Below are positions 1 to 41,140 of a stretch of DNA of 41,140 nt, one piece after another. The notes under the pieces are model-generated. The model did not search any database. It had not been told where the DNA came from and saw only the letters and a list, made by a program, of their open reading frames with translations. The stretch spans positions 1 to 41,140 of IMG/VR virus record IMGVR_UViG_3300024273_000418. One strand, given 5' to 3'. This DNA is from a virus. The position numbers were made by a program, and so were the translations under genes. Each line of letters starts with the position of its first letter. Position 1 is the first letter of the stretch.

Positions 1-932
1 CCGTTGCTGTCAACAAGAATACTAGTAGGCTGCTTAACACCGATGGCATAGCTTAGTTGGATATTACACCAGTCTGCCATTTCATCTGCTACCACATTCT
101 TGGCAAGCCAGCGAGCCATGTATGCTGCACTGCGATCTACTTTTGTAGGATCCTTGCCACTAAAAGCGCCGCCACCGTGGGGAGCAAAGCCGCCGTAAGT
201 ATCAACGATGATCTTACGTCCTGTAACACCAGCATCCCCGTCAGGGCCGCCGATAACAAAATTACCAGTGGGATTAAGATGCCATACTGTTTTTTCATCA
301 ATCAAGTCTCCTAATACACTGTTTGCTGCTAATCGAGATAAGTTTCTTGCTAGTTCTACATTGCCGTCGGTGTGTTGTGTACTGACAACAATCTGATCAA
401 TACGTTTAATAATGCCTTCACGTCTTGCACCATTATACTCAACACTTACTTGTGACTTGGCATCTGGACCAAGCACATCACCTTGTAATCGCAATGTTTT
501 AAGTTCTTTTAAAATTTCATGGCTGTAATGAATAGGTGCTGGCATCATACTGGGTGTATGATTACAAGCGTAGCCAAACATAATGCCCTGATCACCAGCA
601 CCAAAGTCATCGGTGCCCAGCGCAATGTCAGCACTTTGTGAATGGATTTCATTGTAGATGTTTAGTTTATCCCAATGAAACCCATCCTGTTCGTAGCCAA
701 TCTCTCGAACTTTATTGCGTACAATTTCTTTTACTTGGTCTTTGCTTACATTAAAGTTTTTTACTTCGCCCGCCAGCGTAACATGGTTGGTAGTTACAAG
801 TGTTTCGACTGCAACACGAGTAGTAGTATCGCCTGCCTTTAACCCAGCATCAACGAGTGCGTCTGAGATTTGGTCTGCTACTTTATCCGGGTGTCCGTCG
901 CTAACACTTTCGCTAGTAAAAATGTAGTTCAT
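1..932 (-). CDS. metK: S-adenosylmethionine synthetase (MetK), C-terminus cut by window edge
   Basis: The enzyme makes S-adenosylmethionine from methionine and ATP. About 310 of the usual ~385 residues are in the window. The N-terminus carries the MetK signature [35 protein letters not shown] follows in the middle, and GGPDGDAG plus [20 protein letters not shown] near the visible end; these are the ATP and methionine binding loops. The ATG at 932 has AGAGGA just upstream. The reading frame is intact, so the gene is probably functional. It lies 70 bp downstream of queE, a radical SAM enzyme, so a role in supplying SAM is plausible, though that is inference. MetK is not part of the usual T4 core set. 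Confidence 0.95.
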
Positions 933-1002
933 TTACAATCCTCTTCTAATTCTATCTAAGTCGATTGGCGCAGCCATTGCCTTGCGCAGCCGTTCCGCCT
1001 GT

Positions 1003-1899
1003 TTAAGTTCCCCAGGCGTTTCCAAATAGACTGATGTGGAGTCTTGGAGTGAATCTCCATCCTTTTTCCATACAAACTTCGGCAACTTCGCGAACGTTGA
1101 GATTATACTCTTCCGAACGTCCACCAAGCGGCATAAGATATACTGGACACTCAATGCCCGCATCACGATATGCTTGAACAGCACGGCCAGCTTCATCAAT
1201 GTCTGCACGATCAGCAACAACAAATTTGAAGTAAATATCACTGCCGTCGACACGACTGTAGTCGAGAGCAACGCCAGGCTTGATAGCATCATTCCAACTT
1301 TCTCCTGATACGGAGAGTTTAGGGCTGCAACTCCATGTGACCGTAATTCTGTCTTGATCATTAAGATAGTTAAAGAAATCGCTGTGTAGATTTTGTGTAG
1401 TGTTTGTTTCAAATGTGACATTTTTTAAATCCTGCATACGTGGGTGCTGAAATAGTTCTATGTACAAACGCTGCCATGCCAACAGCGGTTCACCACCTGT
1501 TAAAATCAAATGGACGTCTTGTCCATTATCCATTGTCCACTTACCTTCTGGAGTAAGAGATAGAATATGTTCTACTACTTCGTCAATAGTAGCGTCATGC
1601 ACCAAGTGTTTAAACTCGGGATAGATACTTGCATATGTATCACACCCTGTGTGGATAATAGGCAAGTCTTCAAACTTTTCAACACGATCAAGAATGCCGC
1701 CATCCAGCAAGTCTTTTACTTCTTGATTGTATCGTTGTCCTGCTTCGTGCTTTTCTGCACGACTAGGCTCGTTACGTCCAAGGCCAAAGTTCATGCAACG
1801 AAAGTTACAACCAAATGTGCGTAGGAATACACTGGGTACTCCTACAAACTTGCCTTCGCCTTGGACACTATAAAACGCTTCGCTATACCGTAGTTTCAT
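1003..1899 (-). CDS. queE: 7-carboxy-7-deazaguanine synthase (QueE), phage type
   Basis: This radical SAM enzyme converts 6-carboxytetrahydropterin to 7-carboxy-7-deazaguanine (CDG). Substrate-binding N-terminus YSEAFYSVQGEGKFVGVPSVFLR is split here as SVQGEGKFVG (11-20) and FLRTFGC. Cluster cysteines are C31 and C35, then C86 in HTGCDTYAS, so the usual CX3CX2C spacing is replaced by CX3CX50C. TGGEPLL at 134-140 is the SAM-binding motif. The protein ends in NAWGT, as I recall for other phage QueE proteins. With folE, the QueD-like gene and dpdA in the window it forms most of a 7-deazaguanine pathway. Length of 298 residues is long for QueE because of the inserted segment. Confidence 0.9.
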   Translation of the reverse strand: MKLRYSEAFYSVQGEGKFVGVPSVFLRTFGCNFRCMNFGLGRNEPSRAEKHEAGQRYNQEVKDLLDGGILDRVEKFEDLPIIHTGCDTYASIYPEFKHLVHDATIDEVVEHILSLTPEGKWTMDNGQDVHLILTGGEPLLAWQRLYIELFQHPRMQDLKNVTFETNTTQNLHSDFFNYLNDQDRITVTWSCSPKLSVSGESWNDAIKPGVALDYSRVDGSDIYFKFVVADRADIDEAGRAVQAYRDAGIECPVYLMPLGGRSEEYNLNVREVAEVCMEKGWRFTPRLHISLFGNAWGT

Positions 1900-1900
1900 A

Positions 1901-2020
1901 TTAAAACGATCCTATAGCTGCAAGCGCAATAAACGGAGCGCCCACTAGCATGAATACGATTATTGCTAGTGCAAGTGGAAGGCCTTTACCTGTGCAATAG
2001 TTTTCTTTATGTTCACTCAT
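1901..2020 (-). CDS. 39-residue single-span membrane protein
   Basis: A short reading frame of 39 codons plus stop fills the gap between folE and queE. It begins MSEHKENYCTGKG and continues into a hydrophobic helix rich in Leu, Ala, Ile and Val (about residues 15-38), with a short polar N-terminus and almost no C-terminal tail. Its ATG overlaps the folE TGA as ATGA, which argues for translational coupling, and its TAA lies 1 bp before the queE ATG. No function can be assigned; small membrane proteins are common among phage accessory genes. Confidence 0.7.
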   Translation of the reverse strand: MSEHKENYCTGKGLPLALAIIVFMLVGAPFIALAAIGSF

Positions 2021-2700
2021 CGTGCAAACTCCTGTTGCAATTTAATATTGTCAAAGAATTCTTTCTTTGTGCTCTGATCAGTCTTAAAGCTACCTTCGAG
2101 TACTGTAGTTTGTGTAAGGCTGCTATTTGCCATGATACCTCTATTTTCACAGCAACCGTGTGTTGCCTGAATGTAAACACCCAGATGCTCTGCACCTGTT
2201 GCAGCTTTGATCTCACGTGCAATATCATTTGCAAGTTCTTCTTGCAATGTACCACGTCTAGCACACCACTGTGCAATACGTGTGTACTTGCTAAGTCCAA
2301 TCAGTTTATCAGCAGCAATAATACCAATGTATGCAACACCGCTTACAGGCTGATGATGATGTGAACACATACTCTTTAGTTCACTGCGTACTACCAACAT
2401 ACCTTCATAGCGGTTCAAACTGTCATTAGGAAATGCAGTTGCGTCTGGACGATAGTCGTAGCGTCCTGCCATAATCTCATTGTAGTACATCTTAGCCAGT
2501 CGACGTGCTGTGCCTTTTGAGTTAGGATCAGTATGTCGATCGATAATTAGTGTGTCAAGTACAGTTTCAAATGCTAGTGTAGCATCGTCAATCAGTTGTT
2601 CTTTGTCGCCTTCTTGTAGCAAGCGAGCAATGTTGTCTCCGGCCCAGTAACGCTTGTCTGCGGCTTTACAACGTTCGATAATTTCTTCGTATTTTTTCAT
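2017..2700 (-). CDS. folE: GTP cyclohydrolase I (FolE)
   Basis: Converts GTP to 7,8-dihydroneopterin triphosphate, the first step towards both folate and 7-deazaguanine. At 227 residues it is full length. Zinc and catalytic motifs are visible: MCSHHHQP at 111-118 (C112, H114-116) and ATHGCCENRG at 179-188 (H181, C183/C184), with IGLSKYTRIAQ between them. The C-terminus matches the family (KTDQSTKKEFF). The ATG follows GGAGA in a leader supplied by a strong promoter at 2775-2747. The operon reads folE, small membrane gene, queE, metK, which fits CDG synthesis rather than folate. Confidence 0.95.
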   Translation of the reverse strand: MKKYEEIIERCKAADKRYWAGDNIARLLQEGDKEQLIDDATLAFETVLDTLIIDRHTDPNSKGTARRLAKMYYNEIMAGRYDYRPDATAFPNDSLNRYEGMLVVRSELKSMCSHHHQPVSGVAYIGIIAADKLIGLSKYTRIAQWCARRGTLQEELANDIAREIKAATGAEHLGVYIQATHGCCENRGIMANSSLTQTTVLEGSFKTDQSTKKEFFDNIKLQQEFAR

Positions 2701-2746
2701 TTAGTTCTCCGATGTTAAGGCAGTGGATTGCCATTAATATACTGTA

Positions 2747-2775
2747 AGTATACACGTTTATTTAGGTTTTGTCAA
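2747..2775 (-). promoter_or_regulatory. Sigma70-type early promoter for folE-queE-metK
   Basis: On the minus strand TTGACA (2775-2770) is followed by a 17-bp spacer and TATACT (2752-2747), about 47 bp before the folE ATG. The -35 box starts 1 bp after the stop codon of the upstream small gene. Three other promoters in the window have the same perfect -35 box and 17-bp spacer. Confidence 0.8.
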
Positions 2776-2776
2776 C

Positions 2777-2980
2777 TTATTCTTTAAAATATTTGTTGAG
2801 CATTTCCAGCTGGTCTTCGTATTCAGACATTGCTTTCAGCTCAATCTCAATTGCTTCGATGATGTCACTGTGTTCACCAATACCTGCTGGGTTATGTAGA
2901 TATACTTCTACATTTGCTTTGTGCTTGGCAATGTGTCCTAGTGCATGGGTGAACACTGCTTCCAATAGTATTTTACGCAT
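2777..2980 (-). CDS. Conserved small phage protein, function unknown
   Basis: 67 residues from the preferred ATG at 2980, which has GAGAG about seven bases upstream. An in-frame ATG at 2998 would overlap the upstream stop as TAATG but lacks a ribosome site, and would add MKERIK. The protein reads MRKILLEAVFTHALGHIAKH, then EVYLHNPAGIGEHSDIIEAIE and an acidic, helical C-terminus. From memory, close relatives with the motif VYLHNPxGIGEHSD occur in cyanophages without known function. It ends just before the folE promoter. Confidence 0.7.
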   Translation of the reverse strand: MRKILLEAVFTHALGHIAKHKANVEVYLHNPAGIGEHSDIIEAIEIELKAMSEYEDQLEMLNKYFKE

Positions 2981-2997
2981 TTTTATTCTCTCTTTCA

Positions 2998-3543
2998 TTA
3001 ATTTGATTCATAAGGGTATACAAGCCAGACATCTTCTTCTAACTTGTTCACTTCGTCGTAGTGGTATTTTACATCTTCGAACTTGCTGTTGAGATTTTCT
3101 GTCATAACAGCAAATCGAACATTCTTACCCCAAATGCTATTCCAAGCATCTGTTTCATCGGGCAAACAACTGTTCTGCCAATCTTGTTTAATCCAGTTGA
3201 ATGTAGAACCGGTATCGTTGATGTCGTCTACAATAAGAATATTCTTACGCAGCGACAGGTCCCATCTTGCACCAGTAATGCCAGTTTCTTCTGGATAGTT
3301 ATATCCAAAAGCATCTTCGCTCATCCAAAGATTGCTCTCAGGTCCGCATTCACTATCACGCAAACTAACTTTAAGTGTTTCCATTCTACAGTCAATTTTA
3401 TGGCTAAGAATGGTTGCCAATGGCAGTCCGCCTCGTGTGATTCCTACAATATAATCAGGACGCCAATTGTCCTTGTACATTTGTAGAATAATTTTATCTG
3501 CTGCCTTCTCAACATCTTGCCAACTATAATATTTCTTTTTCAC
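2998..3543 (-). CDS. Phosphoribosyltransferase family protein
   Basis: The PRPP-binding signature ILIVDDINDTGST is visible in the second half, and the N-terminal part has DYIVGITRGGLPLA, the typical loop of purine and xanthine phosphoribosyltransferases. I prefer the GTG at 3543: it has GGAG upstream and overlaps the previous gene's TGA as GTGA, whereas the ATG at 3567 lacks a ribosome site and would give a 28-bp overlap. This gives 181 residues. Long inserts around residues 65-90 and 120-140 make the substrate base uncertain. A salvage role in nucleotide metabolism is likely; the neighbours are small unknown genes. Confidence 0.8.
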   Translation of the reverse strand: MKKKYYSWQDVEKAADKIILQMYKDNWRPDYIVGITRGGLPLATILSHKIDCRMETLKVSLRDSECGPESNLWMSEDAFGYNYPEETGITGARWDLSLRKNILIVDDINDTGSTFNWIKQDWQNSCLPDETDAWNSIWGKNVRFAVMTENLNSKFEDVKYHYDEVNKLEEDVWLVYPYESN

Positions 3544-3809
3544 TTCAACAACTCCATACTTAGACATTTATTAACATAGTCGCCAATATTTCGGTCTTTT
3601 TCGATAATGTAAGTGCTGCTGATGCTGTTATCAGTTTTTCTGTCAAAGCGTCTAAACTCAAGTAGTTGACCGTTGACTGCACTGTAGATACGGAATGATA
3701 GAATAGGATCCTGTTCGGGCTTATTATCGCGCTGGCTGCTGCCAAGCGTTGCGACGTCTGACTCACAGTTAGCGGCCCATTTCCAAACTTTTCTTTTAAG
3801 CCAATTCAT
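3540..3809 (-). CDS. Conserved phage protein, 89 residues, unknown function
   Basis: Starts at the ATG at 3809, with AAGGAGAT about nine bases upstream. Basic N-terminus (MNWLKRKVWKWA), a Gln/Asn/Ser linker, then a beta-rich part FRIYSAVNGQLLEFRRFDRK and SSTYIIEKDRNIGDYVNKC. I recall similar proteins with the pattern EFRxYDRxTD and an IxEDxDxG segment in T4-like cyanophages. No enzymatic motif is evident. It overlaps the genes on both sides (GTGA downstream, 14 bp upstream). Confidence 0.7.
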   Translation of the reverse strand: MNWLKRKVWKWAANCESDVATLGSSQRDNKPEQDPILSFRIYSAVNGQLLEFRRFDRKTDNSISSTYIIEKDRNIGDYVNKCLSMELLK

Positions 3810-4098
3810 TTTCTACTAATCTCCTTATCATTTCATAATTTTCTTTTGCTTTGGCAAATGCTGGAAACTGTCTTGCCATTTCTTCTTCTCGTAGTTCATG
3901 TTCCATTTTCTGTTTTGCCCACTCTACAACAGTGTCTAACTCAATACTATCAACCCACGAAGTTGTGTTTACAGGGACAAACGTCGATCCATCATAGACT
4001 TGTAATTGTCCGTTGATTGCTCTTACTTCCCCTTCGACTGCGCCGCGAGATCCGTTGTTGGTATAGGGTAGTCGAGTGTGAGTACGTACTGGAATCAT
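3796..4098 (-). CDS. Hypothetical protein, 100 residues, with short beta motif
   Basis: Begins MIPVRTHTRLPYTNNGSRG. The segment GEVRAINGQLQVYDGSTFVPV resembles the short beta-hairpin motif often found in phage fibre and neck proteins, where a sequence like LxVYDGSxW repeats. The C-terminal half is a charged helix (VEWAKQKMEHELREEEMARQ). The start overlaps the upstream stop as ATGA. Function is unknown; a structural or adaptor role is only a guess. Confidence 0.65.
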   Translation of the reverse strand: MIPVRTHTRLPYTNNGSRGAVEGEVRAINGQLQVYDGSTFVPVNTTSWVDSIELDTVVEWAKQKMEHELREEEMARQFPAFAKAKENYEMIRRLVENELA

Positions 4099-4277
4099 TT
4101 GCCGTCCTTGGCTTTTTTCTCATCACGAGTAAGTTTGTTGTTCCACGTGTGATTACTAATGCCAAGTTCGTTTGCCATGGGTTTGGTTTTGCCTTGCGTA
4201 ACTTTACCACCCTTGGCTAGAAATGCGTCAATCATTGCTTGGTCGGTAGTTTTTTTAGGTTTAGGTCCCATTGACAT
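4095..4277 (-). CDS. Small basic phage protein, 60 residues
   Basis: Lysine-rich, beginning MSMGPKPKKTTDQAMIDAFLAK. It then has GGKVTQGKTKPMANELGISN and a Trp, and ends in a run of charged residues (RDEKKAKDGK). The middle could be a small helix-turn-helix-like fold, but this cannot be established by eye. Relatives with GGKVT after a short helix are familiar from cyanophages as unknowns. Its ATG overlaps the upstream TAA as TAATG. Confidence 0.65.
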   Translation of the reverse strand: MSMGPKPKKTTDQAMIDAFLAKGGKVTQGKTKPMANELGISNHTWNNKLTRDEKKAKDGK

Positions 4278-4690
4278 TACTTGGATTCCTTTAATGTGTC
4301 AAATGTTTTGTATTTTTCAAGAGCACGTTCGTACTCATCTTTTAGTTCTTTTAGCTTAGGATACTTTGCTTCCATGTCTACGTGTCTCTTTAATAATAAC
4401 ACAGAGTCACGTAGTTCGTCAAGTTCTTTCATGACATCTCTGCCTTGAACAACAAGAGGAATATCAACCAGCATTGCCTTTGCCTGCGCGATCTTCACGT
4501 CGTCGACTATACTGATAGTACCATAGTTAGTACCACTAGTAACAGCACTACTAGTGATAGTACCAGCATACCCACTAATGCCAGGCCGCTGGACTGAGAG
4601 GGGTTTCATTTTGTCTTGTACCGATCCTGGCAGGATTCCAATTGTTGATGCCCAATTGCTGTCCACTGTCGCTGTTGTATACTTTGTCAT
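4277..4690 (-). CDS. Conserved phage protein with C-terminal coiled coil
   Basis: 137 residues. The N-terminal half is Thr/Ser/Gly-rich and beta-like (ISGYAGTITSSAVTSGTNYG). The C-terminal half is a long charged helix from about residue 84 (RDVMKELDELRDSVLLLKRH, then YPKLKELKDEYERALEKYKT), very like a domain I recall at the C-terminus of several cyanophage proteins. It may mediate oligomerisation in a virion or assembly protein, but no activity is known. Confidence 0.7.
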   Translation of the reverse strand: MTKYTTATVDSNWASTIGILPGSVQDKMKPLSVQRPGISGYAGTITSSAVTSGTNYGTISIVDDVKIAQAKAMLVDIPLVVQGRDVMKELDELRDSVLLLKRHVDMEAKYPKLKELKDEYERALEKYKTFDTLKESK

Positions 4691-4695
4691 ATAGT

Positions 4696-4917
4696 TTAAA
4701 ACTCTTCTATAGTTAAGTTTGTGCAGTCTTCTCTCAGCATGTGCAGGATCATAGCGCTGGCACTACTGTGATGTAAACTGTACCTCAACCTTGATACGTC
4801 AGGTAGTTCTATCACTTTGAATCCACCGCCTCGGAATTTGTGGATTTCGGCCATCACGCTGCCTGGACCGGAGGGACGTATCTTTATGTGCCAAACATGG
4901 TGTGTGGTCAACGGCAT
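4696..4917 (-). CDS. Hypothetical protein, 73 residues, end of amidinotransferase operon
   Basis: Begins MPLTTHHVWHIKIRPSGPGS; the middle has GGGFKVIELPDVSRL and the end is mostly polar (LREDCTNLTIEEF). Its ATG shares a base with the stop of the amidinotransferase gene (TAATG), so it is translated as the last member of that operon. No family recognised. Confidence 0.55.
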   Translation of the reverse strand: MPLTTHHVWHIKIRPSGPGSVMAEIHKFRGGGFKVIELPDVSRLRYSLHHSSASAMILHMLREDCTNLTIEEF

Positions 4918-5972
4918 CAGGAGAAGTAGTCTTCTAACGAGCCGGTCCGCTTTGTATCTAATGTCGCACAGTGAAATCCACCGCTCATACTACGTGCTTG
5001 ACGCATAGGCAATCCAATAGTATCAACTCCGTGTTTGCCCAAGATGCGTCTTAGTTTTTCTTGTTTCTCATCTACAATAACAAGTTCTTCATTTACGCTT
5101 AAAAAGTTTAGTCCAATGTACGGGCTGCACGGAGCAACGCCTGTGTTTGCTGCCGGTACGTGTAAGTCTTCTTCACCTACCCAAATTTTATCCCAGTCTT
5201 TAAAGATTGGAGGATAAAAGTTTTCGTTGAGTCTGCCAGCATTAAGCAGCACTAGTCCTGGGCGCAACGGCAGCACTGTGCTGTCAAAGTGTGCAAAGCT
5301 GTAATAACGCTCTGCAACATGCAAACGATAACCCTTTGGCTCAAGGATAGTTTTAAGCCACTGGAACCCAAGTTGATTGCCGCTGTTGCTCACTTGACAC
5401 AACAGGTCTCTACCCAATCTAACAATGTTAGGAGCGTCAAAAATAATCTCTTTGTTTACCAGTGTGGCATCGCGCCTGTCTTCTAGTTGATAGTTATCGT
5501 CTGTTAGAATAGGCTTAGGAGCGTTGATCCATTGCGTACCTTCGGCCATCCATTCATACAAGTGTTTGTAGTATGCTCTAGTTTCAAAATATCTAGCTCG
5601 CATTGGACTTGGGCATTCGATAATCATATTGTCTAAGGGCAGCAGCAAATCTCTAGGGCAGAATGTATACCACCCCGTTGTTTCCCACTCAGGTGTGCTG
5701 AACTTCTTATTGTGATCAACCGAATCTGGACGTCTTACTTTAACGCCTAAATCTGTTAAGCATGTTGACAACCCTTCAAGATCTTCATTTGCTTCATCTG
5801 CAATCCACTGTGCAATAGGTTGCCCGTCAAATTGTTTAATGTCTTCAAATTGTTCTCCACCATAGATAAAGCTGTGTGTGCTTTTGTTCATAGTAGGGTG
5901 AACACAGTTGTCGGCAGTACCGACAATAATTTCTTCTAATGGGTCCCAGTCGTTGTTAGTCTGTACGGGCAT
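4917..5972 (-). CDS. Glycine/inosamine-type amidinotransferase (AGAT family)
   Basis: 351 residues, matching the arginine:glycine amidinotransferase family, which moves an amidino group from arginine onto an amine. The N-terminus NNDWDPLEEIIVGTADN is typical. The three catalytic positions of AGAT appear present: D179 in IIFDAPNIVRLGRD, H228 in SFAHFDSTV, and the nucleophile C335 in MSGGFHCATLD, followed by TKRTGSLEDY. The start at 5972 has AAGGAC eight bases upstream. The family includes enzymes making creatine precursor and the guanidino groups of aminoglycosides, so the acceptor here cannot be named. It overlaps the PLP-enzyme gene by 17 bp, and an aminotransferase next door could make its acceptor amine. 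Confidence 0.88.
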   Translation of the reverse strand: MPVQTNNDWDPLEEIIVGTADNCVHPTMNKSTHSFIYGGEQFEDIKQFDGQPIAQWIADEANEDLEGLSTCLTDLGVKVRRPDSVDHNKKFSTPEWETTGWYTFCPRDLLLPLDNMIIECPSPMRARYFETRAYYKHLYEWMAEGTQWINAPKPILTDDNYQLEDRRDATLVNKEIIFDAPNIVRLGRDLLCQVSNSGNQLGFQWLKTILEPKGYRLHVAERYYSFAHFDSTVLPLRPGLVLLNAGRLNENFYPPIFKDWDKIWVGEEDLHVPAANTGVAPCSPYIGLNFLSVNEELVIVDEKQEKLRRILGKHGVDTIGLPMRQARSMSGGFHCATLDTKRTGSLEDYFS

Positions 5973-6855
5973 AATCTAGTCCTTTAATAAATTGCTTATG
6001 GAAGCTCAACCGATTCGTTTTACCGCCTCTATTGTACTCATTCCATTCGTCTCCACCAATGCCAAACAATATTGTCTTACTTGGTTCCACACCTAAATTA
6101 TAACAGAACTCTAGTTGTTTGTCAATATATTTAGATGGAATATAATCCGGAGTAAATTTTTCTAGATACTTAATACCAAGAGCTGCGCCTATTTTATTAT
6201 TGTAATTTATCTTATGATATACAAATAACGTATCGTCGTCATCTTCTTTTGTATATCTAATACCGATACGTGCATATGCTACAGGAAACGTCTTACTCAA
6301 GCTGAACGTAACATCTGTAATACAATTGTATGCAAGGTCAAATTCAATCCCGCGACATGCACCAAAGTATGCACAATCAACAAGTACTGGAATTTCCAAC
6401 TCACTGCATTTACGCATTAATGAATGATAATTCTCGTGTTTATTTCCTGTGTCGGCAAATGGCAATGATATAATAACTGCATCATTTTTGTGCAATGGTG
6501 CATCGTCTAACCATCCCCAACTGTATCCATTGCGCCATGCAAGTTTATGATACATGTAGTCGCCTTTGTAACAACGGAATCGACGGTTGTGATGTTTTAT
6601 ATAAAACTTATCAAAACTTTCAGTAGTTCCATTACTAAAACATCTATACTTAAACTGTTCTAATCCTACAAAACTATTCAGCGTTGTGCTTTTAATCCAG
6701 CTATCATAATTGTACAAGTACTCGTCGATGATTGTACTGTTGTTTACACAACTAAGATCCATCGGTTCTCTCAGCAGTTTAATAGTTGCTGGATCTTGTA
6801 TAGCAAATGCACTACCAAAATCCATGCCGCGCCTATCATTAGGAATATTTGTCAT
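5956..6855 (-). CDS. PLP-dependent aminotransferase-like protein (fold type I)
   Basis: 299 residues. Fold type I features are visible in order: the phosphate-binding loop SNGTTESFDKF, an aspartate that would pair with the pyridine nitrogen in VLVDCAYFGA, and the Schiff-base lysine in VTFSLSKTFPVAYARIG. It is shorter than most aminotransferases (about 400 residues), lacking much of the small domain. It lies between an Fe(II)-type oxygenase and an amidinotransferase with 17-bp overlaps on both sides, so it probably acts in the same pathway, perhaps creating an amine later amidinated. Substrate unknown; lyase or epimerase activity is possible. Confidence 0.75.
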   Translation of the reverse strand: MTNIPNDRRGMDFGSAFAIQDPATIKLLREPMDLSCVNNSTIIDEYLYNYDSWIKSTTLNSFVGLEQFKYRCFSNGTTESFDKFYIKHHNRRFRCYKGDYMYHKLAWRNGYSWGWLDDAPLHKNDAVIISLPFADTGNKHENYHSLMRKCSELEIPVLVDCAYFGACRGIEFDLAYNCITDVTFSLSKTFPVAYARIGIRYTKEDDDDTLFVYHKINYNNKIGAALGIKYLEKFTPDYIPSKYIDKQLEFCYNLGVEPSKTILFGIGGDEWNEYNRGGKTNRLSFHKQFIKGLDYARTD

Positions 6856-7447
6856 CTTCGTCCAAAAATGTTACTTGTGAAACAATAATATCACTAGGAC
6901 CAAAGTTGCACATACCGTGCCACGCATAGCCCTTCCATGTATATGTATCACCTGCTTGCCAGTGTGTATACACTTTGTCGCCTACTTGTAAAACCTGTCC
7001 TCTGTCCCAATCTTCCATCATCACAACACTGCGACATACATTGTGTACATTGTCTTCTTTGATGTCATTATATTTTACAAAGGTAGCATATGTGTCAAAG
7101 TGCCACATTAAACTGCAACCGGGTGTGAGTTTTAAAAAGTTGTAGTTGAACTTCATGTGTGCATACGGCTGGATAAGTACGCTCAACTGTTCAGTTAAAG
7201 GCGGCCGAATGCACATGTAGTGCAGACTACCTTCTTTGGGAACTCCCCATTCTTTATACATTGCTTCTAGTGATTTTTTATTCTTTGTAGCAAACGTATC
7301 CCAATCGCTATCTTGCGGAATTTCGTCTGTCATATAAGTTGCTTCCCAGGATAGCGTAAGAAGATCGTTGCTATCCCATGTTACTTCAGCAACAAGACTT
7401 TCGTTTGCGCTGTATTCTTGCCACTGTTCGTAGCTCTTCATGTCCAT
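6839..7447 (-). CDS. Fe(II)/2-oxoglutarate-type oxygenase, cupin fold
   Basis: 202 residues. The metal triad of the Fe(II)/2-oxoglutarate family is visible as HxD in CSLMWHFDTYATF and a distal His in GYAWHGMCNFGPSD, with a conserved Arg in VCRSVVMMEDW between them; this resembles aspartyl/asparaginyl hydroxylase-like cupins. An ATG two codons in (7441) would overlap the radical SAM stop as ATGA and may be the real start. A hydroxylation step in the cassette is likely. The substrate could be a small molecule, nucleotide sugar or protein. Confidence 0.72.
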   Translation of the reverse strand: MDMKSYEQWQEYSANESLVAEVTWDSNDLLTLSWEATYMTDEIPQDSDWDTFATKNKKSLEAMYKEWGVPKEGSLHYMCIRPPLTEQLSVLIQPYAHMKFNYNFLKLTPGCSLMWHFDTYATFVKYNDIKEDNVHNVCRSVVMMEDWDRGQVLQVGDKVYTHWQAGDTYTWKGYAWHGMCNFGPSDIIVSQVTFLDEDDKYS

Positions 7448-8376
7448 GATACTTCTGCTTCCAAGTGCGCTGCTATATACTCTTTATTTGGTATATTGTA
7501 TATTTTTAAAATATCTAGTAATTGTTGTTTTTCAGATGGTGCTAAGTTTATTATATCTAATTCTGCTGGAAATGTCAAGATATTTGTTGTCCACTTTGCA
7601 TATTTTTTAGTCCATTTTGCCAAATCCGGCAATCCGTTCCAGTTATTTTTATGTACAGTAGTGTGTATGGTATAATTAAACAATGAGGATATTTGATCCA
7701 ACGTATCGACCACTGTACTCCAAACGCTGCCGCTGCGCACTTGATCATTTAATGCGCCATATCCATCTATGCTTACAGTGAAGTGAACATGTTTGCATTG
7801 TCTTAACAATTGATAATCTTCTTCACGCAACTTGTGCATACCGTTGGTAAAGTATTCTACTTCTAAATATTCTAGGGTGTCAAAACTTTCTAAGAAACGT
7901 CTATGACGATTTGTCATCAAGGGCTCGCCACCTAAGAATACAACCTTCTCGATGCTTTCTGGAATGTTTGTAAATTCAGTTGAGCTGGTGATGCCGTCTT
8001 TGGGATTGGCAGCTGGATTCTTTTTAACAAACCAGCTGTGACTCCATTCTTCCCAGCAGCCGTCACAGGTAAGATCGCATATGTTATCAAACCCTACTTC
8101 TAAATAACGTAGTTTGATTTCGTCTGTGGTATAGGTTTTGTTAAACCGTTGTCTAAGACTTTCCTTGCCTAATACTTCTTCATGCTTGCACTTAGCACAA
8201 TTTGTATCATCGATAGTCCAATTATTCCTTAGTGTGTTGTACTCCGAACTACGAAGTATATCGTCTACGTTACCATTAAATTTTAGTATAGGTTGTTTAT
8301 AACGGCAACAAGGGAAGACGCGATTGCCTCCCCTTATATTAGTGTGACTGTACAATGCTGCGCATTTAGTTGTCAT
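7438..8376 (-). CDS. Radical SAM protein with extra N-terminal cysteine cluster
   Basis: The core motif CDLTCDGC (CX3CX2C) binds the 4Fe-4S cluster; FLGGEPLM is the SAM-binding GGE motif and HFTVSIDGYG follows. The N-terminal segment has RVFPCCRYKQP and CAKCKHEE, resembling the auxiliary cluster cysteines of twitch or SPASM domains but placed before the radical SAM core. I start at the ATG at 8376 (MTTKCAALYSHTNIRGG), 5 bp after the epimerase stop; a TTG at 8394 would overlap it. Related proteins are, as I recall, widespread in cyanophages and pelagiphages without a known substrate. Part of the six-enzyme overlapping cassette. Confidence 0.8.
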   Translation of the reverse strand: MTTKCAALYSHTNIRGGNRVFPCCRYKQPILKFNGNVDDILRSSEYNTLRNNWTIDDTNCAKCKHEEVLGKESLRQRFNKTYTTDEIKLRYLEVGFDNICDLTCDGCWEEWSHSWFVKKNPAANPKDGITSSTEFTNIPESIEKVVFLGGEPLMTNRHRRFLESFDTLEYLEVEYFTNGMHKLREEDYQLLRQCKHVHFTVSIDGYGALNDQVRSGSVWSTVVDTLDQISSLFNYTIHTTVHKNNWNGLPDLAKWTKKYAKWTTNILTFPAELDIINLAPSEKQQLLDILKIYNIPNKEYIAAHLEAEVSWT

Positions 8377-8380
8377 CTGC

Positions 8381-9247
8381 TTAGGTTCTTCCAATCTCCA
8401 GATTATATTGATCCAGACACATATCTTCTATGCTTTTAGTTAGCATAACATAGTTTGACAAATTATCAACTACACTAGAAACTGCATCGCCTTCTCTACG
8501 AGCTGCTATCACTCTATTTAATTTCTTTCCGGTTACTTGCTCCATGGTATTGAGTACATCCAATACACTGTATCCAGTGTTACTGCCTAGGCATTCGTAA
8601 GGAGTATCGGCAGGCCCAGCTTCTACCGCAGTAACAATAGCATTGCTGAGATCCACGACGTGAATGTAATCACGCACACAGGTTCCGTCTCTGGTATCAT
8701 AATCTGTTCCGTATATTTCTATTTGTTGTCTTTTACCCGCAGCACATTCGGCAGCCACCCGTATCAGATGAGTAGGTTCTCCTAGTTGACGATTAACACC
8801 GTCTGTGCCACTAACATTAAAGAATCTAAAAATAGTATAACCGGCTGCTTTTTCCTTGATTACATCTTCTGCTGCTACCTTACTTCTAGCATAAGGGCTA
8901 GCCATTTCCCACGCACTACTAGTGCTGGCAAACAACACATGCGGAGTAGATACTCTTTCTAACAAGTTAGCAGTACCCATAACATTTACACGATAGTATT
9001 CAGTGGGCTCTATCAAACTTTGAGGTACAACACTGCGCCCTGCCAAATGTACAACAGCATCATAGCTGCCACATACAGCACGGTCGCGAATATCGATATT
9101 ATAGTATTCGTCACAGTAGCCAGTTAGATCGTTTGTTTCGCCGTGGATCTCTGTGTCCCACCCGATGACAGTATGCTTGTGTTCTTTTAATAGTTTACAA
9201 ACATGGCTTCCGATATAACCAGATGCTCCTGTGACTAACACTTTCAT
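8381..9247 (-). CDS. NAD-dependent sugar epimerase, GalE-like
   Basis: Extended short-chain dehydrogenase fold. VTGASGYIGSHV near the N-terminus is the NAD-binding GxxGxxG. SPYARSK is the catalytic YxxxK and STSS precedes it. TCVRDYIHVVDLS is the diagnostic GalE-family C-terminal segment. At 288 residues it is about 50 shorter than UDP-glucose 4-epimerase, with a reduced C-terminal domain. It overlaps the glycosyltransferase stop by 1 bp (TAATG-like junction at 9247). It probably interconverts a UDP-hexose used by the neighbouring transferase. Confidence 0.85.
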   Translation of the reverse strand: MKVLVTGASGYIGSHVCKLLKEHKHTVIGWDTEIHGETNDLTGYCDEYYNIDIRDRAVCGSYDAVVHLAGRSVVPQSLIEPTEYYRVNVMGTANLLERVSTPHVLFASTSSAWEMASPYARSKVAAEDVIKEKAAGYTIFRFFNVSGTDGVNRQLGEPTHLIRVAAECAAGKRQQIEIYGTDYDTRDGTCVRDYIHVVDLSNAIVTAVEAGPADTPYECLGSNTGYSVLDVLNTMEQVTGKKLNRVIAARREGDAVSSVVDNLSNYVMLTKSIEDMCLDQYNLEIGRT

Positions 9248-10410
9248 CAGTACTTCCTCTTTGCTACTTCATCTCTGTAGCGGTTACTGTTGCGATTCCA
9301 TTGTTCGCCTCTGCCATCCATAATATCAAGACAACGATCAATAGTGCCTGATGTCCAGTCTGAAATTTTACCAATGTCCTTGTGTGGCGCATCAAGCAAA
9401 CGATCTAGTTTGTCTGCTGCGTCTTCCATACTCCACGGAATATACAAGCGTGTATGGTCATTGTTAAAGATTTCAGGGAAACTACGGTATGCTGGAAACA
9501 ACACATTAGTACCCAGCGCATCAGCTTCGCTAACAGTGTTGCTGGTCCAATCCTGTAACGCACAGTTAAACATCACACGACTATCACTAAGAATGTTGTA
9601 GTATTCATTCTTTTGTAGATTTTCGTATACTGTTAACACACCCCGACGAGCCAGCTCGTTTGCTCGTTCGATGTATTTAGGATTGTTTGAACGCAGTGGA
9701 CCGCCTTGTAGTACAGCAAACTCAACGTCTGTATCAGCATACTCTTCCGCAAGATCCATGTAGAAGTCAGGCTGTTTCTCTTGATCCCAACGTGCTGCAA
9801 ACACAACACGCATTTTACGTTCATTAAAAGGCTTGATGATGCCTACTCGTTCTTGTACTTCTGTCTTATCAAAAGCAAGTCCGCTGATGTTGTATAGTGG
9901 GGCTTTCCAGTTTGCAATCTTCATGTTAGCAACCATTTCTTCGTTGCTAGCAAGAACGCCTGTAACAAACTCGTTGCACATCTCTTCGTACAAACTCATC
10001 CACTTGCCCATACCCCAAACGTGTACAAAGTCATCTGGATCAACAGCTTGTGCTAAACAGCGTATCCAAATTTTAGGTCTTTGTTCTGCTGGAATTTGAT
10101 CCATGATGTATGGAAGCGATTCCATTCCAGGCTGAAACATGTCCTCAAAGAACACAACGTCTTCACCAGTTACTTCGCCGTTGCGCATCATCTGTACAAG
10201 ATTCATCATCTGGCTCATTGCAAAGAAAGAACGCCCGTGTGCATCTAGTACCTGGCCTACTTGAATTGCTTTTGTATTATCAATAGTAATTCCAGGAACA
10301 ACAACGTAGTCAATGCCACGCTTTTTAAACGCACCTACACTCCAGTCTTGCAACTGGAGTGTATAGCGTCCTTCATATGGCTCAAGGCCCATATAAAAGA
10401 GTTTACGCAT
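9247..10410 (-). CDS. Glycosyltransferase, GT-B type, conserved in marine T4-like phages
   Basis: 388 residues from the ATG at 10410 (MRKLFYMGLEPYEGRYTLQL), which sits 2 bp past the stop of the upstream gene. A longer frame extends to 10560 but would cover that gene. The second half looks like a Rossmann nucleotide-sugar domain: MRVVFAARWDQEKQPDFYMD, then VSEADALGTNVLFPAYRSFPE, which has the spaced acidic pair (E...E) of GT4-like retaining enzymes. Likely targets are phage DNA, a virion protein or a host glycan; the sequence does not say which. It heads the overlapping cassette with GalE next. Confidence 0.78.
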   Translation of the reverse strand: MRKLFYMGLEPYEGRYTLQLQDWSVGAFKKRGIDYVVVPGITIDNTKAIQVGQVLDAHGRSFFAMSQMMNLVQMMRNGEVTGEDVVFFEDMFQPGMESLPYIMDQIPAEQRPKIWIRCLAQAVDPDDFVHVWGMGKWMSLYEEMCNEFVTGVLASNEEMVANMKIANWKAPLYNISGLAFDKTEVQERVGIIKPFNERKMRVVFAARWDQEKQPDFYMDLAEEYADTDVEFAVLQGGPLRSNNPKYIERANELARRGVLTVYENLQKNEYYNILSDSRVMFNCALQDWTSNTVSEADALGTNVLFPAYRSFPEIFNNDHTRLYIPWSMEDAADKLDRLLDAPHKDIGKISDWTSGTIDRCLDIMDGRGEQWNRNSNRYRDEVAKRKY

Positions 10411-10411
10411 A

Positions 10412-10645
10412 TTAACGTTTCCGATTGTTAATAACAGGACGGCCTTCACGCTCTGCACGAGCAACTGCTCGCTTCCAGCCGCGCCACTTTTTAAATGCAA
10501 CCCACATTTTAGACTTTTCGTTGTACAAGTCAGCTTCATCAAACGGCAACGGGTTGCCAAGACGATCTAGTTCTGTCGTACAATAATTACGAAACTCATC
10601 AAGATCAGTGTACACTTTGTTAACTACAGGATTACTAATAGTCAT
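10412..10645 (-). CDS. Conserved small phage protein, 77 residues
   Basis: Start chosen at 10645 (MTISNPVVNKVYTDLDEFRN), which has AAGGA ten bases upstream; the longer frame to 10720 overlaps the QueD-like gene. An acidic motif LPFDEADLYNE is followed by a Trp-rich, Arg-rich C-terminus (KKWRGWKRAVARAEREGRP). I recall similar proteins with YTDLDxFR in cyanophages, with no function known. The basic tail could bind nucleic acid, which is only a guess. Confidence 0.65.
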   Translation of the reverse strand: MTISNPVVNKVYTDLDEFRNYCTTELDRLGNPLPFDEADLYNEKSKMWVAFKKWRGWKRAVARAEREGRPVINNRKR

Positions 10646-10658
10646 ATTTTTATTTTCC

Positions 10659-11051
10659 TTAGATATTTGTTGAAGGATAAAAGTTTGAACAGCCATTTTC
10701 GCCATCTTCGGCGACATCAATTTCTACAAAGCGGCCAGGGTACTTTGCAGTAATTTCGTTATACAAGTCATCTGCAATCATTTCGCAGCTCTTGTGATTC
10801 AATTGAATTACATCTTGTGCATACAATCTTTCCATCCAGCGCTTAAACTGGATAAATTCAATGTCGCGATCGTTGTGAAACACTTCGATGCGAATCTTAA
10901 AGTGGAAGATATGACGATGCGGAATGCCTAGGAAGGAAACATCATCCCAATCGCCAGTTGCTAGTTTAGGATCAGTATCCGCACCTGGGTACATGTGTAC
11001 GCCTTCTTTGCGGAATGTAACCCAAATGCTTTTAGTAGGTTGTGTGCTCAT
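10659..11051 (-). CDS. QueD-like protein (6-carboxytetrahydropterin synthase family)
   Basis: 130 residues. Family features: H19 in EGVHMYPG, the paired zinc ligands H45 and H47 in PHRHIFHFKIRIEVFH, DIEFIQFKRW in the place of the GxVxDF segment, KSCEMIADDLYNEI like the PTxEN helix, and IDVAEDGEN with a Glu (E115) near the end. The catalytic Cys that normally precedes the HxH motif is not in its usual place. It could therefore be a true QueD or a QueD paralogue; I recall one, DpdL, proposed to act later by decarboxylating CDG. FolE, QueE and DpdA elsewhere in the window fit either role. An early-type promoter precedes it. Confidence 0.7.
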   Translation of the reverse strand: MSTQPTKSIWVTFRKEGVHMYPGADTDPKLATGDWDDVSFLGIPHRHIFHFKIRIEVFHNDRDIEFIQFKRWMERLYAQDVIQLNHKSCEMIADDLYNEITAKYPGRFVEIDVAEDGENGCSNFYPSTNI

Positions 11052-11084
11052 TTGTCTTTCTCTTAGCTTTCTTGCTATACAGTT

Positions 11085-11113
11085 ATAATAACACTCTTAC
11101 GACATATTGTCAA
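11085..11113 (-). promoter_or_regulatory. Sigma70-type early promoter for the QueD-like gene
   Basis: TTGACA at 11113-11108, 17-bp spacer, TATTAT at 11090-11085 (minus strand), with the QueD-like ATG at 11051. The TGA inside the -35 box is the stop codon of the upstream 175-residue gene. Confidence 0.75.
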
Positions 11114-11637
11114 CGGATTATTTCATCAGTTGTGTACTTGGACCAGTCTGTAAACACACTCTTCTCTTTTAAATCATGCAGCCTATGGACCCACACACCT
11201 GGATTACTAGCATCAAAGCCCTTGTCATCAATCTTTAAACAAGCATTATAACCAAGTTGATCAATATACGGAATCTTAGCCGAAATCATCGGAATGAAAC
11301 GGTTGTGTTCGGTTAACCCTGTTTCCAATAGTCCTTCAACTCGGGCGGTATCTACATCTAATGTAACCCAAAACTTCTTGTTAAGCAACGGAAATGCCAT
11401 TTTCTCCCACGGCCCCCATTGTTGTTCGGTATCGTCTGTAACATCAAAACTCATGTTAGCACCTAGATAAATGTGCTTGCACCCGTTGAAGTTTGCAATA
11501 GTAGCTATCTCGTCTGGATCATGAATGCCTACAACAAAAAGTGTTTTCTTTCCGTATGCAGGAGTGTGTTCAACTTCTGTGCCTACAAAGTATTGCACAT
11601 CTTCAATATTGTCGCCTTGGTCGTATACTCTTTTCAT
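11110..11637 (-). CDS. Conserved companion of 7-deazaguanine genes, unknown function
   Basis: 175 residues. Alternating beta and alpha segments are suggested by KTLFVVGIHDPDEI, CKHIYLGANMSFD, KFWVTLDVDTARVEGLLE, FIPMISAKIPYI and NACLKIDDKGF, hinting at a TIM-barrel or similar fold, and it ends DWSKYTTDEIIR. I recall close relatives beside queD/dpdA-type genes in marine T4-like phages, with the same GTEVEHTPAYG segment. No catalytic motif is recognised. The gene is coupled to the preceding small gene by ATGA and its stop is inside the next promoter. A role in the modification pathway is inferred from position only. Confidence 0.7.
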   Translation of the reverse strand: MKRVYDQGDNIEDVQYFVGTEVEHTPAYGKKTLFVVGIHDPDEIATIANFNGCKHIYLGANMSFDVTDDTEQQWGPWEKMAFPLLNKKFWVTLDVDTARVEGLLETGLTEHNRFIPMISAKIPYIDQLGYNACLKIDDKGFDASNPGVWVHRLHDLKEKSVFTDWSKYTTDEIIR

Positions 11638-11807
11638 GATGTTTTTACCTTATGCATTTCGTTCCAAACATTCCAACGCTTCTTTATATATTCGTTAACA
11701 TCCCCTTCTGCGTAGTTCTGTTCCTTCATAGTAGTTATTATACGATCTAAATCTAAAAGAGCAAGTCCTAATGCCGATAACTGCATTTCTTTTTCATTAA
11801 TATCCAT
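11634..11807 (-). CDS. 57-residue hypothetical protein
   Basis: A short frame reading MDINEKEMQLSALGLALLDL then DRIITTMKEQNYAEGDVNEY and ending in KVKTS. Mostly helical and amphipathic. It overlaps the following gene as ATGA and the preceding gene by 11 bp, the same compact style as its neighbours, which supports it being real. No family recognised. Confidence 0.55.
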   Translation of the reverse strand: MDINEKEMQLSALGLALLDLDRIITTMKEQNYAEGDVNEYIKKRWNVWNEMHKVKTS

Positions 11808-11997
11808 TTGTCAATCCCTCTGTAACCTGGCTTTCAATTCTATGTATTTCATCTTTGAGCCAAAGTTTTTGAGTTTTTAATCTGCGGATTTCGTCTTTAG
11901 CAGATCTGCTGTGAGTGGACAATTCAATTATTTCATTGTCCAAATTACGATGTTTAAGTCTTAGTTGTTCAAGATGTGAATCGGTGCTGTCATTCAT
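11797..11997 (-). CDS. DUF465/YdcH-like small coiled-coil protein
   Basis: 66 residues forming a helical hairpin. The pattern LRLKHRNLDNEIIELSTHSR then DEIRRLKTQKLWLKDEIHRI matches the DUF465 (YdcH/SlyX-like) pattern, in which the second helix reads LKKxKLxLKDEI. The molecular role of this family is unknown; bacterial members are small cytosolic proteins. Lies 2 bp after dpdA. Confidence 0.65.
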   Translation of the reverse strand: MNDSTDSHLEQLRLKHRNLDNEIIELSTHSRSAKDEIRRLKTQKLWLKDEIHRIESQVTEGLTNGY

Positions 11998-11999
11998 AA

Positions 12000-13538
12000 T
12001 TACTTTCCTTCAAATAATTCGTTGAACTTTGTACTAGCGTTTACAGTTTTCTTGCCAATGTTAAGTCTAGTACCAATAACTTGCATCCAAAAACGATCAT
12101 GTTGTTCAATCAAGTCTAAACTTTTTTGTCTGTCTTTCAAACTAAAGATTTCGTCGATTACTTCTTTAAACTTAACACCCCATTTTTCATCAATGAGCAT
12201 GTACGGAAACTTGCCAGCATCATATTCTCTGTTGGCACGTTGCGTACTTTCAATGTGCATCCAAACATTATGACCCATTTGTAGCGCATAGCTAAAGCTA
12301 TCCCAGCTGGTAGAATCTTTTTTGCGAACAATAGTATTACCAGATTCGTCTAAGATAGGATTGCCATGCTTGTCCATATCAATATCGCCTGCTTTAATTT
12401 TAGGAGATCCAACTTTGTTTTTATCACCTTCGGCATATATACAAATGTCATTCATATTACAATGTACACTCATTGGCGAATCTTCAAACGCAGCTAGGAT
12501 ACCATCTGTAATAACAGCATCTCTAAACTTGCGAGTGTCTGTTGAATACTTCAGCGCATCAGCACCCGGTGACATCATATAACTCCACTTACCACGATCT
12601 TCAATGCGAATACTGTGATAAATTTGTCCGTTAGCTGTAGCAAGAAACGGTGACGCACAGTCGTATGTGATCATAAAGTTAGGATTATGATACTTGCGAA
12701 TAGCACGTTGGATGTCAGTAAGCAATATTGCCCATTCTAGCTTGCTAGTACCAAGGAAGTGCATCACGTCATGTATGCCTTGTTCTAGTAACCCGTCGTG
12801 GATCATGTGTACAAGTCTACGCAGAATCAAGTGTACGTCACACATGTTCTGTCCACCCATTGCCCACCCGTCAAAGTGTGTATCAGGATACTTAGCTGGA
12901 TCGCAATAGTCTTTGAATTCTTCATACCAGCTGTCTGCGTCAGCGTGATTGCTGCCTTGTAGTACGTTTAGTACTTTAAAGTTGCCGCGGCGGTTGGCCA
13001 TATAATAACGAGCATTAATGTGCGTAGCATCTACAGCATCTTGATAGCTGTGAATGTTTGCTGCTTTTGCTGCTTTAGGATCCTGGAACGTCCAAGTTGG
13101 AATATCCAACATCATTCCATAGTCCATGTATTCTTCCATCCAGTTAACAACTAGTTCACGCTTTTTAGCAGCATGTGGACAGTTAGGATCAGTCCAGTCA
13201 CCTGGCCAAAGGCCTTTGGCAATCTGGAACCCACCCGAGTCGCCCAGCAACCATGAATTATCTCTATCACGGTTGCGAAGCATATCTTCTTTTTCACTAT
13301 GCTTGTTTACATCTAGCTCTGCGTGTCCTGCAGAATAGAGCGCCCACTTATAGTGGAACACTCCTTCTTTGGCATTGAGGAAGTTCATTGCTTCTACCGT
13401 ACCGATACCTGCAGGCACCCTTGCTGGATCTACATACTCGCTGTAGCGTTGCTTGCCAATAAAAGTGGCATAGAAGCCACTAATACTAGGTAAGAAAAAC
13501 GCATAATCGTTTTGTGATGCAGTCAGGTCAGTGTTCAT
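12000..13538 (-). CDS. dpdA: DpdA-type DNA guanine transglycosylase (TGT family)
   Basis: 512 residues. Queuine tRNA-ribosyltransferase motifs appear in order: LLGDSGGFQIAKG with D100 as the base-binding Asp, VLQGS at 192-196, GWAMGGQ at 224-230, HFLGTS at 260-265, and TYDCASP with D293 in the place of the nucleophilic Asp. The CxCxxC zinc motif of bacterial tRNA TGT is not seen, as expected for the DpdA group, which swaps guanine in DNA for a 7-deazaguanine base. This is the installing enzyme of the pathway started by FolE, the QueD-like protein and QueE. Its ATG shares a base with the stop of the clamp gene (TAATG). Confidence 0.85.
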   Translation of the reverse strand: MNTDLTASQNDYAFFLPSISGFYATFIGKQRYSEYVDPARVPAGIGTVEAMNFLNAKEGVFHYKWALYSAGHAELDVNKHSEKEDMLRNRDRDNSWLLGDSGGFQIAKGLWPGDWTDPNCPHAAKKRELVVNWMEEYMDYGMMLDIPTWTFQDPKAAKAANIHSYQDAVDATHINARYYMANRRGNFKVLNVLQGSNHADADSWYEEFKDYCDPAKYPDTHFDGWAMGGQNMCDVHLILRRLVHMIHDGLLEQGIHDVMHFLGTSKLEWAILLTDIQRAIRKYHNPNFMITYDCASPFLATANGQIYHSIRIEDRGKWSYMMSPGADALKYSTDTRKFRDAVITDGILAAFEDSPMSVHCNMNDICIYAEGDKNKVGSPKIKAGDIDMDKHGNPILDESGNTIVRKKDSTSWDSFSYALQMGHNVWMHIESTQRANREYDAGKFPYMLIDEKWGVKFKEVIDEIFSLKDRQKSLDLIEQHDRFWMQVIGTRLNIGKKTVNASTKFNELFEGK

Positions 13539-14266
13539 TATTTTTGCTGTGCTGGAAGGATGTAATCGTATGTTGCCATGCCGCTGTCAACTGTAATTTT
13601 CATAGCGCCTTGATCAGTGATGCTTAGTTCTTTATCGCCATCCAAGTTCAAGATAGCAATAGTTTGCGACACTGGCCATGCCCATGTGTGTGTTAGTTTT
13701 CCTTCAATACCGTGCTGGAAAGTAAACTTACCTGCGTGTGTGTTCAAGTCTCCAAAATAGAAGTTGAGATCGCCGTCTTCAGTTCTAACCTGGAACACTG
13801 TTTCTTCTGAATGTGCGCCTGCCATCAACTTCATGCGAGCAATACTTGCCATAGTAGGAGTAATTGCTACGTCCCAGCTGTTGCCTTTAAACTTAACCGA
13901 CTTCAGCTTCTCTTCGATAACTGCTTTGTTCATAAAGCGATAATCGTTCTGGAAGTCGCCACCTTTGTTTTCAAAGTGAATGTGTGTGGGAATAGTTTCG
14001 CCGTTGCGCTCTTCTTGAATAACATCAATCTTAGCATTGTCGCGATACTCAGGATTTTTAATGTGATAGGCAAGTTTACCCAAATCTGGCATACCAAACG
14101 TGCCAACAAACGCACCAACCGGAGTGTTTGTAGTTGCTGTCATAATAACACTACGATCCTCGGCCATGCTTTCGATCAGCGTTTCTTCTTCTGCTGTGAC
14201 TTTTAGTGTAGTGATGAAGCCCAACGAATGTGTATGGCTTACGATGTCTTGTAGAATATCTTTCAT
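13538..14266 (-). CDS. Probable DNA polymerase sliding clamp (gp45-like)
   Basis: 242 residues from the ATG at 14266, which has GGAG six bases upstream (an earlier ATG at 14278 is less well placed). Two beta-rich halves are suggested: FGMPDLGKLAYHIKNPEY in the first, and WDVAITPTMASIARMKLMAG, then DGDLNFYFGD, in the second, ending in ITVDSGMATYDYILPAQQK as in PCNA-fold clamps. I recall it as the clamp of some marine T4-like phages, and the clamp loader (gp44) and gp43 are in the window. Similarity to T4 gp45 itself is not obvious by eye, so confidence is moderate. A near-perfect early promoter precedes it. Confidence 0.6.
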   Translation of the reverse strand: MKDILQDIVSHTHSLGFITTLKVTAEEETLIESMAEDRSVIMTATTNTPVGAFVGTFGMPDLGKLAYHIKNPEYRDNAKIDVIQEERNGETIPTHIHFENKGGDFQNDYRFMNKAVIEEKLKSVKFKGNSWDVAITPTMASIARMKLMAGAHSEETVFQVRTEDGDLNFYFGDLNTHAGKFTFQHGIEGKLTHTWAWPVSQTIAILNLDGDKELSITDQGAMKITVDSGMATYDYILPAQQK

Positions 14267-14290
14267 GTCTCTCTCCATATTATTATGTTT

Positions 14291-14319
14291 ATTATATTAT
14301 ATAAGTTGCTGGGTGTCAA
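14291..14319 (-). promoter_or_regulatory. Consensus sigma70 promoter (clamp-dpdA operon)
   Basis: Minus strand TTGACA (14319-14314), 17-bp spacer, TATAAT (14296-14291): both boxes match the consensus exactly. The clamp ATG is 25 bp further. The TGA in the -35 box is also the stop codon of the dehydrogenase gene upstream. Strong host-RNA-polymerase transcription early in infection is expected. Confidence 0.9.
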
Positions 14320-15074
14320 GTCTTTTTTTGCAGTGTTTTGTTATACTCTACTGCTGCTTCGAGTGTATTTAGGTTTATATTTTTATCTGCTGCCATTTTT
14401 AATAGTGCAGCAGTGTCCTTGGGAAAACACATTCCGCCAAATCCTCTAACACCGTCATCCGGCATTACCTGCGTATGACTGTGTCCTATACGAGTATCGT
14501 GCGCAATGCCAGCACGTACTTGACCAAAGTCAATTCCGCTAGCAGTACACATGTCGTATACATGATTAAAGAAACTAACCTTTGTAGCAAGAAAACTATT
14601 CCTAAAATATTTGATTAGTATTGCTTCTTGTGGTTTTACAATATACTGTTTAATGTCAGGATACTGTATACTGTATTGATCCGCCCAAAATGAATAATCG
14701 CCACTTAATATTACATTATCAACATCTTTAATGTCGTTTAAATAATTAGCAGCCCGAAGAAATTCTGGACTAAAACAAATTTCTTTTTGTGGAAATGCTT
14801 CTTTTAATGTATTCCATCCATCTAAACTGATAGTACTTTTAATCAGTATTTTGGCATGATCCGGTGCTGCCTTTACAACATCGTATACTATACTAATATC
14901 GCAAGCGCCGTCGGTTGATTGCGGAGTAGGAACGCATACAACTAGATATTGCGTATCCTTGTCAATTGTATTGGTGTTATATTGCGGATCTACAATTTTA
15001 ATATCCGCGAACCGCCCTTTAAAAAATAATTCGTATGCTTTGCCTACAAAGCCGTATCCAGCAATAACCATCAT
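14316..15074 (-). CDS. UDP-glucose/GDP-mannose dehydrogenase family, short form
   Basis: 252 residues against about 400-440 for the family. The NAD-binding start is VIAGYGFVGKA, then VVCVPTPQ, FSPEFLRAANY, a central helix KYFRNSFLATKVSFFNH, and GFGGMCFPKDTAAL with the catalytic Cys. The C-terminal UDP-binding domain is missing, so the protein has only the N-terminal and central domains. Such enzymes oxidise UDP-glucose or GDP-mannose C6 to a uronic acid; whether this short form is active is uncertain. It overlaps the phosphomannomutase gene by ATGA. Confidence 0.8.
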   Translation of the reverse strand: MMVIAGYGFVGKAYELFFKGRFADIKIVDPQYNTNTIDKDTQYLVVCVPTPQSTDGACDISIVYDVVKAAPDHAKILIKSTISLDGWNTLKEAFPQKEICFSPEFLRAANYLNDIKDVDNVILSGDYSFWADQYSIQYPDIKQYIVKPQEAILIKYFRNSFLATKVSFFNHVYDMCTASGIDFGQVRAGIAHDTRIGHSHTQVMPDDGVRGFGGMCFPKDTAALLKMAADKNINLNTLEAAVEYNKTLQKKT

Positions 15075-15781
15075 CCTGCTATTTTTGCTTCCTGTAGATA
15101 CCCAAGTCTTTCCCAGGTGTCACGCCAATGTCTAACTTGATAGGAATGATTGATTAATTTTGCCAACGGCTCGTCATTGCCACCCGGCAATGTCTTGTCA
15201 CCAAAGAAATACAGCTTATCTTCTTTTTGGTTGAAGTCTTTGATGATCTGACTCTTGTCATATCCAGTTGGATAAATGTCAAGCCCTGTATCGCCGCCGA
15301 TTGTAGCAGTAAGATCTTTGTATGTCATGTTGAACTGTAGGGCAATGCTTTCGCGCTCACGCCACATTGTATCCCATTCTACATACAATTTGCGATCCTC
15401 TGATGCAGCATTACGGCCTACAATACTAAAGTTTGCAGTTCCAGGGCGTTCTTCGATGTGATTACCTGTACGCACTGGAAACTTACTGCCTTCGAGCCAC
15501 CCTGTTAAAAACTTATGACACTCGTCTGGAAGTTTCCAGTTGTTGCGTTTAATATTTTTGCCGTGTTGCCATACATCATTGCCACTACAGTTGTAAACAG
15601 CATTAACTCGGTTTACAATACGCTCTCCAAGTTGCTCTAGTGTTTTAGGATAATCACTTCCGGTTACAAGATACACTTCGTTGTCTTGGCAAAATTCTGA
15701 AAAGAATTCGCCAAACTCGGAATCTATAGGTTGTCTACTTGGAGTGAGTGTACCGTCCACATCAAATATAAATTTATTCAT
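15071..15781 (-). CDS. Phosphomannomutase, eukaryotic PMM2-like HAD type
   Basis: 236 residues, close to PMM length. The HAD nucleophile motif FIFDVDGTLTPSRQPID, the substrate loop RPGTANFSIVGRNA, GGDTGLDIYPTGYDKSQ and YFFGDKTLPGGNDEPL correspond one to one with human PMM2 motifs. This class turns mannose 6-phosphate into mannose 1-phosphate. Bacteria usually use an unrelated alpha-D-phosphohexomutase, so the type is notable. The ATG has AAGGA upstream. Next to a nucleotide-sugar dehydrogenase and a cytidylyltransferase it suggests the phage makes or redirects an activated sugar. Confidence 0.85.
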   Translation of the reverse strand: MNKFIFDVDGTLTPSRQPIDSEFGEFFSEFCQDNEVYLVTGSDYPKTLEQLGERIVNRVNAVYNCSGNDVWQHGKNIKRNNWKLPDECHKFLTGWLEGSKFPVRTGNHIEERPGTANFSIVGRNAASEDRKLYVEWDTMWRERESIALQFNMTYKDLTATIGGDTGLDIYPTGYDKSQIIKDFNQKEDKLYFFGDKTLPGGNDEPLAKLINHSYQVRHWRDTWERLGYLQEAKIAG

Positions 15782-15808
15782 TTTGGTCCTTTGTAAAATG
15801 CGATTTCA

Positions 15809-15949
15809 TTATTCTACAATGCTCACTTCAGCAAAGCAGTCAATCTTCTGAGCTGTTTTTAGGGCAAGCTCTTTGTTATCAGCAGTAATTTCTACAATCT
15901 GATCACACTCGTAACCGAACATACTGTTATAGATTCTAACTTTATACAT
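15809..15949 (-). CDS. 46-residue hypothetical protein
   Basis: Reads MYKVRIYNSMFGYECDQIVE then ITADNKELALKTAQKIDCFA and VSIVE. A beta-alpha-beta pattern is likely. Its ATG has AGAGGAGAAAG upstream and overlaps the end of the cytidylyltransferase gene by 8 bp. No function assigned. Confidence 0.6.
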   Translation of the reverse strand: MYKVRIYNSMFGYECDQIVEITADNKELALKTAQKIDCFAEVSIVE

Positions 15950-16367
15950 TATCTTTCTCCTCTGCTGCTACTCGTTTACGCAAATCACTTGTACTAAATC
16001 TATGATCACGCTTGTTAAAGTGTAGTTGTATGCCACGTTTGCGACATACATCTTTTCCACTAAACTCTTTTTCTCTGTATTCTTCACCTAGGAATCTTAC
16101 GTCGACCTGAAACAGTTCTAGTATGTCTACCAAGTCCTGTTCTGTTTGATAAGGAACAATCTCGTCAACAAATTTTAGTGCGTTGAGTTGTGCGTAACGC
16201 TCTACCAATGTTTGTACAGGCTTGTTCTTTTCCTTTGGGCGATCGATTGTAGGGTCAGTTTGTAACCCTACAATCAGGTAATCGCAGTTTTCGCTTGCTT
16301 CACGTAACATTCCAATATGCCCGGCATGCAACAAGTCAAATACACTGAATGTAATACCTACTTTCAC
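15942..16367 (-). CDS. Cytidylyltransferase-like protein (TagD/GCT family)
   Basis: 141 residues from the GTG at 16367, 2 bp after the gp43 stop (the frame open to 16442 runs inside gp43). The nucleotidyltransferase signature GITFSVFDLLHAGHIGMLRE contains the HxGH motif; RPKEKNKPVQTLVERYAQL is the family middle motif and HRFSTSDLRKRV the ISTTxIR-like motif. Glycerol-3-phosphate cytidylyltransferase is the best-known member; CTP-activated sugar or alcohol phosphates are other possibilities. It adjoins phosphomannomutase and a nucleotide-sugar dehydrogenase. Confidence 0.82.
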   Translation of the reverse strand: MKVGITFSVFDLLHAGHIGMLREASENCDYLIVGLQTDPTIDRPKEKNKPVQTLVERYAQLNALKFVDEIVPYQTEQDLVDILELFQVDVRFLGEEYREKEFSGKDVCRKRGIQLHFNKRDHRFSTSDLRKRVAAEEKDNV

Positions 16368-16368
16368 T

Positions 16369-19050
16369 TCAATTCCAGTCAAACAAGTTATTAAACGTAG
16401 TGGTTTGCTTTGTGCTTTGTAAGTCGTAGTTAAGAACACCAATCAAGTTGTCTAGTTTGTTGTCAATAATAACTTCTTCCATTGCCGAATCATCAAACGG
16501 AAGTTCTTTGAACCATTCGGGCATACGCAACTCGTCTGTTGGATAAGCTACACTAGTATAGCCCAGCGGATTGGCTTTTACCTTACAAACAATAACTTTC
16601 ATACCGTCAACAATCTCCTGCGAGTACTTGTCGCCATTCATACGCTTGAGTGTGTTCCAGTTGATACTTGCTCTAACGTGTCCGGGCATGTTGGCTTTGC
16701 CTTGCTTTTCTTCTAGGCGTTGATAGTGTCCGACTTTGTTTGCACGTTTGGGCGAACCCTTTTCGTATCCTGGACGGTCTTTGAATTCCTTGCGGAATTG
16801 AGAAATGCTATCAAGGATATCTTTCTCGTCTGCCTTTTGCAATACCATCATAAGCAATGTGCTGAGAAATTCTTGCATAAACACTGGCGTATCCGAACGT
16901 TTCAGATCCAGGCCCATGGCCTTTACCTTGCCCGCTTTACCATCGATGTCTGTTCTAAACCCTTCAATGTCTGTAACTAATGCTGCATAACGCTTCTTGG
17001 TAATAAACAATCCTGTTTCTGCAACAATCTCACGTCCTGCTGCAATAACATCTGAACGACTTTTGGGACAATGAAATGCCTTTGCCATAAAGTCAGCAAA
17101 TGTAGTGTTTGCTTGCTCTGCAATCTGATCATACAGTTGAATAGCATTTTCTTTTGACCACGGAACTTTGCCTGCTGCAACATCGTCCTTGAGCATTGGC
17201 CACGCACTAAAGTATACAGAGTCAGTATCACCATAAATAACTGCTTTGCCTACGTGATCATATTCGCCTGTGATAATCTTATTAACTTCGGCACTCATGT
17301 GTTTAACAATTTGTCTACCACTCAGAGTAGTTGATTGTCCAATACGTTTGTCAAAGAATCTACAACCAGGATTAAGAATAGCACCATACAAACTGTTCAA
17401 GTTAATTTTCTTAACCAGCTGACGCTTGTCCCAGTATTCAATCTCTGCTTCGTTCTTGGCATCCTTTGCCTTCTTCAGCATCTTCTGTAGATCTTTACGT
17501 TCTGAATACCAACGCTTTAGCAATCCTGGAATAACAGCTTCAAACTCATGTGTAAAGATAGTACCGTTTGCACTAAGCATCCACGGAACATGGCTGTCAA
17601 AGATTAGTTTGTAGATTTCTGCGCCGCTTAGTACATCACTGCGGCCGTCTTCCCAATCTAAAGTCAGCGCCACATCTCTACGCTGATCCATAACAGCTTC
17701 GTATTCCTCTGTAGCAAAGCGACCTTCCCAGCTGGTAGCAAAGGTCTTCTTCCTAAGAGTTATATCTTCGTGAATTCGTTGATCACTAATGTCCAGCCGA
17801 AGTTGGCCAATAATACTTTCCGGCGCCATGTTCATACTGCGAATAACACTTGGATACAGACTGTTCAAGTCCATTGAACCTACCCATTCATGCAAGCCCT
17901 TTTTAGGGAACGCAACATATGCACCTGCGGCTTGTGTGTTCTCACCGTGGTTGCGTCTGTTGGGAACCTGCATCCCGCGTCTGTGTGCTTCGTTGATGAT
18001 GGCTTGTTCTGTAAGTGCAACTGCGCCTGCTGTTGTCTGTAGCAACACTGTGTTCTCGTGTGCAAGAACGTTTGCAAGATCGATAAATTTTAGTTTTTGA
18101 TCTAGTTTATCCAGCAGTGCAACGTCTTGTCTGTTGTATTCAATAAACTTTTCAAAGTCTTTGTTGTACAGTTGATCCAGTGTACCTTCGTACACAGTCT
18201 TGTTTTCACCAACTTCCAGCTCACCAATAGCATCCAGTCGGTATGTGTGACGTTCTTCGTATGTGTATTTGCGATACAGGTTAAGATAATCCATATGTAC
18301 TCTTCCGATAGTATCATATGTTTCGCTCATCTTGCCAAACTTTTCGTATTCGCGCTTTTTAGGTTTTTGTCCCCACAAGCAAAAACGTCTAGTGTCGTCG
18401 CTGCTGAGTATACGCTTGACTCGGTTAACAGTATACGGAACATCGTACCCTTCACTATTCCAGCCACTGTGGATGTCAGCATCCTCAATCAAGTCCAGGA
18501 ACATGCTCAGCATTTGTCCTTCGCCTTCTTTACTGTTTGGAAAAAGAATACAGCTTTCACCCCAACGTGCGTTACACATTTCTTGTGCTTCTTCTAGCGG
18601 CAATCCCTTTGGCGGCATTGCAACTGTAATCAGCAAATCAAGCCACTGCAAATATACAGTGATAGCAGTGATAGGCATAAACGGATCGTCTATAGGAGCA
18701 AATCCACGCTCTGGATCAAAGTCAGTCTCGATGTCCCAAAACACCACGTTTAGTTTAGGTGCATCTTGATTGATATAGTTTTCACTCAAGCACTGAAAGA
18801 TAGGATTGATATCGCTTTCAAACAGATTCTTGCCTTTGTTAATAGCAAGTTCTTTACGATAGTCCTTTGTATTCTTACATACAATGCGACTTAATGGATT
18901 GCCAAAAATACTTTTATATTTTCCCTTGGGATCTTCATAAAAGAATGTGTATTTTGCTTGATATTCTTGATAAGTTCTTTTACCATCCTTGCGTTCAACA
19001 ACGCGAATGATATCGTGGTCTCGGTCAAAAAACCCGTCTACGTATGGCAT
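16369..19050 (-). CDS. 43: Family B DNA polymerase, T4 gp43 type
   Basis: 893 residues, the size of T4 gp43. Exonuclease motifs: VVFWDIETD with D106 and E108 (Exo I), HSGWNSEGYDVPY (Exo II), YNRQDVALLD (Exo III). Polymerase motifs: SMDLNSLYPSVI (A), KKINLNSLYGAIL (B) and VIYGDTDSVYF (C). All catalytic acids seem intact, so both proofreading and synthesis are expected. The start at 19050 has AAGGAGAAT upstream. No intein or split is present. It should work with the gp44 clamp loader (39534-40448) and the gp45-like clamp in the window. Confidence 0.97.
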   Translation of the reverse strand: MPYVDGFFDRDHDIIRVVERKDGKRTYQEYQAKYTFFYEDPKGKYKSIFGNPLSRIVCKNTKDYRKELAINKGKNLFESDINPIFQCLSENYINQDAPKLNVVFWDIETDFDPERGFAPIDDPFMPITAITVYLQWLDLLITVAMPPKGLPLEEAQEMCNARWGESCILFPNSKEGEGQMLSMFLDLIEDADIHSGWNSEGYDVPYTVNRVKRILSSDDTRRFCLWGQKPKKREYEKFGKMSETYDTIGRVHMDYLNLYRKYTYEERHTYRLDAIGELEVGENKTVYEGTLDQLYNKDFEKFIEYNRQDVALLDKLDQKLKFIDLANVLAHENTVLLQTTAGAVALTEQAIINEAHRRGMQVPNRRNHGENTQAAGAYVAFPKKGLHEWVGSMDLNSLYPSVIRSMNMAPESIIGQLRLDISDQRIHEDITLRKKTFATSWEGRFATEEYEAVMDQRRDVALTLDWEDGRSDVLSGAEIYKLIFDSHVPWMLSANGTIFTHEFEAVIPGLLKRWYSERKDLQKMLKKAKDAKNEAEIEYWDKRQLVKKINLNSLYGAILNPGCRFFDKRIGQSTTLSGRQIVKHMSAEVNKIITGEYDHVGKAVIYGDTDSVYFSAWPMLKDDVAAGKVPWSKENAIQLYDQIAEQANTTFADFMAKAFHCPKSRSDVIAAGREIVAETGLFITKKRYAALVTDIEGFRTDIDGKAGKVKAMGLDLKRSDTPVFMQEFLSTLLMMVLQKADEKDILDSISQFRKEFKDRPGYEKGSPKRANKVGHYQRLEEKQGKANMPGHVRASINWNTLKRMNGDKYSQEIVDGMKVIVCKVKANPLGYTSVAYPTDELRMPEWFKELPFDDSAMEEVIIDNKLDNLIGVLNYDLQSTKQTTTFNNLFDWN

Positions 19051-19116
19051 TTATTCTCCTTGCGGCTTATGGCCCGCATACCGTTGTACCTGTTCTTAAA
19101 GTGAACGACTCTAGCA

Positions 19117-19347
19117 CTACTTACTATTTTTTATCATGTAAATTGTAATTTTTGGATCATCTATTAACAAAACTTCACTGGGATATTTTCTATCTGTTGA
19201 ACTTCTTTTGCCAACAGCTTGCAATATTAACATTCTAGGTGTGCTTCTTTTAATCACACCTAGTATTAGATTATTATGATGAGAATACACAACTGTATCC
19301 TCATCTTTTAACTTATTACCTAACATGTCGATATGGCATATAGTCAT
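19117..19347 (-). CDS. Hypothetical protein, 76 residues
   Basis: Beta-rich small protein: MTICHIDMLGNKLKDEDTVV then YSHHNNLILGVIKRSTPRML and KITIYMIKNSK. It may form a small barrel of the SH3 or KOW kind, but this is only from strand pattern. Coupled by a 1-bp overlap to the DsbA-like gene. A 66-bp gap before gp43 holds nothing I can name. Confidence 0.55.
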   Translation of the reverse strand: MTICHIDMLGNKLKDEDTVVYSHHNNLILGVIKRSTPRMLILQAVGKRSSTDRKYPSEVLLIDDPKITIYMIKNSK

Positions 19348-19607
19348 TACTTATCGTAGCCTAGCGTGGCAATAAGTGTTTCCAAATCTTCATGATAATC
19401 GGCATGTTTGTCCCAATCACGATTCTTAGCAATCTTAATTGCTTTACTAATCAGCGCGGGCTTAATATCAAGTTCTTCTGCAACTGCTTTAACAGTTTCT
19501 CTAAGGCCTCCTTGCAAGTCTTCAATCTCTTGCAATACAGTTACACCTTCTTTGACCAGGCGTTCAAGTTTTGCTTTTTCTTCTTGCCCATAGGTACGGT
19601 CGCTCAT
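19347..19607 (-). CDS. DsbA-like small DNA-binding/late transcription protein
   Basis: 86 residues, charged and helical: KAKLERLVKEGVTVLQEIED, then GLRETVKAVAEELDIKPALI and SKAIKIAKNRDWDKH. The AEELDIKPALISKAIKIA segment looks like a short helix-turn-helix and resembles the family that includes T4 DsbA (89 residues), which I recall as binding late promoters. The match is from memory and moderate. The ATG has AAGGAG upstream and the gene sits behind a sigma70-like promoter. Confidence 0.5.
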   Translation of the reverse strand: MSDRTYGQEEKAKLERLVKEGVTVLQEIEDLQGGLRETVKAVAEELDIKPALISKAIKIAKNRDWDKHADYHEDLETLIATLGYDK

Positions 19608-19636
19608 ATAGTACTCCTTGTGTGAATATTATACTA

Positions 19637-19665
19637 AGTATATGCTGAGATCGGCCAACTGTCAA
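19637..19665 (-). promoter_or_regulatory. Sigma70-type early promoter for the DsbA-like gene
   Basis: Minus strand TTGACA (19665-19660), 17-bp spacer, TATACT (19642-19637), 30 bp before the ATG at 19607. The -35 TGA is the stop codon of the upstream A+T-rich gene. Confidence 0.8.
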
Positions 19666-20735
19666 GCGATTTTTTTGACAGGATAATGATTAGGGTACCC
19701 CCCTAAGATATTGTTATTTAAAAACTGCTTATCAATGCCGTAATTTTTACAAATATAATCTTCAGTCTTTAAATAATCAAGGTATCGGTCTTGAAATATT
19801 TTAAAATTATGCTCAACATCCTTTTCTAAACTGTCTTGGAATTTATGAAGATTTTTCTCCCAGTGACAAACATTTTCTACAACCGGTTCTAAGATACTGT
19901 TGTAGTTGTCGTCGGTGTAGTTTTCATCGTAGTTTGGATATTTCATATATTCTCTAAATGTTCTAAATCCTAAACTTTCTAAATACGCACATGTATTTTT
20001 AGCACTTACTATCATGAACGGCATCTTGTTAGCAATTGAAATCCATGTTTTTTCAGTTATCCATGTAGTACTAATCTCTGTTTCGGGTATGATTTGAAAA
20101 TTAGAATTTAAAAACATATCGACATTATATGGGATTCCCATATAATGGAGTTCTTTGTTAACAACAGTTGTATCATAGGTTACATCTATTTCTTTTTTGT
20201 ATTTTTTAAAAAATATTTTAAGATCTTTACGTGTTTTAATAACGTCTTGCATTACATTCAGAGCCTCGTCGAAAGTTTTTTCGTGTGCATTATGTCTTAA
20301 AGTATATAGGGTATTTCTTTTAATACAATGGTTTTTAAGTAACATATAAAATAAACGTATTCTGTTTGCTCTATAAGATTTGCCCATTAAAAATAAAAAA
20401 CTATTCTTTTTGTTATACGAAAATTCTGTTTTAACTGGCGATAGTTTTTCGAGAAATAGTTTTTCGTATGTGTATTTTAGCCATAGATCTATATATACTA
20501 CGTTGATTTTAAATTTTTTAAATTCATTATCATAACGCTTAAACCATGAATTTAATATTAATAAATGAGTTTTATAACCGTGTTTTATTTTATAATATTC
20601 TAATTTTTTTTGAAGTTTGGTAATATCAAACTTAGGGAGTATTTCGCGAACTGCTGTTATCACCAAGACATCTATATTATCTTTTATATAAACGTGCCTG
20701 TGAATAAAATTATATAAATCTATATATTCTTCCAT
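19662..20735 (-). CDS. Glycosyltransferase-like protein, A+T-rich
   Basis: 357 residues. The region SFLFLMGKSYRANRIRLFY followed later by IIPETEISTTWITEKTW, IANKMPFMIVSAKNTCAYL, ESLGFRTF and YPNYDENY resembles a GT-B nucleotide-sugar domain found in phages and giant viruses (a pattern like ET..TEKt..PFi...GFrtf..yD). It is far richer in A+T than neighbours and loaded with Lys, Asn, Tyr and Ile, which suggests recent acquisition. A GATAAATA late promoter lies five bases before its ATG. The target could be a virion glycan or a host surface sugar. Confidence 0.55.
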   Translation of the reverse strand: MEEYIDLYNFIHRHVYIKDNIDVLVITAVREILPKFDITKLQKKLEYYKIKHGYKTHLLILNSWFKRYDNEFKKFKINVVYIDLWLKYTYEKLFLEKLSPVKTEFSYNKKNSFLFLMGKSYRANRIRLFYMLLKNHCIKRNTLYTLRHNAHEKTFDEALNVMQDVIKTRKDLKIFFKKYKKEIDVTYDTTVVNKELHYMGIPYNVDMFLNSNFQIIPETEISTTWITEKTWISIANKMPFMIVSAKNTCAYLESLGFRTFREYMKYPNYDENYTDDNYNSILEPVVENVCHWEKNLHKFQDSLEKDVEHNFKIFQDRYLDYLKTEDYICKNYGIDKQFLNNNILGGYPNHYPVKKIA

Positions 20736-20740
20736 ACACG

Positions 20741-20748
20741 TATTTATC
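20741..20748 (-). promoter_or_regulatory. T4-type late promoter GATAAATA
   Basis: GATAAATA on the minus strand, five bases before the ATG at 20735. Its TAA is the stop codon of the upstream gene. The predicted transcript would start at or next to the ATG. Confidence 0.7.
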
Positions 20749-21343
20749 TTACAAAAGCACCGATGCGTCCGTGTACGTCTGGGTAGTTACGGTATGTGTA
20801 TCCCGTCGGCGCTGTGGTATCTTCGCCTTCCCATACTGGGATAAAATGGTTGATATTACCATCAAAGTCTTCGTTGCGTCTTAGGTGTACTTCAATTAGT
20901 TTATCACCAATGAACTCGCAGTTTATCCATGGATGAAACTCTACTAGAGTGTTTAGTATTTCTGGAAAGTTAAATCTCTTGTTGGTCCGGATCCATTCTT
21001 TCCATTTTATAAATGTATCTTCGGGTTTATTACCTTGTACACACAGCAATTGCTTGCTGTTGTAATAGTCTGCACTGTGATGAAATCCGTCAAACCATTC
21101 GCACCAAAAATGTCCAACGGGTAAGTCACATGTATCTTTCTCTAGCCATAGCTTTTGTGTGCCTAATCCTAGCCCTAGCATATTGACACAAGGGCGAACA
21201 ATATAAAGGCCCGGATGCGGAACATCAAGTCCGACCGGGCCACAATTATATCTTAGTTTACGACTAAGTATGAGTTTGTCTAGTACCCAGATATGATCTG
21301 GATCTATAGTTTGCCAAACAAAGTCTTCTGCACTGTCTTCCAC
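20744..21343 (-). CDS. ATP-grasp-like conserved phage protein
   Basis: 199 residues from a GTG at 21343 (MEDSAEDFVW). Segments such as LILSRKLRYNCGPVGLDVPH, GHFWCEWFDGFHHSADY and NCEFIGDKLIEVHLRRNEDF look like the substrate and metal end of an ATP-grasp fold, where a motif like vNxEfig.liEvxxR coordinates magnesium. I recall relatives in cyanophages annotated only as hypothetical. It is small for ATP-grasp, so it may be a minimal or partial domain. Transcription is from the late-like box at 21374. Confidence 0.55.
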   Translation of the reverse strand: MEDSAEDFVWQTIDPDHIWVLDKLILSRKLRYNCGPVGLDVPHPGLYIVRPCVNMLGLGLGTQKLWLEKDTCDLPVGHFWCEWFDGFHHSADYYNSKQLLCVQGNKPEDTFIKWKEWIRTNKRFNFPEILNTLVEFHPWINCEFIGDKLIEVHLRRNEDFDGNINHFIPVWEGEDTTAPTGYTYRNYPDVHGRIGAFVR

Positions 21344-21366
21344 TATTTTTAACGTGTTCTAGCTTG

Positions 21367-21374
21367 CATTTATA
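21367..21374 (-). promoter_or_regulatory. Late promoter variant TATAAATG
   Basis: TATAAATG at 21374-21367 on the minus strand, 24 bp before the GTG at 21343. It matches T4 late TATAAATA in seven of eight bases. Confidence 0.5.
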
Positions 21375-21395
21375 CTTTCAACTTTGTTTTTTTAG

Positions 21396-22010
21396 TTACT
21401 TTTTTTGATTCATGCGTTCTGCTAATGCACTTTTGTATTTTTTAGCTGCTTCTGGGGTCATTACTGGTGCAGCCGATGCCTGATCCAGTTGGTCGTATTC
21501 CATTGAATGAAATACACTACCCATGTAATCTGCTGATTTAGTAATCTTAGCTTGCACCCAACCTTCGAGGCCTTCTGCTTCGCTTACACCTTTTAATAAT
21601 TCATGTAGTTTGATTGCATACTTTGCAATCTTGTACAGTTCAGCACGGGCCATTTGTACTTCATGATCCTGTTCGGCCATGTGTGCCATATCGCCTAGGC
21701 CTTCGTGTACACTTTCGGCTGCTGGCTCTGCTTTTGCTTTTTTAATTAGCATCTGTACAATTTGTGGACTCAGTGCGGATGCTTTAACAACCTCGGCCAT
21801 GCTTTTAACATACCCTGTTCCAAAACGAGACAACACAGGACCAAGTCTAGAAAGGGCATTTGCCATCATTAAACTAGCATCATCTGTGCCGCGCATATTA
21901 TGAGACATAGTCTCCATTTTTCTTCCTAAGTTGATAATTTCCTTATACTTAGGATTGATTTCAAAGTTTGGTCCGATCTCTTTTTCGGCAAGTTTAATTC
22001 TTTTTGTCAT
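21396..22010 (-). CDS. Conserved phage protein, 204 residues, probable virion-associated
   Basis: A helical protein. The segment DHEVQMARAELYKIAKYAIK, then LHELLKGVSEAEGLEGWVQA and KITKSADYMGSVFHSMEYD is a conserved domain I recall at the end of many small proteins in cyanophages and pelagiphages, with no activity known. The rest is alanine- and methionine-rich. Late promoter GATAAATA lies 29 bp upstream and GGAGA precedes the ATG, so it is a late gene. Confidence 0.6.
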   Translation of the reverse strand: MTKRIKLAEKEIGPNFEINPKYKEIINLGRKMETMSHNMRGTDDASLMMANALSRLGPVLSRFGTGYVKSMAEVVKASALSPQIVQMLIKKAKAEPAAESVHEGLGDMAHMAEQDHEVQMARAELYKIAKYAIKLHELLKGVSEAEGLEGWVQAKITKSADYMGSVFHSMEYDQLDQASAAPVMTPEAAKKYKSALAERMNQKK

Positions 22011-22038
22011 TGTGTTCTCCGGAATACCTTATTACGTA

Positions 22039-22046
22039 TATTTATC
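22039..22046 (-). promoter_or_regulatory. T4-type late promoter GATAAATA
   Basis: GATAAATA at 22046-22039 (minus strand), 29 bp before the ATG at 22010. Its TAA is the stop codon of the tagged 53-residue gene, so it lies at the coding end. Confidence 0.8.
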
Positions 22047-22203
22047 GTTTGATTGTCTTACCGCCAAATAAAGAGACATCCGAATCTAATGCTGACACTG
22101 ACTTCGGTTTCTTTTTACTGCGAGATATAGTTGGGTTGGCAACTGTTGCAACACTACCGGAACCCATTCCACCGGCTGATTCTGTAATTTCAAAAACTTT
22201 CAT
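22042..22203 (-). CDS. 53-residue protein with MKVFEITE N-terminal tag
   Basis: A short frame reading MKVFEITESAGGMGSGSVAT, VANPTISRSKKKPKSVSALD, SDVSLFGGKTIKR. The first eight residues match a short signature found at the start of other neighbouring genes. The rest is Ser/Gly/Lys-rich and unlikely to be a folded enzyme. T4 packages small basic internal proteins into the head using cleaved N-terminal peptides, which is a possible parallel. The 3' end carries the late promoter of the next gene. Confidence 0.65.
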   Translation of the reverse strand: MKVFEITESAGGMGSGSVATVANPTISRSKKKPKSVSALDSDVSLFGGKTIKR

Positions 22204-22204
22204 A

Positions 22205-22720
22205 TTATCCTACTAGTTTTCCGCCCAACGGATGTGGACCGCGCTTTTTCTTTTTAGGCATTGGACCGCCTGACCTTGCATAGTCACCGTCTTTTTGTGT
22301 GTATGCTTCTGTTTGCGCTTGCTCTGGTGATTTACCTGCAAATGCTTTTAGTATTTTAGATCCACCATATAGTATAGCTACTGCAACTAGAATTGGGACA
22401 CTAAATTTAGCAGTAAATGATAAAACTTTTTGAACTGCTGCTGAACCAAATGCGCTTTTAATTAGTGGAATCAAATCTTCTTCGACCATGCCTACTATAT
22501 CATTAATTGCAAGTCCAGTTGCACCGATGCCAACGCCAGTTCCAATTTGTCCTACAGCCTTAGCGCCAGCTGGCACAGATCTAACTCCGCCTGTTAACAC
22601 TCTTGCACCAAGTCGAGCAGCCCATGGTAGTGCAACTCTTGCTCCTGCAACTGCCATTGGAATTAGCCATGCAAATTCATCTAACTGTTCTTTTGATTCT
22701 GTTATATGATAAACTTTCAT
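22205..22720 (-). CDS. Hydrophobic Gly/Ala-rich protein with MKVYHITE tag
   Basis: 171 residues. The N-terminal MKVYHITESKEQLDEFAWLI is followed by several hydrophobic, Gly- and Ala-rich stretches: MAVAGARVALPWAARLGARV, GTGVGIGATGLAINDIVGMV and SVPILVAVAILYGGSKIL. Two to four membrane-compatible helices are possible. The tail is basic (PKKKKRGPHPLGGKLVG). A small membrane-active virion protein would fit the context, but this is inference. The ATG overlaps the stop of the gene before it (ATGA-like junction). Confidence 0.6.
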   Translation of the reverse strand: MKVYHITESKEQLDEFAWLIPMAVAGARVALPWAARLGARVLTGGVRSVPAGAKAVGQIGTGVGIGATGLAINDIVGMVEEDLIPLIKSAFGSAAVQKVLSFTAKFSVPILVAVAILYGGSKILKAFAGKSPEQAQTEAYTQKDGDYARSGGPMPKKKKRGPHPLGGKLVG

Positions 22721-22905
22721 TTGCTTTTTCTTAGCCCTGATATTTTTGAATCAGTACCATATTGTGCTTGCAGCATCTTCTTTGCTTCTTGTGTACTTCT
22801 AGCACTTATTTGCACCGGTATCCATTGAGAATAATTACGCTGCCTCACCTGAACGTTTGCACTAAACACATAAAAATTGTTTTGTTTTAATTCTCTTATT
22901 AACAT
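22717..22905 (-). CDS. 62-residue protein with MLIRELKQ tag
   Basis: Reads MLIRELKQNNFYVFSANVQV, a beta strand region RQRNYSQWIPVQISARS and a short helix with QEAKKMLQAQYG, looking like one small alpha/beta unit. The start resembles the tag shared by neighbours. GATAAATA sits five bases before the ATG, and the ATG lies at the centre of the palindrome TAACATGTTA. Function unknown. Confidence 0.6.
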   Translation of the reverse strand: MLIRELKQNNFYVFSANVQVRQRNYSQWIPVQISARSTQEAKKMLQAQYGTDSKISGLRKSK

Positions 22906-22906
22906 G

Positions 22907-23845
22907 TTAGTATTTATCGAAATTAAATAGTTTAACTTTTTCTTGTATCACAGTATCTTCTGAACTGTGGCCGCCTTCAATGATGGACCATTCTGCTGCT
23001 GTATAACGAGGCGCATCCTCTTTTTTAACAGTGTCGATTGCCTTAGGGCCGTCCGGGTGTCCTGGATTCAGCACCACAGGATCGCCGTTCATAAGTTCAC
23101 TTATGTTGGCAGCCTTGCCTAATTTATCCAATACCTGATGTAGTTTGTCTGTAGGATCGTATCCATACGAATCGTATCCTTTTTTGCCGCGTATTTCAAC
23201 ACGATTTTTACCTTTTTGCTTAACATGAAGAATGTCATACGTTGGCCCACGCTCAAGTTGTACCATTACACTTTCAACAAGACCTAGATTAAACAACACA
23301 CTAGTTGATTGTTCTTTTACTTTTTTACTTATACCACCTTCATTAGTACTTTCTTTGAATCCTGGCTTTTTAAGATAGAAGATATCACTTGCTCTGCCAC
23401 TAACAACTTCAACGTTATAATTAATAGCGTTGGCAAACTGCTTGGCAAATCTGTTGTAAAGTTTTGATCTGCTGTTGTCAAGGATCTTGTCTGCACTAAA
23501 AGTAATTTGATCTACTTGTGCATTTTTACTTGCCCAGTTCCACCATTCTTGTATTGCTGCTTTAACTGTAGCAAATATTTTAAACTGATCACCTTCACCA
23601 GTTTTGTCCATTTTGTCGCCGACATTAAATCGTATGCTCCAACGTCCTTCAGAAATAGATTTAATTTCTATGCCCATTTGATTATAGAAATCGTCTTCCT
23701 TAGCGTGTCCGTACCACTGGGTATCTTTCTTTACGCTCCAACGAACAGGGTATGGTTGATCTAATGCTTCATTCACGTCACGACCATTACCAAACTTAGC
23801 AGCTTGACGTTTAATCTCGTTCAGACCTAGATCATTAATTTTCAT
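22907..23845 (-). CDS. Conserved phage protein, 312 residues, tagged N-terminus
   Basis: N-terminus MKINDLGLNEIKRQAAKFGN is tag-like. The middle domain has GRWSIRFNVGDKMDKTGEGD, FATVKAAIQEWWNWASKN, ITFSADKILDNSRSKLYNRF and AKQFANAINYNVEVVSGR; I recall this arrangement (a strand, then SADK...SRxKLYxRFAK) in many T4-like marine phage proteins of unknown role. The C-terminal half has NPGHPDGPKAIDTVKKED. Ends DKY-TAA so that the coding sequence also spells a late promoter. Possibly a virion component. Confidence 0.6.
   Translation of the reverse strand: MKINDLGLNEIKRQAAKFGNGRDVNEALDQPYPVRWSVKKDTQWYGHAKEDDFYNQMGIEIKSISEGRWSIRFNVGDKMDKTGEGDQFKIFATVKAAIQEWWNWASKNAQVDQITFSADKILDNSRSKLYNRFAKQFANAINYNVEVVSGRASDIFYLKKPGFKESTNEGGISKKVKEQSTSVLFNLGLVESVMVQLERGPTYDILHVKQKGKNRVEIRGKKGYDSYGYDPTDKLHQVLDKLGKAANISELMNGDPVVLNPGHPDGPKAIDTVKKEDAPRYTAAEWSIIEGGHSSEDTVIQEKVKLFNFDKY
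22911..22918 (-). promoter_or_regulatory. T4-type late promoter GATAAATA
   Basis: GATAAATA (22918-22911, minus strand) encodes Asp-Lys at the end of the 312-residue gene, and sits five bases before the ATG at 22905. Confidence 0.7.
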
Positions 23846-24260
23846 TATTAGTTTCTCCGTTGTCTAAGAATCTGTCAGCTGACACCGGAGTTGTTATTAG
23901 TAAATAACCACCTTCACTATATGCTCTAACTATTTTATCTGTCGGTTCTATTTTAAATGATATTTCGTCGCCAAACCAATTACCTGGTCTTTGACTTACA
24001 AAAATGCCTACAGGTGATTGCCAGTCTTTACCAATTTGAATATCCATTAGGGCAAATTCTTGTTCGCCGCTACGATCAGCACGAGGTCGTAATCCGCCTG
24101 ATTTTAAAATTTGAGATAATTTTTTCGTTTGATGGTATACTACGGTGCCATTTAGTGCAGCACGATCTCCCAGCGGAATTTCAAAAACATTTTTACCTAT
24201 TGCATTTCCAGGTTTAAGTATTTTACCCATAGGCCTATCAGTTATTTCAAATATCTTCAT
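23835..24260 (-). CDS. Tagged protein with possible ADP-ribosyltransferase-like fold
   Basis: 141 residues. The MKIFEITDRPMGKILKPGN start carries the shared tag. The core reads VVYHQTKKLSQILKSGGLRP, then VGIFVSQRPGNWFGDEISFK and GYLLITTPVSADRFL. The order H-x-T, helix, GLxP, strand with G-I-x-V-S-x-x-P-x-x-W-x-G is like small ART-fold proteins (a histidine strand followed by a strand with SxxP). The clear glutamate motif of classic toxins is not seen, so activity is uncertain. T4 injects the Alt ADP-ribosyltransferase with the DNA, which makes the tag plus fold interesting. Confidence 0.45.
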   Translation of the reverse strand: MKIFEITDRPMGKILKPGNAIGKNVFEIPLGDRAALNGTVVYHQTKKLSQILKSGGLRPRADRSGEQEFALMDIQIGKDWQSPVGIFVSQRPGNWFGDEISFKIEPTDKIVRAYSEGGYLLITTPVSADRFLDNGETNNEN

Positions 24261-24466
24261 CTTTTGCGGCCTCTAAATCCCTTGGTCATTCCTGGCTGAC
24301 TAAACCACAGATCAAACCATTCTTTGTCACCTGGTTTTATGTTTTGTTCACGTTCTTTTTTACGATTGCTGTTGGCAGCATCACTGAAGTTTTCAAGAGT
24401 GTACTCTGTGTAGCCTTTGAATTCGTTTACACCGGCTAATTTTATAAGTCGGTCTAATTCATCCAT
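24257..24466 (-). CDS. 69-residue hypothetical protein
   Basis: Begins MDELDRLIKLAGVNEFKGYT and ends KEWFDLWFSQPGMTKGFRGR, with a charged middle (NSNRKKEREQNIKPGDK). The LIKLAGVNE segment resembles short leader-like helices in other marine phage proteins. The basic tail GFRGRKR may bind nucleic acid. No function known. Confidence 0.55.
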   Translation of the reverse strand: MDELDRLIKLAGVNEFKGYTEYTLENFSDAANSNRKKEREQNIKPGDKEWFDLWFSQPGMTKGFRGRKR

Positions 24467-24614
24467 GTTCGTATCTTGCTAACGATTTATATTCACTCCA
24501 GTAATCATTACGCTCATCGGTACTTGATCTTTGTGACTCGTGCTCTTTATGCTTTTCGCAATAATGAGTTATTTCTTCGCTTTCGCTCTTCCTGCTTTCA
24601 TGTTCGCTTGCCAA
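24459..24614 (-). CDS. Tentative 51-residue protein, TTG start
   Basis: An open frame from a TTG at 24614, inside the 3' end of the nucleotidyltransferase gene, runs to a TGA overlapping the start of the 69-residue gene. It is rich in His, Glu and Ser and ends YWSEYKSLARYEHG. Support is the fit between genes and the AGGA a few bases before the TTG; the unusual start and lack of recognised relatives keep confidence low. Confidence 0.3.
   Translation of the reverse strand: MASEHESRKSESEEITHYCEKHKEHESQRSSTDERNDYWSEYKSLARYEHG
24484..24491 (-). promoter_or_regulatory. Possible late promoter variant TATAAATC
   Basis: TATAAATC on the minus strand, 18 bp upstream of the ATG at 24466. One mismatch to the T4 late box; it may instead be chance. 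Confidence 0.3.
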
Positions 24615-25618
24615 TGTGCCATCCTTTGCTTTTCACCACTTGAATTCTTAGCAGTCTTTCTCAAACTGCTAACACTTGCTTTAGTATTTACGCCACTACG
24701 CTTGGCCAATCCTTTACGTCCTGGCTTCTTACCATCTGCAAAGTTTTCTGTAGCATGTATTTCGGGCTGGCTGTGCGTGCCACCGATTGCTTTATACTGT
24801 AACCCTAAACGATCTAATTGCTTCATTAGTTTCTGCATTTCTTCTGGGCTTGCACTGGTAACAACTACGTCACTGTCGCCTTGGCCGTATTCATGCGGAT
24901 CGGATTGATCTAAGTTAGCAATATTTTTTCCTATTTTATACCAATCCAAGTCGCTTGCAGTGTCTATTACCAGTGTGTTTTGCGGCATAGTAAGTTTAAC
25001 TTTATCATAACCTTTAGGATCAGGCTCAACTGCTACTGCTTCTGGAACAGACTCTTGATCTCTAACACCCATGCCGTTGCGTACTGCATCATACATAGTT
25101 TTAGCAAGTTTATTATCCGGAACACCTTGTGCAAATGCTTCTAAATTGCCACTTGCAGCAGCAGCTCGCATCTTGCTTGCACTCATACCTTCAGCACCAT
25201 CTGCATCTGGATCACGTTCGCCTGCATTGACTACATTAACACTATCAAAATTATATTCAGTACCGTTGTATTTGTTAATCAATGTAGTAAAGTCGCCAAT
25301 GCGATCACTACCGGCTACATATACAATATCAGTGTAACCCATTGACTCTAATTTTTGTAATGCTTGTATAATAGTTTTCACACTACTATCGCCCACTGTA
25401 ACATTAGGAAAAAATGATTGAGCAAATTTTACTTTAGTAGAAAAGTCCAACGGATCTGTTTTAGGTTTCTGCGATTGACTTAAAAAAATATAAGGATCAC
25501 CGGGCAAACTTGCAACTTTGTCTGCAAGTTTTTTATGACCGATTGTAGGTGGATTCATTCTTCCAAAGGCAAGAACTGCCGTTTTACTGCTTGCTTCGTA
25601 CAGTTCTCTAAGTAGCAT
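24569..25618 (-). CDS. Tagged nucleotidyltransferase (NMNAT/cytidylyltransferase fold)
   Basis: 349 residues. The N-terminal MLLRELYEASSK carries the shared tag. The nucleotidyltransferase domain follows at once: VLAFGRMNPPTIGHKKLADK contains the (H/T)xGH motif, VYVAGSDRIGDF is the middle strand, and GMSASKMRAAAASGN is the ISxxxxR-like motif. A second half of unknown role (LVIDTASDLDWYKIGKN, VVVTSASPEEMQKLMKQLDR) precedes a basic C-terminus (QANMKAGRAKAKK). Substrate unknown; nicotinamide or phosphate-containing substrates are possible. Its ATG overlaps the preceding stop as TAATG. Confidence 0.75.
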   Translation of the reverse strand: MLLRELYEASSKTAVLAFGRMNPPTIGHKKLADKVASLPGDPYIFLSQSQKPKTDPLDFSTKVKFAQSFFPNVTVGDSSVKTIIQALQKLESMGYTDIVYVAGSDRIGDFTTLINKYNGTEYNFDSVNVVNAGERDPDADGAEGMSASKMRAAAASGNLEAFAQGVPDNKLAKTMYDAVRNGMGVRDQESVPEAVAVEPDPKGYDKVKLTMPQNTLVIDTASDLDWYKIGKNIANLDQSDPHEYGQGDSDVVVTSASPEEMQKLMKQLDRLGLQYKAIGGTHSQPEIHATENFADGKKPGRKGLAKRSGVNTKASVSSLRKTAKNSSGEKQRMAHWQANMKAGRAKAKK

Positions 25619-25968
25619 TAATAATCTCCTCGACGCAAACTTTCTAGCTCGTCTTTCAGCAGTTTAGTAATACATTCCATTTTTTCGTTATCTTGTAACA
25701 AATCAGCTGGGCGTTTTTGTATTTCAAACTTGTTGATATATTCAACAATTGCTTTTTCTACCACTGACAACATATTCTTCTTATTGTACTTGCCACCGTT
25801 TTTTACAGCCTCTTGCACATCTACCATTGCAGGATATAAACTATTTCTATAAAACGCAGGATCCTGTCTCATATAAATACAAAGATCTTCCACAACATCG
25901 TATGGCATTTCGCTGCCAATTTTCAACTCTTTAATATTGTCTTGATCAAAAAACTCATTAATTTTCAT
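25618..25968 (-). CDS. Conserved phage protein, 116 residues, MKINEFFD tag
   Basis: Begins MKINEFFDQDNIKELKIGSE, then YDVVEDLCIYMRQDPAFYRN, SLYPAMVDVQEAVKNGG and VVEKAIVEYINKFEIQ. I recall the pattern YDVVEDxxxYMRxDPxFYR in proteins of cyanophages. Helical throughout; unknown function. The first residues resemble the tag of neighbouring genes. Confidence 0.65.
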   Translation of the reverse strand: MKINEFFDQDNIKELKIGSEMPYDVVEDLCIYMRQDPAFYRNSLYPAMVDVQEAVKNGGKYNKKNMLSVVEKAIVEYINKFEIQKRPADLLQDNEKMECITKLLKDELESLRRGDY

Positions 25969-25977
25969 ATTATTTCC

Positions 25978-26538
25978 TTACCATTTCCTACACGACCAAT
26001 AACGGGCTTTTGTTCTTGGTCCTGGATTATCGCAATTGTGTCTAGCACGGAAACTGCGTCTACGAGCAGGATTTGATTTTTTAATTTTCATATCCGGGTC
26101 GCCAAAATTAACTTTCTTAGTATTCCCGGTTGATGGATCTTTTACATATACTTTAAACTTTTTAACATCACCTTGCATAGGCTTGCCCAACGGCACCTTG
26201 CGCCCTTGATATTCTGCTTCGTCTAGCTGGTCGTCTTCGTTAAACCAAAGTTCGCCAAACGCTTCGTGAAATTCGTTACCGTGATAGGTTTCTTCTACGA
26301 TATTTTCTTCTGCACTAATCTCAATGTCAAAGTTTTTATAGCCTTGTTCGAACATATAGTTTGCTAAACGCTCGGCGTACTCGTCGGCTTCGTTATCAGC
26401 TAGATGTCTTTCTAGTATAATTTCAAATACAGGACGTCCATCGGCTGTTTCTAATAGATTTTGACTTGGAAAAATTGATTCGTTTAGGTACGAAATCTCT
26501 TGTTTTTCATCTAATATTACTCTTACAAAATATTCCAT
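25978..26538 (-). CDS. Conserved phage protein, 186 residues, basic C-terminal domain
   Basis: The C-terminal domain (about residues 110-186) reads GRKVPLGKPMQGDVKKFKVY, VKDPSTGNTKKVNFGDPDMK, then SNPARRRSFRARHNCDNPGP and TKARYWSCRKW. This compact domain with a Cys pair and RSFRARHNC...ARYWSC is, as I recall, widespread in T4-like marine phages; I cannot confirm a named family. The N-terminal half is acidic and less conserved. Possible structural role. Confidence 0.65.
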   Translation of the reverse strand: MEYFVRVILDEKQEISYLNESIFPSQNLLETADGRPVFEIILERHLADNEADEYAERLANYMFEQGYKNFDIEISAEENIVEETYHGNEFHEAFGELWFNEDDQLDEAEYQGRKVPLGKPMQGDVKKFKVYVKDPSTGNTKKVNFGDPDMKIKKSNPARRRSFRARHNCDNPGPRTKARYWSCRKW

Positions 26539-26547
26539 TTTACTACC

Positions 26548-26910
26548 TTAATGATTTAGCATTATACTTGAAATAGAGCCATCTGTAAACGTAGCAATTG
26601 CTCTTACCCAAATATAGTTGCCTGTAAAGTTTTTTAGAAAAGAACCGTCACTGTTGATAGTGTCAGTTGCGGTACTAATGTGTTGTGTTGTGCTTGCAGT
26701 AAACCAGTCTTGGTCTGTAGGATTAGTTGTAAGGGTTGCTTGTATAGCAATAGTCCCAATAAATCCTGTTACATTGTATTGCACTGTATGAAAGCCGTCG
26801 GATCTGCTGTAGTACCCATCGCCTTTGAAAAGTTCTCCAGTAACAGATGCAGTGCTGCTATCTCCTGGATGTACTTGATTTGATAAAATTGTTTCACTTA
26901 TACTTGCCAT
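26548..26910 (-). CDS. Beta-rich protein, 120 residues, possible virion surface protein
   Basis: Thr- and Ser-rich with alternating strands: GYYSRSDGFHTVQYNVTGFI, GTIAIQATLTTNPTDQDWFT, LKNFTGNYIWVRAIATFTDG. This looks like one Ig-like or jelly-roll domain as used in virion decoration or fibre proteins. A GATAAATA box lies five bases before the ATG at 26910. No receptor or enzyme motif seen. Confidence 0.55.
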   Translation of the reverse strand: MASISETILSNQVHPGDSSTASVTGELFKGDGYYSRSDGFHTVQYNVTGFIGTIAIQATLTTNPTDQDWFTASTTQHISTATDTINSDGSFLKNFTGNYIWVRAIATFTDGSISSIMLNH

Positions 26911-26914
26911 ACAA

Positions 26915-27616
26915 CTATTTATCTATATCGTCTTTGTATACTAATTTATCGATACGCGATATATTATCACCAACTAAAATTTGTAATAGGAAAATAACAT
27001 TCTCGTCTCTAACATATATGTATTGGCCTTGTATCCAACTTCTAGTTCGTAAATTTTCCATTAAAACAGGACCTGCTTTGACCTTGTCTCCGTTTTTATC
27101 AATCCAGGATGCCAGAGCCGGATTGGCTTTTTTTCGACCAAATGTTAATTTAAAAGGGTAGCGTGTTGGTATATCAACTAGTATTATATTTTTACTACTT
27201 GTTAAAAAGTCTATTGTAGTTGGGTCGGGTTCCCATAATTCAGGATTTCCTCCTAACAATTTATTTGAAATTTTTAATAACATTGATCTATTGTTAGAAT
27301 ATATAGTCAGCGTACTGTATTCGCAACGTACTATATATTCATCTACATATACTTTTAATACATTATAGATAGTATTTGCGTCAAGCAGCTCGTTTTTGGG
27401 TATAGCCACATGAGCACGCCAGCGTGATCTTGTTGGAGTTTCGCCCCGGCGATACTGTTGTAAGTATGTTTGAATCTTTGTCTTGGCAAAAGTTAATCTA
27501 CCATTACGCTGTTGTTCTGTGCGGAAAATACCCGCTAACTGATTTGTTAATTTCAGTTTGTACAGGTATTTTCCATAGTGTAATTTTTTAGTCTCGTGTA
27601 ACTGTAAGTTCAACAT
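26915..27616 (-). CDS. Conserved phage protein, 233 residues, unknown function
   Basis: Begins [20 protein letters not shown] and continues LKLTNQLAGIFRTEQQRNGR. Mixed strands and helices, basic, with FKLTFGRKKANPALASW and NVIFLLQILVGDNISRI near the end. I have an impression of relatives in pelagiphages and cyanophages but no function. It overlaps clpA by 29 bp. A nucleic-acid role is suggested only by charge. Confidence 0.6.
   Translation of the reverse strand: MLNLQLHETKKLHYGKYLYKLKLTNQLAGIFRTEQQRNGRLTFAKTKIQTYLQQYRRGETPTRSRWRAHVAIPKNELLDANTIYNVLKVYVDEYIVRCEYSTLTIYSNNRSMLLKISNKLLGGNPELWEPDPTTIDFLTSSKNIILVDIPTRYPFKLTFGRKKANPALASWIDKNGDKVKAGPVLMENLRTRSWIQGQYIYVRDENVIFLLQILVGDNISRIDKLVYKDDIDK
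26916..26923 (-). promoter_or_regulatory. T4-type late promoter GATAAATA
   Basis: GATAAATA at 26923-26916 (minus strand) is also the end of the upstream gene (GAT AAA TAG, Asp-Lys-stop) and sits five bases before the ATG at 26910. Confidence 0.7.
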
Positions 27617-29840
27617 TTTGGTTCTCTAATACTATTTTGTTATCAACAGTATTTACGACAACCTTGCCGCCGTTCTTTAAGTTTCCAAACAACATGGCTC
27701 TTGAAAGCGGACGCTTGATGTCTTTGTCAATCAAACGCTGCAACGGTCTTGCACCCATTTTAGGATTAAAGCCTGCATCAACTAAGTAATCAAGTGCATC
27801 GTCTGTAATTTCAATAGTAACATTCTTGTCTTTGACTTGATCACGCAACTCTGCAAGAAACTTACCAACAATTTTCATCATCACAGGCTTGCCAAGTTTA
27901 GCAAATGTAATTGTTGCATCAAGGCGGTTACGGAATTCCGGAGCAAAGAACTTTTTCAGTTCGGTATCTTCGTAATCTTTTTCCATAGTGTCGCCAAACC
28001 CGATGTTATTTTTCTCCGAGTCTTTAGCACCTAAGTTAGTGGTAAGGATTAGTACGCAGTTACGTGCATCTGCTTCTTTACCGTTGCTGCCTGTGATCTT
28101 ACCATTGTCCATAAGTTGCAATAAAACAGCACTTACATCAGGGTGCGCTTTCTCAATCTCGTCTAGCAGCAACACACAGTTGGGATTTTCTTGCAATTTA
28201 ACAATAAGCTGACCAGCATTATCTTCAAAGCCCACATAGCCTGGAGGTGCACCAATAAATTTAGATACACTGTGTTTCTCTTGATATTCACTCATATCAA
28301 AGCGTACAAGATTTACACCAAGATGTTTTGCAAGTTGTTTTGCAGTTTCTGTTTTGCCTGTGCCTGTTGGGCCCATAAACACAAAGCTACCAATAGGCTT
28401 GTCATCTGGTTTAAGTCCTGCTTGTGCAACAAGAATTTTATCAACAATTGTTTCAATTGCTTCGTCTTGTCCGTACACACTGCCTTTGAGATTCTTCTCA
28501 AGGTTTGCAAGATTTTCAGTTTCTTTTTCTGCAACTTGTTCTTCGGGGATATTAACAAGTTTAGCAAGTTCGTATTGAATACTGCTTTCAGTAACAACCT
28601 TGTTATCTTCTTGATCACGTACCTTAAAACGACTACATGCAACATCAATCAAATCAATTGCTTTATCGGGCAATTTTTTATCGGGCATGTACTTGATTGA
28701 CAATTTAACCGCAGCATCAATTGCTTCATCTGTGATTTCTACAGCATGAAACTCTTCGTAATACTTGCGAATACCTTGCAGAATCTCTACTGTCATTTCA
28801 GCACTAGGCTCGTCAATACTCACACGCTGGAAGCGGCGCATAAGAGCACGGTCCTTCTCAAAGAACTTACGATATTCTTCCCAAGTAGTTGACGCAACAA
28901 CTTTAATATTGCCTTTTGCAAGAGCAGGCTTCAGCATGTTTGCTAGATCGTTTGAACTATTGCCACCGGCACCTGCACCACTAATCATGTGTGCTTCGTC
29001 GATAAACATAATAGTCTTGCCTTTTTTCTGCAAGGCTTGCAGCACTAGTTTAAAGCGTTCTTCAAAGTCACCGCGGTACTTGCTACCAGCAAGCATTGCA
29101 CCAATATCAAGAGCGTAAACATTATACTCTTTTAAGAACGTGGGTACATCGCCATTGACAATTTTATAAGCTAGTCCTTCTGCAATAGCAGTTTTACCAA
29201 CACCTGGGTCGCCTACCATTAGTACGTTGCTTTTTGAACGTCGACCTAGCGCAAGTGCTAGCTGTTCAATTTCGTCATCGCGTCCGATCACTGGATCGAT
29301 CTTATTGAGTTTTACATTATGATTGAGATCTTCAGTAAATGACCGTAGTGCTTTATTTGCACTTCCGCTATTTTCAGCTTCTTCTTGATCTACATCATCA
29401 TATGCTTCAGTTTCAGTATGCTGATATTCTACATATTTTTCTTTGCTAAGGCCAGCCTGCTGTGCAGCAAAATATGCATAGGAACGCTTCTCGCTCAAGA
29501 TACTGATCATTACATCAGTAATGTCAATCTTGCTTCGTCCTTGGAATAGCACCTGTGCAAATGCTCTGTTAAGAACACGTTCTACTGCTTGTGTTTTTTT
29601 AGGCTTATATTTATCCAACTCTGTTTTAATGTCGTCGCATTTTGTCTTGAGAAAGTTTTCAAGATTGCGTTTCACTAGTTCTGGATCGGATCCAAACTCT
29701 TTAATATTATTTTCAAAATTCTCTTCACACAGCATTGCATAAAGCAGATGCTCGAGCGTTACGTACTCATGTTTTAGTTTTTTGGCATCATTGACTGCTT
29801 TGTCAAATACTACCTGAAGTTCTGTGCTAGGCTCTACCAT
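27588..29840 (-). CDS. clpA: ClpA-type AAA+ unfoldase
   Basis: 750 residues, full length. The N-domain starts [20 protein letters not shown]. The first AAA+ module has [15 protein letters not shown] and MFIDEAHM; the second has [15 protein letters not shown] and [14 protein letters not shown], with arginine-finger region [10 protein letters not shown] and GARPLQRLI (sensor 2). NIGFGD sits where E. coli ClpA has the IGL loop that docks ClpP, so it may recruit host ClpP; no ClpP was seen here. ATG has AAGGA upstream. Grouped with peptide deformylase and DnaJ, it forms a protein-handling block. Confidence 0.93.
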
Positions 29841-30351
29841 ATTTAATCCTTTTTAGTCTCTTTGTGTCTGCTCGTTGAATTTTTAATTTACTCACTCGGT
29901 CAATATATTGTATTCCATGCAAATGATCGTATTCGTGTAAAAAGCAACGTGCATCAATATCGTTGTACTTTGCTTCTACATGTATAACATTTCTATAGTC
30001 ACTTGTCAAGGTATCAAATTCAACAATGCAACTAATTGGGCGTTTTACTCTTAGAAATAAGCCGGGGTGACTAAGGCACCCTTCGGGTCCTAGTTCTACT
30101 TCTTTACTAAGACCTTTAATAACAGGATTCATTACAACAGTAATGTCACCGTATTGTTTGTTTAAAATAGCTTTCATGACAAAAATTTGGTAAGGAAATC
30201 CTACCTGGTTGGCACTTAATCCTAGGCCACCTTCTTTTTTCATTAGATCAATCATGTCTAACGCAACAGGCGCCGGGTGCATTTTTTCAAAGTCAAAACA
30301 CTCTACTGGTGTTTCTAACATTGGATTAGGTGCGGTTATTAATTGCATCAT
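29827..30351 (-). CDS. def: Peptide deformylase
   Basis: 174 residues. All three motifs are present: GGLGLSANQVG (motif I), EGCLS (motif II, metal Cys) and HEYDHLHG (motif III, two metal His and catalytic Glu). Removes the formyl group from new proteins. Several marine phages carry short deformylases; this one has a normal length and a C-terminal basic helix. It overlaps dnaJ by 26 bp and clpA by 14 bp. An ATG one codon in (30348) is equally possible. Confidence 0.95.
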   Translation of the reverse strand: MMQLITAPNPMLETPVECFDFEKMHPAPVALDMIDLMKKEGGLGLSANQVGFPYQIFVMKAILNKQYGDITVVMNPVIKGLSKEVELGPEGCLSHPGLFLRVKRPISCIVEFDTLTSDYRNVIHVEAKYNDIDARCFLHEYDHLHGIQYIDRVSKLKIQRADTKRLKRIKYGRA

Positions 30352-31129
30352 TGATGTCTTTTATCCTTTCTAGTAGTACTGTGTCGGTAATTTTTGGCGT
30401 AATCCCTTTGATCTTTAAGTATAAGTTTCCGGTGGTACCCGAACGTAAATCCGGAAGACCCTGACCGGCAATACTTAAGATTGTTCCTGCCTGTGTACTC
30501 TTAGATATATTAACACGTATTAGGCCACCTGTCAACTTTTCTATGACCACTTCGGTACCTAAAATTAAATCAAAAATATTTACATCTACAGTTGTTCTTA
30601 AATGTCTTCCGTCTCGTTCAAAACGGTTGTGGTTTAATACTCTAACTTGTACTAGTAAGTCGCCACGCGGCAACTGACTGATGCTGCTGTCACCAAGACT
30701 TTTAAATCGTATAATTTCACCGTGTTCTACACCTTGGTGTATTCGTATATTTGCATTGGTGCGTTGCCCGTTGGATATGGTATAAGATGCTATAAAGTCC
30801 TTGCCGGCAATAACTTCTTCAAGAGTCATTGTGACTTGAATTCTAATATCTTTATTGCGACTAACCTGCCGTTTGCTTCCAAAAAATGAAGAAAATACAT
30901 CTTCAAAATCCGCAGCGGATGCATTAAAGTTTTGTCTTGGTGCAGGACGATCGTAGTTGGCACGCTTACCAGGATCTCTTAGGGTTTGATACGCTTCATT
31001 TATTTCAGCAAATTTTGCATGATCGCCACCTTTATCAGGATGGTGCGCCATAGCCATTTTTTTGTATGCTGATTTAATTTCGTCTAACGTTGCTGTTTTA
31101 TCTACATTAAGTAGTTGATAATAGTCCAT
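30326..31129 (-). CDS. DnaJ/CbpA-like co-chaperone without zinc finger
   Basis: 267 residues. The J domain begins at once: MDYYQLLNVDKTATLDEIKS, then the HPD motif in MAHHPDKGGDHAKFAEINEA, which fixes the start codon. The C-terminal DnaJ peptide-binding domain follows (IRIQVTMTLEEVIAGKDFIA, ...LTGGLIRVNISKSTQAGT), with no CxxCxGxG repeats, as in CbpA. The ATG is in the right arm of a perfect 14-bp inverted repeat, five bases after GATAAGTA, and has no clear Shine-Dalgarno site. Confidence 0.9.
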   Translation of the reverse strand: MDYYQLLNVDKTATLDEIKSAYKKMAMAHHPDKGGDHAKFAEINEAYQTLRDPGKRANYDRPAPRQNFNASAADFEDVFSSFFGSKRQVSRNKDIRIQVTMTLEEVIAGKDFIASYTISNGQRTNANIRIHQGVEHGEIIRFKSLGDSSISQLPRGDLLVQVRVLNHNRFERDGRHLRTTVDVNIFDLILGTEVVIEKLTGGLIRVNISKSTQAGTILSIAGQGLPDLRSGTTGNLYLKIKGITPKITDTVLLERIKDINDAINNRT

Positions 31130-31156
31130 GCAATTACTTATCGCATGGACTATTAT
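31118..31156 (-). promoter_or_regulatory. 14-bp inverted repeat hairpin covering the dnaJ start
   Basis: Plus strand 31118-31131 and 31143-31156 are exact complements (ATAATAGTCCATGC / GCATGGACTATTAT) around an 11-bp loop. On the minus-strand transcript the 3' arm contains the dnaJ ATG and next codons, so a read-through mRNA would hide the start. The loop holds GATAAGTA, a late-promoter-like box whose transcript would begin near the ATG and lack the 5' arm. Confidence 0.75.
31135..31142 (-). promoter_or_regulatory. Late-promoter-like GATAAGTA within the dnaJ hairpin
   Basis: GATAAGTA at 31142-31135, five bases before the dnaJ ATG, one mismatch from the GATAAATA box used elsewhere in the window. 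Confidence 0.5.
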
Positions 31157-31157
31157 G

Positions 31158-31171
31158 CATTACTAGTAATG
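31158..31171. repeat. 14-bp perfect palindrome between holin candidate and dnaJ
   Basis: CATTACTAGTAATG reads the same on both strands. It lies between the holin-candidate stop (31173) and the dnaJ hairpin. It has no loop and no following U-run, so it is not an obvious terminator; it may be a binding site. Confidence 0.55.
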
Positions 31172-31172
31172 A

Positions 31173-31505
31173 TTACTTTTTGGATATTGCTTCTTTAGCA
31201 TAGAACGCTGCTACAATTGCTGCAACTGATACAAAGTATGTAGGGGCCATTGCCCCTAGTACTGTTGCTGCCTGCTCTAATTCTATTGATACTGCTAGTA
31301 TGACAGCAAACGGGTATAGTAGCATACCAAATAGAGCAAACCATGCCATTTGTCTCTGTGCATCACGCATTGCATCGTTGTCTTCCAAACGCTTGCGCTT
31401 GAATTCAAGATCCATTGCTGCTTCTTGTGCAGAAATGTGTCCATCGCCGTTGGCGTCCATCATGTCTGCTGTACCAGCATCCATTGTGATTTGTTTACTT
31501 GCCAT
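31173..31505 (-). CDS. Two-span membrane protein with EF-hand, holin candidate
   Basis: 110 residues from the ATG at 31505 with a GGGGG stretch upstream; a TTG at 31520 is an unlikely alternative. N-terminal segment MMDANGDGHISAQEAAMDLE is a canonical EF-hand calcium loop (D-x-N-x-D-G-x-I-x-x-x-E) followed by a charged helix. Two membrane helices follow, WFALFGMLLYPFAVILAVSI and MAPTYFVSVAAIVAAFYA, with a short basic tail. Position beside spanins and endolysin argues for a holin. A late promoter at 31539 would drive it. An unrelated membrane protein is possible. Confidence 0.6.
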   Translation of the reverse strand: MASKQITMDAGTADMMDANGDGHISAQEAAMDLEFKRKRLEDNDAMRDAQRQMAWFALFGMLLYPFAVILAVSIELEQAATVLGAMAPTYFVSVAAIVAAFYAKEAISKK

Positions 31506-31531
31506 ATAAATTGCCCCCAATTAATTGCTAG

Positions 31532-31539
31532 TATTTATC
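31532..31539 (-). promoter_or_regulatory. T4-type late promoter GATAAATA
   Basis: GATAAATA at 31539-31532, 26 bp before the holin-candidate ATG, with room for a normal ribosome site. Confidence 0.8.
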
Positions 31540-31549
31540 TTCTGCTATA

Positions 31550-31921
31550 TTATTCCGCTGATTGTGCCAGTGGCGTAACAGCTTCTTCGTAGTACACAAT
31601 GATCTCTTGTTGCTGTTCAATATAGCGTCTTAGTTCTGCAATATTTAAACTAAGATTTTCATAGTCTCTAACTGAGATAGCAATGTACACAAGTTCGCCA
31701 TTCTTTGCTGTAAAGTCTGCAACAAACTGATCAAAATTTTCTGTGGTAACAACGTAGATCTTAATACCATTCAGCTGAACACCTTTGGGGCGTGCCACAA
31801 TAGGTACTGTTGTTTTTACACTATTGGTTACTACTTGTATCTTTGGTTCTTGTCCTAGACTACTGCATCCTATCAGGGTCAGTAATATTGCCGAGATCAT
31901 TCCATAACGTATCAGTTGCAT
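31550..31921 (-). CDS. Outer-membrane lipoprotein, o-spanin candidate
   Basis: 123 residues from the ATG at 31921 (MQLIRYGMISAILL), which has AGGA six bases upstream. The lipobox is LTLIGC followed by SSLGQ, so it should be an outer-membrane lipoprotein. It overlaps the i-spanin candidate in a different frame by 62 bp, the classic Rz/Rz1 layout. It is long for an Rz1 and has a helical C-terminus (LRRYIEQQQEIIVYYEEA), which may allow it to pair across the periplasm. Confidence 0.65.
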   Translation of the reverse strand: MQLIRYGMISAILLTLIGCSSLGQEPKIQVVTNSVKTTVPIVARPKGVQLNGIKIYVVTTENFDQFVADFTAKNGELVYIAISVRDYENLSLNIAELRRYIEQQQEIIVYYEEAVTPLAQSAE

Positions 31922-32246
31922 CTTGCATCCTATTTTCAATTAATCCTGGCTTTCTCAACGCCAGAGATGTTAGATTGTGTGTTTGTAGAGTAGCACGAAG
32001 TCCGTCTCCGTATGCCTCTGCTTTTTGTAAGTCCGATTGTAGTGTTGCATTAAGCTCTGCATTGCGAATTGCATCTGCTTGTAAAGTAGCAACACTATCT
32101 TCGCTGATTTGTACTGCTACTTCCATTTTTACAACATTTGCTCTTGCTGTTTCTAAATTGCTTTGTATTCTTTTAACATACGCAAACCCCATACCTGCTG
32201 TTGCAAGTACAGTTAACACCATGGCAATCTTAATAGAATTAAACAT
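31860..32246 (-). CDS. Inner-membrane coiled-coil protein, i-spanin candidate
   Basis: 128 residues. A single N-terminal membrane helix (MFNSIKIAMVLTVLATAGMG) followed by a long periplasmic coiled coil (IQSNLETARANVVKMEVAVQ, VATLQADAIRNAELNATLQS). This is the topology of Rz-type i-spanins. It starts 5 bp after the endolysin stop and overlaps the lipoprotein gene. Assignment comes from topology and neighbours, not a family match. Confidence 0.65.
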   Translation of the reverse strand: MFNSIKIAMVLTVLATAGMGFAYVKRIQSNLETARANVVKMEVAVQISEDSVATLQADAIRNAELNATLQSDLQKAEAYGDGLRATLQTHNLTSLALRKPGLIENRMQDATDTLWNDLGNITDPDRMQ

Positions 32247-32250
32247 AGTT

Positions 32251-33129
32251 TTAGTCGTCCAATAATTTAGCTAATGTCATTGGCCCAGCAATACCGTCTG
32301 CTGATAATCCATTCTTGGCTTGCCACGCTTTTAGCGCACGTTCTGTACCCGGTCCAAATGCTCCGTCTGCACCAACACCTAGTGCTACCTGGATCATTTT
32401 AACGCCGTCGCCACGCGACCCTTTGCGTAGGGTACCAATGTCGCTTACATCCATATCATTGTCATCGTCATCATGTGCTTCTGCTAGGCTTACTGGGCTG
32501 CCGAATACTTGCATTGCTTTCTTATAACGTGCCTGACGGTCAGCAAGACCGATGTTGCCGCCGTTGATGACCTTGGTCATTTTTGTAACATCATCTGTGT
32601 CAGCAATGTTGTTGAGTTTCTTAGTGTCCCAGAACCAGCAAGCTGACTCCACTGCGCCTTTTGGAGTTGCTACATAGTCTGCTGCTTGTTCTGCTGTCAT
32701 GCCTACAAACTTGCCAAAGCCAGTGTAGTTCTCACGACCAGTAAGTTGCTTTAGTCCACGTCCGCGGAATCTCCAACCGTCACCGGCTTTGGTGTTGCCC
32801 ATTTTGTACTTACGGAACTCGTCCATGTACACATAGTTGGCAATCTTCTCTGGGTTACGTGCATACTGGGCAGCACTGCGCTTGGGTGCGGCACCAAAGT
32901 AACGACCAAACACTGCGTTAAGTGATTTCTCACTGTAGTTTAGATTTTCTTCAAGTGAGTTAAAGTTGTTTGATTCATGAGCGCATTGGCTAATAAAGTG
33001 TGCCATGCGTCTTTGTGTAGTAATGCCATACTTAGGCAGTACGTCTACAAGTGCAGCGTGCCACGCATCAACATTTTTGTTGCCTGGAATTAGTTGTGCT
33101 AGGTGTTCCTTCTTTAATTCAAAACTCAT
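32251..33129 (-). CDS. Endolysin, GH19-like lysozyme/chitinase with peptidoglycan-binding domain
   Basis: 292 residues. The catalytic part has MAHFISQCAHESNNFNSLEE, the LNYSEKSLNAVFGRYF segment, WRFRGRGLKQLTGRENY and KGAVESACWFWDTKKLNNIA, typical of GH19 lysozymes; E70-region HESNNF supplies the likely acid. After an Asp-rich linker (HDDDDNDMD) the C-terminal domain GSRGDGVKMIQVALGVGADG, PGTERALKAWQAKNGL is a PG_binding_1 repeat. There is no signal peptide, so it needs a holin. It heads the lysis cassette. Confidence 0.88.
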   Translation of the reverse strand: MSFELKKEHLAQLIPGNKNVDAWHAALVDVLPKYGITTQRRMAHFISQCAHESNNFNSLEENLNYSEKSLNAVFGRYFGAAPKRSAAQYARNPEKIANYVYMDEFRKYKMGNTKAGDGWRFRGRGLKQLTGRENYTGFGKFVGMTAEQAADYVATPKGAVESACWFWDTKKLNNIADTDDVTKMTKVINGGNIGLADRQARYKKAMQVFGSPVSLAEAHDDDDNDMDVSDIGTLRKGSRGDGVKMIQVALGVGADGAFGPGTERALKAWQAKNGLSADGIAGPMTLAKLLDD

Positions 33130-33153
33130 TATTTTCTATCCTTTAAATCTACT

Positions 33154-33873
33154 TTATAGTCGTTCGACAACAAGAGTATATCCTGCGTTTTCGAATGTTA
33201 ATGTTTTCTTACCAAATTTAGTAACATTGTAATCGCCGACATATTTGGTTAAAAATATTATCTCAGCAAAGTCATTCATATTAATTTTATCTTCGATGCT
33301 TTCAAGAATTTCAGTTGTCTCTCCAAAATCTTTAACTTTAAACCCTACTGGATCTGCATATGCTTTTTTAATAATTAATTCTTGCTCTTCGTCTAAATCA
33401 ATTGTCTCAAGAAAACTTCTATTAAAGAAGTTTTTAAAGTTATTCATGTTTGATTCTGTTACTGTAATTTCATAGGCTTCGTTGTCAACTGGTATAACAG
33501 CTTCTAATGCGTCAAGACTAACCGGCTCGCTTTTAAAACTTTTATAATAACGAAATCTAAAATCAGCACGGCCTGCTAATTTAGCAACTCCGTCAAGCAA
33601 TTCCACAATCTGTTGTGGAACATGTTTGTCTCTTTCTATTTCAACAAACACACGATACATACCGTCTTCTTGTTCGCCGCTGCTAACATCTGCATCTAGT
33701 ACAAAGCTATATCCCTTCTCGATAAACTCTACTAGATCAGTTGCAGGTTGTTTTTCATTCACAGTAAAACTCAATACAACAATATCGGCATCATTGCCCA
33801 TTTTACTTTTATAACTATCTATTTCAAATACTTTATAGACTAAATCTTTTAAGTCGCCTGCTCGTAATCCCAT
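33154..33873 (-). CDS. Conserved late phage protein, 239 residues
   Basis: Starts MGLRAGDLKDLVYKVFEIDS with ATG sharing a base with the upstream stop (TAATG). Alternating strand and helix with segments VVLSFTVNEKQPATDLVEFI, FRFRYYKSFKSEPVSLDALE and FAEIIFLTKYVGDYNVTKFG. I recall the last pattern from pelagiphage proteins of unknown role, and position next to another late gene suggests a virion or assembly role. Confidence 0.6.
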   Translation of the reverse strand: MGLRAGDLKDLVYKVFEIDSYKSKMGNDADIVVLSFTVNEKQPATDLVEFIEKGYSFVLDADVSSGEQEDGMYRVFVEIERDKHVPQQIVELLDGVAKLAGRADFRFRYYKSFKSEPVSLDALEAVIPVDNEAYEITVTESNMNNFKNFFNRSFLETIDLDEEQELIIKKAYADPVGFKVKDFGETTEILESIEDKINMNDFAEIIFLTKYVGDYNVTKFGKKTLTFENAGYTLVVERL

Positions 33874-34412
33874 TATGCTTGCATCCCTTCGTCTGCGTCA
33901 GGTGCTGACTGGTCCAATGATTCAACTGGTGGCTCTTGCATGTCTTCGCCCTGCTCAGTTTCTTGCACGTCTAAATCGTCTAGGTCGTCTAACTCTGTCT
34001 GGTAAAGATCAGCAAGTAATTTCTTTGGCATCTGGATTTCTACTATCCAAACAGGAATACGATCCAGTTTGCCTTTTTTAGTGCCAGGACGAATGTCGTC
34101 GGGCTCTACAATCTTGCGAGGTGTTACAACGAAAGATTTTTGATATTTCACTCTACAATCGTAATCCAACAACCGCTTGCCGCCCATTGGGTCGGGCATG
34201 TTTTCTTTTGTCCAAAAGAATTTAACTGTAACCCAGTGTCTATCAATAATTGGGCCAGCAGCTAGTTCACCGTCTTCCCAGTTTTTGTAAACATACAGAT
34301 CGAGCTGATCAAGTACACGCTCGAAGTCTTTTAACACGTTAAAAGCAGTATTACTTTGATACATACTTTCGATGTTTTTAATAACATCTATTTCATCAAG
34401 GATATTGGCCAT
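33873..34412 (-). CDS. Conserved late phage protein, 179 residues, acidic tail
   Basis: Begins MANILDEIDVIKNIESMYQS. The middle has LDQLDLYVYKNWEDGELAAG, PIIDRHWVTVKFFWTKENMP and RVKYQKSFVVTPRKIV, while the C-terminus is strongly acidic. GATAAATA lies 27 bp upstream and TAGGAAAAACT precedes the ATG. Probably a structural or assembly factor by position; no motif defines it. Confidence 0.6.
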   Translation of the reverse strand: MANILDEIDVIKNIESMYQSNTAFNVLKDFERVLDQLDLYVYKNWEDGELAAGPIIDRHWVTVKFFWTKENMPDPMGGKRLLDYDCRVKYQKSFVVTPRKIVEPDDIRPGTKKGKLDRIPVWIVEIQMPKKLLADLYQTELDDLDDLDVQETEQGEDMQEPPVESLDQSAPDADEGMQA

Positions 34413-34439
34413 AGTTTTTCCTACTTGTTTTACTATACT

Positions 34440-34447
34440 TATTTATC
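34440..34447 (-). promoter_or_regulatory. T4-type late promoter GATAAATA
   Basis: GATAAATA at 34447-34440 in the divergent gap, 27 bp before the ATG at 34412. Confidence 0.85.
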
Positions 34448-34490
34448 GTAAATGGTATCCAATATGCGCAGTTCTAAAGAGGCTCACGAG

Positions 34491-34498
34491 ACTAAATA
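34491..34498 (+). promoter_or_regulatory. Late-like promoter ACTAAATA upstream of phoH
   Basis: ACTAAATA on the plus strand resembles the CTAAATA-type late box of T4-like cyanophages. A transcript starting about 5-6 bases later would have a ~60-base leader before phoH. Confidence 0.5.
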
Positions 34499-34505
34499 CT
34501 TTGCA

Positions 34506-34528
34506 GGGGAAGAGTTCCCGCAAGGGAA
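34506..34528 (+). promoter_or_regulatory. Mutually exclusive hairpins in the phoH leader
   Basis: GGGAA (34507-34511), TTCCC (34515-34519) and GGGAA (34524-34528) are in tandem. TTCCC can pair with either GGGAA, giving a stem with a GAG loop or a stem with a GCAA tetraloop. The last A of the second GGGAA starts a small ORF. A switch or attenuator is possible. Confidence 0.5.
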
Positions 34529-34563
34529 TGAATACCGTGTCAACCACTCATAGGAGGACTTAA
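34528..34563 (+). CDS. Possible 11-codon leader peptide before phoH
   Basis: ATG at 34528 opens a frame reading MNTVSTTHRRT that stops at TAA 34561-34563, sharing a base with the phoH ATG (TAATG). Its ribosome site is poor (GGGA directly adjacent). Supported only by the overlap and the hairpin context. Confidence 0.3.
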   Translation: MNTVSTTHRRT

Positions 34564-35300
34564 TGGGTAAAGCTAGAGCCGTGAAAAGGCAAGCACATAT
34601 TAAATCGAATAACAACAATAATAATGTTGTTAGCATAAACACTTTCCTTCCAAAAAAGACTCGAAACGTCGAAATACTTCCAAGAAATAAAAACCAAGAA
34701 ACTTACGTGTTAACACTGACTGATCCGGATAAAGACATAGTCTTCGGTATTGGACCAGCAGGAACCGGCAAAACTATGTTAGCTTGCCAGGTGGCCGTGA
34801 AGGCATTCTTAGAAGGACAGGTCGAAAAAATTATAGTTACTCGTCCAGCAGTTAGTGCTGATGAGGATCTAGGATTTCTTCCAGGTACATTAGAAGAAAA
34901 AATGGCACCTTGGACAAGACCAATTTTTGATGTATTTCGTGAATACTTTTATGCTGCTGAAATCGAAAATATGATCAAAGAAGGTGTTATTGAAATTTCT
35001 CCTCTAGCATATATGCGCGGTCGAACTTTCAAAGATGCATATATTATTGCTGACGAAATGCAGAACGCAACTCCTAACCAAATGAAGATGCTGTTAACAC
35101 GTATTGGAACTGGTAGTAAAATGGTTGTTACTGGAGACCTTGCACAAGCCGATAGATTAAAAGACAACGGGTTGCTAGAGTTTATTAGAAATTTAGAAAA
35201 TGCAAACAGTACTCATATCAAAGCTGTAAAATTCCAACATGGCGACATCGAAAGACACGATGCAGTCAGAGAAGTTCTACAAATATACGGCGACGAATAA
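34563..35300 (+). CDS. phoH: PhoH-like ATPase
   Basis: 245 residues, the only plus-strand gene. Walker A GIGPAGTGKTML and Walker B AYIIADEMQNATP are clear, with IIVTRPAVSADEDLGFLPGT and VTGDLAQADR typical of PhoH. TAGGAGGA lies just upstream. PhoH is common in marine phages; its role (phosphate-linked or RNA-related) is unclear. Its leader contains two alternative hairpins. It ends 3 bp from the convergent gene at 35304. Confidence 0.95.
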   Translation: MGKARAVKRQAHIKSNNNNNNVVSINTFLPKKTRNVEILPRNKNQETYVLTLTDPDKDIVFGIGPAGTGKTMLACQVAVKAFLEGQVEKIIVTRPAVSADEDLGFLPGTLEEKMAPWTRPIFDVFREYFYAAEIENMIKEGVIEISPLAYMRGRTFKDAYIIADEMQNATPNQMKMLLTRIGTGSKMVVTGDLAQADRLKDNGLLEFIRNLENANSTHIKAVKFQHGDIERHDAVREVLQIYGDE

Positions 35301-35303
35301 CTA

Positions 35304-35549
35304 CTAACTAATCTGTTTAGGGTTATGTCTAAATGTTGGAGGAGGTGGACGCCTCGGTTTAGGGTGTTTAATCTCCTCCAGCAACCATTCATTAACTGTA
35401 TAATACTCTTTTTCTACTAGAGGTAAATCACCAGCCATTCCCCATATATATTTTTCTAATTTAACGTATTGTTGCCACCACAGCCACTTGCCGCTAACTG
35501 TACGCACAGGGTGCCACGCAAACCTTTCCATTGACCTGCGTTCTCTCAC
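35304..35549 (-). CDS. Paired small protein 1, 81 residues
   Basis: Reads RFAWHPVRTVSGKWLWWQQY, then YYTVNEWLLEEIKHPKPRRP and a Pro-rich tail (PPPPTFRHNPKQIS). The pattern FAWxPVxTxSxKxxWxxxY ... YTxNEWLLE is shared with the neighbour at 35546, so the two are likely paralogues. Its ATG overlaps that gene as ATGA. No function known. Confidence 0.6.
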   Translation of the reverse strand: MRERRSMERFAWHPVRTVSGKWLWWQQYVKLEKYIWGMAGDLPLVEKEYYTVNEWLLEEIKHPKPRRPPPPTFRHNPKQIS

Positions 35550-35770
35550 TTTAACAACTCCAGTAAGTATTCATTTTTAGTATATACATAATCCCAGGTA
35601 AGCCCGTGTATAGGGGGCTTACCATTGTTGTCATAGTACGTGTATCTAATGTAATAGTGTGTTAGCCACACACGTTTCTTGCTGCCAGTTACTATAGGCA
35701 TCCATGCAAACTTACGTTCAAATCTATGTTGGTCAGCAAATGCCATACCGTAGTAACCGTGTCCCATCAT
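35546..35770 (-). CDS. Paired small protein 2, 74 residues
   Basis: Reads MMGHGYYGMAFADQHRFERK, then FAWMPIVTGSKKRVWLTHYY and WDYVYTKNEYLLELLK, matching the layout of the neighbour. Aromatic-rich, so a small beta protein is likely. Overlaps glyA by 4 bp. Confidence 0.6.
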   Translation of the reverse strand: MMGHGYYGMAFADQHRFERKFAWMPIVTGSKKRVWLTHYYIRYTYYDNNGKPPIHGLTWDYVYTKNEYLLELLK

Positions 35771-36906
35771 TTTAGGATGTTGACAATAGTGTATGCAAGT
35801 TCACGGAACCATTCTTCGTCGTGGCCGCGTGTAGTTTCTGCAGCAGTACCAATACGAATGCCACTTGTTTCTACAAAGCTGCGTGGATCATTTGGAACAC
35901 CGTTCTTGTTTACTGTGATGCCATTTGCTTCCAGCAAGTCTGCCGCAGCTCGTCCACTGTGCTTGCTGTTGCTCAAGTCCATAAGAATGATATGACTGTC
36001 AGTACCACCTGTTTGTACTTCAAATCCTTCTTTAACAAACACGTCACACATTGCTTGTGCGTTGCGTACAACAGCTTGTGTGTAGTCCTTGAACTCTTGT
36101 GTATCAGCTTCAATGAAGCACTGTGCCTTAGCTGCAATGACGTGCATCAGGGGGCCGCCTTGCGTGCCTGGAAAGATTGCTGAGTTAATCTTCCTAGTAA
36201 GCGACTTATCATTCCAAAGAATAATGCCGCCACGTGGGCCACGCAGTGTCTTATGTGTAGTTGATGTAACCACATCTGCATAGGGCAAAGGATTAGGATA
36301 CACGCCGCCGGCAATTAGCCCTGAATAGTGTGCCATGTCAACCACAAGGTAGGCATCCACACTGTCTGCAATCGCCCGGAACCTTGCCCAGTCAATTACC
36401 CTAGGATATGCGCTAGCACCCGCTACAATAACCTGCGGCACTACATCAAGTGCCTGATCTTGAATAGCATCGTAGTCCAAGTATCCGTTGGCATCTACTC
36501 CGTAGGCATATGCATCATATACTTTACCTGAAATGTTAGGGGCGCTGCCGTGACTCAAGTGACCGCCACTGGCCAAGTCCATACCCAGTAGTCTATCGCC
36601 TGGGCTCATAAGGGCTTGATATACTGCTGTGTTGCAATTAGCACCACTGTGTGGCTGTACGTTGGCATACTTCGCACCATATAGCTTGCACAATGAATCA
36701 ATAGCAAGTTGCTCAATATCATCCATGTTCTCGCAGCCGTTGTAGTAACGCTTGCCTGGATATCCTTCTGCGTACTTGTTGGTAAAGATACTGCCAGCAA
36801 GTTTCATAACTGCTTCACTGGCAAAGTTTTCACTGGCAATAAGTTCTACTGTTGATGTTTGCCTATCAACTTCTTTGTTTAAAATATTCTGTATTCTATT
36901 GTCCAT
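35767..36906 (-). CDS. glyA: Serine hydroxymethyltransferase (GlyA)
   Basis: 379 residues, slightly short of bacterial GlyA (~417). Diagnostic segments: LIASENFASEAVMKLAGSIF, NKYAEGYPGKRYYNGCENMD, HYSGLIAGGVYPNPLPYADV, and the PLP-lysine motif TSTTHKTLRGPRGG. It produces glycine and 5,10-methylene-tetrahydrofolate, feeding ThyA next door. ATG has AAGGAAA upstream. Confidence 0.95.
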   Translation of the reverse strand: MDNRIQNILNKEVDRQTSTVELIASENFASEAVMKLAGSIFTNKYAEGYPGKRYYNGCENMDDIEQLAIDSLCKLYGAKYANVQPHSGANCNTAVYQALMSPGDRLLGMDLASGGHLSHGSAPNISGKVYDAYAYGVDANGYLDYDAIQDQALDVVPQVIVAGASAYPRVIDWARFRAIADSVDAYLVVDMAHYSGLIAGGVYPNPLPYADVVTSTTHKTLRGPRGGIILWNDKSLTRKINSAIFPGTQGGPLMHVIAAKAQCFIEADTQEFKDYTQAVVRNAQAMCDVFVKEGFEVQTGGTDSHIILMDLSNSKHSGRAAADLLEANGITVNKNGVPNDPRSFVETSGIRIGTAAETTRGHDEEWFRELAYTIVNILK

Positions 36907-36915
36907 TTGATTTCC

Positions 36916-37782
36916 TTATACAGCCATTACAGCTTTAATAGTTTCCTGTGGATTATAATTGATTAATTTATAATCGCCTGGGTTAGTCGCAACCAATTCT
37001 TCAAGATTTGTAAACTGTGGAATTTCCAAGATGGGTCCAGCATCGGGTGTTCTAGTCAATTGCAAGTTAACCGCACCAAAATGATTCTGATAGATATGAC
37101 AGTCGCCACCTGTCCACACAAAATCTCCAACTTTTAAATCTAATAGCTGTGCAAACATATGTGTGAGCAAGCTGTAGCTTGCAATATTAAATGGTACACC
37201 CAAGAACATATCAGCACTGCGCTGATAAAGCTGACAGCTTAGTTCGCCGTCTTGTACATGAAACTGGAATAATGCATGACATGGCGGCAGCGCCATCACA
37301 GGAATACGATCGGCATTCCATGCACTTACAATATGCCTGCGACTGTAAGGATCAAATTTAAGTCCTTCCAACACTTGGGCAATCTGATCAACATGGCCTA
37401 ACTGCGCATCCCAAGTACGCCATTGATGGCCGTACACAGGTCCTAAGTCCTTTACAGTATCAGTATTTTTATAACCAAGATCTTTGCCTTGACTATCAGC
37501 ATTGGCAGTCCAGATGGTCTTCTTGCCTACTAGCTCTTCTCTAGGCTTGCCGTAGTGTATTTCAGCAAGTCTACGCTCGTCGCTGGAGCCTTCTAGCATC
37601 CACAGCAGTTCGCTTACAACACTCTTCCACGCAAGTTTCTTTGTAGTTACTGCTGGAAACTCATTTCGCAAGTCAAAACGCATTTGATACCCAAATACAC
37701 CACGTGTGCCTACACCAGTTCTATCGTCACGATTCTTACCGTGATCCATTATGTATTGTAGTGCGTCTAAATATTGCTTCAT
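36916..37782 (-). CDS. thyA: Thymidylate synthase (ThyA)
   Basis: 288 residues, standard length. Catalytic Cys in ALPPCHALFQFHVQ, the folate site QRSADMFLGVPFNIASYSLL with Asn where dUMP enzymes need it (dCMP hydroxymethylases have Asp), and GGDCHIYQNH. It makes dTMP, so normal thymine is used. Overlaps the secreted-protein gene by 4 bp. Confidence 0.97.
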   Translation of the reverse strand: MKQYLDALQYIMDHGKNRDDRTGVGTRGVFGYQMRFDLRNEFPAVTTKKLAWKSVVSELLWMLEGSSDERRLAEIHYGKPREELVGKKTIWTANADSQGKDLGYKNTDTVKDLGPVYGHQWRTWDAQLGHVDQIAQVLEGLKFDPYSRRHIVSAWNADRIPVMALPPCHALFQFHVQDGELSCQLYQRSADMFLGVPFNIASYSLLTHMFAQLLDLKVGDFVWTGGDCHIYQNHFGAVNLQLTRTPDAGPILEIPQFTNLEELVATNPGDYKLINYNPQETIKAVMAV

Positions 37783-38192
37783 TGGCTAGACCATTCTCCT
37801 AATTCAACACAGTCGGTTAACACACTAGCATCTGGGATAAACACCTGTACTGTTGAGTTGTCAAGATAGGCAGTGTCTCCGCATTGTACTTCTGATGTGG
37901 TGCCGGTGAAATAAGGAGTTGACATCGTACATTGTACCACATATGTTAGGTCAGACCATTCCGAGCAGATAGCGTTGGCTTTACGATACGCATCTTTATC
38001 GCCTTCTGGCTTTGTAAAACTCCACCATCTGCCTAGTTTATTCCATTCGGCAGTGTATGCTCTATATATTGTATGTGATGTAGTATCATTGTGGTAATCT
38101 ACATTATCCAATGGCATTGGTACTCCGTCGGTATCGTGTGCGTTCACTGTTGTTGCTAATAATAGCGCAGCGATTGTTGTATAAAACTTCAT
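37779..38192 (-). CDS. Predicted exported protein with signal peptide
   Basis: 137 residues. N-terminus MKFYTTIAALLLATTVNAHD is a clear Sec signal peptide with cleavage after NA. The mature part has several Cys (CSEWSDLTYVVQCTMSTPYF, VQCGDTAYLDN, LTDCVELGEW) that could make disulfides in the periplasm. No family recognised. Odd within a nucleotide-metabolism operon; perhaps modifies the host envelope. Confidence 0.7.
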   Translation of the reverse strand: MKFYTTIAALLLATTVNAHDTDGVPMPLDNVDYHNDTTSHTIYRAYTAEWNKLGRWWSFTKPEGDKDAYRKANAICSEWSDLTYVVQCTMSTPYFTGTTSEVQCGDTAYLDNSTVQVFIPDASVLTDCVELGEWSSQ

Positions 38193-38506
38193 AATAATTC
38201 CTTTAACAAGTTTTTAGATTCTTCAAACTCTTGCTCTGTTGGCTTGCGCTGATAGTCGCAGTCTTTGCAACGCATCTTCGAATACCTCTTCGGTGTAGTA
38301 ATGGACATTTCTAATCTGTGCTCCGAACCATTCAGGCAATCTGCTTTATACGGGTCGTAGTAGAAAGATACCGAGGTCTTGAAAACAAAATTCTTTTCGC
38401 ATTGGTAGCATGTGTGCTCGTGTAGCTGATCCTCTGCGTATCCAGCACCGTCGTCGTGACAGACTTCGTTTTCTGCATTGCAGTAAGGGCAGTGCATATC
38501 ACTCAT
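38189..38506 (-). CDS. Zinc-ribbon-like phage protein, 105 residues
   Basis: CPYCNAENEVCHDDGAGYAE and HTCYQCEKNFVFKTSVSF give a CxxC...CxxC pair, and MRCKDCDYQRK a third CxxC. This is a small zinc ribbon often seen in phages, without specific function. ATGA junctions with both neighbours. Confidence 0.7.
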   Translation of the reverse strand: MSDMHCPYCNAENEVCHDDGAGYAEDQLHEHTCYQCEKNFVFKTSVSFYYDPYKADCLNGSEHRLEMSITTPKRYSKMRCKDCDYQRKPTEQEFEESKNLLKELL

Positions 38507-38724
38507 TCTTCAATCCCAAAATTCTTAAATAAGAATGGTTTCATGCCAGGATCTGTAAAGTCGGCGCATTCCTTCACAATCAACTCAGCAAACTTTGTCA
38601 ACGAGCCCGGGCTGTTCAGCGACTCTTGCCAAATACGCACAGGCTCGTCTTCTGTATTTGAATCTGCCCATTTGGTTTGCTTTAGTCCTGCTTGTTTAGC
38701 AAGTTCTTTAAAACGCTTGTTCAT
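38503..38724 (-). CDS. Conserved small phage protein, 73 residues
   Basis: Begins [20 protein letters not shown] and has LTKFAELIVKECADFTDPG. The motif KFAELIVxECA is widely found in short phage proteins without known role. Overlaps DHFR end. Confidence 0.65.
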   Translation of the reverse strand: MNKRFKELAKQAGLKQTKWADSNTEDEPVRIWQESLNSPGSLTKFAELIVKECADFTDPGMKPFLFKNFGIEE

Positions 38725-39200
38725 TATTTTTTAACCCATTTCTCAACACAGATGTCGTCTTTGAACGGCTTATGAAGTACTAACTCAAGTGCAAACTTTT
38801 CTAAGATTGTATCTTCGGGCAACACAGTATCGCAATCGTATACACCGTCAATACGGCTAAGCCACAGCTCGTCTATGATGTCTAAACAACTTTCTACAAG
38901 TTGTGCGCCACCAATAATACAAACAGGATGCTCACGGCTTAGATCTACAATGCGTTCTTTAAATCGTTTGCCAAAAGTATATGTTGCGCCTTCTACCTCC
39001 GTGGAACTTACAACCACGTTATATCTTCCGGGCAACGGCTTCACAGGCAAACTGTTCCAAGTGTTACGGCCCATAACAACTGCTTCGCCCAGTGTCATTT
39101 TCTTAAACCATTTTAGGTCTGCACTGTTATGTGGCCACGGAAGGTCGCCGTCCTTGCCAATGCCCCACTCTTCGTCACATGCTAATATTGCTTTAATCAC
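38724..39200 (-). CDS. folA: Dihydrofolate reductase
   Basis: 158 residues from the GTG at 39200 ([20 protein letters not shown]), inside the ferredoxin end. The frame is open to 39413 but that would cover the ferredoxin gene. Motifs: [18 protein letters not shown] (substrate site), [12 protein letters not shown] and [10 protein letters not shown] (NADPH site). Regenerates tetrahydrofolate for ThyA and GlyA. Confidence 0.93.
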
Positions 39201-39534
39201 CTTGTCCTGGCTCCTCTGAAAAGTACTGCATCTTGCCTTCAACTCCGTGCCACTCTCTGGCATCTTCCGGAGTGTCTTCAGGACGCATCTGTGTAATGTT
39301 TGGCCACAAGTCTGAATACTTTTGATTAAAAGATACCCATTGCTTTGCCGATTCGTCAGTGTCAGCAAAGATAGCATCTGCTGGACACTCTGGTTCGCAA
39401 ACTCCACAGTCAATGCACTCTGTTGGATTAATCACCAACATGTTTTCGCCTTCATAAAAACAATCTACTGGACAAACTTCTACACAGTCCATGTGTTTGC
39501 ATTTAATACAACTATCGTTTACAATATAAGTCAT
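39193..39534 (-). CDS. fdxA: 7Fe/8Fe FdxA-type ferredoxin
   Basis: 113 residues, matching Azotobacter-type ferredoxin I. The first cluster motif is [18 protein letters not shown] and the second [17 protein letters not shown], which together can hold a 3Fe-4S and a 4Fe-4S cluster. [13 protein letters not shown] is also typical. Long C-terminal extension ([18 protein letters not shown]). It may reduce the radical SAM clusters of QueE and of the protein at 7438, or a host partner; this is inference. Confidence 0.93.
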
Positions 39535-40448
39535 TAAATTCTTGCCAATCGAATTAGTGTAGCTGCTAAGTTAATTTCTGGATCTACTACCAATGTGTGA
39601 TCAACCAACCCTTGCTTAATAATTAGCACTGCCTGGTCTTGTTGTTCTTCTGTTCCGAACAAGTCAATGTTGTCGTACAGCCAACGATAGACTTCTTCCA
39701 TTTCTTCTGCTCTTACTGTGCCACACAACAGCTTACGAGCTTCTTGAATCTTGCCAGCTTTAAACAGTTCGACCATTTCAAGTTTCCAGTCGGCTGTGCC
39801 GCTGTCGCCCTCGTTGGGTTTAACCAGCACACCGTCTACACTGTTCATTTGCACTGTATTAATACACTTGCGCAAGTCTGGATACGTTGCCTTTACATAA
39901 GTGTCCAGTGTATCCAAGTCCGGAACTACACCTTCTGTAATAAGAATAGTTGCTACTCGTGCTGTAAACTCTGTCTGATCAACCTTGGCAATATGGAAGC
40001 CCTGGCAACGACTGTGGATAGCTGGAATAATTCTGTTGGGATAGTTGCAAGTCATAACAAAACGTGCTGTGTGGTGATATTCTTCCATCACGCCGCGCAG
40101 TGCTGCTTGTGCGCTGGGCGACAAGTAATCAGCTTCGTCTAGTAGTACTACTTTAAAGTCACCAAACGGAATCATCTGTACAAACGAAACAATCTTATCA
40201 CGAACATCATCTACTGAGTTTGTACGACTTGCGTTGATTTCTAAAATGTCAAGTGGATTGAGATCAAGTTCGTTAAACAACAGTTTAGCAAGGGTTGTCT
40301 TGCCAATACCAGCAGCACCGCTGAACAGCAAATGCGGAATACTTTTGTCACGAATCCATGTACTTACTTGTTCACGCTGTGCGTTGTCTCGAAACACATA
40401 TCCGTCTATCGTGTTCGGTCTGTATTTTTCAGTCCAAAGTTCTTTCAT
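39534..40448 (-). CDS. 44: Clamp loader ATPase subunit (gp44-like)
   Basis: 304 residues. AAA+ motifs: [19 protein letters not shown] (Walker A), [20 protein letters not shown] (Walker B), [20 protein letters not shown] (sensor 1 and SRC finger). N-terminus [14 protein letters not shown] is typical of replication factor C and gp44. Loads the sliding clamp for gp43. A gp62 partner was not identified in the window. Confidence 0.93.
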
Positions 40449-40621
40449 TGTGCTACCTTATCTCTCTTTATCACATGCTTTTTAATAAAATCTACAGGAA
40501 CACCAGGATTCAAGTCTATCAGTTCTTGTTCACTATATGTATGCGGTTGCCTAATACCATACTTGGTAAACTGCTCTTGTGCCCATACTTCAAACTCTGC
40601 TTTGTTTTTAAACTTGCTCAT
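40445..40621 (-). CDS. 58-residue hypothetical protein
   Basis: Reads [58 protein letters not shown]. Both ends overlap neighbours by ATGA, strongly suggesting a real gene in the operon. No family known. Confidence 0.65.
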   Translation of the reverse strand: MSKFKNKAEFEVWAQEQFTKYGIRQPHTYSEQELIDLNPGVPVDFIKKHVIKRDKVAQ

Positions 40622-40914
40622 TTAATAAGATCGCTCCATGTCTTTAGTTTATCCCGCTTCACATTTACTCTAACACGTAATTCTTCATCTGTCAAGAGGC
40701 CATGTTCTACCATCAGCTCGATCATACAAAGTACATCGCCTGCTTCTTCAACTAGTAAATCTCTATACTTGTCAGCAGACATATCTTCCAAGTTATCATA
40801 CTTGCGCATAACTTTCATACACACTTGCGTCACCTCGGCACATTCTTCTGCGCTGATTACCATCAACTGCTGAAACGCATTGATTGTAGCTGTTAATTCT
40901 GTGTTACTTACCAT
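40618..40914 (-). CDS. mazG: MazG-like nucleotide pyrophosphohydrolase
   Basis: 98 residues. The four-helix core has SAEECAEVTQVCMKVMRKYD and LLVEEAGDVLCMIELMVEHG, giving the E-x-x-E and E-x-x-D metal-binding pattern of MazG. Hydrolyses non-canonical or signalling nucleotides; in phages a role in altering host ppGpp or nucleotide pools has been proposed. Confidence 0.8.
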   Translation of the reverse strand: MVSNTELTATINAFQQLMVISAEECAEVTQVCMKVMRKYDNLEDMSADKYRDLLVEEAGDVLCMIELMVEHGLLTDEELRVRVNVKRDKLKTWSDLIK

Positions 40915-41089
40915 ATTCTCGTATCTTTCTAAATTTACAATAATCTAGCCATAAGTCGTAGAGAAAGTAAACAGCAGCGCCACCAATAAGATTTAGATAC
41001 CATATTTGTGCTGTAAGTGCTAGGCTAATGTTAGCAATTATAAAATCTGCTGCCAAGAAAGCCAGTGCCCAATCATACCAACGTATCAT
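40904..41089 (-). CDS. Two-span small membrane protein
   Basis: 61 residues with two hydrophobic helices, WALAFLAADFIIANISLALT and YLNLIGGAAVYFLYDLWL, and a basic tail (CKFRKIREYGK). Overlaps MazG by 11 bp. Unknown role. Confidence 0.6.
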   Translation of the reverse strand: MIRWYDWALAFLAADFIIANISLALTAQIWYLNLIGGAAVYFLYDLWLDYCKFRKIREYGK

Positions 41090-41140
41090 GTATCGTCAGT
41101 GCTTTCGGTTGTTTTATTGCGCCTGCCATAAAACCCGCCA
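41086..41140 (-). CDS. C-terminal end of a gene cut by window edge
   Basis: The last 17 codons before TGA at 41088-41086 read GGFYGRRNKTTESTDDT, with the TGA overlapping the next ATG as ATGA. Only the tail is present; the function cannot be determined. Confidence 0.5.
   Translation of the reverse strand, partial: GGFYGRRNKTTESTDDT

Follow-up and report, generated by a model that had tools for sequence, protein, structure and literature searches.

In streptomycin biosynthesis an aminotransferase and the amidinotransferase StrB1 act as a pair that turns an amine into a guanidine, the acceptor of StrB1 being an aminocyclitol phosphate. The known amidinotransferases of the AGAT fold use small amines, and the related HsvA and SxtG are enzymes for secreted metabolites. 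In phages, an amidinotransferase lies amid several radical SAM genes in an exchangeable module of the Campylobacter phages CP220 and CPt10 (PMC2853527), and the T4-like pelagimyophages and cyanomyophages have a hypervariable host recognition cluster with tail fibres, glycosyltransferases and radical SAM cassettes (PMC7029224).

This study revealed that many uncultured T4-like phages of water hold a conserved core of four enzyme genes, encoding a radical SAM protein, an oxygenase, a PLP enzyme and an amidinotransferase. The window (the whole stretch of DNA analysed) corresponds to a virus record in IMG/VR, 41,140 bases long. It is a fragment bearing T4-like genes for DNA polymerase, clamp loader, PhoH, thymidylate synthase and an ATP-dependent protease, and the core sits there among replication and nucleotide-metabolism genes.

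Like the streptidine branch of the streptomycin pathway (StsC and StrB1), the core appears to combine an aminotransferase with a subsequent StrB1-type L-arginine:amine amidinotransferase. It differs from that branch in that its PLP enzyme is apparently class I/II-like and not of the StrS type, which a sister phage system does use, in the addition of a radical SAM enzyme and an oxygenase, and in being phage-encoded. The CP220 module resembles the core in its amidinotransferase and radical SAM genes, found with proteins of the nucleotide-diphospho-sugar-transferase fold; however, the amidinotransferases of these Firehammervirus phages (CP220, CPt10) are only 25-29% identical to that of the core, and profile searches of the Firehammervirus clusters found no homologue of the PLP enzyme or the core oxygenase. 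The cluster type of cyanophage S-SCSM2R, of which no description was found in the literature searched, shares with the core the oxygenase family and a homologous amidinotransferase (36% identical to that of the window), but has another aminotransferase family, several glycosyltransferases and usually no twitch radical SAM enzyme. In many related loci the core lies in large clusters that resemble the pelagimyophage host recognition cluster, being beside receptor-binding genes and accompanied by glycan genes, although the text of PMC7029224 makes no mention of an amidinotransferase or a four-gene unit, and in the window, itself a fragment, no recognised tail-fibre gene adjoins the module. The best reading is that the core is a novel version of the sugar- and surface-modification islands of T4-like phages.

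The first-pass annotation of this DNA knew of no described phage system with such a combination. The open literature (few subscription papers, no preprints) likewise yielded no core unit, only single amidinotransferase genes or Campylobacter radical SAM clusters, but CP220/CPt10 and S-SCSM2R must be counted as partial precedents. The four-gene core was not found in 50,697 annotated phage records, and megablast of half of the window against phage records gave no match.

Survey of loci

Viral contigs were scanned with the PLP, amidinotransferase, glycosyltransferase (GT) and radical SAM proteins, and profile searches of all ORFs followed. Loci were counted around non-redundant viral amidinotransferase genes with at least 5 kb on either side (n = 37). 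These same proteins served as queries to retrieve the loci, and the counts accordingly describe relatives of the queries rather than all phages; the linkage described here applies to relatives at about 54% or higher amidinotransferase identity, plus the sister group.

Gene layout

The genes and their predicted products are as follows:

9247..10410, minus strand: GT-B type glycosyltransferase, 387 aa (second module)
8381..9247, minus strand: GalE-like NAD-dependent sugar epimerase, 288 aa (second module)
7438..8376, minus strand: radical SAM enzyme, probably of the twitch-domain type, 312 aa counted from the ATG (core)
6839..7447, minus strand: Fe(II)/2OG-type oxygenase, probably AspH-like, 202 aa (core)
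5956..6855, minus strand: very divergent fold-type-I PLP enzyme, class I/II aminotransferase-like, 299 aa (core)
4917..5972, minus strand: amidinotransferase, StrB1/AGAT family, 351 aa (core)
4696..4917, minus strand: 73-aa ORF, overlapping the amidinotransferase gene by 1 bp
2998-3567: phosphoribosyltransferase, just downstream of the core
2017-2700: GTP cyclohydrolase I (FolE), just downstream of the core
1003-1899: QueE-like gene, just downstream of the core

The six enzyme genes at 4917-10410 are present on the minus strand as first annotated, with the spacing then given: from GT through epimerase, radical SAM, oxygenase and PLP genes to amidinotransferase, the intervals are -1, +4, -10, -17 and -17 bases. 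For the radical SAM gene the ATG at 8376 is preferred as start, the TTG at 8394 being less likely. The interval originally assigned to the cassette (4696-10410) also took in some 220 bases that hold the 73-aa ORF, which has no Pfam, PHROG or NCBIfam match and is probably outside the pathway. Tight packing had further been taken as a sign of one co-translated cassette. This argument falls away, since 17 bp or less separates the genes in 30 of the window's 41 pairs of minus-strand neighbours; close spacing is the norm of this genome and hence no evidence for a special operon.

The core enzymes

The enzyme identities first proposed were borne out by profiles, folds and invariant catalytic residues. 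Searched against the PDB, the amidinotransferase profile matched StrB1 (1bwd) at 345 bits, above HsvA (282), human AGAT (274) and SxtG (266), and the StrB1 match runs over profile positions 3-348, the full length. In the profile alignment D108, D179, H228, D230 and C335 correspond to D108, D179, H227, D229 and C332 of StrB1, and H228, D230 and C335 are kept in 100% of the 46 non-redundant members. On this full-length similarity, together with the Cys-His-Asp residues and the substrate-binding Asp, the window protein is assigned to the StrB1/AGAT family, with arginine as its predicted amidino donor and an amine as its predicted acceptor.

The PLP enzyme has no Pfam match, hence none to PF01041 (StrS/DegT), and a PDB sequence search with its profile gave no significant relative; its closest match in the 50,697 phage records is a protein of pelagiphage Mosig, at 24%. 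The AF2 model, of medium confidence (pLDDT 66.7), retrieved HisC and CobD folds in Foldseek (E about 1e-7, TM about 0.5), and five residues (D160, K188, R196, R276, R282) are 100% conserved in 68 non-redundant members. The modelled fold, the invariant K188 as putative Schiff-base lysine and D160 as putative partner of the pyridine nitrogen identify it as a fold-type-I aminotransferase-like enzyme, and as judged by PF01041 its sequence is not of the StrS/DegT type.

No Pfam match, including PF05118, was obtained for the window oxygenase, nor any significant relative in a PDB sequence search with its profile; its S-SCSM2R relative matches PF05118 weakly (E 0.023). Its model (pLDDT 83) is a DSBH with cupins and prolyl-4-hydroxylase as structure matches, and H116, D118, H177 and R139 are invariant (100% of 124 non-redundant members). 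The DSBH fold and the putative Fe ligands H116, D118 and H177 point to an enzyme of the Fe(II)/2OG type, which is probably AspH-like. Structure prediction, suggested earlier as a check, thus gave a fold-type-I aminotransferase for the PLP enzyme and a DSBH for the oxygenase. The radical SAM protein matches PF04055 (8.6e-8), scores 168.5 bits against NF033640 (cut-off 170) and has no match in the 50,697 annotated phage records. Its C100-x3-C104-x2-C107 motif and the auxiliary C23, C24, C60 and C63 are invariant or nearly so in 49 non-redundant members.

Linkage of the core and the second module

Oxygenase and PLP genes are present in 34 of the 37 non-redundant amidinotransferase loci, and all four core genes in 29. 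The 36 four-gene loci display eight gene orders with a median span of 5.1 kb, pairwise divergences correlate across them (Mantel r 0.51-0.77, p<=0.001), and the core is under purifying selection (pN/pS 0.07-0.23). This linkage across diverged viruses exceeds chance. It had been suggested to look for the same gene order in marine phage genomes, and to abandon the idea of a pathway should the genes occur singly in other phages and never together. The four in fact stay together in most diverged viral loci, while their order is not conserved.

The single six-gene cassette first proposed therefore survives as a four-enzyme core, and the GT and epimerase form a separate module, which most core loci lack and which is often met where there is no core: the pair occurs in only 4 of the 37 amidinotransferase loci, and among 63 GT loci that span 12 kb or more the epimerase accompanies the GT in 60 and the full core in 6. 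The GT shares 72.5% identity with a protein from cyanophage BUCT-ZZ01 and matches PF00534 (Glycos_transf_1) weakly (4.7e-6), with no significant relative in a PDB sequence search by profile. The epimerase matches PF01370 (2.9e-37), reaches 212.7 bits with TIGR01179, under its cut-off of 262, and has a conserved active site (Y119-x3-K123).

Genomic context and the sister system

In other phages the core is often found in large enzyme clusters with more AspH-like (families F6 and F9) and radical SAM (F4) genes, as well as epimerases and UDP-glucose dehydrogenase-like genes. Receptor-binding genes lie nearby, namely a Mtd_N domain family (F8) in 20 of 56 loci, and also Gp38 adhesin and gp9/10. 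The region varies among relatives. Another family (F5), present in 27 of the 56 core loci, has a TEKTWR...HPFI motif that recalls fucosyltransferases; searches of PDB, Pfam and phage records gave no support for that identity and the family was left unnamed. A further family, F7, is linked to the core as well.

The whole core was not found in bacteria. Only the PLP and oxygenase genes occur there, side by side in two genomes from the same alphaproteobacterial family, the first pair inside an O-antigen-like locus and the second outside any glycan locus; no further close relative came from sampling about 400 genomes of the class and about 400 of the phylum.

S-SCSM2R is a phage of Synechococcus with WH7803 as its host, and its amidinotransferase belongs to a large viral family of its own with 329 stretches. 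Among 42 non-redundant amidinotransferase loci of this sister system, a short DegT/StrS aminotransferase, recognised by PF01041 and retaining the PLP lysine, is present in 39, the oxygenase family of the core in 36 and GT25-type glycosyltransferases in 37-39, at about three copies each; a carbamoyltransferase (15 loci) and another radical SAM protein (12) are occasional. The two systems occur together in L003, L004, L021 and G902, the last a 170-kb relative of the window virus. That two phage systems with different aminotransferases share the same pairing of amidinotransferase and AspH-like oxygenase supports amine-then-guanidine chemistry, for which, as for a sugar scaffold, the sister system offers the best evidence. 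The logic of an aminotransferase followed by an amidinotransferase for making guanidino groups, read from the window at the outset, was right.

Proposed pathway and alternatives

The reading preferred here, which we hold at about an even chance, is that the four core enzymes form a tailoring pathway whose product is a group bearing a guanidine, most likely within a surface-decorating sugar or glycan. Oxidation of a precursor would fall to the radical SAM enzyme and to the 2OG-type oxygenase, the PLP enzyme would form or process an amine on this precursor, and the StrB1-like amidinotransferase would transfer the amidino group of host arginine to that amine, giving a guanidine. The group may then be carried in a sugar or glycan on a surface, whether the envelope of the host while it is infected or the fibres of the phage itself; in the window virus a sugar could be provided or transferred by the GT-epimerase pair, which would not be obligatory. 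A sugar is suggested by the amidinotransferase being closest to StrB1, with its aminocyclitol phosphate acceptor, and by the sugar-type aminotransferase and GT25 glycosyltransferases of the sister system; a surface glycan is suggested by the bacterial pair in an O-antigen-like locus and by the core clusters near receptor-binding genes. Of the modified sugar, nucleotide or glycan first envisaged, sugar and glycan thus gain from the sister system and nucleotide or DNA gains little. Against a sugar stand the lack of any obligatory glycosyltransferase, the closer likeness of the PLP enzyme to HisC and CobD than to sugar aminotransferases, and its invariant C-terminal arginines, which fit a carboxylate or phosphate substrate. 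The second bacterial pair, outside a glycan locus, also weakens the glycan reading. So does the fact that peptides or proteins are often the substrates of AspH-like oxygenases and of twitch/SPASM radical SAM enzymes.

That last point leads to the alternative ranked next, though unlikely, in which the target is a phage protein or peptide (tail fibres, adhesins), modified by AspH-like hydroxylation, radical SAM side-chain chemistry and guanidinylation of a lysine-like amine. Many core loci indeed carry the extra AspH-like and radical SAM genes beside receptor-binding proteins, but the preference of AGAT-fold amidinotransferases for small amines argues against it, as do the sugar-type enzymes of the sister system and the overlaps of -10, -17 and -17, which leave no room for a precursor-peptide gene; a RiPP reading was rejected on the same ground. 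A free small molecule, such as a natural-product-like guanidino amino acid or osmolyte altering host metabolism or harming competitors, follows in rank and is also rather improbable. The class I/II PLP fold and invariant arginines would suit amino-acid substrates, HsvA and SxtG are precedents for secreted products, and in a SAR11-like bacterial family 89 of 110 genomes encode a chromosomal amidinotransferase of their own; yet the core lacks consistent linkage to any exporter, carrier domain or resistance gene, and the proximity to receptor-binding genes points elsewhere. Creatine synthesis is discussed in ocean AMG surveys (PMC11360552), and a creatine-type reading with glycine as acceptor was discarded, no methyltransferase family being linked to the core.

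Modification of phage DNA, for example guanidinylation of a 7-deazaguanine amine, is very unlikely. It would be in keeping with the GTP cyclohydrolase I, QueE-like and phosphoribosyltransferase genes just downstream, and Campylobacter phages have dADG in their DNA without DpdA, which shows that a TGT-type enzyme can be dispensable (PMC6884629); some of these phages carry a related amidinotransferase. The reading is nevertheless weak, because only 5 of the 56 diverged loci have the GTP cyclohydrolase close to the core and no TGT/DpdA-type protein (PF01702) was found in seven related records, several of them fragments; BUCT-ZZ01, moreover, has the GT with FolE/QueD/QueE yet no core match. Slimmest is the chance that the six genes are unrelated accessory neighbours, a view that stands in part for the GT and epimerase and agrees with the variability of the region and its ordinary packing, but is contradicted for the core by four genes kept together through eight orders with correlated divergence.

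Implications

A wider form of the preferred surface-glycan reading is offered tentatively: a widespread phage pathway, in two versions distinguished by their aminotransferase, may produce a novel guanidino sugar in oxidised form, or else a guanidinylated side chain, and attach it to the envelope of the host or to the fibres of the phage itself, so that surface charge and the recognition of receptors are altered. To our knowledge, guanidinylation pathways have so far been known mainly from antibiotics and toxins; if the reading is true, a complete one would be encoded by phages that infect aquatic bacteria. Placed on surface glycans, the group would provide a concrete, testable route by which phages alter receptors or exclude competitors, and on fibres it would add a new layer of chemical diversity to adhesins. 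With the four-gene unit, several phage protein families that had no name become parts of a single annotated system.

Other genes of the core loci and of the window

Two families recur in the 56 diverged viral loci around the four-gene core (radical SAM, oxygenase, PLP enzyme and amidinotransferase genes). F5, a protein of about 390 aa carrying the motif TEKTWR...HPFI (for example L103:5325-6515), is present in 27 of these loci and is perhaps a glycosyltransferase. F7 (about 400 aa; for example L104:9538-10665) occurs in 21 and had no significant match in Pfam; its His, Asp and Tyr motifs, GTEFiNG, GHxLDRxdAYYELHhQCY, HDdYTP and HGWN, are strikingly conserved.

In the window itself, three places stand out:

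1003-3567, minus strand: clustered QueE-like, GTP cyclohydrolase I and phosphoribosyltransferase genes
14316-15074, minus strand: UDP-glucose dehydrogenase-like protein, 252 aa, matching the NAD-binding and central domains only
24569-25618, minus strand: cytidyltransferase-like protein, 349 residues, with a PHROG match limited to about the first 190

Similarly short UDP-glucose dehydrogenase-like forms were also seen in other core loci. The cluster at 1003-3567 possibly represents a 7-deazaguanine route at the nucleotide level. A comparable gene set, with QueD in addition, is found in cyanophage BUCT-ZZ01, and a PF01702 search of seven related records, several of them fragments, found no TGT/DpdA.

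Genomes with additional amidinotransferases

Of the 110 genomes (G001-G110) from the alphaproteobacterial family of L028, 89 encode an amidinotransferase on the chromosome, with a length of about 372 aa. Among viruses, the 343 kb record G910 (L375, L376), a contig of jumbo-phage size, has at least four diverged amidinotransferase genes. The viral stretches L003, L004 and L021 encode, at about 14974-16543, a second amidinotransferase and a short DegT aminotransferase, separated by around 4 kb from the four-gene core; here a single virus carries both the core and the sister, S-SCSM2R-type system.

Follow-up and report, generated by a model that had tools for sequence, protein, structure and literature searches.

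A conserved EF-hand loop on a small, predicted two-helix membrane protein encoded beside phage lysis genes

The triggering of the holin is the lysis clock of a phage, and how this clock is set is a long-standing question. Class II holins, such as S21 of phage 21 and gp17.5 of T7, have two membrane helices and an N-in/C-in topology. In F1 mycobacteriophages, a holin-like pair located in one lysis cassette has been dissected, namely the two-helix N-in/C-in protein and the single-helix protein of LysF1a/LysF1b (PMC13056207). The authors of the phage Melnitz genome discussed the CsgG curli pore as one possible pinholin (PMC9004378). A preliminary description of the DNA studied here proposed a holin candidate with an EF-hand, suggested that a calcium-sensing holin could couple the timing of lysis to calcium entry or membrane damage, and was not aware of an earlier description of such a mechanism. 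Our literature search, which covered few subscription papers, found nothing relevant to an EF-hand holin.

The window, i.e., the whole stretch of DNA that was analyzed, comprises 41,140 nucleotides of the virus record IMGVR_UViG_3300024273_000418. The gene of interest (hereafter, the EF gene) is located on the minus strand, with an ATG at 31505 and a stop codon ending at 31173; a GGGGG sits a short way upstream of the ATG. The dN/dS values of the gene against eight relatives were 0.11–0.26, which indicates purifying selection. The top match of its product in BFVD was an unnamed viral protein of 84 aa with 52% identity. The features of the locus are as follows:

32251..33129, minus strand: endolysin, GH19-like, with a peptidoglycan-binding domain (phrog_181, E=2e-76; PF01471)
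31860..32246, minus strand: inner-membrane spanin, Rz-like (phrog_739, E=5e-8)
31550..31939, minus strand: outer-membrane spanin, Rz1-like lipoprotein (phrog_812, E=8e-13)
31532..31539, minus strand: GATAAATA, similar to late promoters of the T4 type, located 34 nt upstream of the EF gene ATG
31173..31505, minus strand: EF-hand two-helix membrane protein, 110 aa (ORF and translation, purifying selection, large family)
31422..31457, minus strand: EF-hand loop DANGDGHISAQE, residues 17–28 (ligand conservation across the family, sub-threshold Pfam match, profile matches in the PDB)
31287..31343, minus strand: predicted membrane helix 1, about residues 55–73 (hydropathy, AlphaFold2)
31194..31247, minus strand: predicted membrane helix 2, about residues 87–104 (hydropathy, AlphaFold2)

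The gene order in the window is two virion genes, endolysin, Rz, the overlapping Rz1, the EF gene, DnaJ, deformylase, and Clp ATPase. The preliminary description had placed an EF-hand loop ahead of two membrane helices, within a lysis cassette. Both points were borne out: the ORF is real and encodes the loop followed by two hydrophobic stretches, and it is preceded by the endolysin, Rz, and Rz1 genes recognized by PHROGs.

The segment DANGDGHISAQE is a 12-residue loop with oxygen ligands at positions 1, 3, 5, 9, and 12 and glycine at position 6, as in a canonical EF-hand. It was the sole match to the strict EF-hand pattern in the called ORFs of the window (13,629 residues). At least one strict match appeared in 10 of 2000 residue shuffles; on this result and the conservation described below, a chance origin of the motif was rejected, the conservation being the stronger of the two arguments. 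The Pfam EF-hand_5 model matched the window protein with 19.1 bits (E=0.0009), and the Pfam EF-hand score of the DC31 member was 22.2 bits, both under the gathering score of 25.9; short models of single EF-hands often miss. The profile of the whole family matched solved calcium-binding proteins and calmodulins in the PDB with E=2e-8 to 8e-6. The 12-residue loop, its ligand positions, and the flanking helices are shared with calmodulin and Entamoeba CaBP1, whereas the phage protein has one hand, joined to a membrane hairpin. No second, paired EF-hand was found in the same chain, so any EF-hand pairing would be between subunits. The protein probably binds Ca2+.

A single query retrieved at least 597 related stretches from IMG/VR, and the family is very common in marine and freshwater phages. 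Among isolates, its members were identified in phages HTVC008M, Melnitz, CRP-207, CRP-345, CRP-810, and DC31; the hosts of family-bearing phages include SAR11, OM43, Roseobacter relatives, and Limnohabitans. Exactly one copy was present in each of 22 phage records of 50–275 kb. All database copies examined were labelled “hypothetical protein,” and the family is unnamed. Three subfamilies with a mutual identity of roughly 30–40% were distinguished: A (window-like), B (DC31-like), and C (CRP-810-like). In 175 distinct homologues from all three, the loop positions D1, N/D3, D/N5, G6, I/V/L8, S/T/D9, and E12 were nearly fixed. Subfamilies A and B combine D5 with S/T9 and subfamily C combines N5 with D9, the number of acidic ligands being kept.

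Bias of the query towards the loop as the cause of this conservation was removed by fetching homologues with the membrane half alone, the loop being left out of the query. This search yielded 186 distinct homologues, 178 of which carried the strict EF-hand pattern. Among the eight others, four had an N-terminus cut by contig ends, and L415/L416 and L465 departed from the pattern only by Glu at position 9. The N-terminus was readable in 182 of the 186 homologues, and the loop ligands were kept in 180 of these (about 99%). Loss of the loop acids in relatives had been named in the preliminary description as a possible refutation, and its idea survived this check. The available sequences thus leave very little doubt that the EF-hand loop is a conserved feature of the family. 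Two exceptions were noted. The sole homologue without the loop, which retains the membrane hairpin, is encoded downstream of a gp51-like gene (L302, 1381–1692). In another homologue (L008, 2989–3321, the same contig as L230), Glu at loop position 12 is replaced by Lys, and the lysis-type locus is otherwise intact.

With 110 aa and two hydrophobic helices, the protein is predicted to share the small size and the membrane helices of holins. An AlphaFold2 model of the window protein was built from an 89-sequence family alignment without rows from annotated phage records (mean pLDDT 80, pTM 0.48). The model contains helices at residues 10–16, then the loop, an unbroken helix at 26–73, a short helix at 77–85, and a helix at 87–109. 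The long helix after the loop begins as a charged stretch ahead of both hydrophobic helices, and the exiting helix of the EF-hand and membrane helix 1 are predicted to form one rod (residues 26–73). The lower-confidence model of a subfamily B member (mean pLDDT 68) likewise showed the exiting helix fused to membrane helix 1. Residues 9–48 of the window model were superposed on Entamoeba CaBP1 with 0.9 Å over 40 residues, at a Z of 4.8 that was not above unrelated helical rows and a pLDDT of only 59–69 in the EF-hand part. A Foldseek search of the model against the PDB gave no significant match, and the Z values of a further comparison were middling (best 6.2). The segments preceding helix 1 and following helix 2 are positively charged, and the loop between the helices is acidic. 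This pattern favours an N-in/C-in topology, in which the EF-hand is predicted to be cytosolic.

The protein therefore resembles class II holins in size, in the number of helices, in predicted topology, and in its place beside endolysin and spanin genes. It differs from them in matching none of their sequence families, in the EF-hand at its N-terminus, and in the long helix that is predicted to run on into membrane helix 1. The named holin models of Pfam, PHROGs, and NCBIfam gave no match above threshold to members of A, B, or C. A weak match to phrog_2524 (E=0.096) was not upheld, and T4 holin T (PF11031) was not found in a search run without a positive control. Homology to 3TM holins was likewise not detected: the profile comparison of the family with GTA_holin_3TM (PF11351)-type proteins, the holin-like neighbours of the EF gene in subfamily C, gave an hhalign probability of at most 0.3%. 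Because the named families gave no match, the best reading is that the EF-hand protein works like a two-helix holin, and membership of a named holin family is not claimed.

In the window and in CRP-345, the cassette encodes no membrane protein other than the spanins and the EF-hand protein. Within the DnaJ-linked (window-like) group of subfamily A (33 loci), an endolysin or spanin gene was located near the EF gene in 22 of the 24 well-flanked loci. An endolysin gene was near in all 51 well-flanked loci of subfamily B (81 loci in total), together with Rz-like and XhlA-like genes, and in 27 of the 31 well-flanked loci of subfamily C (54 in total). A further 30 loci of subfamily A had a mixed setting. 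The endolysins neighbouring the EF gene are of different types across phages. The flanks of 6–8 kb are a small part of genomes of 55–147 kb, so the recurrent linkage would not be expected by chance. We consider it likely that the protein is a membrane component of the lysis step, whether as holin, co-holin, or antiholin. The calcium-sensing holin of the preliminary description stands in part: the loop ligands are kept and the lysis setting recurs, but no holin family was matched.

Our preferred reading, which we hold tentatively and at slightly less than an even chance, is that the protein is holin-like and acts in lysis, with ions that bind its cytosolic EF-hand tuning how it assembles or is triggered. 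Such a two-helix membrane protein, its termini both facing the cytoplasm, would be made together with the endolysin and spanins, would accumulate in the inner membrane, and would help to permeabilize it, after which the endolysin and spanins could act. The single N-terminal EF-hand would bind Ca2+ or another divalent ion. Single EF-hands normally pair, and Ca2+ is low in the cytosol and about 10 mM in seawater; since a lone hand normally needs a partner and the ion is scarce inside and abundant outside, ion binding could drive the pairing of subunits and promote hole assembly. The continuous exiting helix and membrane helix 1 would carry this pairing to the membrane, and Ca2+ entering via the first lesion could trigger the remaining protein all at once. 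That Ca2+ alters the timing of lysis is plausible but rather unlikely. Still more doubtful is the fullest version, a widespread holin family with a cytosolic EF-hand, in which Ca2+ passing through the first lesion triggers the rest cooperatively and lysis timing is calcium-gated. Calcium-tuned lysis is nevertheless a testable idea raised by an EF-hand loop on a lysis-linked membrane protein, and a soluble ion-binding domain on a holin-like hairpin offers a direct handle: one ligand can be altered and lysis timed.

Two observations complicate calling the protein “the holin,” namely a second holin-like gene in most subfamily C cassettes and the copies at baseplate-hub genes in T4-like Pelagibacter and OM43 phages. 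The former is compatible with an antiholin or co-holin role, in which the protein would form no hole of its own and would tune a neighbour, with ion binding as the signal. A 3TM holin-like gene was present in 48 of the 54 subfamily C loci and directly followed the EF gene in 39, one type of these neighbours matching PF11351 and phrog_3427 “holin.” The gene immediately preceding the EF gene in 28 of the 33 window-like loci, and tightly coupled to it, encodes c7TM, an unnamed membrane protein with one helix (e.g., L023, 2199–2486), which is a possible partner of the EF-hand protein. These c7TM cassettes have the same two-helix plus one-helix make-up as the LysF1a/LysF1b pair, through which mycobacteriophages provide a precedent for two holin-like genes with roles of this kind in one cassette; that pair is without an EF-hand, and the likeness is one of architecture rather than a claim of homology (PMC13056207). 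However, an antiholin should stay with a single partner, whereas the neighbours here (3TM holin-like in C, c7TM in window-like loci, XhlA-like in B) come from several families without detectable mutual homology, or are absent, as c7TM is from the window and as in CRP-345, and the EF gene stays. A protein that acts autonomously in a holin-like manner is thereby favoured over a dedicated antiholin, and we regard the antiholin or co-holin role as an unlikely alternative. We also find it improbable that the EF-hand of a holin-like protein is purely structural, with an ion bound constantly that stabilizes the N-terminus and senses nothing. In bacteria, a lone EF-hand loop can have a structural function, and around a seawater host the site would be saturated if the N-terminus lay outside; the charge pattern, however, predicts a cytosolic N-terminus, where Ca2+ is low, and in the two natural exceptions (E12K and loss of the loop) the remainder of the protein is retained, which means that folding does not require the loop in all cases.

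The hub-linked copies bear on a third possibility, that the protein serves as a membrane factor in assembly of the tail hub or in some other late membrane task, its gene lying near lysis genes only as a fellow late gene. In the second group of subfamily A (27 loci, including HTVC008M and Melnitz), the EF gene is flanked by gp51-like/hub genes on one side and by a tape-measure-like gene on the other, and no lysis gene was found near it. On the other hand, in four T4-like records that contain the hub gene, the EF gene is located away from it, and in two of these records (G009 and G011) an endolysin or lysozyme gene is located about 4 kb from the EF gene on the same strand. The Roseophage and Limnohabitans phages retain the EF gene beside an endolysin gene. 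Hub linkage is thus not general, the identity of a baseplate-hub protein was rejected, and lysis linkage recurs in unrelated phages; a role outside lysis appears quite improbable.

If the calcium-gated, holin-like reading were true, the family would supply an inner-membrane holin candidate for the T4-like Pelagibacter and OM43 phages. Melnitz-3 gp108 (QZI95058.1; L081, 4959–5288) is a member of the family and would be a simpler inner-membrane candidate for Melnitz than the curli pore; CsgG is a proposed lysis-timing pore in a family-bearing phage, but a relative of an outer-membrane curli pore. The lysis passages of the Melnitz paper do not include gp108, and the words EF-hand, calcium, and holin (except pinholin) do not occur in it (PMC9004378).

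The element GATAAATA resembles late promoters of the T4 type and may serve as one in this phage. Seven minus-strand copies were found in the window, at 34447, 31539, 29615, 26923, 22918, 22046, and 20748, six of which lie 13–36 nt upstream of a gene start. The copy upstream of the EF gene was absent from the other window-like loci, and as proof of late expression of the EF gene the element was set aside as weak and confined to the window.

Several further observations were made at the related loci. In CRP-207, the “putative lysozyme” gp73 (L082, 3292–3873) had no PHROGs lysozyme match and was therefore left out of the lysis context. It clusters with a helix-plus-coil membrane protein and is probably misannotated. 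Two T4-like phages that also carry the EF gene encode a 153-aa protein weakly similar to the GTA_holin_3TM/phrog_3427 holin (L469, 2633–3094; L470, 2262–2720), adjoining a ribonucleotide-reductase-like gene and far from the endolysin. In the window, the lysis cassette is followed at 27588–31129 by the DnaJ, peptide deformylase, and Clp ATPase genes, which occur together in about 30 related loci and resemble a phage-borne protein-quality module.
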